49,214 nt of DNA from Candidatus Rokuibacteriota bacterium (GTDB lineage: Bacteria; Methylomirabilota; Methylomirabilia; Rokubacteriales; CSP1-6), in contig QHSP01000053.1 of NCBI GenBank assembly GCA_003220495.1, forward strand, positions 1 to 49,214, given 5' to 3'. A model generated the notes under the pieces. That model had not been told where the DNA came from. It ran no database searches and saw nothing but the letters and a program-made list of their open reading frames with translations. The first letter of the stretch is position 1. Every line of letters starts with the position of its first letter. Below, piece by piece: positions 1-49,214 of this stretch. Both the position numbers and the translations under genes were made by a program.

Positions 1-340
1 GATCTATGGCGGCCGCGCCATGGTGAGGGCGCCACGGTTCCGAGCGACAGCACCAGATCTCTCGGCGCCAAGTCTCTCCAGCCTCAGGCGCGCACTAACG
101 GTTGATCCTGACCACACGCGACGACGGTTTCTCTCGGCAGAGTCGCCACATGCGTCGCTTCCGAAGGCCCCCGTCTTTCGCCCGTGTCGGCCCACAATGC
201 ACGACTTGAGCAAGGGGCTCCTGCGCGGGCACGTGCCTTGCTGCGGTGCAATGGAGTGCGGCGAGACCGTTCCGCTCGACGCCAGTCGTCGTCGGTGATC
301 GTCGTGACCAGGCCGAACCGAGGGGAGAAAGGAACAGCGT
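1..340. other. no supported gene at window start
   Basis: I see no convincing gene in this stretch. Open frames exist on both strands but have arginine- and serine-rich compositions typical of antisense or out-of-frame reading in GC-rich DNA. The last 30 bases carry a purine-rich Shine-Dalgarno-like stretch serving the secreted protein that starts at 341. The region may hold that gene's promoter, but I could not pick one out with confidence. Confidence 0.5.
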
Positions 341-1474
341 ATGAGGATGAAGGCGTGCTTGCTCGCCGCAGGCCTGATTCTGTGGGCCGCCAGTCCTGCC
401 GTTGCCACTTTTTCGCAGGGCTTCGAAACAGACGCGGCCGGCTGGTCCAGCGTGACGAGGGTCCCATCGCTCACGCATGGCGTCCCTTCGGCAACGGGCA
501 CGCATCACGCGGAAGACAGCTCCGACGGCGGTGCGTTTACCCGTTGGGGGGGCTACAGCAAGACGTTCCCCGTCGGCGGATACACAACCTCGGTTGACGT
601 CTATCTCGATATCGCGCCCCCGTACTTGAACGGCGGTCTCACGCCCTACGCGAACGACACGCGGTTCGACTGGTCGTCCGCGATCAGCACACCCGGATGC
701 GCACACCGGCGCGACTTCGTCTTCAACGCCGGCTTCTACACCGACACGGACACGACTGGGGCTGGTCCCCGGTTCGTGATCAGTGCCAGCAATAACGCCA
801 CCCGGAGTGGAGCCTTTCCGAAGAACCCGGGCCGGATGCCCTTCACGATCAACGTGGAAGGTTGGTACACCTTCGAGCACCGCTTCCGCGACAACGGCTT
901 CGGGGTCCTGGCCGTAGACCTAACGATCAAGAATTCCCTGGGCGTCCCGCTGATGATGTGGACGCTGAGCGATCCCTCCGACGTCATTGGGACAACGGTC
1001 GGCGGAAACCGGTACGGCTGGTTCGTCATCAACGAGTTCGTCCCGGCCCTGGCCTTGGACAACTCGGCCCTCGTCGGCTTCCAGGACTTCTGCCAGCCGC
1101 CCCCGAGCACTCCGAACGCCAAGGTCACGGCCGGCGGCTGGATCCCCCTGGATGATGACGGCGAGGCGACGTTCGGGCTCACCGCGAAGACGAACGCCGC
1201 TGTGCCGCCCAGCGCCAGCGGCCATCTCACCTACCAGGACCACGTCCAGAAGCGGACGGTCAAGAGCACGGCGATCACGTCCGTGGTGGTGACCGGCAAC
1301 TGCGCCAAGGTCCGGGGCACGGCGACAGTCAACGGCACGGGATCCTTCGGCTTCGAGGTGGACGTGTGCGACAACGACGAGCCCGGGAAGGATGCCGATA
1401 CCTTCGGCATCGTGATGAGCGACGGGTACATGGCCTCTGGCACCCTGGGCGGCGGCAACGTCCAGCTGCACTGA
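341..1474 (+). CDS. secreted protein with C-terminal post-COAP-1-like domain
   Basis: A 377-residue exported protein. Residues 1-22 form a Sec signal peptide (MRMK, hydrophobic core, cleavage after AVA). The middle part is rich in aromatic and Gly/Asn residues, like an extracellular beta-sandwich, and has no catalytic motif that I recognise. The last 110 or so residues (from about KVTAGGWIP) run through GHLTYQDH, TATVNGTG and GYMASGTL. This resembles the small beta-rich repeat annotated as 'post-COAP-1' in secreted proteins. The start is supported by a GGGGAGAAAGGA stretch 8-10 bases upstream. The next gene, also secreted, begins 18 bases after the stop, so the two are probably co-transcribed. 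The function is unknown; the domain assignment is from memory of the consensus. Confidence 0.75.
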   Translation: MRMKACLLAAGLILWAASPAVATFSQGFETDAAGWSSVTRVPSLTHGVPSATGTHHAEDSSDGGAFTRWGGYSKTFPVGGYTTSVDVYLDIAPPYLNGGLTPYANDTRFDWSSAISTPGCAHRRDFVFNAGFYTDTDTTGAGPRFVISASNNATRSGAFPKNPGRMPFTINVEGWYTFEHRFRDNGFGVLAVDLTIKNSLGVPLMMWTLSDPSDVIGTTVGGNRYGWFVINEFVPALALDNSALVGFQDFCQPPPSTPNAKVTAGGWIPLDDDGEATFGLTAKTNAAVPPSASGHLTYQDHVQKRTVKSTAITSVVVTGNCAKVRGTATVNGTGSFGFEVDVCDNDEPGKDADTFGIVMSDGYMASGTLGGGNVQLH

Positions 1475-1492
1475 GAAACGAGGAGGAAGCTC

Positions 1493-1966
1493 ATGAAGCG
1501 ACTGACTTGTGTGCTCCCCATCGTCTTCGGGGTGGTTGCGCTCGCGACCACCCCCGTTCTTGCCGACGCCGAAGTCGGGACAGTCACCGCTGCGGCGGCG
1601 GCTCTCCTCACCGGCGGGCCGGTGCTGGCCGGTGTCTCGCTTGAGGGGATGGAGCTCGCTGCGGGCGTCTTCATCGACTCGAACGGCTCGGCCACGGGCC
1701 ATTTCTACGCCGTGCTGCTGGGGACCTCGCTCCTCGGTCAGCCCCGGCAGATCGTGGTCGAGGGGAAGGTCGGCGAGGGCGCGCTCGCGTCCGGCGGACA
1801 GGCCAGCTTCGGCGGCACGGCCACGGTGGACCTGGGAGATGGCACGGCGCCATTGCCAGCCGTCCCGTTCAATGTCACAGCCACGGCGGACGGTCTCGTG
1901 CTCGCACTCGACGCGACCACGTTGGCGGCCGCCGCGCTGACCTCAGGAGCCATCACGGTCGAATAG
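1493..1966 (+). CDS. small secreted protein of unknown function
   Basis: A 157-residue protein with a clear signal peptide (MKRL, hydrophobic core, cleavage near VLADA). The mature part is Ala/Gly/Val-rich with alternating hydrophobic residues, suggesting a beta-rich extracellular domain. I do not recognise the family. An AGGAGGA Shine-Dalgarno lies just upstream of the ATG. It follows the post-COAP-like protein by 18 bases and is likely its operon partner. It ends in TAG. The same frame continues downstream into a decayed SBBP repeat, but nothing shows that the two were ever one protein. Confidence 0.7.
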   Translation: MKRLTCVLPIVFGVVALATTPVLADAEVGTVTAAAAALLTGGPVLAGVSLEGMELAAGVFIDSNGSATGHFYAVLLGTSLLGQPRQIVVEGKVGEGALASGGQASFGGTATVDLGDGTAPLPAVPFNVTATADGLVLALDATTLAAAALTSGAITVE

Positions 1967-1981
1967 CCCGATCGGCAAGGC

Positions 1982-2180
1982 GACGGCGCCTCGCTCAGCT
2001 CCGTCCTCGTCTACTCCACCTAGCACGGCGGGAGTGGCTTTGACCAGGGCGTCGGCATCGCCGTGGACGCCCTCGGCAACGCCTAGGTGACGGGCGAGAC
2101 CGAGTCGATCCCAACTTCTCAACGACCGCTGGCGTCTTCCAGACCGCCTTTGGTGGCGGCGACGCCTTCACGACCGCGAC
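1982..2180 (+). pseudogene. decayed SBBP (beta-propeller) repeat fragment
   Basis: The translation resembles one seven-bladed-propeller (SBBP) repeat: LVYST, then GFDQGVGIAVDALGNA, then VTGETES in one frame, followed after a frame change by NFSTTAGVFQTAFGGGDAF. The frame contains TAG at 2021-2023 and 2084-2086 plus a frameshift near 2108, and neither a start nor further repeats remain. It is best read as the remnant of a larger secreted propeller protein. Both TAGs fall where the repeat consensus has a conserved Tyr (YSTY and GNAYVTG). Confidence 0.6.
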
Positions 2181-2268
2181 TGAAGAACAAGCACCGTCAG
2201 AACAACTGGGTCGGTCCCGTCGCGAGTCGAGCAAGAGGAGCCGGAGGAATCTGGCTCCGAGGATCACA

Positions 2269-2308
2269 CCCGCCCACGCTACGCCGCGTCCGCAGGAGCG
2301 TAGGCGGG
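2269..2308. terminator. inverted repeat between converging units
   Basis: CCCGCCCACGCT (2269-2280) and AGCGTAGGCGGG (2297-2308) are complementary at 11 of 12 positions around a 16-base spacer. The element lies between the rightward secreted-protein unit and the leftward amidohydrolase, where a bidirectional terminator is expected. There is no obvious T-tract. Confidence 0.45.
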
Positions 2309-2348
2309 TAAAGGCATCTTCTCGACCCCGCCATCTCCCATTGCGCGA

Positions 2349-3182
2349 TCAGGCGGGGGCGGGACGCTTCCAGCCGAGCCAGTCGACCACGGCTCCGCCC
2401 ATCACGCGCTCGAGGTCCCGCCCCTTCAGCCACGGCAACTCCTCGGTGAACATCGTCACGCATTGCCGATACGAGCACGGCATGCGCGTGATGTCGGTAC
2501 CCCAGAACGAGCGCTCGGGCCCGAAGGCCTCGAAGATCTGGCGCAGATAGCCGTGGATGTTCTTGTACGGATAGGGCTGGCTCGAATAGCTCGGCGCGCC
2601 CGACATCTTGACCCCGACGTTGGGATACTTCGCGAGCGCCAGCATGTCCTTGAGATCGGCGAACGCCGCATCGTCGGTGACCCCGGTGCCGCCGCCGCTA
2701 CGTCCGAGGTGATCGATGTGCAGCTTCAGGCGCGGGTGCCGCTCCGCGATTTTCGTCAGCGCCGCCATGTGCCCGCCCGCCAGGAGCCCGACCGGTAGCC
2801 CTGCCCTCTCGCATGCAGCCCAGAACCAGTCGAGCGAGCCGTCGGTCCACCAGGCCTTCTGATGCGGCTGGTTGAATGTGAACCGGAACCCGAGCATCCC
2901 CGGCCGATCGCGCCAGCGCGCGACGATCTTCTCGCGATCGGGGCTCTCGAGATCGAAATGCCCGAGGATGCAGAACTTGTCGGGGTGCCGGCGCACCGCT
3001 TCGACGGCGAGAACGTTGACGGCCTCGCCGAGAGAGCTGGGCGGATGGATCACCGCGCAATCGACCCCGGCCGAGGCCATCTCGGCCAGCGCATCATCGA
3101 CCGAATAGGTCGGGATCTGGCGATGGTGCGCGCTCATCTTGCCGTTCTGCCAGAGATGGATCTGCGAATCGACGATCAGCAT
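2349..3182 (-). CDS. amidohydrolase family TIM-barrel protein
   Basis: A 277-residue member of the amidohydrolase-2 group (the superfamily of ACMSD, LigI and lactone hydrolases). It begins MLIVDSQIHLW, where most relatives have DxHxH, so the first metal-binding pair is reduced to Q-H. Further landmarks are a strand ending HIDHLGR (about 155-161) and WGTDITR near the C-terminus, which carries the conserved Asp. Length fits the family. It is transcribed toward the secreted-protein unit and diverges from the hydroxyacid dehydrogenase operon, with about 100 bases between. The substrate is unknown; a lactone or decarboxylation substrate is possible. The altered HxH suggests a different or mononuclear metal site. 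Confidence 0.8.
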   Translation of the reverse strand: MLIVDSQIHLWQNGKMSAHHRQIPTYSVDDALAEMASAGVDCAVIHPPSSLGEAVNVLAVEAVRRHPDKFCILGHFDLESPDREKIVARWRDRPGMLGFRFTFNQPHQKAWWTDGSLDWFWAACERAGLPVGLLAGGHMAALTKIAERHPRLKLHIDHLGRSGGGTGVTDDAAFADLKDMLALAKYPNVGVKMSGAPSYSSQPYPYKNIHGYLRQIFEAFGPERSFWGTDITRMPCSYRQCVTMFTEELPWLKGRDLERVMGGAVVDWLGWKRPAPA

Positions 3183-3220
3183 GGCTCCCCTCCTGCGGCA
3201 GAGCTTACCTCAACGCGTCA

Positions 3221-3250
3221 TCGACGGTTATTTCTCCGCGCGGCTATACT
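3221..3250 (+). promoter_or_regulatory. candidate sigma-70 promoter of the grd-like operon
   Basis: TATACT (3245-3250) is a good -10 hexamer. TCGACG (3221-3226), 18 bases upstream, is a fair -35. Predicted transcription would start near 3257, about 30 bases before the GTG start at 3287, in the gap between divergent genes. Consensus matching only. Confidence 0.4.
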
Positions 3251-3286
3251 ACTGGCGGCTCGGCACCCAACTTCCAGGAGGAGATC

Positions 3287-4264
3287 GTGACCAAGATCCT
3301 CACGCCCCCCCAGCCCGCCCCGGTCATGGACATCGCGCGCGATTTGCTGCCGCCCGGCATGGAGCTGGTCGTCGCGGATCCGAGCAAGCCCGAGTTCTAC
3401 GACGCCGCCGCCGACGCCGAGTACTATCTGGGCTCGCCGCGCACCGGTATCGGCAACGAGTTCTTCCGCGCCGCGCCCAAGCTGAAGCTCATCCAGCTGA
3501 CCAGCGCGGGCTACGATCGCGTCGACATCGAGGCCGCGCGCAAGGCCAAGGTGCCCGTCTCCAACAACGGGGGCGCCAACTCGGTCGCCGTCGCCGAGCA
3601 CGCCGTCATGCTCATGCTGGCCGTGCTCAAGAAGCTCGTGTATCACCACAACAACGTCGTCGCCGGCAAGTGGCGCCCCGCCGACTTCGTCTCCGCTCGC
3701 AGCTACGAGGTCGAGGGCAAGCGGCTCGGCATCATCGGCCTCGGCAACATCGGCAAGAAGGTCGCGCGCCGCGTTCAGGGGTTCGACATGGACGTTCGCT
3801 ACTTCGACATCCTCCGGCTCACCGAGGACCAGGAGGACACGCTCGGCGTGCGCTTCAGCCTCTTCACCGAGCTTCTCCGCACCTCCGACGTCGTCACCCT
3901 GCACGTGCCGCTCAACGACGTCACCCGGAAGATGATCTCCACACGTGAGCTCGCGATGATGAAGAAGGGCGCGGTCCTCATCAACACCTGCCGCGGCCCC
4001 GTCGTCGACGAGGACGCGCTCCACCAGGCGCTCAAGTCGGGAACGATCGCGGCCGCCGGCCTCGACGTGATGGTCGAGGAGCCGCCGAAATCGAATCACC
4101 CGCTGTTCTCGCTCCCGAACGTCACGCTCACCCCGCACAGCGCCGGGCCGACGTGGGACAACTGGACGAAGGCGTATCGCAACGGCTTCGACAACATCCA
4201 GCGCGTGGAGGCCGGGCGGGCGCCGCTCTGGGTCGTTCCCGAGCTGCGCAGCCTGCTCGCCTGA
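3287..4264 (+). CDS. D-2-hydroxyacid dehydrogenase (NAD-dependent)
   Basis: A 325-residue protein of the D-isomer-specific 2-hydroxyacid dehydrogenase family (phosphoglycerate, glyoxylate and lactate dehydrogenase relatives), which interconverts 2-oxo acids and D-2-hydroxy acids with NAD(P)H. The Rossmann fingerprint GLGNIGKKVARR sits mid-protein. The catalytic Arg is in NTCRGPVVDE, the acidic residue in MVEEPP, and the catalytic His in TPHSAGPTW near the C-terminus. The GTG start is chosen because AGGAGGAG lies 4-10 bases upstream. It ends 8 bases before the GrdE-like gene and is almost certainly co-transcribed with it. An aldehyde, glyoxylate or 2-oxo-acid product of the Grd-like reaction could be its substrate; that link is inferred only from position. 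Confidence 0.88.
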   Translation: MTKILTPPQPAPVMDIARDLLPPGMELVVADPSKPEFYDAAADAEYYLGSPRTGIGNEFFRAAPKLKLIQLTSAGYDRVDIEAARKAKVPVSNNGGANSVAVAEHAVMLMLAVLKKLVYHHNNVVAGKWRPADFVSARSYEVEGKRLGIIGLGNIGKKVARRVQGFDMDVRYFDILRLTEDQEDTLGVRFSLFTELLRTSDVVTLHVPLNDVTRKMISTRELAMMKKGAVLINTCRGPVVDEDALHQALKSGTIAAAGLDVMVEEPPKSNHPLFSLPNVTLTPHSAGPTWDNWTKAYRNGFDNIQRVEAGRAPLWVVPELRSLLA

Positions 4265-4272
4265 GCTCGAGC

Positions 4273-5535
4273 ATGCGACTCGAGCTCCGCTGGTCCGACG
4301 TCGACGAGGTCACGGCCGCGCCCGCGACGCGCCTGGTGGGCACGCGGCTCGAGGTCGATCTCGCTGAGCTGCGTGAGCTCCTGTCCGCCGATTCGCGGCT
4401 CGCCCGGATTCGCCTCGAGCTCGCGCGTCCGGGCGAGCGCTGCCGGATCGGGCGCGTGTTCGACGTCATCGCGCCGCGGGCGAAGGCCGAGGGCGGCGAG
4501 GATTTCCCGGGAGTCCTCGGCAAGGTCGCGCGGGCCGGCCACGGGCGAACGTCGGCGCTCGACGGCGTGGCCGTGGTGGCCACGGATCAACAGACGGACA
4601 ACGTCGGCACCCTCGCCGTGATCGACATGGCCGGCCCCAATGCGGCGCTCTCGGCGTTCGGGCGCACGCACAACCTCGTGATCGCGGCGTGGCCCTCGCC
4701 GTCCACCGAGCGTTCGGACTATCTCGCCGCGGTTCGGCTCGCTGCGCTGAAGACCGCGGTGCATCTGGCCCGGACGGCGCGCGAGGCCGATCCCGACCGC
4801 GTCGACGTGTTCGCGCTATCGCCCTCTCCGCGCGTGCCGCCGGAGCTCGCCCACCTGCCGCGCGTGGCGTACGTGTTCCAGATCCACTCGCACCAGCGCC
4901 CGACCGGCCTCGACGAGGGTATTCTCTACGGCGATCCCGTGCGCCGCATGCTGCCCACGATCGTGCACCCGAACGAGGTGCTCGACGGCGCGGTGCTCCG
5001 CGGCTTCATGGGCCGCAGCGTCACCACGTGGGCGATCCAGAACCACCCGATGATCAGGGCACTCTACGCGCAGCACGCCCGCACGCTCTGGTTCGCGGGT
5101 GTCGTCGTCACCGTCGCCCAGGCGACCGAGCCCGAGCGCGTACGCTCGGCGTTTCTCACCGCCGGCCTCGTCGCCCACACCCTCGGGGCCGACGGTGCGG
5201 TCCTGACCAAGATCGGCGGCGGGGCGCCGCACGTCGACATGGCGCAGGCGGCCGCGCAGTGCGAAGCCCTCGGCGTCAAGACGACGGCCGTCGTCGAGGA
5301 CATGTCGACCGACGGTAGCGCGGAGGGCATGCTGCTCTTCGATTTTCCGGGAGTCGACGCGCTGGTGAACGTCGGGAGCAGCCAGGAGCCGATCACCTTG
5401 CCGGCGATGGACCGCGTGATCGGCGCCGACGATCTCGCGTCGAAGCTCCTGGGCGAGACGCGCGCCACCTACGGCGGGCTCTGCGGCGCGATCGAGCAGG
5501 TCGGGGCGACCAGAGTGATGGCGGAGGTGCGGTGA
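4273..5535 (+). CDS. grdE: GrdE-like glycine/sarcosine/betaine reductase component B subunit
   Basis: A 420-residue relative of GrdE/GrdG/GrdI, the proprotein subunit of protein B in clostridial glycine, sarcosine and betaine reductases. Recognisable pieces are the start MRLELRW, LARPGER, the FDVIAPR stretch, AVIDMAGP, IVHPNEVLDGA (228-240), GADGAVLTKIGGG and the C-terminal LPAMDRVIGADD. In clostridial GrdE a Cys near residue 242 self-cleaves to give the pyruvoyl group that captures the amine. Here that segment (241-254) reads VLRGFMGRSVTTWA with no Cys; only Ser249 could stand in. A pyruvoyl cofactor is therefore doubtful. It follows the hydroxyacid dehydrogenase by 8 bases and overlaps the selenoprotein B start by one base (TGATG), so tight coupling is likely. 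Family identity is firm; mechanism is not. Confidence 0.85.
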   Translation: MRLELRWSDVDEVTAAPATRLVGTRLEVDLAELRELLSADSRLARIRLELARPGERCRIGRVFDVIAPRAKAEGGEDFPGVLGKVARAGHGRTSALDGVAVVATDQQTDNVGTLAVIDMAGPNAALSAFGRTHNLVIAAWPSPSTERSDYLAAVRLAALKTAVHLARTAREADPDRVDVFALSPSPRVPPELAHLPRVAYVFQIHSHQRPTGLDEGILYGDPVRRMLPTIVHPNEVLDGAVLRGFMGRSVTTWAIQNHPMIRALYAQHARTLWFAGVVVTVAQATEPERVRSAFLTAGLVAHTLGADGAVLTKIGGGAPHVDMAQAAAQCEALGVKTTAVVEDMSTDGSAEGMLLFDFPGVDALVNVGSSQEPITLPAMDRVIGADDLASKLLGETRATYGGLCGAIEQVGATRVMAEVR

Positions 5536-6854
5536 TGGCAGCTGAGACCTTGCGGGTTGTCTGCTACCTCAACCAGTTCTTCGGCCAGCTCGGCGGCGAG
5601 GACAAAGCCGGCGTCGGGCCGCAGGTGGTCGACGGCGCCATCGGCGCCGCGCGGGCCGTTCAGCAGGCGCTCGGCGACGCGGGCACGGTCGTCGCGACGG
5701 TGATCTGTGGCGACAACTACGCCGCCGAGCAGGCCGAGCGCGCGACCGCCGAGCTGGTCGCGCTGGTCGCCGCGGCGCGCCCCGATTTGCTGGTCGCGGG
5801 GCCCGCGTTCCTGGCGGGCCGCTACGGCGTCGCGTGCGGCGCGCTCTGCGCCGCCGCGCAGGCCGAGTTGAAGATTCCGACCGTCACCGGCATGCACGCC
5901 GAGAATCCCGGCGTCGAGCTCTACCGCCGTCAGGTCTACGTCGTCCAGACCGGCGCGGAGGCCACGCGCATGCTCCCGGAAGTGCAGCGGCTCGTCGCGC
6001 TCGGGCTGAAGCTCGCCCGCGGCGAGGCGATCGGCGCCCCGGCAGCTCACGGATATTTCGCCCGCGGTGTGACGCGCAATATCGTCGCCGGCGCCAACGC
6101 CGCCGACCGCGCCGTCGCGATGCTGCTCGACAAGCTGGCCGGCCGCGCCTTCACGACCGAGGTCCCGAGACCGGCGTTTCCGCCCGTCGCCGCGCCGCGG
6201 CTCGTCAAGACGCTCGCCGGCGCGACGATCGCGCTCGTCACCGACGGCGGCCTGGTCCCGCGCGGCAACCCCGACGGCATCGAGGCGCTGAACGCGACGC
6301 GCTACGGCGCCTACAGCATCGAGGGCAAGTCGAGCCTCGACGCGGCCCAGTACGACAATCCGCATCGCGGCTACGACACCACGTGGGTGAAGCAGGATCC
6401 GCACCGGCTGGTCCCGGTCGACGTCGCCCGCGAGCTGGAGCAGAGCGGCGCCATCGGCAAGCTGCACGAAACCGTCTACTCAACGGTCGGCGTCGCGACC
6501 ACGCTCGCCCAGAGCGCGCGCATGGGCCGCGAGATCGCGGAAAAGCTGCGCGCCGCCGGCGTCGACGCCGTCATCCTCACCTCCACCTGAGGCACCAGCA
6601 CTCGCTGCGGCGCAGCGATCACGCGAGAGCTCGAGCGGGCGGGGCTGCCGACGGTGCAGGTCTCGACCATGACGCCGGTGGCCGTGATGGTCGGCGCCAA
6701 CCGCGTCGTGTCCGCCGCGGGCATCATCCATCCGCTCGGCAGCGCGGACCTCTCGCCCGAGGACGAGAAGGCGCTGCGGCGGCGCATCGTCGAGCAGGCG
6801 CTGCAGGCGCTCCGGACCGAGGTCGCCAAACCCACGGTGTTCGGGCGCGAATGA
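5535..6854 (+). CDS. grdB: GrdB-like reductase selenoprotein (in-frame UGA = Sec352)
   Basis: A 439-residue selenoprotein of the GrdB/GrdF/GrdH family, the Sec subunit of protein B that accepts the substrate and passes a carboxymethyl group to GrdA. The frame meets TGA at 6588-6590, yet family similarity continues unbroken on both sides: AVILTST, UGA, GTSTRCGAAITRELERAG, VGANRVV, HPLG, stopping at 6854. Clostridial GrdB has Sec at about 350 in UxxCxxC; here the motif is UxxSxxC (Ser355, Cys358), so the middle Cys is lost. Length matches the family (about 436). ATG at 5535 is preferred because GGAG lies 8 bases upstream; GTG at 5532 is possible. The stop overlaps the DsbA-like gene (ATGA). A caller that reads TGA as stop would report a 351-residue truncation. 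Confidence 0.9.
6588..6617 (+). promoter_or_regulatory. Sec UGA and SECIS-like hairpin in grdB
   Basis: Twelve bases after the UGA (6588-6590), CGCTGC (6603-6608) and GCAGCG (6612-6617) form a perfect 6-bp stem with loop GGC. Bacterial SECIS elements place a small stem-loop with G in its loop roughly 16-37 bases 3' of UGA, and the loop here is at +19 to +21. The hairpin lies within coding sequence. Confidence 0.7.
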
Positions 6855-7558
6855 CGGCACCCGTCCGGCTGGACGTCTTCTCCGACTACCTGTGCCCGTG
6901 GTGCTACAACGCCGCCGTGCGGCTTCGCGAGATCCAGCAGGCCTACGGCGAGCGCGTCAGGCTCCACTGGCGGACCTTCCCGCTGATTCCCGGCGAGCAG
7001 CCCGACCGGCGCGTCACGCAGAAGACGCGCGAGGGGCGGCAGCGCGTCGGCGCCGAGGAGCCGCGCGCGTTCTTCGTCCCGCCGGAGATCGACACCCCGC
7101 TGCCGTCCTCGAGCGTCCCGGCGCTGACGGCCGCCAAGTGCGCCGAGCTCCAGGGCGACGCCGCGTTCGAACGGTTTCACGAGCGCCTCTTCACCGCGCA
7201 TTTTCGCGACAACCTCGACATCTCGCGCCCCGAGGTGCTGCGCACCCTCCTCCGCGAGACGGCGCTCGATCCGGCGCGCTTCGAGGCCGACTACGCCGGC
7301 GAGGCGTACGAGGCCGTGCTGCGGGACTGCGCCGAGGGGGCCGCCTGGTTCGGTGTGTCCGGCCTGCCGACGGTCGTCCTCAACGAGAAGCTCTCGCTGG
7401 TGGGCGCCGTGCCGACGGACCGCTATCGCCTGCTCATCGACTGGATCCTGGCCGGCGAGCCGGGCGGCGTCATTCCGCTGGCGCCCGAGGCGGCGACGAG
7501 CGCCGGTCAGAGCCCGGTGGAGACTCGCGAGGGGGGCCGCGAGTCTACGCGACGATGA
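6851..7558 (+). CDS. DsbA/FrnE-family thiol oxidoreductase
   Basis: A 235-residue DsbA-like protein of the FrnE / 2-hydroxychromene-2-carboxylate isomerase type. The thioredoxin-fold active site is at residues 12-20 (SDYLCPWCY, a CPWC redox pair). A helical insertion follows, then the conserved cis-Pro region GVSGLPTVVLN around 173-183. No signal peptide is visible, so it should act in the cytoplasm. Its ATGA overlap with the GrdB-like gene suggests translational coupling. Classical glycine reductase receives electrons from thioredoxin, so this protein is a reasonable candidate for an electron or disulfide partner here; that is inference from position. Its 3' end overlaps the converging LysE gene by 14 bases. 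Confidence 0.85.
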   Translation: MTAPVRLDVFSDYLCPWCYNAAVRLREIQQAYGERVRLHWRTFPLIPGEQPDRRVTQKTREGRQRVGAEEPRAFFVPPEIDTPLPSSSVPALTAAKCAELQGDAAFERFHERLFTAHFRDNLDISRPEVLRTLLRETALDPARFEADYAGEAYEAVLRDCAEGAAWFGVSGLPTVVLNEKLSLVGAVPTDRYRLLIDWILAGEPGGVIPLAPEAATSAGQSPVETREGGRESTRR

Positions 7559-8141
7559 GGACGATCGAGACGGCGAGGAGCACCCCCATCGCGACGTTGA
7601 ACATCCTGAGCCGGCGCGGGCTCTGGAGAACGCGCTGGATCGTGGCGCCGAACGCCAGCCAGACGAAGCAGCTCGGCAACGCCGCGAGAAAGAAAAGCCC
7701 TCCGAGATAGACGGACTGCACGACCGGACTCCCCGCCCCGGCGCTGAGAAACGTTCCCGCGGCGCTCGCGCTCACGAGCCACGCTTTGGGGTTGACCCAC
7801 TGAAAGGCCGCGGCCTGGAGATAGCCGACCGGCTCTTGCTCCAGACTCGATTCGATGCGAGTCGAGGTCGCGATCTTCCACGAGAGCCAGAGGAGGAAGG
7901 CCGCGCCGCCCCAGTTGAGCGTCTTGAGCACGACCGGATAGCCGAGGACGACGCTCCCCAGACCCCACGGCACCAGAAACATCATGAGACCCATGCCGGT
8001 CGCGACACCCAAGAGGCACGGAAGCCCTCTCAGGAGACCGGCATTCGCGCCGGCCGCCGTCACCATGATGTTGCTGGGGCCGGGCGTGACCGCGGCCACG
8101 ACGGCGAAGAGAAGGAACGCGACGAGTTGCTCTGTAGTCGT
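7545..8141 (-). CDS. LysE/RhtB-family amino-acid exporter (probable ACG start)
   Basis: A 198-residue integral membrane protein of the LysE/RhtB exporter family. It begins EQLVAFLLFAVVAAVTPGPS, with the family's hallmark TPGP motif, followed by about five more hydrophobic helices and the typical FQWVNPKAWLVS. No ATG, GTG or TTG is suitably placed. A GGAG at 8149-8152 stands 7 bases before an ACG codon (8139-8141) exactly where relatives start with MTxEQL, so the gene either uses ACG or lost its ATG by one change. A TTG 10 codons upstream lacks a Shine-Dalgarno. It diverges from the AraC regulator with only 12 bases between, and probably exports an amino acid or metabolite under that regulator. 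Confidence 0.8.
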   Translation of the reverse strand, partial: TTTEQLVAFLLFAVVAAVTPGPSNIMVTAAGANAGLLRGLPCLLGVATGMGLMMFLVPWGLGSVVLGYPVVLKTLNWGGAAFLLWLSWKIATSTRIESSLEQEPVGYLQAAAFQWVNPKAWLVSASAAGTFLSAGAGSPVVQSVYLGGLFFLAALPSCFVWLAFGATIQRVLQSPRRLRMFNVAMGVLLAVSIVLIVA

Positions 8142-8153
8142 ACTCTGTCTCCA

Positions 8154-9029
8154 GTGCGTGCCAAGCAAACCAGATCCGGCGGCGAGGGTCTTGAACGATC
8201 GTGCGGAGACGCGATCGGGGGCTGGATCTCCAGCGCGAAGCCGGCCGAGGGCGTCGAGCTGTTTCGGGCGTGGTTCGCCGGCCCGGCGTACGCGAAGCAC
8301 CGCCACGATACCTATGCGATCGGCCTGACCGACTGCGGGGTTCAGGTCTTCGACTATCGGGGCGCGGCGCGGGCCAGCCTCCCTGGCGAGGTGGTCGTGC
8401 TCTATCCGGACGAGGTTCACGACGGGCGCGCCGGCACCGCCGAAGGGTTCGGATATCGGATCGTCTACGTCGAGCCCTTCCAGCTCGCTGAAGCGCTGCG
8501 GACGATCCGCGGACGCCCCTATCCGCTGCCGTTCGTGGGTGATCCCGTGTCGATGAGCACGGGGTTGGCTCGAGCCATTGCCGCCGCCTTTCAGCTCCCG
8601 TTCGAGCCGCTGGCGGCCGATGGCCTCGTCGTCGATCTGGCCGAGGGCCTGCTCGCCGCGGAGCGTGGAGGCCAGCCAGCCGGAGCCTCGCAACGGGTGG
8701 ACGCGAACGCCATCGAACGCGCTCGCCGGTTTCTCGACGCCGAGAGAACCCGGGTCGTGTATTCGGCCGAGCTGGAGTCGGTCACGGGATTGACCCGCTA
8801 CGATCTGGCCCGTCAGTTCAGGCTGATGTTCGGCACGAGCCCGTACCGGTATCTGCTCATGCGCCGCCTCGACCTCGCACGGGGGCTGATCCACCAGCAG
8901 CGGCCCTTGGTCGAGGTCGCGTGCGACGCGGGTTTCGCCGATCAGGCGCACTTCACACGCGTCTTCAAATCGGCCTTCGGGCTGACCCCGGCTCGCTACC
9001 GTGCGCTCCGAGTCGGCCAGAGGGTATGA
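8154..9029 (+). CDS. AraC-family transcriptional regulator
   Basis: About 291 residues. The N-terminal half is an AraC-type cupin sensor (KHRHDTYAIGLTDCGVQ, then GEVVVLYPDEVHDG, as in AraC_binding domains). The C-terminal 100 residues are a two-helix-turn-helix AraC domain, with YDLARQFRLMFGTSPYRYL and the signature DAGFADQAHFTRVFKSAFG. GTG at 8154 is the only start before the sensor domain, but it lacks a strong ribosome-binding site. It lies divergent to the LysE exporter, a common regulator/exporter arrangement, and its stop overlaps the GrdC start (ATGATG). It may therefore be transcribed with GrdC/GrdA and control the locus. Confidence 0.85.
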   Translation: MRAKQTRSGGEGLERSCGDAIGGWISSAKPAEGVELFRAWFAGPAYAKHRHDTYAIGLTDCGVQVFDYRGAARASLPGEVVVLYPDEVHDGRAGTAEGFGYRIVYVEPFQLAEALRTIRGRPYPLPFVGDPVSMSTGLARAIAAAFQLPFEPLAADGLVVDLAEGLLAAERGGQPAGASQRVDANAIERARRFLDAERTRVVYSAELESVTGLTRYDLARQFRLMFGTSPYRYLLMRRLDLARGLIHQQRPLVEVACDAGFADQAHFTRVFKSAFGLTPARYRALRVGQRV

Positions 9030-10513
9030 TGCCACGCGTGGCTCGTGCGACCTCTGACATGCCCGTCATCCGCGCGGTCTCCCTCGTGCTGGCGCACGTC
9101 CCGAGCCTCGTCCGTCTCGGCTCGAAGCCGCTCCGCGTGCTGCGCGAGATCGAGAAACCGATCGAGTACCTGCAGCCCCACCTGCGCGACTGGGAGGCCG
9201 CGCGCACCTACGCGCCCAACCAGGTGTTCATCGGCAACCTCGGCGTGGACGAGCTCGCGGCGTGGCCGACCCCCTGGCACCGCAATCCGATCGCGGAGGC
9301 GGGGCGCTTCGGTCCCGACGGCGAGATCATGCCCGAGGACGAGTTCTTCGGTCTGCTCGCCGCCTGCGACGGCTTCGATCTGCTCGCCCTCGACCGTGAC
9401 CTCGCCGACCGCGCGCGGCGTGCGCTCGATGCGCATCCGGTCGTGGGTCGCGAGTCCGGCCGTCCAGCCATCCGCGCCGGGGTCACGGCCGGCGTGCTCG
9501 ACGCGCGCATCGCGAAGCACCGAGCGCTGCCGATCGTCGGCACGGACGGCCGGCTCCTCGGCGCCATGCTGCCCGGCCACGACGAGGACGACACCCTCAC
9601 CGGCCAGGTCCTGCTGGAAAACCTCGCGTGCAAGGCCACGGCCGCCCTGGCCCTGCGCCATCTGCTCGCGCGACCCGGCGCGATCGCCTCGGCCGACGTC
9701 CGGTATGTCATGAACTGCGGCGAGGAGGCCGTCGGCGATCGCTATCAGCGGGGCGGCGGCAACGTCGCCAAGGCGGTCGCGGAATGGGCGGGCTGCGCGC
9801 GCGCGACGGGCAGCGACATCAAGGCGTTCTGCTGCGGGCCGATGCACGCGCTGATGCTCGCCGGCGCCCTTGTCCGCGGCGGCCTGCACGACGACGTGGT
9901 CGTGGTGGCGGGCGGCTCGCTCGCGAAGCTCGGGATGAAGTTCCAGGGCCACGTCAAGCACGCGATGCCGATCGTCGAGGACGTCCTCGCCGGCTTCGCC
10001 GTGCACGTCTCGCGCGACGACGGCGTCTCGCCAATCTTGAGAACCGACGCGATCGGTCGCCACGAGGTCGCCTCGGGCTCGGCGCCGCTCGCGGTCGTGA
10101 AGGCGCTCTACAGCGAGCCGCTCGGGCGCGTGGGGCTGACCTTGCTCGACGTGGACCGGTTCGCGCTCGAGCTGCACAACCCCGAGGCGACCGAGCCCGC
10201 GGGGAGCGGCAACGTCCCGCTCAACAACTACCGGACCCTGGCGAGTCTCGCCGTCGTCGAGAAGCTGATCGCGCGCGAGAACATCGACGACTTCGTTCGC
10301 ACCCGCGGCATGCCGGGCTTCTCGCCGACCCAGGGGCACATCGCCTCGGCGATCCCGTACCTCGGCCACGCGCGGCGCGGGCTCACCGAGGGGCGCCTCA
10401 CGCGCACGATGTTCGCGGGCAAGGGTAGTCTGTTCCTTGGACGAATGACGCAGCTGCCGGACGGGCTCTCGCTCGTCCTGGAGCGCAATGGAGCGAACGC
10501 CGGCGCGGCGTGA
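9026..10513 (+). CDS. grdC: glycine/sarcosine/betaine reductase component C subunit beta (GrdC)
   Basis: A 495-residue GrdC-family protein, the thiolase/KAS-III-like beta subunit of protein C. With GrdD it converts the acyl product on the reductase to acyl phosphate in clostridia. Hallmarks are the start MPVIRAVSLVLAHVPSLVR, NCGEEAVGDRYQRGGGN (from residue 230), ATGSDIKAFC, VVVAGGSLAKLGMKFQGH, a long PAGSGNVPLNNYRTL stretch, GMPGFSPTQGHI and GKGSLFLGRMTQLPDG. Length fits (about 500). ATG 9026 or 9029 is chosen because GAGGG precedes it; Met at 9059 is where the family alignment really begins. No GrdD gene lies nearby, so acyl-phosphate release would need another enzyme. GrdA follows after 112 bases. 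Confidence 0.92.
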   Translation: MMPRVARATSDMPVIRAVSLVLAHVPSLVRLGSKPLRVLREIEKPIEYLQPHLRDWEAARTYAPNQVFIGNLGVDELAAWPTPWHRNPIAEAGRFGPDGEIMPEDEFFGLLAACDGFDLLALDRDLADRARRALDAHPVVGRESGRPAIRAGVTAGVLDARIAKHRALPIVGTDGRLLGAMLPGHDEDDTLTGQVLLENLACKATAALALRHLLARPGAIASADVRYVMNCGEEAVGDRYQRGGGNVAKAVAEWAGCARATGSDIKAFCCGPMHALMLAGALVRGGLHDDVVVVAGGSLAKLGMKFQGHVKHAMPIVEDVLAGFAVHVSRDDGVSPILRTDAIGRHEVASGSAPLAVVKALYSEPLGRVGLTLLDVDRFALELHNPEATEPAGSGNVPLNNYRTLASLAVVEKLIARENIDDFVRTRGMPGFSPTQGHIASAIPYLGHARRGLTEGRLTRTMFAGKGSLFLGRMTQLPDGLSLVLERNGANAGAA

Positions 10514-10584
10514 GCTGCGGCACTGGAAGCGTGGTCGAGGAGCGCCACGGCTACGCCGGGGCGCTTCCGAGGGTGGAGGGGTAT

Positions 10585-10607
10585 GGGGGACCCGCGGCGG
10601 GTCCTCC
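10585..10607. promoter_or_regulatory. hairpin upstream of grdA
   Basis: GGGGGACCC and GGGTCCTCC flank a GCGGC loop, giving a 9-bp stem with one G-T pair. The inner GGACCCGCGGCGGGTCC (10588-10604) is a near-perfect palindrome. It sits between grdC and grdA, 18 bases before the grdA ATG, without a T-tract. It could be a processing or stability element, or an attenuator setting GrdA level relative to GrdC. Confidence 0.5.
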
Positions 10608-10625
10608 ATTAGAAAGGACAGTCAC

Positions 10626-11093
10626 ATGATGGATCTCCGAGGGAAGAAGGTCATCGCGCTCGGCGAGCGCGACGGCGTGCCGGGGCCCGCGGTCGCGGAG
10701 TGCGCCAGCCGCGCGGGCGCCGACGTGGTGCTGACCCTGACCGCCTGCTACGTCTGAACGGCGGCCGGCGCCATGGGCCTGGAGGATCAAGCGGCGGTGA
10801 AGCGAGTCGCGGACGAGCACGGCAGCGGGGTGGTGGTCCTTCTCGGGACTCCCGATGCCGAGAGCACGCAGACGCTCGCCCAGACCGTCGTCGCCGGCGA
10901 TCCTTCCTACGCGGGCCCGTTGGCCGGAGTCCCGTTGGGGCTCCCCGTGTTTCATGTGTTCGAGCCGGAAGTGCGCGACCAGGTGCCGGCGGACGTGTAC
11001 GAGGCCCAGGTCGCGCTGATGGAAATGAGCCTGGACCGTGACGCGATCCTCGCGGGCCTGCGCGAAGCGCGGCGCGCTGCAACCACTATTTGA
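10626..11093 (+). CDS. grdA: glycine reductase selenoprotein A (in-frame UGA = Sec44)
   Basis: A 155-residue GrdA, the small selenoprotein shared by glycine, sarcosine and betaine reductases. Its selenol takes the carboxymethyl group from protein B and passes it to protein C. The sequence reads KKVIALGERDGVPGPA, TACYV, UGA (10755-10757), TAAGAMGLEDQ, then DPSYAGPLAGVPLGLPV and an acidic C-terminus. Sec falls at residue 44, as in clostridial GrdA, in an intact CxxU (Cys41-Sec44) redox motif. Length equals the family norm. AAAGGA (10613-10618) precedes ATG 10626. Callers would report a 43-residue fragment and a separate piece. No strong hairpin follows the UGA: only a 4-bp GGCC stem (10763-10766 with 10776-10779), so its SECIS is unclear. 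Confidence 0.95.
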
Positions 11094-11106
11094 TGGAGGC
11101 CACACG

Positions 11107-11769
11107 ATGACCGACCGAATCGCGCTGTCGATCCTGCTGGCGCTAATGCTGGTGTCGTGCGTCGGCCAGGTCGCGCACGCTCAACAGGCCGACATGACGT
11201 TCTTCATCACGAGCGCCGGCTCCGGAAAGGGTGGAGACCTCGGCGGCCTGGCGGGCGCGGACAAGCAATGCCTGATGCTCGCGCAGGCCGCGGGCGCCGG
11301 CGGCAAGACCTGGCACGCATACCTGAGCAGCCAGGGCCCCGGCGCCGTCAACGCGCGCGATCGCATCGGCAGCGGCCCCTGGCAGAACGCGAAGGGCGCC
11401 GTCATCGCCAAGAACCTGGCCGAGCTCCACGGCACGAACAACATCACCAAGCAGACGGCGTTGACGGAGAAGGGCGACACGGTGAACGGCCGCGGCGACA
11501 CGCCGAACATGCACGACATCCTGACGGGCTCCCAGCCCGACGGCACCGCGTTCGGGGCCGGCGAGGACCGCACCTGCGGCAACTGGACGAAGAGCGGCCA
11601 GGGGGCGGCGATGGTCGGCCATCACGATCGGCAGGGACTGCGCGACGACGACGCCTCGAAATCCTGGAACTCGTCGCATCCCTCGCGCGGGCCCGACGGC
11701 GGATGCAGCCAGAACGACCTGAAGAGCACGGGGGGCAACGGCTTCTTCTACTGCTTCGCGACCAAATAA
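11107..11769 (+). CDS. secreted lectin-like (DUF1554-type) protein
   Basis: A 220-residue exported protein. Residues 1-25 are a signal peptide; an LVSC sequence inside it could alternatively act as a lipobox. The mature part starts with MTFFITSAGSGKGGDLGGL, contains ADKQCLMLAQAAG and KTWHAYLS, and ends GGCSQNDLKSTGGNGFFYC. This pattern resembles the DUF1554/collagen-XVIII-endostatin-like C-type lectin fold of secreted bacterial proteins, with paired Cys residues. GGAGG lies 8 bases before the ATG, and the gene begins 13 bases after grdA, so it may be on the same transcript. A role in the Grd process is not evident; an extracellular binding function is more likely. Confidence 0.75.
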   Translation: MTDRIALSILLALMLVSCVGQVAHAQQADMTFFITSAGSGKGGDLGGLAGADKQCLMLAQAAGAGGKTWHAYLSSQGPGAVNARDRIGSGPWQNAKGAVIAKNLAELHGTNNITKQTALTEKGDTVNGRGDTPNMHDILTGSQPDGTAFGAGEDRTCGNWTKSGQGAAMVGHHDRQGLRDDDASKSWNSSHPSRGPDGGCSQNDLKSTGGNGFFYCFATK

Positions 11770-11781
11770 CCCGGCGCGAGT

Positions 11782-12429
11782 GTGCGGCCGAGAACACTCG
11801 TCACCGTCGGGTGCTTGCTCACGTTCCCAGCCGTCGTCGCGCCACAGCCGCCGCTCGTCACCTGGAAGGGCTGCTCCGATCTGGGCTGCACGGGGCAGGT
11901 CAAGATGCGGGTGACGAGGGCGGTCCGCGAGGACGCGGCCGGCACCTACAACTTCTCGGTCTTCTCGAACAACGAAGTCTATTTCGAGGATCTCTCCAGC
12001 TCGCGCACGCGAAAGATCCTGCACCTCACCCAGCCCGATTCCACGTTTCTGTTCTTCGGTGTCCGAGACGCCCAGGAGGCCGACGCGTTTCGCGCCAAGT
12101 ACCAGACGCGGGTCGCGCACGTCATGATTCTCGTGCTGACCTTGATGGCCAAGGGCTTTCCGGAGGGTGCGAGCGCGATCCCCACGACATGGGACTCGCG
12201 CAAGGTGGAGAGGGACCGCGCGCAATTCGACGTGTCGGCCAGGCGGGTCACCAGCGACTCGTTCGTGTTTCGTATCCAGGGGCCGGACCACCTCGTCGAA
12301 GGCGACTGGATCATGGCGAAGCCTTCGCCGTGGCCGGATAGCCAGTCGATGGCCGGATGGACGGCCAGCAACGGCGTGACCATTCCGGTGATGACCCTCG
12401 GCGAGCTGCGACAGCTCCGACGCCGGTGA
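11782..12429 (+). CDS. exported hypothetical protein
   Basis: A 215-residue protein starting at GTG, 12 bases after the lectin-like gene. The first 20 or so residues are a moderately hydrophobic signal sequence (VTVGCLLTFPAVVA). The rest has mixed polar composition with no motif I recognise; two Cys (about 31 and 36, CSDLGC) could pair. GC-rich codon ends and the operon-like spacing support it as a real gene. It converges on the HprK-like gene with 15 bases between stops. Confidence 0.6.
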   Translation: MRPRTLVTVGCLLTFPAVVAPQPPLVTWKGCSDLGCTGQVKMRVTRAVREDAAGTYNFSVFSNNEVYFEDLSSSRTRKILHLTQPDSTFLFFGVRDAQEADAFRAKYQTRVAHVMILVLTLMAKGFPEGASAIPTTWDSRKVERDRAQFDVSARRVTSDSFVFRIQGPDHLVEGDWIMAKPSPWPDSQSMAGWTASNGVTIPVMTLGELRQLRRR

Positions 12430-12444
12430 CGGCGCCGTAACGGC

Positions 12445-13278
12445 TTACGTCTGGTCCCTCGGGATGCCCTTCAGCGTCGTGGTCAGCAGACTCGAAGCGG
12501 CGGGGAGGTCGGGCGTCGTGACGAGCTCGAAGCAGGCGGCGCCGGTCGTGATCCGGATCGCCGCGTCGAGGCCGTCACCTCGATGCGCCAGCTGGTTGAG
12601 CGAGTTCGCATAGAGGCGAGCCGCCGCCTCGGCGGCGCGGATCGGGCGCGCCGATGGCGCCGAGGCCGCAGGGTTACGCCGCAAGAAGAAGATCGCGGTC
12701 AACCGCGTCGGGCCCGCGCCGACACCGCCCGGGAGATCCTCGGCGGCGACGTGCCAGCCCCGCGAGGAGCGCAAGGTCGCGGCGGGAATCGGATAGAAGG
12801 ACCTCGGTGGAGTCGTTTTCATCATGAGTGCGCGGGTAAAAGGGTGCACGTCCAGGAGGTCGAGATCGATCGGTCCCAGCTCATCGCTCAGATAACGGTA
12901 GCCCTGATGCGAGAGCGCCCAGCACAGAGTCGATTTCCCGCCGCCCGATTCCGTCACCAGCATGAACGCGCTGTCCGAGAGCGTCAGGACCGCCGCGTGC
13001 ACGAAAAAGAGCTCGGGCCGAAGCTTCTGCACTTCGATCGCGAAATCCTCGTCGAACCGCGCCAGAAAGGTGCCATCGTCCGGAGCCGCCCGACGCTCGC
13101 GGCCGTCGCGCTCGATGAAGAAGCCGCCCGCGTCTCGGCCGACGGTGTAGTGCAGGTCGATCGCCGCGCGTTCGGCCTGCATGTGGCCATACGTCGCGGT
13201 CACCAGCGCCCTCGTCGCGGGCTCTTCGCAGTCGATACGAATCGTACGGCCGACGGTCCTCAGGGTGACGGTGTGCAC
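12445..13278 (-). CDS. HprK-related kinase-like protein
   Basis: About 277 residues from the GTG at 13278; a TTG at 13329, overlapping the PqqD gene, is the alternative. The P-loop TESGGGKSTLCWAL (about 110-123) and the following YLSDELGPI are those of the HprK/PCK-like kinase fold, as in HPr(Ser) kinase and its many small paralogues in peptide-modification and surface-polysaccharide clusters. A conserved His-containing FFVHAAVL precedes the P-loop. It lacks the N-terminal HprK domain, so it is probably not a carbon-catabolite HPr kinase. It follows the PqqD-like gene on the same strand, and the pair diverges from a nucleotidyltransferase, a recurrent trio. The substrate is unknown. Confidence 0.8.
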   Translation of the reverse strand: MHTVTLRTVGRTIRIDCEEPATRALVTATYGHMQAERAAIDLHYTVGRDAGGFFIERDGRERRAAPDDGTFLARFDEDFAIEVQKLRPELFFVHAAVLTLSDSAFMLVTESGGGKSTLCWALSHQGYRYLSDELGPIDLDLLDVHPFTRALMMKTTPPRSFYPIPAATLRSSRGWHVAAEDLPGGVGAGPTRLTAIFFLRRNPAASAPSARPIRAAEAAARLYANSLNQLAHRGDGLDAAIRITTGAACFELVTTPDLPAASSLLTTTLKGIPRDQT

Positions 13279-13300
13279 GCGACGAATCCGGAACGCGTTA

Positions 13301-13573
13301 CTATTTGCGGGAGCTTTCGAGGAGACCAAGCCGCGTGAATTGCTGAAGCGCGGCGGTGACCGATGTCGCCGCGGTGTCGGGATCGACCTCGAAGGCCTCG
13401 ACGAGCTGCTCGGCGATGTCTCGCGGTGTCGACCGGCCGTCGCACCGTTCCCAGATGAAGCTGGCGGTCTGATTGAGCTGATGCACCTGGTCTGCCTTGC
13501 GGTCGAGGACCACCACTTCGTCTTCGACGAGGCGGGCGTTGAGGTCGGTTCGGCGTCTGGGAATGTTCGTCAT
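13301..13573 (-). CDS. PqqD-family peptide-binding chaperone-like protein
   Basis: A 90-residue small protein of the PqqD/RRE fold, which in RiPP pathways holds the leader of the substrate peptide for modifying enzymes. Visible are LVEDEVVVLDRKADQVHQLN, SFIWERCDG and the helical C-terminus with DIAEQLVEAFEVD. This wing-helix pattern with xxLNxTAxxIWxxCDG is characteristic. ATG at 13573 is used; an ATG five codons upstream is possible. It precedes the HprK-like gene by about 20 bases and is divergent to the nucleotidyltransferase with 63 bases between. Free-standing PqqD proteins next to HprK-like and nucleotidyltransferase genes suggest an uncharacterised peptide or surface-modification pathway. 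Confidence 0.85.
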   Translation of the reverse strand: MTNIPRRRTDLNARLVEDEVVVLDRKADQVHQLNQTASFIWERCDGRSTPRDIAEQLVEAFEVDPDTAATSVTAALQQFTRLGLLESSRK

Positions 13574-13636
13574 CCATCCATGATCCATTGGTTGGTGTCT
13601 CGCCGTCAACTTGGATATCGTTGAAGAAGGCCCGAC

Positions 13637-14878
13637 ATGCCTTCCCTCGTCCATTTCCTGCACGCGGCCAGCCAAGACCGCAAGGACCTCGCCCTGGAGG
13701 ACTTTTCGGAACGTCAGATCCGGTGGGTGATCGAGGCGGGCCTGGGTCCATTGCTCCTCCGACACGTCGCCGACGGCCCCAGGACACGGACCGCCCCGAC
13801 GTGGCCGCTCCTCAAGGGAGCGGACCTGACCGCGCGCCTGACGACCGCCGAGCGCCTGGACGCCATGGAGGAGATTCTTCGAGCGTGCGACGGGCGGATC
13901 CGGCCTCCGACTCTGCTCAAGGGGATTTCCGTTGGTGGACAGTTCTATCCGGAGCCTCATCTGAGGCCAATGAGCGATATCGATTTCCTCGTCGCGACGC
14001 GCGATCTGGCGCCGGTGGAGGCGGCCCTCTTCGACCTCGGATACCGCCAGGAGTCGACGCACCCCCGGGAATTCTACGAGACGCATCACCACACGACTCC
14101 GTTCCGTCATCCTCGCACCGGCGTGTGGGTCGAGGTTCATCGCGGGCTCTGCGCGAGATCGAGCCCGGTGGGCTCGGACGCGCCGTTCGGTGCGCAGCGT
14201 GTGCTTGCCGAGCAGAGCGCCTCGGAGTTTCGAGGGCACGCCGTCTACCGTCTGAGCGAGGAGCTGCAGATCGTGTATCTCGCGGCCCATTGGGCGTACG
14301 ACTTCCGGCTGGCGGGCGGCCTCGTGGCCATGCTCGACACGATCCACCTGCTGAAGAACGCCCGACCGATCCGCTGGGAGCGACTCCTGGAGCTGCTCGA
14401 GGGGACGGTCGCCGCAACCGCCGTGTATCTCGTGCTCGCCTACCTCGATCGGCACGAGCTACTCGATCTCCCCTCAGGACTGATCGGCGAGATCGCTCAC
14501 CGACAACGAGCGCTGGGCCGCCCGAGTCTCTGGCTGCTTCACGGCATCATCGACCGGTACGTGACCAACGGACGCGACCTCGGGCTGCTCATGAGCGAGC
14601 GCAACCTTCCGATCATCTGGGAGAGCCTGTTGCGGCCCTGTCCTGGATTCCGGAAGCCCCTGCTCGCTGGCTGGAAGTTGTTGCCGTCGCGCTCCTGGCT
14701 CATGCGATCGGTGCCGAGCCCCGCTCCACGGAGCTCGGCGCCTGACGCGGCGCGACGCGGCTCAGAATCGAGCGCTAGCGGCGGTCGTGATGATGATGGC
14801 GATTCGAGTGCTCGCGCTGACCGGACCGTCCCGAACCGTTCTGGGCGAAGGCTGCGGCAGCAGGCAGACTCAAAATAA
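13637..14878 (+). CDS. nucleotidyltransferase family protein (NTP_transf_5-like)
   Basis: A 413-residue protein resembling the 'uncharacterised nucleotidyltransferase' family. The core is LLKGISVGGQFYPEPHLRPM followed by SDIDFLV (about 93-119), the DxD metal site of a polymerase-beta-like fold, then ETHHHTTPFRHPRTGVWVEVH (about 150-171). Helical segments fill the rest. The last 45 or so residues are low-complexity, Ser/Arg/Asp-rich, and run antisense through the Tat-peptide gene (14775-14945); they look like read-through and not a folded domain. It diverges from the PqqD/HprK pair and probably shares their pathway, perhaps transferring a nucleotide or sugar-nucleotide unit. The actual reaction is unknown. 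Confidence 0.8.
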   Translation: MPSLVHFLHAASQDRKDLALEDFSERQIRWVIEAGLGPLLLRHVADGPRTRTAPTWPLLKGADLTARLTTAERLDAMEEILRACDGRIRPPTLLKGISVGGQFYPEPHLRPMSDIDFLVATRDLAPVEAALFDLGYRQESTHPREFYETHHHTTPFRHPRTGVWVEVHRGLCARSSPVGSDAPFGAQRVLAEQSASEFRGHAVYRLSEELQIVYLAAHWAYDFRLAGGLVAMLDTIHLLKNARPIRWERLLELLEGTVAATAVYLVLAYLDRHELLDLPSGLIGEIAHRQRALGRPSLWLLHGIIDRYVTNGRDLGLLMSERNLPIIWESLLRPCPGFRKPLLAGWKLLPSRSWLMRSVPSPAPRSSAPDAARRGSESSASGGRDDDGDSSARADRTVPNRSGRRLRQQADSK

Positions 14879-14945
14879 TGGGCGCCGCGAACGCGGCCTT
14901 CTTGATGACCTCTCGTCTCGTTACCGACTGATCTTTCTTGGTCAC
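14775..14945 (-). CDS. 56-residue Tat-leader peptide with His-rich tail
   Basis: A small gene starting at GTG (14943-14945), 7 bases after a GGGGGG run that can act as Shine-Dalgarno. Residues 1-34 form a textbook twin-arginine leader: SVTRREVIKKAAF (RR with Lys two residues after a hydrophobic pair), a hydrophobic core APIILSLPAAAAFA, and an AxA cleavage site. The predicted mature peptide is only 22 residues, QNGSGRSGQRE followed by HSNRHHHHDRR. It lies at the end of the nucleotidyltransferase gene on the opposite strand, close to PqqD and HprK-like genes, so it could be the substrate peptide of that set. A metal-binding or modified exported peptide is possible. Nothing recognised is longer or better conserved in this stretch. 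Confidence 0.65.
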   Translation of the reverse strand: MTKKDQSVTRREVIKKAAFAAPIILSLPAAAAFAQNGSGRSGQREHSNRHHHHDRR

Positions 14946-15183
14946 GCTCAATCCCCCCGTTTCCAGATTCAGAGTGTTCGACCGAGACCCCAGGCGCTCG
15001 AGCGCAAGACTCCTGCCAAGGCCCCGAGCCGGGCACTTCGGGTGTTTTCGCCGATTAGAGGGCCGTCTCCAGCGGATTCCTCTCATGCGATTTGCGGACA
15101 CGGAACTTCGTTTGCACAGTTGTGGGTAACCAGCCCCACACTTCCATCAATCGAAACACCCGCGCGTTCGAACCACCCGCGCG

Positions 15184-15213
15184 TTGCGCGGCCCCGACGC
15201 TCGCGTTATAACG
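15184..15213 (+). promoter_or_regulatory. candidate promoter of the solute-binding protein
   Basis: TTGCGC (15184-15189) and TATAAC (15208-15213) are separated by 18 bases, 45 bases before the ATG at 15258. The -10 lies in a perfect palindrome CGTTATAACG (15205-15214). The 12-base sequence CACCCGCGCGTT occurs twice just upstream (15157-15168 and 15174-15185), a possible operator. Apart from this, the interval 14946-15257 shows no gene. Confidence 0.4.
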
Positions 15214-15257
15214 AGACGCGCAGCATCGCCATACACCTCACGCTTGAGAGGGCCACG

Positions 15258-16808
15258 ATGTCGAGGCTCACCCCGTTCGCCGCGGCGCTGGTCATCGTGC
15301 TGCACGCCACTTCGATCTCGGCGCAGACGCCGCGCGATGTGCTCGTGGTCGGTATGGAGGCCGAGCCGCCCGGCCTCGACCCCGGGCAGGCGCTCGGCAT
15401 CCACACCTTGCGGGTGACCGCCGAGATCTTCGAGACGCTCGTCGCCACCGCCCCTGACAGCACCGACACCGTCCCCGGCCTCGCGGAGTCGTGGACCACG
15501 TCGGCCGATGGCCTGGCCTGGACGTTCAAGCTACGCAAGGGCGTCCGTTTTCACGACGGGACGGCGCTCGACGCCAACGCGGTCAAGTTCACCTTCGATC
15601 GCATCATCGATCCTTCGCATCCGCACGCGAAGAGCGGCAAGTGGACGTTCGTCACCGGCTATCTCTCGAGCGTGAAGGCGGTCGAGGTGCTCGATCCACA
15701 GACCGTCCAGCTGCAGCTGAAGTATCCGACGGGCTCGCTGCTGGCCCTACTCGCGCTGCCGAACTGCGCGATCGTCAGCCCGACGGCCTTCGCGAAATCA
15801 CCGGCCGACTTCGACGCCAAGCCCGTCGGCAGCGGCCGCTACAAGGTCGAGTCCTGGGAGCGCGGCAGCCGCCTCGTGCTGCGCCGCAACGACGACTACT
15901 GGGGCTCGAAAGGCAAGCCGCAGACCCTGGTCTATCGAGGCCTCGCCGAAGCCAACGCCCGCGTCGCCGAGCTGCTCACGGGCGGCGTCGATCTGATCCT
16001 GCCGATCCCGCCCGATTTCGTCGCGCGACTCGAGAAGACGTCCGGCGTCACGGTGCACAAGGCGCCGGGGCTCACGGTCTGGTACGTGGGCTTCAACGTC
16101 GAGAAGAAGCCCTTCACCGATCGCCGCGTGCGCCAGGCCTTCAGCCACGCCGTGAACCGCGAGGCGATCACCCGCGACATCCTCAAGGGCACGGGCATCC
16201 CCGCGATCGGTCCGCTGCTCCCGGGCACCTGGGCGTTCGAGCCGAACGTGCGCAAGTACCCGTACGACGCCGCGGCCGCCCGGAAGCTGCTCGCCGAGGC
16301 CGGCTATCCCAACGGCCTCGAGACGGACCTGTGGGTGCCGGAGTCCGGCTCCGGAATGCAGGCGCCGGTCGAGATGGCGACGGTGATCCAGGCGAACCTG
16401 GCGGCCGTGGGCGTCAAGGCGCAGCTGAAGACGTTCGAGTGGGGCTCCTATCTCGGCAAGGTGCGCGCCGAGGCGCCGGCGCTGTTCGCGCTCTCCTGGT
16501 TCTTGAAGTCGGAGGATCCCGACCTCTCGATGTACCCGCTCTTCTACTCGAAGAATCAGCCGCTGCCGAACCGGTCGAACTACAACAACTCCGAGGTCGA
16601 CCAGCTCCTCGTCCAGGCCCGTCAGACCGGCGACCGCGCCCGGCGCGTCGAGCTCTACCGCCGAGCGCAACGGGTGATCGTCGAGGACGCGCCCATGGTC
16701 TTCGTCGACCACGAGGTCCAGGTCGTCGCCACCCGCGCGGGCGTGAAGGGCTTCCGGCTCCATCCCAGCGGCTTCGATCTGCGCGTGGAGAACGTGACGA
16801 AGGAGTAG
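15258..16808 (+). CDS. ABC transporter substrate-binding protein (peptide/nickel family 5)
   Basis: A 516-residue periplasmic binding protein of the SBP_bac_5 family (oligopeptide, dipeptide or nickel uptake). The signal peptide spans 1-22 (cleavage after ISA). The mature start DVLVVGMEAEPPGLDPGQAL, then TFKLRKGVRFHDGTALDANAVKFTFDR in pieces, and the later VRQAFSHAVNREAI and YDAAAARKLLAEAGYPNG are family signatures. GAGAGG precedes the ATG. No permease or ATPase gene lies next to it, so it is an orphan that must use components encoded elsewhere. The ligand cannot be told from sequence. Confidence 0.9.
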   Translation: MSRLTPFAAALVIVLHATSISAQTPRDVLVVGMEAEPPGLDPGQALGIHTLRVTAEIFETLVATAPDSTDTVPGLAESWTTSADGLAWTFKLRKGVRFHDGTALDANAVKFTFDRIIDPSHPHAKSGKWTFVTGYLSSVKAVEVLDPQTVQLQLKYPTGSLLALLALPNCAIVSPTAFAKSPADFDAKPVGSGRYKVESWERGSRLVLRRNDDYWGSKGKPQTLVYRGLAEANARVAELLTGGVDLILPIPPDFVARLEKTSGVTVHKAPGLTVWYVGFNVEKKPFTDRRVRQAFSHAVNREAITRDILKGTGIPAIGPLLPGTWAFEPNVRKYPYDAAAARKLLAEAGYPNGLETDLWVPESGSGMQAPVEMATVIQANLAAVGVKAQLKTFEWGSYLGKVRAEAPALFALSWFLKSEDPDLSMYPLFYSKNQPLPNRSNYNNSEVDQLLVQARQTGDRARRVELYRRAQRVIVEDAPMVFVDHEVQVVATRAGVKGFRLHPSGFDLRVENVTKE

Positions 16809-16909
16809 CGGCGAGTCGCCGGCGCGCCGTACCCGCACGGAGACGTTGAGCAGTGGTCGCCGTTGCCGTATCGTGGCGGCAACGATGAAGGCATCGGAGG
16901 ACACGAACG

Positions 16910-17431
16910 ATGGACGAGATGAAAGCCGTCGATCTCGGTCAGGTGATGAGCACGATCCGCGCCTCGGGCCGGCCCAACACCGTGCTGTGGCAAGCACCCG
17001 ATAGCGTCGCTTTCGTCGCGCGGGGCCGCGAGTTCCGCAGCGAGTTCCACAGCGACCCAAGCGACGAGGTCATGTACATGATCAAGGGCGACATGAACCT
17101 GCACTACCGGACTCCGGAGGGCGACGAAAAGATCGCCGTGATCCGGGAAGGCCAGATCGTCTATTGCCCGGCGGGCACGCCTCACTCGCCGCGATTCTCA
17201 CCCGACGCGTTCGTGCTCGTGCTCGAGCGCAAGCGGCGGGCCGGCGAGAGCGATCGCTTCACGTGGTACTGCGACAAGTGCGGTGCTCAATTGCATCAGA
17301 GCGTCAAGCAGGTCGCCGACTACCGCGAGGATCCCGTGTCGCGCGCCTATGAGGAGTTCTACGGCTCCGAAGCCCATCGGACATGCAGCCGCTGCGGCCA
17401 CGTGACTCCGCGCCCTCCGCAAAGATCCTGA
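16910..17431 (+). CDS. 3-hydroxyanthranilate 3,4-dioxygenase-like cupin
   Basis: A 173-residue cupin closely resembling bacterial 3-hydroxyanthranilate 3,4-dioxygenase, which opens 3-hydroxyanthranilate to 2-amino-3-carboxymuconate semialdehyde using Fe(II). Expected iron ligands are present as His47, Glu53 and His92, with substrate-binding Arg43 and Arg95. The C-terminal rubredoxin-like iron site is intact as Cys121-x-x-Cys124 and Cys159-x-x-Cys162, as in the bacterial enzymes. Length matches (about 174). It stands alone between the binding protein and a converging amidase. An ACMSD-like amidohydrolase lies 4 kb downstream, which would fit the next step of the kynurenine/2-nitrobenzoate route, though that enzyme's assignment is loose. 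Confidence 0.85.
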   Translation: MDEMKAVDLGQVMSTIRASGRPNTVLWQAPDSVAFVARGREFRSEFHSDPSDEVMYMIKGDMNLHYRTPEGDEKIAVIREGQIVYCPAGTPHSPRFSPDAFVLVLERKRRAGESDRFTWYCDKCGAQLHQSVKQVADYREDPVSRAYEEFYGSEAHRTCSRCGHVTPRPPQRS

Positions 17432-17469
17432 ACCGCTGGAAGAGCTGAATATCGAGGCGATGCGCCCGA

Positions 17470-18867
17470 TCAGGGCTCCGGCGGCCTGCGCGTCTTCCAG
17501 CTCGTGGCCTGCTCGTAGACCCAGCCGATGCGCAGCGCCGTCGCTTCTTCCCCGGCGTGACAGAGAATCTGGAGCGACAGCGGCATGCCGTCCGTCGAAA
17601 ACCCGCTGGGGACGGCAAGGCCGCAGAGACCGAGGTAGTTGCCCGGCCGCGTGAAGTGGGCCGCCGTGCCCGACTGATCGGCGCGATCGATCGGAATCGC
17701 CGCGGTCCGCGCCGTCGGCGTCAGGATGGCGTCGACGCCGCCGAGGGCCGTGGCGAATTCGCGCACGTGCTCCTGGCGCTGCGCCAGCGCGAGCAAGTAG
17801 TCACGCGCGGAGATGGTTTTCCCGAGCTGGATGCGCGGTCGCACGTGCGGATCCGTCGGGAGCGTCGGATCGTCGACCAGATGGCCGACGAAGCGATAGC
17901 CCTCGGCGCCGATGATGGTGCCCGTGGCCGCGGCGTAGTCCGCCAGGCGGCGGGGGAACTCGACGCGGATGATCTGGGCGCCGAGCCCGGCGAGCGTGCT
18001 CACCGCGGTGTCGTACGCGGCCAGCACTTCTTTCTCGACGCCTGTCCGCTCGACGTCGGGCAAGACGGCGAGCCGCAGTCCCGCAACGCCGCGGTGGAGT
18101 GCGGGCAGCGGGTCGACCGGAGGCCACGCGAGGGTCTGCGGATCCCGTGGATCGGGGCCGCTCAGCGCGCGGTAGATGAACGCCGCGTCCTCGACCGAGC
18201 GCGCGAGCGGGCCCGGCGTGTCGAGCGTCGAGCTGAGCGGAAGGACTCCGTACGTGCTGATCCGGCCGGCCGTCACCTTGAGCCCGACGATCCCGCACCA
18301 GGCCGCAGGAATCCTGACGGAGCCGCCCGTATCGGTGCCGATCGCGACGGGCGCCAGCCCGGCGGAGACGGCGACTCCCGAGCCGCTGGACGAGCCGCCC
18401 GGCGTACGATGAACCGCGAGATCCCACGGATTGCGCGGCGTGCCCATGTGCGTGTTCGTGCCCCAGCTGCCCATGGCGAACTCGACCGTGTGCGTCTTGC
18501 CGAGCACGATCATCCCGGCGGCGATGAGGCGCTGGGCGAGCGTCGCGGTGACCGGCGACACGCGCTCGGCCCACACCTTCGACCCGCCAGTGGTGACACG
18601 ACCCTGGAGATCGACCAGGTCCTTGAGGGCGATCGGGACGCCGTGGAGCGGCCCGATGCGATGGCCGGACCGGATGGCCTTGTCGGCGGCCTCGGCGGCC
18701 AGCCGCGCGTCGGCGTCGTAGACCGCGATGAACGCATGCAGCGTCGGGTTGCGCCGGCGGATCCGCTCGAGCAGCGCCTCGACGACGTCGACCGGCGACA
18801 GCGTCTTCGCCTCGAACGCCCGGGACAGCTCCGCGACCGTTGCCCACACAGGATCGATCGTCGCCAT
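17470..18867 (-). CDS. amidase (amidase signature family)
   Basis: A 465-residue amidase of the GatA/AtzF type, hydrolysing C-N bonds through a Ser-cisSer-Lys triad. The catalytic Lys is in GVPIALKDLVD (about 82), the bridging Ser in the glycine/serine-rich TPGGSSSGSGVAVSAG (about 153-168), and the nucleophile Ser in GTDTGGSVRIPAAWCG (about 175-190). Full length. ATG 18867 is clear. It converges on the 3-hydroxyanthranilate dioxygenase-like gene and diverges from an FAD oxidoreductase with 128 bases between, a likely shared promoter region. No GatB or GatC lies alongside, so it is a metabolic amidase, not part of Gln-tRNA amidation. Confidence 0.9.
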   Translation of the reverse strand: MATIDPVWATVAELSRAFEAKTLSPVDVVEALLERIRRRNPTLHAFIAVYDADARLAAEAADKAIRSGHRIGPLHGVPIALKDLVDLQGRVTTGGSKVWAERVSPVTATLAQRLIAAGMIVLGKTHTVEFAMGSWGTNTHMGTPRNPWDLAVHRTPGGSSSGSGVAVSAGLAPVAIGTDTGGSVRIPAAWCGIVGLKVTAGRISTYGVLPLSSTLDTPGPLARSVEDAAFIYRALSGPDPRDPQTLAWPPVDPLPALHRGVAGLRLAVLPDVERTGVEKEVLAAYDTAVSTLAGLGAQIIRVEFPRRLADYAAATGTIIGAEGYRFVGHLVDDPTLPTDPHVRPRIQLGKTISARDYLLALAQRQEHVREFATALGGVDAILTPTARTAAIPIDRADQSGTAAHFTRPGNYLGLCGLAVPSGFSTDGMPLSLQILCHAGEEATALRIGWVYEQATSWKTRRPPEP

Positions 18868-18995
18868 CTCAGTGGCCTCCCGCGCCGCGGAGATCGGACC
18901 ATCCCGCGGCGCCGCGCGCCATGATCGCCGTCTTGCCGCGCCGGTTCAAGCGGCTTTCGGTTGAGCCCGCCCAACGCTTGCCGTATGGTGGCGGC

Positions 18996-20153
18996 GTGGC
19001 GGAAACCGCGGAGGTCGTGATCGTCGGCGCCGGCATCATGGGCGTGAGCACGGCGTACCATCTGGCCCGGCTCGGCGTGGGCCCGGTGGTCGTGCTCGAG
19101 CGCGACACCGTCTGCTCCGGCTCGACGGCGCTTGCGAGCGGCGGCATTCGCCACCAGTACGCCAACCGCCTGGGTGTCGAGCTGACCACGCACAGCATCG
19201 TCACGTATGAGCGCTTCAAGGACGAGTTCGGCGTCGATCCCAACTTCCGCCAGCACGGCTACCTGATCCTGATCGGGAGCGAGGACGAGCTGGCGATAGC
19301 GCGTCGCAGCGTCGCGCTCCAGCGGAGCCTCGGTGTGCACGTCGAGCTGCTCGACGCCGCGGCGACGCGCGCGCTGTGCCCCTATCTCAACACCGACGAT
19401 CTGCTCGGCGCCACCTACACGCCGCGCGACGGCTACGCCGACCCGTACCTCTGCGCGACCGCGATCGCGGCCCGCGCGCGCGATCTCGGCGTGACGATCA
19501 AGCAGCAGCACGAGGTGCGCGGCTTCGTGCGGCACGGCGATCGGGTGCTCGGCGTCACCACGGCGGCGGGCTCGTACGAGGCAGGCGCCACCGTCATCGC
19601 GACGGGCGCCTGGTCGGGAGTCGTCGGTCGGCTCGCCGGCGTCGACGTTCCCGTGAGCCCGCACCGGCGTCACAAGTTCATGACCGCCCCGTTCCCGGCC
19701 TCGCGGATCCCCGCGGCGACCCCGTTCATCATCGACCCGCACACGAGCTTCTCCCTGCGCCGCGAGGGCCCTGGGCTCTTGCTCGGCCACGGGCGGCGCG
19801 ACGAGCCCGACGGCTTCAGCACCGAGATCGACCGGAGCCTCGAGCCCGCGCTGATCGAGCGCGCGATCCATCGCGCCCCGGCCCTGGCCGATGCCGAGCT
19901 GATGCGGGCGTGGGCCGGGCTCTACGAGATGACGCCCGACCAGACCGGCATCGTCAGCGCCGTGCCCGGCGTCACCGCGCTTCACGTCATCGCGGGCTTC
20001 AGCGGCCACGGCTTCATGCACGGCCCGATCGCCGGCCAGCTCATGGCCGAGCTACTCGCGCACGGTCACGCCGTGACGATGGACGCCGGCCCGCTGGACA
20101 TGGGCCGCTTCGCGCGCGGGGAAGCCCACGTCGAGCCGCTCACCTTCGTCTGA
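18996..20153 (+). CDS. FAD-dependent oxidoreductase (DAO/sarcosine oxidase type)
   Basis: A 385-residue flavoprotein of the D-amino-acid oxidase superfamily (sarcosine oxidase or dimethylglycine dehydrogenase-like), which oxidises secondary or tertiary amines. The FAD-binding betaalphabeta motif VVIVGAGIMGVSTAYHLARL is at residues 8-27, followed by the acidic ribose binder LERD. The second FAD region is TVIATGAWSG, and the C-terminal FSGHGFMHGP contacts flavin. GTG 18996 is chosen since the Rossmann motif begins 7 codons later; the GTG context lacks a strong Shine-Dalgarno. An M20-type hydrolase starts 30 bases downstream, probably in the same operon. Sarcosine- or betaine-type chemistry would fit with the Grd genes 8-15 kb away, but that is speculation. 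Confidence 0.88.
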   Translation: MAETAEVVIVGAGIMGVSTAYHLARLGVGPVVVLERDTVCSGSTALASGGIRHQYANRLGVELTTHSIVTYERFKDEFGVDPNFRQHGYLILIGSEDELAIARRSVALQRSLGVHVELLDAAATRALCPYLNTDDLLGATYTPRDGYADPYLCATAIAARARDLGVTIKQQHEVRGFVRHGDRVLGVTTAAGSYEAGATVIATGAWSGVVGRLAGVDVPVSPHRRHKFMTAPFPASRIPAATPFIIDPHTSFSLRREGPGLLLGHGRRDEPDGFSTEIDRSLEPALIERAIHRAPALADAELMRAWAGLYEMTPDQTGIVSAVPGVTALHVIAGFSGHGFMHGPIAGQLMAELLAHGHAVTMDAGPLDMGRFARGEAHVEPLTFV

Positions 20154-20183
20154 TCTGCGCCGTGATGGCTCGTGAGTCGCGGG

Positions 20184-21458
20184 ATGGATGACTCGACGCG
20201 CGCGGTCCTGAAGCACGTCGACGCGGGTGAGCTGGTCGACCTGGCCAGCGACCTCATCCGCATCCCGAGCTTCAAGACCGAGGAAACGGCGGTCGCGCGG
20301 TTCCTCGAGGCGTTCTTCCGCCGTCGCGGGTACGACGTCGATCTGCAAGAGATCGAGCCGGGCCGCTTCCAGACGATCGCCACTCTTCGCGGCACGGGCG
20401 GCGGGGCGAGCCTCATGCTCAACGGCCACACCGATATCAACGCGCTCACCCGCCGCTGGACGCGCGATCCATGGAGGCCCAGCCTCGAGGGCGATCGCCT
20501 CTACGGGCATGGCGTACAGAACATGAAGGGGGGTCTCGCCAGCATCATCCTGACCGCCGAGGCCGTCCGTCGCTCCGGCGTGCGGCTCGCCGGAGACCTC
20601 GTCGTCGCCTGCGTCGCGGGCGAGACCCAGGGGGGCGAGGGCACGCACTATCTGATGCAGAGCGGTCTGCGCACCGACGCCGCGGTGGTCGCCGAGCCGT
20701 TCGGCGCCGACAACCTCGTCACGGTGCACGCGGGCATCGTGCACATGGCGATTCACGCGTACGGGGTGACCGGGCACATCGGGCGCCTCGAGGGCACGGT
20801 GAACGCGGTGCAGAAGATGACGGCGATCGTCCGCGCACTCGGGCACGTGGAGTTTCGCCATACGCCGAGGCCCGACCTGCCCGCGTTCCCGCGACTCAAC
20901 GTCGGGAGCATCCTCGGCGGCCGCGGCCAGGACTACGTGCTCGTGGAGCCGCCGTACGTCCCCGATCTGTGTACGATCCTGGTGGACGTTCACTTCGTGC
21001 CGGGGCAAACGGTCGACGGCATCGTCGCCGACATCCGCCGGGCCCTCGATCCGATCGCCGTCAGCGATCCCGATCTCCGCTACGAGATCGAGATCCCGCC
21101 GCCGGCCAGCTTCAAGGGGCGCCGGCGGCTCGTGATGGACCCGTTCGACATGCCGACCGACGCGCCGATCGTGCACGCGGTGGCGCGGAGCTATCGCGCC
21201 GTGACCGGCCAGGAGCCGAAGGCGATTGGCACCGTGCTGCCACACTCGTACAGCGCGGACGACACGTGCCATCTCTGGAAGGCCGGCATCCCGTGTCTGC
21301 TCTACGGCCCTGCGACGATCCGTGGCAACGCGGACGAGGACGACGCCTGCGTGCTCGTGAGCGAGATGGAAAGGGTCACGCGCGTGCTGGCGGTGACCGC
21401 GGTCGACGTGTGCCGGCGCAAGCCGGCGGAGCTGGCGCTTACGTTGCCGCCGCGCTAG
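20184..21458 (+). CDS. M20 (ArgE/DapE-type) hydrolase with altered metal ligands
   Basis: About 424 residues; ATG 20184 is used, with GTG 20172 in frame upstream. The fold is that of M20 deacylases and carboxypeptidases: NGHTDIN near residue 86 supplies the first metal His and catalytic Asp. The next motif, normally GxxDMKGG with the bridging Asp, is GVQNMKGGLAS here (Asn for Asp). The usual DEE is GETQGG (Asp-Glu-Glu to Gly-Glu-Thr), and the late HxxDE region reads RGNADED. Several metal ligands are thus replaced, so zinc-dependent hydrolysis in the standard way is doubtful. The gene lies between an amine oxidase-like flavoprotein and an amidohydrolase on one strand. Confidence 0.8.
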   Translation: MDDSTRAVLKHVDAGELVDLASDLIRIPSFKTEETAVARFLEAFFRRRGYDVDLQEIEPGRFQTIATLRGTGGGASLMLNGHTDINALTRRWTRDPWRPSLEGDRLYGHGVQNMKGGLASIILTAEAVRRSGVRLAGDLVVACVAGETQGGEGTHYLMQSGLRTDAAVVAEPFGADNLVTVHAGIVHMAIHAYGVTGHIGRLEGTVNAVQKMTAIVRALGHVEFRHTPRPDLPAFPRLNVGSILGGRGQDYVLVEPPYVPDLCTILVDVHFVPGQTVDGIVADIRRALDPIAVSDPDLRYEIEIPPPASFKGRRRLVMDPFDMPTDAPIVHAVARSYRAVTGQEPKAIGTVLPHSYSADDTCHLWKAGIPCLLYGPATIRGNADEDDACVLVSEMERVTRVLAVTAVDVCRRKPAELALTLPPR

Positions 21459-21520
21459 GGCCGACCGATGCCATATGATAGGCCGCGTTTCTGGCCAAGA
21501 CTGCTCCCAGGGGGACACCG

Positions 21521-22663
21521 ATGAGCACGCGGGCAGCGTTCGACAGCAGTGCCGCTGGCGTTATGACCGACCTCGCCTTCGTCGAGTGCGAACTTCTCGG
21601 TGCCGCGCGGGCGCGCGGTCGAGCCCAGGCGCCCGCCCGAGGACAGGCGCAGGCGAAGCCGGGCCAGCCGCGCCAGGCGACGGCGGCGGCCGGTCGACGC
21701 CGCGAAGTCGTGGTCGGCGGCCGCCGCGTGAAGACGATCGACGTGCACGCCCATTGCGTGATCCCCGAGGCGTACGCGCTGCTGGGGCTGAAGGTGGACG
21801 ACCATCGCGGGCCAGGGATCGGCGAGGTTGGTCCCCGGCGCATCCGCGAGATGGACGCCCAGGGCATCGATATGGAGGCGCTCAGCATCAACCCAGCCTG
21901 GTATCGGGCCGAGCGAGACCTCGTGACCCAGGTGATCAAGATCCAGAACGAGCGGCTCGCCGAGTTCTGCGGCAAGTACCCGGATCGCTTCGTCGCCTTC
22001 GCCTCGGTCGCGCTGCAGTTTCCCGACCTGGCGGTGCAGCAGCTCGAGGAAGGGGTGAAGAGGCTCGGGCTCCGCGGCGCCGCCGTCGGCGCGAGTGTCG
22101 CGGGCGACGAGTTCTCGGATCCGAAGTTTCATCCGTTCTGGGCCAAGGCCGAGGAGCTCGGAGTCCTGATCTTCATCCATCCTCAGAGCACGCCGGACCT
22201 GGCCAAGCGATTCAAGGGCAACGGCTGGCTCGCGAACACCATCGGCAATCCCCTGGACACCACCATTGCCCTCTCGCACCTGATCTTCGAGGGCACTCTG
22301 GATCGCTTCCCCCGGCTCAAGATCTGCTCGGCTCACGGCGGCGGCTATCTGCCGTCCTACGCGCCGCGCTCGGACAACAGCCTGCGCGTTGCGCCGGACA
22401 TGGACACCGGCATCAAGCTGAAGAAGAAGCCGACGGAGTATCTGAAGACGATGTACTACGACACCCTGGTGTTCACGTCCGAGGCGCTGCGCCACCTGGC
22501 GGCCGAAGTCGGCGTGAGCCAGCTCGTCATCGGCACCGACCATCCGATCCCGTGGCAGGACAAGTCGATCGACCACATCCTCAAGGCGCCGGGCTTCAGC
22601 GACGCCGACCGCCGGGCGATGCTCGGCGAGACGGCGGCGAAGCTGCTGAAGATCAAGCTCTAG
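21521..22663 (+). CDS. ACMSD-like amidohydrolase with degenerate Tat-type leader
   Basis: A 380-residue amidohydrolase of the aminocarboxymuconate-semialdehyde decarboxylase (ACMSD) group. Metal-binding HxH is in IDVHAHC (about 68-74), a further His in IFIHPQ, then AHGGGYLPSY, and the catalytic Asp in IGTDHPIPW. An N-terminal extension of about 65 residues starts MSTRAAFDSSAAGVM and contains AFVECELLGAARA. It looks like a Tat lipoprotein leader in which the second Arg became Ala and acidic residues entered the core. The protein may no longer be exported. It ends 18 bases before the UGSC selenoprotein, so it is very likely co-transcribed with it and may feed it a substrate. Confidence 0.85.
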   Translation: MSTRAAFDSSAAGVMTDLAFVECELLGAARARGRAQAPARGQAQAKPGQPRQATAAAGRRREVVVGGRRVKTIDVHAHCVIPEAYALLGLKVDDHRGPGIGEVGPRRIREMDAQGIDMEALSINPAWYRAERDLVTQVIKIQNERLAEFCGKYPDRFVAFASVALQFPDLAVQQLEEGVKRLGLRGAAVGASVAGDEFSDPKFHPFWAKAEELGVLIFIHPQSTPDLAKRFKGNGWLANTIGNPLDTTIALSHLIFEGTLDRFPRLKICSAHGGGYLPSYAPRSDNSLRVAPDMDTGIKLKKKPTEYLKTMYYDTLVFTSEALRHLAAEVGVSQLVIGTDHPIPWQDKSIDHILKAPGFSDADRRAMLGETAAKLLKIKL

Positions 22664-22681
22664 GCTTACAGGAGACACCGC

Positions 22682-24394
22682 ATGGTCACGCTCGAGTTCC
22701 ACGATCCGTCAGGCGCGATCGAGGTGAAGCAGCCGTTTGCCCCGCGCGTCGCCGCCCTCGTGGGCAAGCGCATCGGCTTCGTCAGCAACGACCAGTGGCA
22801 GGCCTACCGCATGCTGCCACTCTTGAAAAGGCTGCTCGAAGCCGACTTCCCGGGAATCGAGGTGCTGCCGCTCGACGCGTTCCCGCAGGGCAACGCGGTG
22901 ATCGGCTCGGAGGAGACGGCGGCGCAGGTCAAGCAGAGCGGGGTCGACGCCGCCATCATCGGCAACGCGGCCTGAGGGTCCTGCGCCACTGCATGCGGCC
23001 GGGCGGCCGCTAGGCTCGAAGCACAGGGAATTCCGACCGTCACCCTGACCCGCGCGGACTTCGTGGGAGTCATGACGAACGCCGTCGCCGGTCTCGGGCT
23101 GGCGCCGGACGCGTCGATGGTGACCTTCCCCATCGAGATGTTCCTGCCGGGCAGCGACATCTCGCCGGTCGAGGCGCGCAAGCGCGAGTTCTACGACGGG
23201 TTGACGCGCTGGCGCTCGGCCTTCGGCGGCGACGGCGCGGCCCAGGCGCCGACGATCAAGGTGCAGAGCGCGAGCATGGAAGAGGCGTTCTCGCGAGCGA
23301 ACCATCTGATGCTCGCGAACCGCTGGGGCGATGGTCTTCCGGTCTGGCCGCCGACGCGCGAGCGCGTCGACTGGATCCTCCGCGGCGCCGCGCAGCCGCG
23401 CGGACGCCGGGTCGGCATCTTCCCGCCCCGCGGCGGCGTGACCACGATCGAGACGTGCGCCATCGCGCTGGCGATGGCGGGCGGACGGCCGGAGTATCTG
23501 CCGGTGCTCGTGGCTGCGGTCGACGCGTTCCTCGATCCGGAGTCAGGAAGCGCGCAGCTCCAGGCCGCGTCCGGCAGTGCCTTCCCGGTCGTGATCGTCA
23601 ACGGGCCCATCGGCGCCCAGATCCGGCTGAACGCCGGCTTCGGCTGCCTCGGTCCAGATCCCCAGCGGCCGGCCGGCGCCAGCATCGGCCGTGCGCTGCG
23701 TCTGTTGCAGCAGAACGTCGGCGGTGCGCTGCCGGGCATCGGCACCATGGCCAACTACGGCGGCGTGCGCTACACGAACGTCGTCTTCGCGGAAGACGAG
23801 GCGAACCTGCCACCGGGCTGGGCGCCACACGCGACCGAGCGTCACGCCTTCGCACGGGGCCAGAGCTCGATCTCGCTCGCGTTCGCGAACGGGGCCACCA
23901 ACATCCGCCGGCGCGGCGCGAAGAAGGAGACGCCCGAGGAAGACGCCCTGCAGGGCATGTACCGCATGGCCGACTTCATGCGCGTGCCCAACATGCCCGG
24001 CCTCGCGGGCTACGAGCGGGGCACCCCGGGCATCCTGATGATCCCGGGTGTGGTGGCGAACACGATGGCCGGTCTCGGCTGGACGAAGGCCTCGATCCGC
24101 GAATTTCTCTGGGAGCACTCGCGCATCCCGACCGAGCACCTGCGCCGCGCGGGGTGTCCGGCGTGGCTCGAGATCGACTCGAGCAAGGTCGTGCGCGAGA
24201 GCATCGCGCTCGATCCGTGGCCGATCACCGCCAGCCCCGACAACTTCATCGTCGTCGTCGCGGGCGGCGGTCATCCGACCAACAGCTACTGGCTCCAGGG
24301 CTACAGCCCGGGTGTCGTCGGGCGCGTGCTCGAGCTGCCGGCGGCGTTTGAGAATCTGCTCGCCGACGCGGAGCGTGATCTGGGACCTTGCTAG
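22682..24394 (+). CDS. UGSC-type selenoprotein (in-frame UGA = Sec98)
   Basis: A 570-residue protein read through TGA at 22973-22975. Upstream codons give a typical alpha/beta domain (VGKRIGFVSNDQWQAY, then AAIIGNAA). Directly after the TGA, the same frame gives GSCATACGRAAARLEAQGIP and continues without a stop to 24394. U98-G-S-C101-x-x-x-C105 matches the family I know as 'UGSC (seleno)protein' and parallels the Sec loop of GrdB (UGxxTxxCG, then LExxGxPTV). The remaining 430 residues have many Gly/Pro-rich segments (GDGLPVWPPTRERV, GFGCLGPDPQRP) of unknown fold. GGAG is 7 bases before the ATG. It follows the ACMSD-like gene by 18 bases. The function of the family is unknown to me; a thiol/selenol redox or reductive step is expected. 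Confidence 0.9.
22973..23010 (+). promoter_or_regulatory. Sec UGA and SECIS-like hairpin in UGSC gene
   Basis: GCGGCC (22995-23000) and GGCCGC (23005-23010) form a perfect 6-bp stem with loop GGGC, starting 20 bases after the UGA and so placing the loop at +26 to +29. Position and G in the loop match bacterial SECIS rules. Confidence 0.7.
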
Positions 24395-24427
24395 TCGCGA
24401 TCTTCAGGCCTCTCATGCTGCGGCTCC

Positions 24428-24991
24428 TCAGCGGGCCAGGCCGGGAGTTCCTGCCGGCACGGCATACACGTTCATCGTCAGCGAGACGGCCGTGTAATAA
24501 CCCATCAGCACGACCATGTCCGTGATGCTCTCGTGGCCGAGCGCCTTGACCGCGCGGTCGTACAGCCCTTGAGAGACCAGCCGACCGTTGGCGAGCGTCG
24601 TCGCGAGCTCGTAGACGACCTGCTCGCGCAGATCCGAGAACGAGGCCGGGAGGCCCGCGATCATCGCCTCCACGGCGGGGACGGGCAGGCCGACCTCCTT
24701 GCCGCGCTTCTCGTGCGCCGCGGTGGGGTAGGCCGAATTCCACTTGCTCGTCATCACGATCACGGCGATCTCTCGCTCCCGCTCGGTCAACGTCGATTTA
24801 CCCGGCGTGAAATGCTCGCCGAGCGGGGCGGCGGCGCGGAGCAGCTTCGGGTTTTCCACCCACACCTTGTAGGGGCCCGGGAGCCGGCCGCGTGGGCCCT
24901 CCACCAGGAAGCGGTAGCCTTCCTTCTGCGCGGCGGTCATCTGGTCGACGGGAATCTCGGCGTAGCGTCCGAACGTCGGTGTGGCGCTCAT
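24428..24991 (-). CDS. carboxymuconolactone decarboxylase family protein
   Basis: A 187-residue all-helical protein of the CMD/AhpD superfamily. The core LTEREREIAVIVMTSKWNSAYPTAAHEKRG (in pieces, about 77-106) is the classical CMD helix pair with a His near the active site. There is no CxxC, so it is not an AhpD-type peroxidase. AGGAGG is placed just before ATG 24991. It converges on the UGSC selenoprotein gene and lies just after the histidine kinase on the same strand, separated by 32 bases. Possible roles are gamma-carboxymuconolactone or related ring-cleavage chemistry; the substrate is not known. Confidence 0.85.
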   Translation of the reverse strand: MSATPTFGRYAEIPVDQMTAAQKEGYRFLVEGPRGRLPGPYKVWVENPKLLRAAAPLGEHFTPGKSTLTEREREIAVIVMTSKWNSAYPTAAHEKRGKEVGLPVPAVEAMIAGLPASFSDLREQVVYELATTLANGRLVSQGLYDRAVKALGHESITDMVVLMGYYTAVSLTMNVYAVPAGTPGLAR

Positions 24992-25023
24992 CGTCCTGCC
25001 TCCTGGCCGCAGCTCGCGTGTGA

Positions 25024-27249
25024 TCAGCGTCGCGCCAACCGTACGACGGCGCGAACGAGCTCGCTCGGTTCGACCGGTTTCGAGAGATAGACATCGAAGC
25101 CCACCGCCAGCGCCTGGTCGCGGTCTTCGGCGCGCGCGTACGCGGTGAGCGCCAGCGCGGGCAACGCCACGCCGGCCTCTGCAGCCCACGCCTTGACCGC
25201 CCGGACGGCGGCAAGCCCATCCTGATCCGGCATCGCGAGATCGCAGACGAGCACGTCGGGGCGGACGCGTGGAGCCATGCTGATTCCGTCACGGGCGTTG
25301 GCCGCCGTGAACGTCACCGCGCCTGACTGGGCGAGCACCGTCGCGACGAGGTCGCGCGTGTCGGCGTCGTCCTCGACGACGAGGACCCGCACGCCATCCA
25401 GCCGCTCCGCCGTCGGCGTACCCGGCACGGGCTGCTGAACGGCGGCGGCGTCTACCGCCGACGTAGCGCCGATCGGCAGGACGACGGTGAACGTCGCCCC
25501 CTGCCCGACCCCGGCGCTCTCGGCGTGGACCCGCCCGCCGTGGAGCTCGACGAGGTGGCGGACGATGGCGAGACCGAGGCCGAGCCCGGCGTGCTCGCGG
25601 GTGCTCGCGCTGTCGGATTGCTTGAATCGCTCGAAGATGTGCGGCAGGAGCTCGGCATCGATGCCGCGGCCGGTATCGCTCACGATGAGGTGTGCGTCGA
25701 TGTTGCGCACGAGCTGGAGGCTCACGGCACCGTTCGGCGGGGTGAACTTGATCGAGTTGCCCAGGATGTTCTCGACCACCTGGCGCAATCGGTCGGCATC
25801 TCCGTGCACCGGGCCCGCGTCGGGGTCGAGCTCGGACTTCAAGCTGATCGCCCTGATCTCCGCGGACGGCCGGATCGACTCCACCACGCCGGCGACCAGC
25901 GCCGGGAGGTCCACGGACTGCAGGCTGAGCTCGAGACGACCGAAGACGATGCGGCTGGCGTCGAGCAGGTCGCTGATCAGCCGGACTTGCTGGGTGACGC
26001 TCCGCTCGATCACCTCGAGCGCGTGGTCGGCGGCCGCGCCGTCCAACCGGCCGGACCGAAGCATCCGGACCCAGCCGAACGTCGCGTTCAGCGGAGTACG
26101 CAGCTCGTGCGACAGCACGGCCAGGAAGTCGTCCTTGGCCCGATTGGCGGCTTCGGCCTCGCGCCGCGCGGCGTCCGCCAGCTCGGCCCGGCGCGCCTCG
26201 GCCTTCGCGTCCTCGAGCGCCTGGCGCAGGTCCTCCACCTCGGACACGTGAGACTGGACGGGCGGCAGCGACGCCGCGGGCTCGCCCTTCAGCGAGTCGG
26301 CGAGGGCGACGATCGGGGCCGTGATGCGCTTGCCGAGCACGAAGGCGAGACCGCATGCGAGGGCGAGCAGGAGGACGCCGCCGCTCGAGAGCGCGAGGAT
26401 CGACCGTCGGATCCCCGCGTCGACCAGCTTGACGGGCGCGGCCACGCCGACGACCCATCCGGTTTCCCGGGAGCGGCGGTAGGCGGCATAGACCGACGGG
26501 CCTCTGAGCATGTCGCCCTTGATGAAGCCCTCGTCGGACCGAGCGGTCTCGGTCGTCCAGGCCTCTCCCTCTTTGCGCCCCACGAAGGCGGCGGCGTCCG
26601 GTACCCGTGCGACCACCCCGCCGTCGCCATCGGTGATCAGCGCGGTCCAGCCGCGCGACAGCGACGCTTCCTGCATCAGCTTGGTGAACTGCGTCGGCGG
26701 GAACGGGAAGTCGAGGACGTAGCGCACCTGACCGTCACGGATGACCGGGGCGGCCACGATCACCCCCGGCTGGCGACTGGCGGTACCGATGAACACGTTC
26801 GAGACGAAAGTTTTTCGGCCGGCGGCAACGCTCCTCATCATCTCGAGGCTCGCCATCGTGGGGATCGGAAGCGCGGCGCCCAGCGGCCGGCTGGTGTTGA
26901 GAATCTGTCGGCCCGACGGATCGGACAGGACCGCCCAGCCCCCGAAGCCCTTCGACACCGTCGCCGCTTCCTCGTAGAAATGGGCCAGATCGACCGGACC
27001 ATCCAGGTACCGCGACGCCGTCAGCGTCTCGACCCCGGTCTTGATGTCATTGACGTCGCGATCGAGCGCCAGCGCCAGCGCGCGGGCCGTATCGCGCATG
27101 CCGCGCTCAAGGGACGACCTCTCGAGCCGCGTGTGGTACACGATCAGCCCGACCGCGAACAGCACGACGGGCACGACCGTGGCCAAGGTCAATAGGATCA
27201 GGTGCGTGCGTAGCTTCACCGGGGATCGCTCGATGCCAGGATACCGCAC
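25024..27249 (-). CDS. hybrid sensor histidine kinase/response regulator
   Basis: A 741-residue membrane sensor. A transmembrane helix near residues 12-35 is followed by a periplasmic Cache-type sensor domain, a second helix (about 282-305) and a HAMP-like linker with coiled coil. The HisKA box KDDFLAVLSHELRTPLN carries the phosphorylated His. The HATPase has N-box VENILGNSIKFTP, G1 SDTGRGI and G2 GLGLGLAIVR. The C-terminal receiver has acidic VVEDDADTRD, phospho-Asp in VCDLAMPDQDG and Lys in YLSKPVEPSE. GTG 27249 is used; a GTG 11 codons later is possible. No DNA-binding output is attached, so the phosphate probably passes to another protein. Neighbours do not reveal the signal. Confidence 0.92.
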   Translation of the reverse strand: MRYPGIERSPVKLRTHLILLTLATVVPVVLFAVGLIVYHTRLERSSLERGMRDTARALALALDRDVNDIKTGVETLTASRYLDGPVDLAHFYEEAATVSKGFGGWAVLSDPSGRQILNTSRPLGAALPIPTMASLEMMRSVAAGRKTFVSNVFIGTASRQPGVIVAAPVIRDGQVRYVLDFPFPPTQFTKLMQEASLSRGWTALITDGDGGVVARVPDAAAFVGRKEGEAWTTETARSDEGFIKGDMLRGPSVYAAYRRSRETGWVVGVAAPVKLVDAGIRRSILALSSGGVLLLALACGLAFVLGKRITAPIVALADSLKGEPAASLPPVQSHVSEVEDLRQALEDAKAEARRAELADAARREAEAANRAKDDFLAVLSHELRTPLNATFGWVRMLRSGRLDGAAADHALEVIERSVTQQVRLISDLLDASRIVFGRLELSLQSVDLPALVAGVVESIRPSAEIRAISLKSELDPDAGPVHGDADRLRQVVENILGNSIKFTPPNGAVSLQLVRNIDAHLIVSDTGRGIDAELLPHIFERFKQSDSASTREHAGLGLGLAIVRHLVELHGGRVHAESAGVGQGATFTVVLPIGATSAVDAAAVQQPVPGTPTAERLDGVRVLVVEDDADTRDLVATVLAQSGAVTFTAANARDGISMAPRVRPDVLVCDLAMPDQDGLAAVRAVKAWAAEAGVALPALALTAYARAEDRDQALAVGFDVYLSKPVEPSELVRAVVRLARR

Positions 27250-27276
27250 CCGTTGCCAGGACCGGACAAACCCGAC

Positions 27277-28458
27277 CTAGAGCGCCGCGTAGACGAGATC
27301 GATGAAATGGCGGACGTGCTTGTGCTGCCATCCGCCACGCCCCTGATTCATCGCGTAGCCGAAGGCCACGCGCGCGTCGGGATCGGCGAATCCGAGTGAG
27401 CCCCCGGCGCCGAAGTGTCCGAACGCGCGCGGGTTGGGGCCGAGCCGGCGCTCGGCCATCGTGAGCTGGAACCCGAGCCCGAAGCGCGTCGGCCGCTGCA
27501 GCATGATGTCGTCGCCGTACACCTGCTGCTCGCTCGCGCGGGCGATGATCTCCGGCGAGAGCACGCGGAGGCCGTCGAGCTCGCCGTCGCCGGCCAGCGC
27601 CGAATAGATCCGGGCGACGGCGCGCGCGTTGCCGTGGCCGTTCGTCGACGGCACCTCCGCGGCGCGCCACGCTCGGGTGTTGACGACGCCGGTCCCGGAA
27701 AACTCGTACGGATTGCGATAGGCGCTCAGCCGCATGAGAGCCTCGCCGCTCAGATCCTTCAGATCGAGCCTCATCTGGCGCCGAAACTCCTCGGCCTCGG
27801 GGCTCGGCCGGGGCGGCAGCATGTCGGCGCACCGCGGGTCGAGCTCGGGACCGAAGCCAACGACGAAGTCGATGCCCGCAGGGCCGGTGATGCTCTCGCG
27901 GAGGTAGGTCCCGAAGGTCTTGCCAGTGATGCGCCGCACGACCTCGCCGATCAGGAATCCCTGGGTGTTGACGTGATATCCATGCCCGGCGCCCGGCTCC
28001 CACCAGGGCTCCTGGGCGGCGAGCGCTTCGGTGATCGTCTCCCACCGGCTCCACGCTCCCGGCGGGAGCGGTCGTGCGATCGCCGGAAGCGCCGCCTGAT
28101 GCGTCAGCAGATAACGCACCGGCAACCGCCCCTTGTTCGCCTGGGCGAATTCAGGCCAGTACCGGGCCACCGGCGCGTCGAGGTCGAGCAACCCGGCGTC
28201 GACGAGGCGGAGCGCGCAGACGGCGCTGATCGCCTTGCCGATCGAGTAGAGATTGACGATCGTATCGCGCTCCCAACGGCGAGTCCGCGCCGCGTCGGCG
28301 TATCCGCCCCAGAGGTCGACGACACCGTGGCCGTCGACGTAGACGGCCAGCGCCGCGCCGACCTCGAAGCCCGAGACGAGAGCCTCGGCGAGAGCGTCGC
28401 GCACGCGCTCGAACGCGGGCTCGCAGTGTCCGTCCACGATCGCTCGGCTCTCGTTCAT
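27277..28458 (-). CDS. serine beta-lactamase-like hydrolase (class C/EstB type)
   Basis: A 393-residue protein of the beta-lactamase/penicillin-binding-like serine hydrolase family, many of which are esterases. The nucleophile is in LYSIGKAISA (SxxK), the Tyr in GYHVNTQGFL (YxN), and the third motif is HFGAGGSLGF (HxG). No signal peptide is visible, so it is probably a cytoplasmic esterase or lactonase and not a resistance enzyme. ATG 28458 is chosen over a TTG three codons upstream. It lies between the histidine kinase and a small coiled-coil gene on the same strand. Confidence 0.88.
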   Translation of the reverse strand: MNESRAIVDGHCEPAFERVRDALAEALVSGFEVGAALAVYVDGHGVVDLWGGYADAARTRRWERDTIVNLYSIGKAISAVCALRLVDAGLLDLDAPVARYWPEFAQANKGRLPVRYLLTHQAALPAIARPLPPGAWSRWETITEALAAQEPWWEPGAGHGYHVNTQGFLIGEVVRRITGKTFGTYLRESITGPAGIDFVVGFGPELDPRCADMLPPRPSPEAEEFRRQMRLDLKDLSGEALMRLSAYRNPYEFSGTGVVNTRAWRAAEVPSTNGHGNARAVARIYSALAGDGELDGLRVLSPEIIARASEQQVYGDDIMLQRPTRFGLGFQLTMAERRLGPNPRAFGHFGAGGSLGFADPDARVAFGYAMNQGRGGWQHKHVRHFIDLVYAAL

Positions 28459-28518
28459 CTCCGCCAACCAGGGCGCGACCGTCCTCGGGCCGCCCGATGG
28501 AGTTATCCGCGGCGCGGC

Positions 28519-28767
28519 TCAGCGAGGCTCCTTGGCCTTCAGCTCGGCGTCGTGCGCCTTGATGAAGGCGCGGATGTCGTCGGCCAGGTCGAGCAGCTTG
28601 GTCCACTGCTCCTTGTAGAGGGTGACGGGAAACCGGCCGAGCCCGTACACGGAGACGCCGCCCTTCTCGCTGACCTTCAACGATACGCCGCGCGTGGACT
28701 GCGCCTTCAGCGCGGCGTTCTCTGCCTTGAGTCGCTCGAGCTCTGACTGCAGCGGGTCGTCAGCCAT
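28519..28767 (-). CDS. conserved small coiled-coil protein
   Basis: An 82-residue soluble protein. Residues 5-20 form a short coiled coil (LQSELERLKAENAALKAQ). Then comes a beta-strand region with SVYGLGRFPVTLYKEQWTKL and a helical C-terminus. The GLGRFPVTLYKEQW segment recurs in small hypothetical proteins of several phyla, so the gene is real though its function is unknown to me. AGAAAGGAGAG precedes the ATG. It reads toward the beta-lactamase-like gene, 60 bases away. Confidence 0.75.
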   Translation of the reverse strand: MADDPLQSELERLKAENAALKAQSTRGVSLKVSEKGGVSVYGLGRFPVTLYKEQWTKLLDLADDIRAFIKAHDAELKAKEPR

Positions 28768-28784
28768 CGTCGCTCTCCTTTCTG

Positions 28785-29443
28785 TCAGGTTCTCACAGCT
28801 ACCGCCCGGGGGTGCAAGACGTCGATCGCCCAGCCGACATTCAAGCGCTCGCCCGTCCAGCCCGGCATGGCGGTTCGCGCGTGAATAACGAGCCCTTTCG
28901 TTTCGTTGCGCGCGCGCATGAGTTTGACTGGATCGGTAGTCATCTGGGGAGCCGTCGGGACGTCGGGCAGAGGTTCGCCATCCGGGCGACGGAACCGGAG
29001 TTCGCCGTCGGGCTCGCGATCGACCTGATAGCCTTCCTCATGAACCGCGCGATGATGCCATGGTGTAGCGCCGTCTCGGCTAGCAGCGCGAGCGCGTCGG
29101 CCTGCTGCTGCGCCATCGGGGGCGTTTGCGCGGACACGTCCAATGGGGCATCGAAGGTTTGCTGGCGCCCGTGTTGATACAGAGCTTCGCGGGCCGCACG
29201 GAGCGCCTGTATGAGCACGGCACCGACTTCGGGTGCCAACCTCCCACGGAGCACGACCATCCCGTCTTCATCTTGATACACACGCAGCGCGCGGTTGGTG
29301 TGGCGCCGCGCGTTCTCGCGCGCCTCGGCGTTTCGATCCACTCCGCGCCAGCCGCGCACAATGCGCTCGACATGGTCGGCGGTGCCGGCGCGCCCCACTG
29401 CCAATAACCGCTCCTCGGTTTCTGCTGTCGCCCGAGCGAACGT
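28785..29443 (-). pseudogene. broken DUF222/HNH endonuclease (13E12-type)
   Basis: Reading leftward, residues from TFARATAETEERLLAVGRAG through HVERIVRGWRGVDR, ALRVYQDEDGMVVLRGR and QQQADALALLAETALHH match the DUF222 domain of 13E12-repeat HNH endonucleases. At about 29050-29065 the frame changes and the translation jumps to HHRAVHEEGYQVDREPDGEL and on to WAIDVLHPRAVA, the extreme C-terminus of the same family, ending at TGA 28785-28787. The roughly 130 residues that normally lie between, including the HNH motif (CxxPGC and HHxxxW), are missing. The N-terminus before about 29443 is also missing. It is therefore an inactive remnant with an internal deletion. Confidence 0.8.
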
Positions 29444-29694
29444 GTTTCCATGGCGAGTCTCGAAGCCACCTGGCAGGCACCCGAGCGGCGATCGTCGCCG
29501 GATAGATTTTTTTGCGACAACCCCCTCGCAACGGCGTCGTCGCCCACGTGAAAGCCGCTAGAGCGATATTCTTCACGTGCCGCCGAGATGTGGCAACGAT
29601 GCACACAGGAGCCTGTCAAGCGAAATCGCAAAAGATGCGTCGTCGGCAATGAATCACTACCGACGAACGTATCCGAACTCAGACGCTGGACGTT
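29444..29694. other. non-coding remnant upstream of broken DUF222 gene
   Basis: This stretch is less GC-rich than its surroundings and contains a run of seven Ts near 29507. I see no gene in it on either strand. It probably contains sequence that replaced the lost 5' end of the DUF222 gene. Confidence 0.4.
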
Positions 29695-30501
29695 CTAGGC
29701 TCCCACACCCCACGCGATGGCGTTGCGCAGCAAGGTCGCGAACGCGTCGCTCTCCCACGAGCCCCGGAACGTCAGCGGCGTCGTGTCGGTCGGGTCGACG
29801 GCCCGCGACGCTCTGATCGCGGGATTGTGGCAGTGGCCGAGCGCGAAATACGTGACGCCGCCGGCGCCCATCGCGCGGGTGTAGCCGAGCACGCGCGTCT
29901 TGCCGTCGGGCTGCAGCGACGTGTCCGAGGGATACAGGGCGCCGATGGCGGGCGACGTGGCGGCCGGGCCATAGTCCGCGGTCAAGAGGATCTGCGTCGA
30001 CGTCGGGTCCTGGAGCTCGACGAAGTACGGCTCGTCCTCGACGACGAACGAGGCGCCGAGCCCACGCGTGAGGGGCGTGCCGCCCGTGACGTCGACGCGG
30101 ATCTTGCAGATCGGCGGATGGGTCAGGAAGTAGCTACCGAGCACCGCGTGGTGCTCGGTCTTCACGGTGCGGCGCTGGCGCGAACCTTCCACGCGCTCGG
30201 CGCGGCCGCCGCTGGTGCCGTGCAGGCCGAGCCAGCGACCGCCGGCTTCGAGCCATTGCTGCAGCGCGCGGCACTGCGCGGCGTCGGGGTACGGGCCGGC
30301 CACGTACGTGATCAAGAGCCGGCTCACCGGCAGCCACTTCTCGATGTCCGCGAAGTCGTTCGCGACCGACGTCGGGATCTCGCGCTCGGCCAGCAGGCTG
30401 AGGAGCCGCAGGCGGGCGTAGTCGTGGTCGTGGCCGGCTGGCGATCCGGGCGGAAAGCCACCGGTGATGAGGTGTGCGTGGCCTGGCTTCGTGTCTGTCA
30501 T
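29695..30501 (-). CDS. ThuA-like domain protein
   Basis: A 268-residue protein of the ThuA/trehalose-utilisation group, a flavodoxin- or class-I-glutamine-amidotransferase-like fold. Typical pieces are HLITGGFPPG at the start, LLITYVAGPYPD, WLEAGGRWLGLHGTSGG in the centre (where glutamine amidotransferases carry the nucleophile, with no Cys here), VEDEPYFVEL and GGVTYFALGHCHNPA near the end. Relatives are implicated in sugar or uronate metabolism. It diverges from the isochorismatase-like gene with 37 bases between starts. Role here unknown. Confidence 0.85.
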   Translation of the reverse strand: MTDTKPGHAHLITGGFPPGSPAGHDHDYARLRLLSLLAEREIPTSVANDFADIEKWLPVSRLLITYVAGPYPDAAQCRALQQWLEAGGRWLGLHGTSGGRAERVEGSRQRRTVKTEHHAVLGSYFLTHPPICKIRVDVTGGTPLTRGLGASFVVEDEPYFVELQDPTSTQILLTADYGPAATSPAIGALYPSDTSLQPDGKTRVLGYTRAMGAGGVTYFALGHCHNPAIRASRAVDPTDTTPLTFRGSWESDAFATLLRNAIAWGVGA

Positions 30502-30538
30502 CGGATCACCTCGCGTCGCGCCGGATTAGAATCCGGGC

Positions 30539-31153
30539 ATGAATACGACAACCCGCACCGACCGCATCGACACCGCCCGCGCGGCACTGATCGTGTACGA
30601 CGCCTGCCGCCGCGCCTTGACGCCCGCCGATCCCACACGCCGCGCGGCCATGCGGCCGGTGCTCGACGCCTGGGTCGCCCTGATCGCCGCGTGCCGGGCG
30701 CGCGCCATGCCCATCATCTATACCACCCCGATCAGCCGGGCCGACGGCGCCGACGTCGTGCTGCTGCCGACCGACCTGAGCGCCGAGACGGGCGTACCGT
30801 CGCTCACCAACTGCGTCGAGGGTACGCCAGACGCCGGCTTCCCGGACGAGATCGCGCCCCGGCCCCAGGACTACGTCTACCTCAAGCGCCGGCCGAGCGC
30901 CTTTTACGGCACCGGCGCGGCCGAGCTTTTACGGCTGCTCCGCCGGACGGCGCTCGTCATCGGCGGCGGCGCGACCAACCGCGGCGTCGAGACCAGTGTG
31001 CGCGAGGCCTTCAGCATGGACCTCGACACCGTCGTCGTGCGCGAGTGCTGCTGGGGCGGCGACGCCGCGGCGCACGCCTACAGCCTCGACAAGTCGATGA
31101 AGATGTACGCCCGTGTCCGCACGTTACAACAAACCCTCGCCATGCTGACTTGA
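30539..31153 (+). CDS. isochorismatase-like hydrolase lacking the catalytic Cys
   Basis: A 204-residue isochorismatase-fold protein. Asp21 (VYDACRR) and the Lys in YLKRRPSAFYGT match the catalytic Asp and Lys. The usual nucleophile region VTGxxTNxCVExT is VIGGGATNRGVETS, with Gly in place of Cys. This excludes nicotinamidase or carbamoylsarcosine-type cysteine hydrolysis but parallels true isochorismatases such as EntB, which use a vinyl-ether mechanism without Cys. A TAGAAT at 30527-30532 lies only 6 bases before ATG, so the message may be leaderless. Divergent from the ThuA-like gene. Confidence 0.82.
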   Translation: MNTTTRTDRIDTARAALIVYDACRRALTPADPTRRAAMRPVLDAWVALIAACRARAMPIIYTTPISRADGADVVLLPTDLSAETGVPSLTNCVEGTPDAGFPDEIAPRPQDYVYLKRRPSAFYGTGAAELLRLLRRTALVIGGGATNRGVETSVREAFSMDLDTVVVRECCWGGDAAAHAYSLDKSMKMYARVRTLQQTLAMLT

Positions 31154-31195
31154 AGCACTAGCCCGCAGGCGGCCGAGAAGGGTCCAGATGGGCCC

Positions 31196-31918
31196 TTATC
31201 GGCCGCCTGCTCGGTGTTGAGCGAGCCATTCGGCGGCCGGCGGTACGTTCGGATCGCGCGGGCGCAGGTTGTAGTACGCCACCAGCGGAAAGTACGCGTC
31301 GGCGAGCCGGCGGAGCTCGGCGACGGGTGACGCGTGCAGATCGACGCGCAGATCGACCATCGGGTACGTGTCGCGGTCGACGACGTAGAGCCCGCTGGAG
31401 GACTCGCCGTCGGGCTGACCGCCGGCCGCCTTCCCGGCCTCGAGCGATCTCAGGAGACGCTCCCACAGCGCGAGGTCGGCCCCGCGCTTGAACGCGTCGA
31501 ACATCGAGTCGGCGACCTCCGCGCCGACGACCGCGTTGGCGGCCACGACCACGTTCCGATCGACACGATGACCCGCCCACGGCTTGTTCCCCGAGCCGGT
31601 GCGCGCCGCCGAGAGGCCGGTCACGTCCAGACAACCGAGCTGACGGCGCTCGACGAACTGGTCGCTCGCGGCGATCTCGTCGAGGACGCGCAGCGCCGAA
31701 TAGCCCGCGCGCAGGAGATTCAAACCGAGATGACCGAGACGCGGATTGGTGCTGGCCTGCGTGACGATCGCGCCGACACCGGGGGCCACGTGGATGCACC
31801 GTGACCCGACCGCCATCTCGCTGGTCGAGATCGCGACGCCGAACATACCGGTGCGCTCGCACCGGCCGATCAGCGAGAACGTCGTGTACTCGATCCCGGC
31901 GGACGCTTCGCTGGCCAC
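31196..31918 (-). CDS. DUF1028 family protein (Ntn-hydrolase-like)
   Basis: A 240-residue DUF1028 protein. It opens with TTFSLIGRCERTGMFGVAIST and VAPGVGAIVTQASTNPRLG, the conserved N-terminal block of the family, which is thought to have an Ntn-hydrolase fold. A long helical/loop region and ADAYFPLVAYYNLRPRDPN follow. GTG start; the stop of the upstream alpha/beta hydrolase lies 7 bases before it, so the two are co-transcribed. Activity unknown. Confidence 0.85.
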   Translation of the reverse strand: MASEASAGIEYTTFSLIGRCERTGMFGVAISTSEMAVGSRCIHVAPGVGAIVTQASTNPRLGHLGLNLLRAGYSALRVLDEIAASDQFVERRQLGCLDVTGLSAARTGSGNKPWAGHRVDRNVVVAANAVVGAEVADSMFDAFKRGADLALWERLLRSLEAGKAAGGQPDGESSSGLYVVDRDTYPMVDLRVDLHASPVAELRRLADAYFPLVAYYNLRPRDPNVPPAAEWLAQHRAGGR

Positions 31919-31925
31919 GGAAGGC

Positions 31926-32954
31926 TCAGCCCAGACGCCGGCGCAGGAACTCCGCGATCTCGAGCGTGCACGCCATGCCTTGCGGGATCGCCTTCGTCAG
32001 CGACACGAACGCGTGGATCTGGCCGGGGTACTCGCGGTAGACCACCTCCACGCCGGCCTCGCGCAGCCGGTCGCCGTAGGCCCGGCCCTCGTCGCGAAGC
32101 GGATCGAACCCGGCAGTGACGATCATGGCCGGCGGCTGGCCCTTGAGGCTCGACGCGCGCAACGGGGAGAATCTCGAGTCCGTCCGGTCCGCGTCGGTCC
32201 TCAGGTACTGCTGCATGTACCAGAGGATGCGCTCGCGCGGGATCACGTGTCCGTCCACCAGCTCGCGATGCGACTCCGTCTCGAGCGAGGCGTCGACGGC
32301 CGGATAGATGAGGACCTGGCACGTCGGCGCCGGCGTGCCCGAGGACGCGGCGAGCTGCGAAACGACGGCCGAGAGGTTCCCGCCGGCCGAATCCCCGGCC
32401 ACGGCGACCCGCGCGGTATCGGCGCCGACGTCACGGCCCTTCTCGCGGAGCCATCGATACGCGGCCACGGAGTCCTCGACCGCCGCCGGGAACTTGTTCT
32501 CGGGCGCCAGCCGATAATCGATCGCGACGACGAGCACACCCGCGTGCTTGGCCAACCGCGCACAGAGCCCGTTGTGGGTCTCGAGATCTCCTTGCACCCA
32601 GCCACCGCCGTGGAAGTACACGACGGCCGGCTGCGGAGTCTTCGCGGCGCTCGAGGAATAGACCCGCGCGGGGATCTCGCCGGCCGGCCCGGGGATGCGG
32701 AGGTTCTCGACTCGAGGCAACGCCGGCGCCGGCTCGTCCATCAAGGTGACCATGACGCGGAGCTGCTGCCGCAGCTCGGGCAGCGGCGGGTAGTATCCCG
32801 GCACCCGGATTGATTTGACGAACTCGCCCACGATCTGCGCTTTCGGGTCCATCGTGCGGCTGCCCATGCGAATGCGATGGCCCTCCAGGAAGCGCAGCGC
32901 GTCTTCCTCGCTCATCGCCGTGTGGGACATGTCCAGCGCCGGGTGCGTGCTCAT
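31926..32954 (-). CDS. alpha/beta hydrolase (hormone-sensitive-lipase family)
   Basis: A 342-residue esterase of the HSL (family IV) type. The oxyanion motif HGGGW is at about 115-119, the nucleophile in AGDSAGGNLS (about 187-196), the acid in TAGFDPLRDEG and the His in GQIHAFVSL. An N-terminal cap of about 70 residues is present, and there is no signal peptide, so it is a cytoplasmic carboxylester hydrolase. It lies 15 bases after the proline-racemase-family gene on the same strand, with a good AGGAGGA before ATG, and just ahead of DUF1028: a three-gene operon. Confidence 0.9.
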   Translation of the reverse strand: MSTHPALDMSHTAMSEEDALRFLEGHRIRMGSRTMDPKAQIVGEFVKSIRVPGYYPPLPELRQQLRVMVTLMDEPAPALPRVENLRIPGPAGEIPARVYSSSAAKTPQPAVVYFHGGGWVQGDLETHNGLCARLAKHAGVLVVAIDYRLAPENKFPAAVEDSVAAYRWLREKGRDVGADTARVAVAGDSAGGNLSAVVSQLAASSGTPAPTCQVLIYPAVDASLETESHRELVDGHVIPRERILWYMQQYLRTDADRTDSRFSPLRASSLKGQPPAMIVTAGFDPLRDEGRAYGDRLREAGVEVVYREYPGQIHAFVSLTKAIPQGMACTLEIAEFLRRRLG

Positions 32955-32969
32955 GGAAATCCTCCTCGG

Positions 32970-33992
32970 TCAGGCAAACCACATGTCGGGCAGCGTGAAG
33001 CCGTGACGGAACGGATCGGACGGATCGGAGCCGTGCTGGAAGACACCGGTGATCCACGCCTGGCCGGCGATGGTGGAGACGATGCCCGGACGTCCACGCA
33101 CCATGACCTCGGCGGCGATCGCGGCGTCGAAGCGCGAGCCGATGATCGACTCGTGGATGAATCCCTGCCCCGCCGCGAGCTGACCGCGCGCGCGCAGCAC
33201 CGCCAGTCGCGCCGACGTTCCGGTGCCGCACGGGCTCCGGTCGATGCGGCCCGGCGCGACGACCACGGCGTTCCGGCTCACCGTGCCCGGCCCTGCGAAG
33301 GGCATCGCGAACTCGGCGAAGGTCACGCCCTGGATATCCGGGTTCTCGGGATGGCGCACGGCGACCTGCTGCTTGGCGGCGGCGACGATGCGATTGCCCA
33401 GGGTGACGAGATCGCGCGCCTCTTTCGGCTCGACCGAGAAGCCGAGCGACGGCGCGTCGACGATCGCGAAGAAGGCGCCACCGTATGCAATATCGACCGG
33501 GATCGAGCCGAGCCCCTCGACGTCGAGCTTGGCGCCCAGATGCGTCACGAAGCACGGCACGTTCGTGAACTGGACGCGCTCCACCTTGCCGTCGCGGCAG
33601 CGGGCCTCGATCGGCACCGGGCCCGCGGGCGTATCCAGGGTGAGCGTGGTCACCGGCTCACGCATCGGCAGCATGCCCGTCTCCAGCAGGACCGTCACGG
33701 TGCAAATCGTGTTCGACCCGGACATCGGCGGATAGTCGGTCGACTCCATGATGATCACGCCCGCGTCGCAGTCGGGCCGGGTCGGCGGCGTGACCAGATT
33801 CACGCACAACGCGGGCTTCCCGCGCGGCTCGAGCAGGAGCCACCGCCGCAGCTCGTCCGCCTGCGTCTCGAGGTAACGCTTCTTCTCGAACATCGTGGCG
33901 CCGGGCGGCGGCAGCACGCCGCCGACGATGACGTGGTTGTCCTCCCCGCCAACGTGGCAGCCGATCACGGTGACCGTGCGTTCCCATTTCAC
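32970..33992 (-). CDS. proline racemase/4-hydroxyproline epimerase family protein (Ser/Cys type)
   Basis: A 340-residue protein of the proline racemase fold. The two catalytic positions are in MSGSNTICT (about 90-98; racemases have MCGH) and RSPCGTGTSARL (about 253-264). The first catalytic Cys is replaced by Ser while the second is kept. The family includes proline racemase and 4-hydroxyproline epimerase (Cys/Cys) and trans-3-hydroxyproline dehydratase (Thr/Cys); Ser/Cys members vary in activity. First of the leftward three-gene unit with the HSL hydrolase and DUF1028. Diverges from the molybdopterin hydroxylase with 26 bases between. Confidence 0.88.
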   Translation of the reverse strand: MKWERTVTVIGCHVGGEDNHVIVGGVLPPPGATMFEKKRYLETQADELRRWLLLEPRGKPALCVNLVTPPTRPDCDAGVIIMESTDYPPMSGSNTICTVTVLLETGMLPMREPVTTLTLDTPAGPVPIEARCRDGKVERVQFTNVPCFVTHLGAKLDVEGLGSIPVDIAYGGAFFAIVDAPSLGFSVEPKEARDLVTLGNRIVAAAKQQVAVRHPENPDIQGVTFAEFAMPFAGPGTVSRNAVVVAPGRIDRSPCGTGTSARLAVLRARGQLAAGQGFIHESIIGSRFDAAIAAEVMVRGRPGIVSTIAGQAWITGVFQHGSDPSDPFRHGFTLPDMWFA

Positions 33993-34018
33993 GAGCGGAT
34001 GGTACCATTCCCCCTCCA

Positions 34019-36289
34019 GTGAAGTTCATCGGCGTCCCGATCAAGCGACTGGAGGATCCGCGCCTGCTCGTCGGCGGCGGACGCTACGTCGACGACCTGG
34101 TCCGGCCCGGGATGGCGCACGCGGTCATCGTCCGCAGCCCGCACGCTCACGCGCGCGTGCGCCGCGTCGACGGGCGGCGCGCGCTCGCGCGGCCGGGTGT
34201 GCTGGCCTTCCTGACGGGCGCCGACCTCGCCGGCGTGCCGACGATTCCGCTGCGCCAGGCGGGCAAGCCGGCGCACGCCGCCTACCTTCAGCCGCCGCTG
34301 GCCGTCGACACGGTCCGCTACGCGGGCCAGCCCGTCGCGGTGGTCGTGGCGACCGAGCGTGCCGCCGCCATCGATGCGCGAGAGCTCGTCGAGATCGAGT
34401 ACGACGTGCTTGCCGCGTTCGTCAGTCCAGCCGACACGGGCATCGATGGTGGACCGTCGCTCTTCCCCGAGGGCAACGTGGCCGACTCGTGGACCACGGC
34501 GCTCGGCGACGTCGACGCCGCGCTGCGGGAGGGTCCGTTCGTGGTGCGCGACCGGTTCTCGATCGGACGTCAAACGGCGGCGCCCATGGAGCCGCGCGGG
34601 CTGCTCGCCGAATGGGATGCCGGCGCCGAGCGCCTGACCGTCTGGGGCGTGACGAAGGTTCCCTACTTCAATCGCCGGACGCTCGCCGGCATGCTCGGGA
34701 TCGACGAGACACGGATCGACTTCGCGGAGTCGGACATCGGCGGCGGCTTCGGCGCGCGTGGCGAGTTCTATCCCGAAGACTTCCTCGTCCCCTACCTGAC
34801 GCGACGTCTGGGCCGCCCGGTCAAGTGGGTCGAGGATCGACGCGAGCACTTTCTCTCGATCAATCATTCGCGGGAACAGCAGTGGTCGGTCGCGGCGGCC
34901 GCCGACGAGCGCGGACGGCTGCTGGCGCTCGACGCCAGCCTGGTCAACATCATGGGCGGCCATCTGCGCACGCACGGGATCTGGGCGGCCGCGCTCACCG
35001 CGTCGTACCTGCCCGGGCCGTACCGCTGGCCGAGCTATCGCTGCCACGTCTCCTGCGTCATGACCACCAAGACGCCGACCGGCACGGTCCGCTCCCCGGG
35101 TTTCTACGAGGGCACGTTCGTCCGCGAGCGGATCCTCGATCTGCTGGCCGCGCGCTCGGGGCTCGACCCTGCCGAGATCCGCCGCCGCAACCTCGCGCGA
35201 CCCGGCGACGAGCCCTACACGGTCAACACGGTGGCAGGGGCGATCACCGGACGGAACGCGGACTTCGCGGGCGAGGACTTCGGCGCGATGTTCGAGCACG
35301 CCCTGAAGGCAGGACGGTACGAGGAGCGGCGGGCCGCGTGTCGCGAGCGGAACGCCGCCGGTGGCGACGTGCGATATGGCGTCGGTCTCGCGGCCGTCAT
35401 CGAGACGTCGGGCACCGGCCCGTTCGAGAGCGCCCGGGTCACCTTGACTGCCGGGGGCCGAGTCGAGATGGCCGCGGGCTCCACCTCGCTCGGTCAGGGG
35501 CTTCCGACCACGCTCGCGCAGGTCTGCGCGGAGGTTCTTCAGGTGCCGCCGGGCGAGATCACCGTGCACCTGGGCGACACCCGCTGGATGTCGCACGGCG
35601 TCGGCAGCTCGGCGAGCCGCTCCGCCGTGATGGCCGGCTCCGCCGTGTACCAGGCGTCGACGCGACTGCGCGAGCAGATCGCCGCGCTCGCCGCGAGGCA
35701 CTTCGAGGCGAGCCCGGCGGACATCGAGCTCGAGGACGGCGCCGCCGTCGTGCGCGGCGTGCCCGATCGGCGGTGCTCGCTGCGCGAGATCGCCGCGCTC
35801 GCCGGGGGCCCGCTCGAGGCCGAGTGGCGTCACGAAGCCACGCGCGCCATCGGCTCGTTCGGGGTCCATCTCTCCGTGGTCGCCGTCGACGTGACCACCG
35901 GCGAGGTGCACCCCGAGACGCACTTCGTCCTGTGCGACGTGGGGCGCGCGCTCAATCCGACCATCGTCGAAGGCCAGCTGGTGGGCGCGGTGGTCCAGGG
36001 CATCGGCCACGCGACGATGGAAGAGCTCGTCTACGACTCGAGCGGCCAGCTCCTCACCGGCACCTTCATGGACTATGCGATCCCGACGGCGGCCCGCGTG
36101 CCCGCGATCGAGCTCCTCGTCCACGAAGCCCCGGCGCCCTCGAATCCCCTCGGGGTCAAGGGGGCGGGGGAAGCCGGCACATCCGGAGTCGGCGCCGCCG
36201 TCGCCAACGCCGTGGCCGGCGCGGTCGGCGGCGCCGCCGCGCGCCATCTGCCCCTGACCGCGCCGAGGGTCAAGGCCGCGCTCTCGTGA
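34019..36289 (+). CDS. xanthine dehydrogenase-family molybdopterin-binding subunit
   Basis: A 756-residue large subunit of the molybdenum hydroxylase family (xanthine dehydrogenase, aldehyde oxidoreductase and CO dehydrogenase CoxL relatives). The N-terminal a/b-hammerhead domain has LEDPRLLVGGGRYVDD and MAHAVIVRSPHAHARV. Mo-pterin contacts are SDIGGGFGARGEFYPED, TPTGTVRSPGFYEGTF and AAGSTSLGQGLPTTLAQ. The catalytic Glu lies in GVKGAGEAGTSG near the C-terminus. It lacks the CoxL-type active-site loop with Cys. GTG start. No FeS or FAD subunit flanks it, so it is an orphan needing partners encoded elsewhere. Overlaps the next gene by 4 bases (GTGA). Confidence 0.9.
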   Translation: MKFIGVPIKRLEDPRLLVGGGRYVDDLVRPGMAHAVIVRSPHAHARVRRVDGRRALARPGVLAFLTGADLAGVPTIPLRQAGKPAHAAYLQPPLAVDTVRYAGQPVAVVVATERAAAIDARELVEIEYDVLAAFVSPADTGIDGGPSLFPEGNVADSWTTALGDVDAALREGPFVVRDRFSIGRQTAAPMEPRGLLAEWDAGAERLTVWGVTKVPYFNRRTLAGMLGIDETRIDFAESDIGGGFGARGEFYPEDFLVPYLTRRLGRPVKWVEDRREHFLSINHSREQQWSVAAAADERGRLLALDASLVNIMGGHLRTHGIWAAALTASYLPGPYRWPSYRCHVSCVMTTKTPTGTVRSPGFYEGTFVRERILDLLAARSGLDPAEIRRRNLARPGDEPYTVNTVAGAITGRNADFAGEDFGAMFEHALKAGRYEERRAACRERNAAGGDVRYGVGLAAVIETSGTGPFESARVTLTAGGRVEMAAGSTSLGQGLPTTLAQVCAEVLQVPPGEITVHLGDTRWMSHGVGSSASRSAVMAGSAVYQASTRLREQIAALAARHFEASPADIELEDGAAVVRGVPDRRCSLREIAALAGGPLEAEWRHEATRAIGSFGVHLSVVAVDVTTGEVHPETHFVLCDVGRALNPTIVEGQLVGAVVQGIGHATMEELVYDSSGQLLTGTFMDYAIPTAARVPAIELLVHEAPAPSNPLGVKGAGEAGTSGVGAAVANAVAGAVGGAAARHLPLTAPRVKAALS

Positions 36290-37182
36290 TCGAACGCTCG
36301 CTCGCCGCGCTCCGTCCGCTGCTCGTCACGCTCGTCATCAGCGCCTGGATGGTCTCGCCCGCGCGCGCCGCCGATCAGACCGACGCGTCGCTTCGCGAGG
36401 AGATCCACGGCGTATCCGTCGCGGCCGCGGACGCGAAGATCGTGGTCACGACGTATCGGCCGCGCGCCTGGGGGCCGTTTCCGTGGATCGTCATGAGTCA
36501 TGGCACCGCGCCCACGCGGGAAGCCAATCGCACGATCGGTCGCCACAGATCCTTGAACCCCATCCGAGAGTGGGTGCGGCGCGGCTACGCGGTGGTCGTG
36601 CCGGTGCGACGCGGCTACGGCGCGAGCGGCGGAGACACGTTCGGCGATTCGTACGGCAGCTGCAGCAAGCCGGACTTCCGGCGCGCGGGCGAGGGCGCGG
36701 CGCTGGATCTGCTGGCCACCATCGAGTGGGCGAAGACGCATCGCGACCTCGATCCGACGCGCTGGCTGCTGGTCGGCCAGAGCTCCGGTGGGTTCGCGTC
36801 GATCTACACGGCGTCGAAGCATCCGGAGGGACTCGTCGCGGTGCTCGCGTTCGCGCCGGGTCGGGGCGGACGCCCGGACACGCACCCGGGGCTGCCCTGC
36901 GCGCCGGATCCCGTGGCCAGGCTGTTCGCCTCGATCGCACCGGACATCGCGGTGCCGGTCTTGTGGTTCTACGCCGAGAACGACGCGTACATCGGCCCGG
37001 CCGCCGCCAGGCTCTGGTTCGAGAGCTTTCGCGCCAGCGGCGGGCGCGGCGACTTCGTGATGCTACCGCCGTTTCCCGAGAACCGCGGCCACGGCGTCTA
37101 TCCTTCGGCCGCCGGCACGCCCCTCTGGACCGCGGCCGTGGCGACGTTCTTCCGCGCGCACCAGATCGCCCTGCCGTTCTAG
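36286..37182 (+). CDS. secreted alpha/beta hydrolase
   Basis: A 298-residue exported alpha/beta hydrolase. The signal peptide covers about residues 1-28 (cleavage after ARA). The nucleophile motif is VGQSSGGFASIY, preceded by an oxyanion region MSHGTAP and VRRGYGASGG. The acid is in YAENDAYIG and the catalytic His in RGHGVYP. GTG start overlaps the molybdopterin subunit stop, so the two genes are translationally coupled. Related to dienelactone-hydrolase- and peptidase-S9-like proteins; substrate unknown. Confidence 0.83.
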   Translation: MIERSLAALRPLLVTLVISAWMVSPARAADQTDASLREEIHGVSVAAADAKIVVTTYRPRAWGPFPWIVMSHGTAPTREANRTIGRHRSLNPIREWVRRGYAVVVPVRRGYGASGGDTFGDSYGSCSKPDFRRAGEGAALDLLATIEWAKTHRDLDPTRWLLVGQSSGGFASIYTASKHPEGLVAVLAFAPGRGGRPDTHPGLPCAPDPVARLFASIAPDIAVPVLWFYAENDAYIGPAAARLWFESFRASGGRGDFVMLPPFPENRGHGVYPSAAGTPLWTAAVATFFRAHQIALPF

Positions 37183-37225
37183 GCGCCCACGATCGCGCTG
37201 GTCAAACGTCGCAGGTTATCGGCAG

Positions 37226-37244
37226 TCGCAGTATTACCCTGCGA
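37226..37244. terminator. weak hairpin after secreted hydrolase
   Basis: TCGCAG (37226-37231) and CTGCGA (37239-37244) enclose a 7-base loop about 45 bases after the hydrolase stop. It may end that transcript; no T-tract is present. Confidence 0.3.
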
Positions 37245-37340
37245 TCCAGCGCCGCGATCAGCGCCGTCCGGTGACTGTTGACGAGGTCCAGGGCGCGGGC
37301 ACAAGATTGCGGGCACCGTACGACGCGAGGAGGGCTGTCA

Positions 37341-38507
37341 GTGAAGCGGAGCCGGAGCCGCATACTCACGACCCACGTCGGCAGTCTCGTCCGGCCAGCC
37401 GACGTGGTCGAGATTCTTCGGCGCAAGGAGGACGGCGCCCCATTCAGTGACGGCGACCGCGCGATCCTGGCCCGTCACGTGGCCGAGGGCGTGAGGATGC
37501 AGGCCGAGTGCGGGATCGACATCCCGAGCGACGGCGAGTACTCGAAATCAGGCTTCGCTCAGTACATCACCGATCGCCTCACCGGCTTCGAGGTGCGCGA
37601 CGACCTGCCGGGGCGCGGTGGCGGCACCACCAGGAGCCGCGACCGGCGGCGGTTCGCGGATGCGTACCGCGAGATCGAGGGCGGCGTGCAAGGCGGTACG
37701 ACCTCGCTGGCGAACTCGATGTGCACCGGGCCGATCACGTATCGCGGCGCATCGGCGGTCCAGACCGACCTCGCCAACTTCAAGGCGGCGCTGCAGGGCC
37801 GGAATTTCGAGGAGGCGTTCATCCCCGCCGTCGCGCCCGGGACGATCGAGCTGCAACGCGCGAATCACTTCTACAAGACGCAAGAGGAATATCTCTACGC
37901 GCTGGCCGATGCGATGAAGGTCGAGTACAAGATGATCGTCGACGCCGGCTTCATCGTGCAGATCGACGACCCGCGCATGGTGACCGAGTACGACTCGATG
38001 GACCCCGCGCCGTCACCCGAGGAGTACCGTCGATTCGCGACGGTGCGCATCGAAGCCCTGAACCACGCCCTCGCCGGGCTGCCGGACGACCGCGTGCGCT
38101 ACCACATGTGCTGGGGCAGCTGGCACGGGCCCCACACGACCGACGCGCCGCTGCATGAGATCGCGCCAGTCATCTTGAACATCAAGGCCGGAGCCTTCTC
38201 CCTCGAAGCCGCAAACCCGCGCCACGAGCACGAGTATCACGTCTGGGAGACGATCAAGCTCCCGGAGGGCAAGATTCTGATCCCGGGTGTCATCGCCCAC
38301 ACGACGAATTGCGTCGAGCACCCGGAACTGGTCGCTGAGCGGATCCTGCGCTACGCGAGACTCGTCGGGCGCGAGAACGTCATCGCCGGCGTCGACTGCG
38401 GATTCGCGCAGGGGCTCGCGACCGCGCGCGTGCACCCGAGCATCATGTGGGAGAAATTCCGCATGCTCGCAGAGGGAGCGCGTCTGGCGAGCCGGCGCCT
38501 CTGGTAG
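37341..38507 (+). CDS. MetE C-terminal-like (cobalamin-independent methionine synthase II) protein
   Basis: A 388-residue protein with only the C-terminal catalytic domain of cobalamin-independent methionine synthase. It matches the short 'MetE-like' family that also contains epoxyalkane:coenzyme M transferase relatives. Start ILTTHVGSLVRP carries the conserved His. Zinc-binding positions appear in HMCWGSWHGPH (about 253-263) and VDCGFAQG (about 352-359), and the expected Glu/Asp-rich QIDDPRM is present. GTG 37341 follows GAGGAGGG. The short form uses simple thiol or methyl donors in some relatives, so methionine synthesis should not be assumed. It stands alone. Confidence 0.85.
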   Translation: MKRSRSRILTTHVGSLVRPADVVEILRRKEDGAPFSDGDRAILARHVAEGVRMQAECGIDIPSDGEYSKSGFAQYITDRLTGFEVRDDLPGRGGGTTRSRDRRRFADAYREIEGGVQGGTTSLANSMCTGPITYRGASAVQTDLANFKAALQGRNFEEAFIPAVAPGTIELQRANHFYKTQEEYLYALADAMKVEYKMIVDAGFIVQIDDPRMVTEYDSMDPAPSPEEYRRFATVRIEALNHALAGLPDDRVRYHMCWGSWHGPHTTDAPLHEIAPVILNIKAGAFSLEAANPRHEHEYHVWETIKLPEGKILIPGVIAHTTNCVEHPELVAERILRYARLVGRENVIAGVDCGFAQGLATARVHPSIMWEKFRMLAEGARLASRRLW

Positions 38508-38630
38508 CCCGCCGCGCGCCGTGACGCGCGTTGACAACCGCTCACCCCCGACATAATGTCCGCTTCGACAGGGCGCCGGGGCGAGCCCGGTGGCCCGCGG
38601 ACCTCCGCTTCGGATGAGAGGAGCGTTGCC

Positions 38631-40340
38631 ATGCGTACCAGCCCACGACTCTTGGCGGCCCTGCTCGTGATCGGACTGACGATGCTCGGTGGAACCACGG
38701 CGATCGCTCCGGCGCGGGCACAGGACGCGACACAGATCGCGGGGACGGCCGCCGTGTCGGGCGCCGTCGAAGCGCCCAGGCCGTTCACGGCGGCGCAGGT
38801 GCACCTCATGAACGTGGACAAGAATGTCCTGTTCATGGTCTACACGAGCGGCGGCCGCTATCGGGCCGTCAATCTGTTCCCCGGCCGCTACGAAGTCACC
38901 ATCCGCAAGCCGGGCTTCGCCGCGGAGACGAAAAGCCTCACGCTCGCCGCCGGGTCCCGGGAGACGCTGAATTTCTCGCTGCGCGCCGAAGCGGCGCAAC
39001 CCGTCCAGCAAGGCGTGTTCGGATTCTCCTCGAGCATCCCGGGCGCCACGCTCGTGTCCTACGATGAGCTCTACCCCAACGGTCCGGGCCGCGACCTCGT
39101 CGTGAAGACCTGCGTGAACTGCCACGGCAAGAATTTCCTCCCGAGCCGCCCCTACCACGAGTCGCAGTGGACCCACTTCGTGGATCTGATGCTGAGCCCC
39201 ACGGCCCCGCGCGGTGCGATGATTCCCGCGGGCACGCTCAGCACGAAGGACCGCGAGACGGTGATCGCGTACCTGGCCAAGAACTACGGCCCCAACAGCG
39301 GCAAGCGCGCGCTGAAGGTCGACGCGGCGTTCCCCGTTGACGAGACCGTGCTCGCCAGGGCCATGTACATCGAATACTACCTGCCGCTCGACCAGCAACT
39401 CGACGCGGCCAACCAGCAGCGGCGCACGCAAGAGCCGCACTTCGATCCTGAAGGTAACGTCTGGTACACCGACCGCAGCATTCCCAATCGCATTGGTCGT
39501 GTGGATCCGCGCACGGGTGACTTCAAGGATTTCACGATGCCTGATCCGCGGGCCGACCCGCACGGCCTCACCGTCGACAAGGCGGGCCACGTGTTCTGGG
39601 CCGAGACCGTGGGCTTTCACCTGGGTCGCCTCGATCCCAAGACGGGCTCGATGATCCGCTATCCGATGGACTCCACCGGCCAGAGCCAGGGCGCCCGGGG
39701 CCATACGCCGGTCGTCGACTCGAGGGAGAACGTCTGGTTCACCGTGATCGGCGGCGACATGCTGGGCAAGTGGGATCGCAAGACCGAGAAAGCCAGGGTG
39801 TGGAAGGTGCCCACGCAAGGCGCCGCGCCCTACGGGATCACCCTGGACCGGGACGAGAACGTCTGGTTCGCCGAGTTCCGCCGCGGCAAGATCGCGCGGT
39901 TCGATCCGAGAACGGAGAAATTCACCGAGTACCCGGCGCTGACGCAGCCGACCACGATCCGTCGACTGGGCGTCGACTCGGCCGGGAGTGTCTGGTACGG
40001 CGGCTTCAGCAGCGGCAAGCTCGGCAAGCTCGACCCGACGACAGGCCGGATCGTCGAGTACGACATTCCCATGCCGTTCGCCGAGCCCTACGACGTCTGG
40101 CCCGATCGAAACGACCAGATCTGGATCAGCGACGGGGGACAGGGCGGCAGCTTGATCCGCTTCGATCCGAAGACCGAGAAGTTCACATATTACCCGACGC
40201 CCCAGACAACGGATCAGCCCAAGCTCGCGATCACTCGCGATGGTGCGGTCTGGTACACGCCGCGTTCGTCGTCGAAGGCGGCGGCCGGTGTGCTCTATCC
40301 GGACGTCGGGAAGATGACGACCTTCGCCGCCTACTACTAG
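38631..40340 (+). CDS. exported c-type cytochrome with carboxypeptidase-regulatory and Vgb-lyase-like propeller domains
   Basis: A 569-residue secreted protein. Signal peptide 1-30 (APARA). Residues 35-125 resemble the carboxypeptidase regulatory beta-sandwich. A single c-type heme site CVNCH follows near 163, with a possible distal Met. From about 265 onward come repeats of PHGLTVDKAGHVFWAET, APYGITLDRDENVWFAEF and similar, typical of the virginiamycin-B-lyase-type six-bladed beta-propeller. It is likely a periplasmic electron-transfer or sensing protein. The convergent neighbour has a similar domain order, so they probably act together. ATG 38631 follows GAGAGGAG. Confidence 0.88.
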   Translation: MRTSPRLLAALLVIGLTMLGGTTAIAPARAQDATQIAGTAAVSGAVEAPRPFTAAQVHLMNVDKNVLFMVYTSGGRYRAVNLFPGRYEVTIRKPGFAAETKSLTLAAGSRETLNFSLRAEAAQPVQQGVFGFSSSIPGATLVSYDELYPNGPGRDLVVKTCVNCHGKNFLPSRPYHESQWTHFVDLMLSPTAPRGAMIPAGTLSTKDRETVIAYLAKNYGPNSGKRALKVDAAFPVDETVLARAMYIEYYLPLDQQLDAANQQRRTQEPHFDPEGNVWYTDRSIPNRIGRVDPRTGDFKDFTMPDPRADPHGLTVDKAGHVFWAETVGFHLGRLDPKTGSMIRYPMDSTGQSQGARGHTPVVDSRENVWFTVIGGDMLGKWDRKTEKARVWKVPTQGAAPYGITLDRDENVWFAEFRRGKIARFDPRTEKFTEYPALTQPTTIRRLGVDSAGSVWYGGFSSGKLGKLDPTTGRIVEYDIPMPFAEPYDVWPDRNDQIWISDGGQGGSLIRFDPKTEKFTYYPTPQTTDQPKLAITRDGAVWYTPRSSSKAAAGVLYPDVGKMTTFAAYY

Positions 40341-40361
40341 GTCGCCGATACGCCGGCGAAC

Positions 40362-40391
40362 CCGCGGGGCAGCGGCCGTGCTGCCCCGCGG
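40362..40391. terminator. strong bidirectional hairpin between convergent cytochrome genes
   Basis: CCGCGGGGCAGC (40362-40373) and GCTGCCCCGCGG (40380-40391) form a perfect 12-bp stem with a GGCCGT loop, between two converging genes. Very stable, but without a T-tract in either direction. Confidence 0.75.
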
Positions 40392-40412
40392 TGTCGACCG
40401 AGGCCGCCGCGA

Positions 40413-42578
40413 TCAGTGCGCGAGCGGATCGGGACGCAGCTGGAAGTGAACGACGATGGGCTTCTTGCCCTTGCCGCCCTCCATGAGCCACGGCGCCCGG
40501 TCTCCGCTGGCCGTCCACAACCCGCGGCCCTTCCAGCTGGCCGCCGCATCGTCGATGCGCCCGTCGAAGCCCTTGGCGTAGAACCCGAGGGGATACGGGA
40601 CGCGCAGCACGACCATCTTGCCGTCCTTGAGCGCGATCAGGCCGTCGTTCAGATTGCCGGTCGACATCGGCACGTCCTCGCCGAGGCCGAACGTGTTGTG
40701 CTGGTCGACCCACGTGTAGTAGCTCGACTCGGCGCTGTTCTCGCCGATCCCCTGGAAGCCCGGGCCCGGATACTGATAGAAGGCCCAGCCCTCGGGACAA
40801 TGGTCGCCGGTGGCCTTCGGGCCGTTGAGCGGCCCCTTGCACTTGCGCCGGTCGAAGCTCCCGATGTGGCCGCTGCCCATCGACGCCCACACGACGCCAT
40901 GCTTGTCGATGTCGGCGCCGCGGATCCCGAAGTAGGGCTTCGGCACGTTGTAGATCTCGGCGAGCGCGGTGGCCGGCGGATTCGACCCGGGCACGAGCCG
41001 CACGACCGCCGCGGTGCCACCGAAGACGCCGACCGAGCCCCAGATCGAGCCGTCGACCGGGCTCGGCATCACCGCGTAGAAGCCGCCGGCGATCCGCTTG
41101 TCCTTGGTCGGATCGACCGGCTGATCGGGCTCGACGTAGTCGTCGCGCTTGCCGTTGCCGTTCGTGTCGAGGACGAACGCCGTCCAGCCCTGTGATCGGG
41201 CCGCGTCGCCCGTCTCGTCGAAGAGCTTCGTGTTGACCCAGCCGACCACCGGGCCGCCGCCGCTGGTCCACACGGTCTCGTTGGCGTCGTAGGCGAACTG
41301 CAGGTGGTGCGTCTGGAAGCAGGTATCGACGAACGTGTACTTCATCGTCTTCGGATCGAGGAAGGTGAGCGCGCGGTTCGTGCGCTCGAGCGGAAACAGC
41401 TTGGCGGAGGGATGGTCCGAGCCCTTCTGGCAGAAGTCGGGATTCTTGGGGCCGCGCACCGTCGCCGCGAACCAGACCCGGCCCTTCCGGTCGAACATGC
41501 CGTTGTGGTTGTTGGCCTTGGTGTCCCAGAGCTTCTCCTCGCCCCAGTAGGGCGAGGGCGCCATCGGCCTCTCGAGCGCCGCATGCCCGGGCCCGAGCGC
41601 TTCCGGCGTGTCGGTATCGCGCACCGGCGCCCTGAAGGTCGTCACGGTGTGCGTCCTGGGGTCGAGGATCGGGTAGTCGTCGGTCGCGTACTCCGGCGAG
41701 CCGTATAGCTTGCCGTAGGCGTTGACCGTCGGGTAGCGACGATCCGACGCGATCAGATCGTGCAGGTACTTCTTCGGCTCGCCCCACTCCCACGTCGTGA
41801 CCACGATGTTGCGCTCGACGCCCTGCGGCCGCGGCGGCTTACTGTGTGGCAGTTCGCCCTTGGCGACGCGATCGGTCCAGTCGCCGAAATACTTGAACGG
41901 GACGCCGCCGAGCACCTGCGTCAGCGGGTTCAGCATGAAGGTCGCGGCCTGGCCCGACTGCACGCGACGGATCCACGCCTTCTCCCCCGATTCGAACGGT
42001 CCGAGCGAGGCCGGGATCGTGCGGGTCGCCAGCTGGCCCAGCTGATGGCAGCCGACGCACGCTCGGTTCTTCACCACCGTGAGCCACTCGCTCTGGGTGA
42101 TGTTCGCGGGAATGTTGCTCTTGCCGCCGAACTGATCCCCATCCGGGATCTTCATCATCGAGTACCAGTAGATGGCCGGGTAGTACTGGGCCGCCGCCGC
42201 GGCGGTCGGCGCCGCGACCGCGGTGAGATTCAAGAGCTTGCCAGGCTCGGCGTCGATCTTCGCCGAATCGACGAGACCGTAGCCGCGCACCCACACCTTG
42301 TACTTGGCCTTCGGCAGATCGGGCACCACGTAGCGCCCCTGGTCGTCGGTGACGACGATCCGCGCGAACCGGGTCGGCAGCTCGGTCGTCTCGGCGATCA
42401 CCCACACGCCGGCCTCGGGCCCGCCCGGTCCGGTGACCACGCCGCCGATGTCGTCGCCATCGATGCGGACCGCGCCGCTCCCGGCTTGCTGGGCGCCGAG
42501 CGTGACGACCGAGCCGGCCCAGGCCAGTAGGACTGCGATCGCCACCAGACCCAGATAGAGCCCTTGCTTCCTCGTCAT
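40413..42578 (-). CDS. large exported c-type cytochrome with carboxypeptidase-regulatory domain
   Basis: A 721-residue secreted protein. Signal peptide 1-29 (cleavage near LGA-QQ). A carboxypeptidase-regulatory beta-sandwich spans about 40-120 (GVVTGPGGPEAGVWV and RYVVPDLPKAKYKV). A c-type heme motif CVGCH follows at about 174-178, then a long beta-rich region with repeated W and DxxGxxW elements (FDRKGRVWFAATV and IDKHGVVWASMGSG) suggestive of an irregular beta-propeller. It shares domain order with the converging cytochrome protein but is longer and diverged. Probably periplasmic electron transfer. It starts 22 bases from the end of the amidohydrolase gene upstream on the same strand. Confidence 0.87.
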   Translation of the reverse strand: MTRKQGLYLGLVAIAVLLAWAGSVVTLGAQQAGSGAVRIDGDDIGGVVTGPGGPEAGVWVIAETTELPTRFARIVVTDDQGRYVVPDLPKAKYKVWVRGYGLVDSAKIDAEPGKLLNLTAVAAPTAAAAAQYYPAIYWYSMMKIPDGDQFGGKSNIPANITQSEWLTVVKNRACVGCHQLGQLATRTIPASLGPFESGEKAWIRRVQSGQAATFMLNPLTQVLGGVPFKYFGDWTDRVAKGELPHSKPPRPQGVERNIVVTTWEWGEPKKYLHDLIASDRRYPTVNAYGKLYGSPEYATDDYPILDPRTHTVTTFRAPVRDTDTPEALGPGHAALERPMAPSPYWGEEKLWDTKANNHNGMFDRKGRVWFAATVRGPKNPDFCQKGSDHPSAKLFPLERTNRALTFLDPKTMKYTFVDTCFQTHHLQFAYDANETVWTSGGGPVVGWVNTKLFDETGDAARSQGWTAFVLDTNGNGKRDDYVEPDQPVDPTKDKRIAGGFYAVMPSPVDGSIWGSVGVFGGTAAVVRLVPGSNPPATALAEIYNVPKPYFGIRGADIDKHGVVWASMGSGHIGSFDRRKCKGPLNGPKATGDHCPEGWAFYQYPGPGFQGIGENSAESSYYTWVDQHNTFGLGEDVPMSTGNLNDGLIALKDGKMVVLRVPYPLGFYAKGFDGRIDDAAASWKGRGLWTASGDRAPWLMEGGKGKKPIVVHFQLRPDPLAH

Positions 42579-42600
42579 GGCGCCTCTCCTTTTCGCCGCG

Positions 42601-43920
42601 TCACCAGGGCAGGATCGCGGGCTCGTACTTCTCGATGCGTTCCTTGACTGCCATCAGGGGCTCGACGCCGTAGAGCCGGCGCGCGTTCTCGCCCATCAGC
42701 TTGCGCTGCGCTTGAGCGGGCACGTCGAGCTCCGCCATGTGATGCAGACCGTCCCAGGCGTCTTCGGCGTCGTGGTGCGGATAGTCCGACGACCAGATCG
42801 CGACGTCCTGGAAGACGTCCCACAGGCGATAGACCAGGGTTTCGTCCGACTCGAAGCCGATGAAGCAGCGCTCGTGGAAGACCTCGACGGGATCGCGGAT
42901 GAGCCGGTTGTCGCGCTGGAACGCGAACAGGTTCGAGAAGTTCGAGCTGCGCGCCAGGATCAGCGGCAGCCACGAGGCGTTCGACTCGAGCACCGCGGCC
43001 TTGAGCCTCGGGAACTTCTCGAGCCAGCCGGTCTGCACGACCACCGTGACCCACGTCATCGCCTCCATCAGGAAGCCCAAGGTCTCGGAGGCATCGATGG
43101 CCGGGTCCATCGCCGCCGTGATATTCGACACGAACTGGCCGGGCGAATAGACGACCGCCTCGTCCGTGAACAGAAGCCCCTGCCCCGAGTGCCCGCGAGC
43201 CTGGCCCATGCGCTGCCCCCACTCGGGTGTCAGCGCCTCGCGCGACGGAAACGTGTGCATCGCGAGCACGACGCCGGTGGCCTCGAACTCGCGCCAGAGG
43301 GCATCGAACTCCGGCAAGGTGGGATAGCGGCCGTTCCAGAAGCACGGCCGCACCGCCGCCGCCTTGAAGCCGAGCGCGGCCACGCGCTTGAGCTCGGCGA
43401 TCGAGGCCTCGACGCTCTGCAATGGCAGTACCGCGCAGGGGAACAGCCGGCGCCGATCGGGGGCGCAGTAGTCGAGCACCCAGTCGTTGTAGGCTCGCGC
43501 CAGAATCGCCGCCGCCTCGGCGCTCCGAACCAGCGCCAGGCGGACGAACCACGTCGGAAACAGCATCACCTGGTCGGTGCCCAGCGCGTCCATGTCGGCC
43601 AGGCGCGCGTGGGGATCGCGGCAGCCGAGCAACCGCCCGAACCTCGCTTGCCAGGCCGCGGTGCCGGGCGTGAGCTTGCCAACCTCCTTCTTGTCCCAGC
43701 GCGCCCAGCCGACCTCGGCCGCGTTCGAGCGCTCGCGCGCGGCCGGGACCACGCGGCCGTTGATGTAGAGCAGGTCGCTGTCGGTGTGGAAGCAGAACTG
43801 CGTCTTGATCCACGCCCGGCTCCTGGCCGGCACGTACTCGTCCCAGACCGCCGGCGGCTCGACGACATGGCTGTCGCAGTCGAACACGGGGAAGTCCTTG
43901 CGGGTGGTGGTCGCTGCCAT
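42601..43920 (-). CDS. amidohydrolase-2 family protein
   Basis: A 439-residue amidohydrolase. The first metal pair is in FDCDSHVVEP (DxH rather than HxH), further landmarks are VVLAMHTFP, RLKAAVLESNASWLP (E in place of the usual H) and the C-terminal WSSDYPHHDAED with the catalytic Asp. The pattern is that of ACMSD/LigJ-like hydrolases and decarboxylases seen often in this genome type. ATG 43920 is used, with an extension to 43956 less likely. Same strand as, and 22 bases ahead of, the large cytochrome. Divergent from an SDR gene with 35 bases between. Confidence 0.88.
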   Translation of the reverse strand: MAATTTRKDFPVFDCDSHVVEPPAVWDEYVPARSRAWIKTQFCFHTDSDLLYINGRVVPAARERSNAAEVGWARWDKKEVGKLTPGTAAWQARFGRLLGCRDPHARLADMDALGTDQVMLFPTWFVRLALVRSAEAAAILARAYNDWVLDYCAPDRRRLFPCAVLPLQSVEASIAELKRVAALGFKAAAVRPCFWNGRYPTLPEFDALWREFEATGVVLAMHTFPSREALTPEWGQRMGQARGHSGQGLLFTDEAVVYSPGQFVSNITAAMDPAIDASETLGFLMEAMTWVTVVVQTGWLEKFPRLKAAVLESNASWLPLILARSSNFSNLFAFQRDNRLIRDPVEVFHERCFIGFESDETLVYRLWDVFQDVAIWSSDYPHHDAEDAWDGLHHMAELDVPAQAQRKLMGENARRLYGVEPLMAVKERIEKYEPAILPW

Positions 43921-43955
43921 AGGGATGAAGTAGCCTATTGGCTGGAACCCTGTCA

Positions 43956-44720
43956 ATGACGCCTCGAGAGGGACTCGAACGCTTCTCCCTCGCCGGCAAG
44001 GTCGCGCTGGTCACCGGCGCCACGCGCGGGCTCGGGCTCGAGATCGCCCGGGGCATGGCCGCGGCCGGCGCCACAGTGGGGATCAACGGCCGTGACGTGC
44101 AGCGCGCGGAGGAGATCGCGAAGAGCATTCCGGGCGCCTTTGCGGCGCCGTTCGACATCACCGATCTGCGGGGCGCGACCGACGCGATCGACGCCGTGGT
44201 GGCGAGTCACGGCCGGCTCGATTGCCTCGTCAACAACGCGGCGGGGCGCGACCGCCGGCCCCTGCACGAGATCACGACCGACGACTTCCGCCGCCTGATC
44301 GAGACCAATCTGGTCGCTCAGTACGAGCTCGCGCGCGCCGCCGTCCGCCACATGGCCACGCAAGGTCGAGGACGGCTGGTCTTCATCAGCTCGATGGTCG
44401 TGCCCCAGTCGTTCCATGGCGATCCGGCATACATGGCCTCCAAAGGCGGGCTCGAGGCGCTGATGCGCGCGCTCGCGGTCGAGCTCGGCGACAAGGGCAT
44501 CGCCGCCAACGCGATCGCGCCCGGCTTCTTCCTGACCGAGCGGAACGCGCCGTTCTTCGCCCAGCCGCGCATCGCCGAGCTGGCGCGCCGCATCCCGCTG
44601 CGGCGCTTCGGCCGGCCCGACGAGATCGTGGGCGCCGCCATCTTCCTGGCGTCCGACGCCGCGTCCTACATCACGGGTCAGGTGCTCACGGTCGACGCGG
44701 GGCTGTCGGTGGCTCTTTGA
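43956..44720 (+). CDS. short-chain dehydrogenase/reductase
   Basis: A 254-residue classical SDR, an NAD(P)H-dependent alcohol/ketone oxidoreductase. The coenzyme motif TGATRGLG is at about 22-29, NNAAG in the middle, catalytic Ser in FISSMVV and YMASK (YxxxK) at about 157-161. The end AAYITGQVLTVDAG-like block is typical. Similar to gluconate 5-dehydrogenase and 3-oxoacyl-ACP reductases. ATG 43956 is used rather than TTG 43938 because the conserved N-terminus begins a few residues later. Its last 35 bases overlap the native reading of a converging lipoprotein gene. Confidence 0.9.
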   Translation: MTPREGLERFSLAGKVALVTGATRGLGLEIARGMAAAGATVGINGRDVQRAEEIAKSIPGAFAAPFDITDLRGATDAIDAVVASHGRLDCLVNNAAGRDRRPLHEITTDDFRRLIETNLVAQYELARAAVRHMATQGRGRLVFISSMVVPQSFHGDPAYMASKGGLEALMRALAVELGDKGIAANAIAPGFFLTERNAPFFAQPRIAELARRIPLRRFGRPDEIVGAAIFLASDAASYITGQVLTVDAGLSVAL

Positions 44721-45151
44721 GCCCGAGCTCCTGATCGGTGCCGCGGTAGGGAAACAACGGTAGGTCGCTCAACGCCTTCTCGCACTTCACGTCCCGGGTC
44801 CACTCGCCCGGGAATCCGCCCACCACCGCCTACGACGTCGTACTCGTGGCCCAATGTGACGTGGCCCAGCTCGTGGGCCAGCACCGGGAGGAAAAACTTG
44901 TCGTCGAGGGTCGATCGGCGCAGGAGAATCCACCCCTGATGCGGAGCGTAGCCGCCGGCGACGTCGGGCGACATCATCTCGTAGCTGAAGACACTCACGT
45001 GCGGTACGCCGTACAGCTTGGTGGTCTGGGTCGCGATGTCCTGAGCCTCTTTCAACCGATCCGACTGTTGCTGCGTCAAGCCTGCACAGGCACCGAGTGC
45101 CAGAACGACGACGCCACGACCGAGGAGCGCCAGCGGACCAGAGCGCTTCAC
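44686..45151 (-). pseudogene. putative HExxH metalloprotease lipoprotein with single-base frameshift
   Basis: Starts at GTG 45151 (GTGA overlap with the TPR lipoprotein). Residues 1-22 are a lipoprotein signal (VVLALGAC lipobox). Further on is the zinc protease motif VLAHELGHVTLGHEYD. Right after HEYDVV the original frame becomes GC-poor at third positions. Removing one T at 44831 (+ strand) gives a GC-rich continuation, VVGGFPGEWTRDVKCEKALSDL in two pieces and ending at TGA 44686-44688. Either the gene is broken or the base is a sequence error. As written, the original frame runs to 44678. It pairs with a TPR lipoprotein. Confidence 0.65.
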
Positions 45152-45870
45152 GGTTGCTTCGCCGGGCGCGGCGCGTCGAGCTCGAGTCGGCGGCCATCCC
45201 GCGACGTCTCGAAGATCTGGCGCTGGATCGTCCGCAGCTCGGTGAAATAGCCCGGCTCGATCTCTAGCGTCCGCTCGAACGCGCGCATGGCGGTCGCGTA
45301 ATCCCCCGACTGGTTCGCGGCGACGCCCAGCGTCGCCCAGGCGACGGCGTGCCGGCCGTCGAGCCGCAGGACCCGCTGGAGATGGGGAACCGCCTCGCGC
45401 CATCGACGCAGCCTCAGGAGCTGCAAGCCGGCGGCGTACTCGGCTCGAGCCAGATGGGCGTTGAACAACGCCGTCTGCTGGGCGACCATCACACGTTGTT
45501 CTGGCGCGGTCGACTTGAACGTCTCACGGTCGTACTGCTCGAACAGCTCGATGCTGCGTAGGGCGGCAACCAAGGATTCCTCGTTCCGGTCGTCCGCGGC
45601 CAGATGGCCCGCCAGATACCAGGCAGTACGCGCGCGCGCAAAATGCACGATGGATGCCGCCAGCGGTCCATACCAGCGAGGCGGGTTGGGTCTGGCAAGA
45701 ATGCGCTCGCACGCCGCGATCGCGGCGGGCCGCGGCCCGTAGATACAGCGACGCTGGTCTTCGTCGTTGGACTCCCCGTCGGGCAGATGCAGGCTGGCGC
45801 ATGCCCCGGTCAGGATCGCACCGAACACGAGCACCAGAGCGACCCGCCCGGCTCGTGAGTGGATCGGCAT
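45148..45870 (-). CDS. TPR-repeat lipoprotein
   Basis: A 240-residue lipoprotein. The N-terminal signal ends in LTGAC (lipobox). The mature part is mostly helical with TPR-like repeats, clearest near the C-terminus: AVPHLQRVLRLDGRHAVAWA and ATAMRAFERTLEIEPGYF. It ends in GTGA overlap with the HExxH lipoprotein gene, so both are made together, probably as an envelope assembly or proteolysis pair. ATG 45870 is preferred; GTG 45879 is possible. Confidence 0.82.
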   Translation of the reverse strand: MPIHSRAGRVALVLVFGAILTGACASLHLPDGESNDEDQRRCIYGPRPAAIAACERILARPNPPRWYGPLAASIVHFARARTAWYLAGHLAADDRNEESLVAALRSIELFEQYDRETFKSTAPEQRVMVAQQTALFNAHLARAEYAAGLQLLRLRRWREAVPHLQRVLRLDGRHAVAWATLGVAANQSGDYATAMRAFERTLEIEPGYFTELRTIQRQIFETSRDGRRLELDAPRPAKQP

Positions 45871-45963
45871 GGCCACCAAAGGGTGGCGCTTTCATCCCCG
45901 AGAGTCAACCGCGTCGGACGCGGCCTGGATGAGGTAGCCTAGTGCTGAAATCGGAGGGACGAC

Positions 45964-46845
45964 ATGAAGATCCGAATCGGCGTGGGAATCGGCGGCGCCT
46001 CGGCGTCGACCGGCGCGCTCAACGAGCTGGTGACCGGCCTCGACGACATGGGCTTCGACTCGCTCTGGCTCTCGGAGGTGCTGACGGGCCAGGTCTTCGA
46101 TCCGGTGGTCGGTCTCGCTTGGGCGGCCGCCAGCAATCCGAGACTGAAGATCGGCACGACGATGCTGCTCCCGGGCCGGAACGTGCTCCGGCTCGCCAAG
46201 CAGCTCGCGAGCCTGGACGTCCTCTCCAACGGCCGGCTCCTGGTGACTCTGGTCCCCGGGCTGACCTACGCGCCCGAGCGCGACGCCATCGGCCTCGAGC
46301 CCAAGCGCCGCGGCGCGTTCATCGACGAGGCGCTCCCGCTGTTGCGGCGGCTCTGGGCCGGCGAGACCGTGAGCTACGAGGGCGTCGCCGGCAGCTTCCG
46401 CGACGTGAAGCTCTGGCCCCTGCCCGTCCAGCAGCCGCTCGAGGTGTGGCTGGGCGGCACGGTGCCCGCGGCGCTCGAGCGCTGCGGCCGGCTCTCGGAC
46501 GGATGGCTTCCGTCGCAGTGCACGCCGGAGGAAGCGGCCGCGGGTCGCGCCGTGATCGAGGACGTCGCGGCGAAGGCCGGGCGCTCGATCAGCTCCGAGC
46601 ACTTCGGTGTCAGCCTCGGCTACGCGCGCGCGCCGATCGATCCCAACCTGGCCCGGGTGATGGCCGCCCGGCGGCCCCGCTCGGTCGAGCTGACGCCGGT
46701 GGGCCTGCCGGCGTTGCGCACCGTCATCGAGCGGTTCATCGGCGTCGGCTTCTCGAAGTTCGTCGTGCGGCCGATCGTCGCGCCGACGTCCTGGCGCGCC
46801 GAGCTCGAAGCCCTGTCCGCGGCGGTCGGCGACTTGCAGACCTGA
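45964..46845 (+). CDS. LLM-class flavin-dependent oxidoreductase
   Basis: A 293-residue luciferase-like monooxygenase-family TIM barrel using FMN or F420. Landmarks are FDSLWLSEVLTG (about 31-42), LKIGTTMLLPGRNVLRLAKQ (about 61-80), LSNGRLLVTLVPG and the C-terminal FSKFVVRPI. Length is short for monooxygenases but normal for F420-dependent members. ATG preceded by GGAGGGAC. Directly followed by a truncated YhhN gene. Confidence 0.88.
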   Translation: MKIRIGVGIGGASASTGALNELVTGLDDMGFDSLWLSEVLTGQVFDPVVGLAWAAASNPRLKIGTTMLLPGRNVLRLAKQLASLDVLSNGRLLVTLVPGLTYAPERDAIGLEPKRRGAFIDEALPLLRRLWAGETVSYEGVAGSFRDVKLWPLPVQQPLEVWLGGTVPAALERCGRLSDGWLPSQCTPEEAAAGRAVIEDVAAKAGRSISSEHFGVSLGYARAPIDPNLARVMAARRPRSVELTPVGLPALRTVIERFIGVGFSKFVVRPIVAPTSWRAELEALSAAVGDLQT

Positions 46846-47355
46846 CGGGCCGCGGACCCGGACCAAGGTCTATGGACGGCGCTGGGGCTCTCGTGTCTCG
46901 GCGACGTCCTTTTTCATCTCGGCGCGCGCCGCTACTTCGTTCACGCGCTGGCGGCGTTCCTGCTCGCGCACCTCGCCTACGTCCTGCTCTTCACGAGAAG
47001 TTGGCCGCGGCCGCTGCGGCCCTCGGCCGGCCAGCTGATTCTGGCCGCGCTGGTCGTGATCTATGGCCTGGTCATATGCGCCTCGATCTGGACCGCGCTC
47101 GGGCGGCTCCTGATCCCGGTGCTCGCCTATGCATGCGCGATCACGGCGATGGTCGTATCGGCGATCCTCGCGGGCTTCGCGCGGCCGTATGTCGTGATCG
47201 GCGCGCTGCTGTTCCCGATCTCCGACTCGCTGATCGCCGCCGGGCGCTTCAGAATGTCGGCGCCGCTGGCCGCGCTCCTGATCTGGCCGACGTATTATCT
47301 CGGGCAGTACAGGATCACCGTCGGCTTCCTACGGGACAAGACGCTCCGAGGCTAG
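46846..47355 (+). pseudogene. 5'-truncated YhhN (lysoplasmalogenase-like) membrane protein
   Basis: From immediately after the LLM stop the frame reads WTALGLSCLGDVLFHLGARR, then FVHALAAFLLAHLAYVLLF and further membrane helices to DKTLRG, ending at 47353-47355. This is the C-terminal two-thirds of the YhhN/TMEM86 family (about 210-230 residues). The first 50-70 residues are missing and no start codon precedes the conserved part. The 5' end was probably deleted, placing the remnant against the LLM gene. Confidence 0.75.
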
Positions 47356-48216
47356 CTGCACGGCGCGCGTGTGCAGCGCCGGCGCGCCGAATCTCCGCGC
47401 CCAGTCCGAGAGCTCGGCGCGAGGTCCCTTCCAGCGCAGCGCGTCGACGTCGACGCCGATCGGCGCGTCGGCGCGCAGGGTCGCCAGCCCTCTGAACAGC
47501 AGCGCGCGCTCCCACTGCTCGACGAGCGTCGCGGCCAGCCGCTCCGTTCCGCGCATGGACACGTTCCACTGCGCGGCTTGCTTGGGGATATCCTCGAGGT
47601 GACGGTAGCGCGCGAGGACGGTCGCGGCGGACTTTGCACCCCAGCCGGGCAAGCCCGGGAAGCCGTCGGCGCTGTCGCCGACGAGCGCGAGCCAGTCCGG
47701 GATCGATTCCGGTGCGACGCCAAACTTCTGCTGGACCCCTGACTCGTTCCGAATCTCTCGCGAGCGCCGATCGAGCTGGACGACCCGGTCGTCGCGCACG
47801 CATTGCGCCAGATCCTTGTCCGGGGTGCACACGATCACCTGCTCGACCCGCGAATCGCCGGCGGCCATCGACGCCGCCGCAGCCAAGGCGTCGTCGGCCT
47901 CGAACTCGACCATGGCCCAGACCACGACACCGAGCGCCCGCAGCGCCTCCTCCAGCGGCTCGAACTGGTCGTACAGCAGGGGATCGATCCCCTCGCCGGT
48001 CTTGTAGCCCGGCCAGAGCCCGTTGCGAAACGACTCGATCACGTGATCGGTCGCGACACCGAGGTGCGTCGCGCCGCCCTCGAGCATCCCCAGCATCGAG
48101 GTCACGACGCCGCGCACCGCCCGCAGCTCTTCCGGCGCGGTGCGCTCGAACGCCGCCGCCGGCGACATGAAGTAGCGGAACAGCTCGTACGTGCCGTCAA
48201 CCAGGTGGACGATCAT
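47329..48216 (-). CDS. 5'-3' exonuclease (PIN/FEN-like)
   Basis: A 295-residue flap-endonuclease-like 5'-3' exonuclease, similar to the N-terminal domain of DNA polymerase I. The PIN domain starts MIVHLVDGTYELFRYF, and acidic metal-binding residues lie in VEFEADDALAAAA and VCTPDKDLAQCV. The helix-hairpin-helix GDSADGFPGLPGWGAKSAATVL (read in two pieces) binds DNA. ATG 48216 is clear. Free-standing in this window with no polymerase domain; relatives act in repair and primer removal. Its end overlaps the truncated YhhN by 27 bases. Confidence 0.9.
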   Translation of the reverse strand: MIVHLVDGTYELFRYFMSPAAAFERTAPEELRAVRGVVTSMLGMLEGGATHLGVATDHVIESFRNGLWPGYKTGEGIDPLLYDQFEPLEEALRALGVVVWAMVEFEADDALAAAASMAAGDSRVEQVIVCTPDKDLAQCVRDDRVVQLDRRSREIRNESGVQQKFGVAPESIPDWLALVGDSADGFPGLPGWGAKSAATVLARYRHLEDIPKQAAQWNVSMRGTERLAATLVEQWERALLFRGLATLRADAPIGVDVDALRWKGPRAELSDWARRFGAPALHTRAVQLASERLVP

Positions 48217-48273
48217 GCCCTGAACGATACGCCAAATTCGTCCGTCGGCCGACCGCCGTCGTAAGATTTTTAC

Positions 48274-48962
48274 GTGTGCCTCGCGATCTGCGCGATCGTG
48301 ACAGTCCTCGCGAGCGGCTGCCGAGAGGCGCCGCCGGCGCGGCCGCTGGCCGCCCGGGTCACCGACATCGCCGAGGTGAACACGACCCTGCGGTTCTGGC
48401 GCCCGGGCGCGGACTCGAGCCCGTGGACTGAGATGGCGAGTCTTCCCCTCGGCAGCCACTGTCTCGGGCTGCGCTTCGACGGCCTGGGGACGCGCCTGGC
48501 CGTCCTGTGCGCACGCGAGGTGCTCATCGTCGACGTCGCGGGGCCCACCACGATAGGCCGGATCACGAGCTCGCACCGTGAGGAGCTGACCGCCTTCGAT
48601 CTGTCCGCCAACGGCAGCCGGCTCATCACCGCCGGCCACGAGGGCGACGTCATCGTGTGGGACCCGGTCTCCTCGACGCCGCTTCACACGTTCTCAGTAG
48701 CCCGGTCGCGCCGTCCCGGCCCGCTGCCGCGCGAGTTGCCGCCGCCGGAGGTGTGGGCGGTGCTCGTCGCGCTCTCGCCCGACGGCTCGCGCGCCGCCGC
48801 GGTCACCATCGAGGGCACGGTCTACGCGTGGGACGTGATGACCGGCACCGAGACGTGGTCGCGATCACCGACGACGCGACCGGGTTCGCCGCGATCACCT
48901 CCACGATGGAGAGCGGGAAGATCGTCTACGCCGTCGAGGTCTGGAAGACGGAGCCGGGCTAG
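48274..48962 (+). pseudogene. WD40-like lipoprotein with frameshift
   Basis: GTG at 48274 begins a lipoprotein signal (VTVLASGC lipobox). The mature part has WD40/beta-propeller blades: TAFDLSANGSRLITAGHEGD, VIVWDPVSSTPLHT and ALSPDGSRAAAVTIEGTVYAWDVMTG. Near 48858 the frame turns into Arg/Ser/Pro-rich sequence, while an overlapping frame gives DVVAITDDATGFAAITSTM and VEVWKTEPG, stopping at 48960-48962. A single-base indel, real or sequencing error, explains this. Confidence 0.7.
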
Positions 48963-49214
48963 AGACCGGCCAGGGCGCGCAGGCGCGTGCCGGCGACGCC
49001 CATGATGCGCGCCTCGCCGCCAACGGCGCCGAGGCGTTTGTAGAACTCGAGGGCGCCCGCGTTCGCAGAGTGGACGGCCCACTCGAGCGATCCGCCGCCG
49101 AGGCGAACCGTCTCCGCCGCCACCGCGGCCATGAGGGCATGGCCGACGCCGCGCCCGCGCGCCGACGGCTTCACGAAGATGTCATGGAGCCACATCGCCC
49201 GGGCCGCGATGTCC
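48959..49214 (-). CDS. GNAT-family N-acetyltransferase (partial)
   Basis: Runs off the right end of the window; only the C-terminal about 85 residues are seen. MWLHDIFVKPSARGRGVGHALM contains the acetyl-CoA-binding RGxGxG/A loop of the GNAT fold, followed by LEWAVHSANAGALEFYKRLG, the classical NxxAxxFYxxxG motif. It ends at 48959-48961, overlapping the WD40 lipoprotein stop by 3 bases. Confidence 0.85.
   Translation of the reverse strand, partial: DIAARAMWLHDIFVKPSARGRGVGHALMAAVAAETVRLGGGSLEWAVHSANAGALEFYKRLGAVGGEARIMGVAGTRLRALAGL

Follow-up and report, generated by a model that had tools for sequence, protein, structure and literature searches.

A Grd-like selenoprotein gene cluster of Rokubacteria without GrdD and without the pyruvoyl-forming cysteine of GrdE, and its proposed multi-phylum clade

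The stretch of DNA analyzed here (the window) comprises the 49,214 nucleotides of contig QHSP01000053.1 (contig C119). It derives from a Rokubacteria MAG (5.98 Mb, 98.4% complete), a soil bacterium of an uncultured phylum. The Grd-like genes lie between positions 3287 and 11093 in two units. The first unit consists of an NAD-dependent D-2-hydroxyacid dehydrogenase (HDH, 3287..4264, + strand; PF02826, 213 bits, and PF00389), a GrdE-like subunit (4273..5535, +; PF09338, 302.8 bits), a GrdB-like selenoprotein (5535..6854, +; PF07355, 452 bits; TIGR01918, 515.7 bits) and a DsbA/FrnE-like thioredoxin-fold protein with a CPWC motif, whose nearest solved structure is FrnE (6851..7558, +; PF01323, 86.8 bits). 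HDH and GrdE are spaced by 9 bp, the start of GrdB lies inside the stop of GrdE and that of DsbA inside the stop of GrdB (ATGA), so that these four genes probably form one translationally coupled operon. The second unit contains an AraC-family regulator (8157..9029, +; PF02311, PF12833), whose stop overlaps the start of GrdC (ATGA), the FabH-like component C beta GrdC (9029..10513, +) and the selenoprotein GrdA (10626..11093, +; PF04723, 190.8 bits). Between both units, a LysE-type exporter is encoded on the opposite strand (7545..8150, −; PF01810, 68.4 bits). An amidohydrolase_2 protein (2349..3182, −; PF04909, 98.8 bits) is divergent from HDH, a synteny that is kept in the genus. The profile matches bear out the initial annotation, which had described a Grd-like system split into two units with HDH and a DsbA-like protein woven in.

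The split layout with LysE and AraC is common only to the genus members G049, G050 and G051. LysE, present in all three, is outside the conserved core, and AraC is likewise a genus-level neighbor. In another genome (G091), an ABC transporter occupies the gap between the Grd units, and in phyla outside Rokubacteria the Grd genes are often contiguous. Orthologous clusters were found in at least four Rokubacteria genera, which argues that the gene grouping is more than chance. HDH shows an intact NAD-binding motif (GxGxxG at 151) as well as the CRG (Arg, 235), EE (264) and TPH (His, 282) motifs. Its association with the Grd genes is conserved: it was found in the window and in six of nine sampled Rokubacteria clusters, while the remaining three show another gene, another arrangement or a contig end at this position.

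According to profile searches, the genome encodes one GrdA (that of the window), one GrdC and three GrdB-GrdE pairs, but no GrdD. It also encodes SelB (356.6 bits, cut-off 242) and tRNA-Sec (69.8 bits, cut-off 47), located ∼3 kb apart on contig C152. The in-frame TGA of GrdB (6588..6590, +; Sec352 counted from the ATG at 5535) is conserved among homologues, and that of GrdA (10755..10757, +; CYVUTAAGAM) is the single TGA in all 16 GrdA proteins of the phylum. Candidate SECIS-like hairpins folded no better than shuffled sequences in the GC-rich DNA of the locus.

Two proteins of the cluster agree with glycine reductase proper: GrdA carries the CxxU motif (CYVU), and GrdC scores 591.5 bits against the model NF040746 (cut-off 450). 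GrdB belongs to the component B superfamily of glycine, sarcosine and betaine reductases, given its in-frame Sec and a TIGR01918 score far above the cut-off of 65.45, whereas it stays below the cut-off of the GrdB equivalog TIGR01917 (472.2 bits vs 602.2). The models for betaine reductase GrdH (NF040795, 455.2 bits vs 775), sarcosine reductase GrdFG (NF040794, 490.7 of 800; NF040793, 226.4 of 780) and D-proline reductase PrdB (TIGR04483, 91 bits vs 300) were not reached either, nor was that for the fluoroacetate reductase subunit FarE by the GrdE-like protein (NF053623, 172.7 bits vs 675). GrdB lacks the UxxCxxC motif of glycine reductase proper; its only motif change is the replacement of the first Cys (Sec+3) by Ser (STUGTSTRCGA, with UGTSTRC at the core). 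The motif is thus altered as initially stated, but the Sec codon is intact and only one resolving Cys is gone, the second being kept. The TGA is retained in every sampled GrdB homologue read through the motif.

At the cleavage site of GrdE, an alignment of 103 homologues shows the pyruvoyl-forming Cys in 27 (canonical VSACDKN, VAACDK, IIACQKN). The window protein reads GF----MGRSVTTW here, with four residues deleted and no Cys at the SACDKN site. The reported lack of Cys in residues 241-254 is therefore correct and accompanied by a shortened loop. Cleavage at Ser249, which the initial annotation had named as evidence that would speak against its proposal, is disfavored, since this residue is Asn in the close orthologues L060 and L062 and the loop is deleted. 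Judged from this alignment, GrdE is predicted to be incapable of forming a pyruvoyl group by the known route. The non-Ser+3 paralogues of the same genome likewise lack the Cys, indicating that pyruvoyl loss is wider than the clade described below. The AlphaFold model of GrdE has a pLDDT of 90.7; searches by sequence or fold returned no convincing solved relatives of GrdE or GrdB.

We calculated a maximum likelihood tree of 96 GrdB proteins after removal of the Sec motif columns. A single branch separates all 39 proteins with Ser at Sec+3 from the rest (bootstrap 100, SH-aLRT 99, 200/200 bootstrap trees). The underlying loci were collected for their similarity to the GrdE of the window, which leaves deep diversity undersampled; L104, L110 and L079 form long end branches. 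We propose that the Ser+3 GrdB proteins, including that of the window, constitute one monophyletic clade as judged by this tree. These proteins occur in Rokubacteria, Tectomicrobia, Delta- and Betaproteobacteria, Planctomycetota, Nitrospinota, Chloroflexi/SAR202, a "Bacillota" MAG and Ca. Aristotella. The Cys is missing from all 39 of their GrdE partners, and in 38 of these the loop is shortened.

This tree bears on a betaine-type reductase, in which the B component would split a quaternary ammonium or sulfonium acetate without need of a pyruvoyl group, everything else resembling betaine reductase. In favor of this reading, GrdI reportedly is no proprotein (PMC10838667), and at curated GrdH loci its Cys site is variably occupied by C, A or S. 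Yet UGTCTRC is retained in true GrdH and the loop in GrdI, the GrdH score of the window protein falls well short, a BCCT/OpuD transporter gene was not seen next to the window cluster, and curated betaine GrdH proteins (above the cut-off) are placed among Clostridia, far from the Ser+3 clade. We therefore regard this reading as unlikely, though it is the strongest of the alternatives. The Ser+3 branch is distinct, found in many phyla and apparently undescribed. As to the suggestion of an undescribed system in the window, the traits do mark a multi-phylum clade, but this is a new branch of a known reductase type and not a wholly new system, nor is it specific to the window.

Flanking genes of the clade vary by phylum and include a luciferase-like monooxygenase, an amidohydrolase and varied transporters. 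Besides Grd parts and thioredoxin-fold proteins, no adjoining gene family recurs across phyla. The luciferase-like monooxygenase was found in 10 loci, without a consistent position next to the Grd genes, and we rejected the neighboring genes as a guide to the substrate.

In the 98.4%-complete genome, a PF02504 search found no GrdD anywhere. The single PF02504 gene is PlsX, embedded in the order yceD-plsX-fabH-fabD, and the absence of GrdD claimed for the window thus extends genome-wide. In all eight genomes with a canonical GrdC (G121-G124 and G126-G129, from Firmicutes, Synergistota and the delta group), a second PF02504 gene, GrdD, directly follows GrdC. At most one PF02504 gene was present in 24 of the 25 Ser+3 genomes checked, our own included; only Aristotella (L110) departs from this, a member that sits on a long branch and encodes a canonical GrdC-GrdD pair elsewhere in its genome. 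The two PF02504 matches in G106 belong to a single gene that is in two pieces. No PF02504 gene at all is seen in five of 40 genomes, which indicates some contribution of incompleteness or divergence. GrdD is also missing beyond the clade, as Desulfofundulus thermobenzoicus (G115) lacks a second PF02504 gene despite having both GrdC and the Cys.

These data weigh against an ordinary glycine reductase whose GrdE is processed elsewhere and whose GrdD is missing through draft incompleteness. The PF09338 and PF07355 memberships and the missing 1-2% of the genome fit this explanation, but with Asn in place of Ser249 in L060/L062, the deleted loop, GrdD absence in 24 of 25 clade genomes and a TIGR01917 score of 472 bits against 602, we consider it the least probable of all readings.

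Acetate kinase is encoded in all eight GrdD genomes and absent from eight of 17 GrdD-less genomes, among them three Rokubacteria at least 95% complete. This pattern fits an acyl-CoA product. Acetyl phosphate is a possible product as well, because our genome encodes an acetate kinase. The acyl-carrying residue of GrdC would be Cys268, which is invariant in 42/42 sequences and is aligned to the FabH catalytic Cys. The AlphaFold model of GrdC (pLDDT 87.9) matches the folds of FabH, OleA and BioZ in Foldseek with modest TM-scores of 0.3-0.4 by query length, and several of these matches were solved with acyl-CoA bound. A few fixed columns separate GrdC proteins of GrdD-less and GrdD-bearing genomes, for example Lys304 versus Asn; common descent may be the cause.

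The DsbA/FrnE-like gene directly follows GrdB in all nine Rokubacteria clusters with downstream sequence. The codon of the first CPWC Cys reads TGA in six of them (UPWC; L055, L057, L059, L060, L061, L062), that of L057 being seen only as a stop since the contig ends just after it, and TGC in three (the window, L054, L058). Residues around this position are identical between the two forms. Read as Sec, these codons indicate that the DsbA beside GrdB is itself a selenoprotein in relatives of the window, which is a new point. The exchange of Sec and Cys at the redox position of a GrdB-locked DsbA supports its role as reductant. Together with the GrdB overlap, it makes the DsbA link stronger than the initial annotation had it. 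In other phyla, the Grd cluster contains a thioredoxin (WGPxCxPC; L071, L074, L091, L096, L100, L105) or a DsbH-type protein (L067, L068, L082, L083, L092, L093). An in-frame stop lies within the Trx motif of L094.

A DsbA partner, the loss of a protecting Cys and the presence of soil and pelagic lineages among the hosts could also be expected of a peroxidase-like thiol/selenol redox or repair system built from Grd parts, which would not reduce small acids at all. Such a role would require neither GrdA nor a GrdC that carries the FabH-type Cys, yet both stay clustered with the B components across phyla, and we judge it improbable.

The reading we prefer, with a probability of roughly one half, is a Sec-dependent reductase of α-C-X bonds that acts on a substrate other than a primary amine, is driven by DsbA and releases its acyl thioester from GrdC without GrdD. 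The genes and their motifs are read from the sequence, and the steps are inferred from the canonical glycine reductase mechanism. GrdE-GrdB would bind an α-substituted carboxylic acid; as no Schiff base can form without pyruvoyl, its leaving group is probably something other than a primary amine. The GrdB selenolate would attack C2 and displace the leaving group, the carboxyalkyl group would pass to the GrdA selenol, and the CxxU pair of GrdA would cleave it reductively. Cys268 of GrdC would catch the acyl group as a thioester. In the absence of GrdD, this thioester needs another acceptor, for which CoA is the simplest guess and the most plausible. The DsbA-like (seleno)protein would re-reduce GrdA and GrdB instead of thioredoxin, and HDH probably forms, removes or provides electrons for a 2-hydroxy or 2-keto acid of the same pathway.

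The statement that substrate capture, electron supply and product release "must therefore differ" from clostridial glycine reductase was too strong. Cys-less GrdE proteins have precedents in GrdI and FarE, and FarB also lacks CxxC, so the chemistry need not be exotic. For GrdI (betaine) and FarE (fluoroacetate), neither of them a proprotein, the argument that no Schiff base is needed has already been made (PMC10838667). FarBE suggests a haloacid reductase in which the GrdB selenolate would attack a carbon-halogen bond: FarE lacks the pyruvoyl Cys and FarB the CxxC (PMC10838667), and the FarE model is among the three NCBIfam matches of the window GrdE. This match reaches only 172.7 of 675 bits, however, the window GrdB keeps the second Cys, and two genes of the far operon, for a radical-SAM protein and an MFS antiporter, were not seen nearby. 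We think a haloacid substrate somewhat less likely still than a betaine-type one.

In the open-access literature, we found nothing on Grd in Rokubacteria or SAR202, on GrdD-free variants or on the Ser+3 clade. A 2026 selenoproteome review presents GrdA and GrdB in their canonical role (PMC13188914). One survey filtered GrdB on the motifs AHGGxD and TxGNxTxV (PMC9751293), which the window GrdB (HRGYD, STVGVATTL) does not match, and GrdB without UxxCxxC has been taken as a likely pseudogene (PMC6778437). Thirty-nine Sec-keeping members in many phyla argue against the latter reading here. Surveys using either rule would miss the Ser+3 branch.

Glycine reductase is the textbook example of how anaerobic clostridia link Sec chemistry to substrate-level phosphorylation. 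Clade-wide loss of the pyruvoyl group and of the acetyl-phosphate-forming subunit, with Sec kept, would mean that this core chemistry was adopted for a different substrate and that the acyl group meets a different fate, and the Sec-DsbA partner offers a direct, testable electron route. A broader proposal, which we offer only tentatively and hold to be rather doubtful, is that pyruvoyl-free and GrdD-free Sec reductases are widespread in uncultured, partly aerobic phyla, cleave α-C-X bonds, pass the acyl group of GrdC to CoA and not to phosphate and, in Rokubacteria, are driven by a dedicated Sec-DsbA (UPWC) that takes the place of thioredoxin.

Compared with known systems, the cluster shares with clostridial GrdABCDE the set GrdE-GrdB-GrdA-GrdC, Sec in GrdA and GrdB, the CxxU of GrdA and the FabH-like Cys of GrdC. 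It differs in lacking GrdD and the pyruvoyl Cys, in the shortened loop, in UxxSxxC instead of UxxCxxC, in a DsbA-like partner instead of TrxA/TrxB and in the extra HDH. Betaine reductase GrdHI resembles it in that the GrdI-type subunit is not a proprotein, but has UxxCxxC in GrdH and the loop in GrdI and belongs to a separate clade; most GrdHI genomes contain GrdC-GrdD. FarBE of Cloacibacillus is similar in that FarE lacks both processing Cys residues and FarB the CxxC, whereas the window GrdB keeps the second Cys, the window GrdE lies far below the FarE cut-off, and the operon partners are different. FarBE feeds canonical A and C components, and its genome is listed with grdD. DsbA/FrnE-like selenoproteins (UxxC) are known from marine surveys and share the thioredoxin fold and UPWC/CPWC; here they are locked to GrdB in one operon. 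What is new is the coupling to Sec-DsbA and the loss of both pyruvoyl and GrdD throughout the clade, and another chemical bond is probably broken.

In six Rokubacteria relatives, the first Cys codon of the CPWC motif in the DsbA gene adjacent to GrdB is TGA (loci L055, start 12579; L057, start 9323; L059, start 6734; L060, start 12600; L061, start 12570; and L062, start 10589). The product is a UPWC selenoprotein, which gene callers would cut short at the TGA. A thioredoxin-like gene adjoins the Grd cluster of locus L094 (2-190, minus strand). Its active site is interrupted by an in-frame stop (WGPQ*VPC), and the product is probably a Sec-thioredoxin.

The window's own genome (G000) harbors two additional GrdB-GrdE pairs (L035 and L036; G000:C59:2085-4644 and G000:C144:40650-43164), with Cys-less GrdE proteins, the GrdB motif UGTCNRC or UGSCHRC, and aroC and an ABC exporter as neighbors. 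Both pairs must depend on the same single GrdA and GrdC of this genome. B components are greatly multiplied in Deltaproteobacteria NC_groundwater_1447 (G135, locus L120), where a single genome carries about 20 GrdB-family genes with in-frame TGA.

At 12445-15101, the window groups an HPr-kinase-like protein (labeled by eye; without a Pfam match), PqqD, an NTP_transf_5 nucleotidyltransferase and a small Tat-signal-like ORF, which looks like a peptide-modification cluster. A luciferase-like flavin monooxygenase repeatedly occurs near Grd clusters, in ten loci that include L066 (7368-8576); this recurrence would point to life under oxic conditions.

In Desulfofundulus thermobenzoicus (G115, locus L096), GrdB, GrdC, Trx and GrdA are present and GrdE carries the pyruvoyl Cys. 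Since GrdD was not found in this genome, GrdD loss also occurs alongside a retained pyruvoyl Cys.
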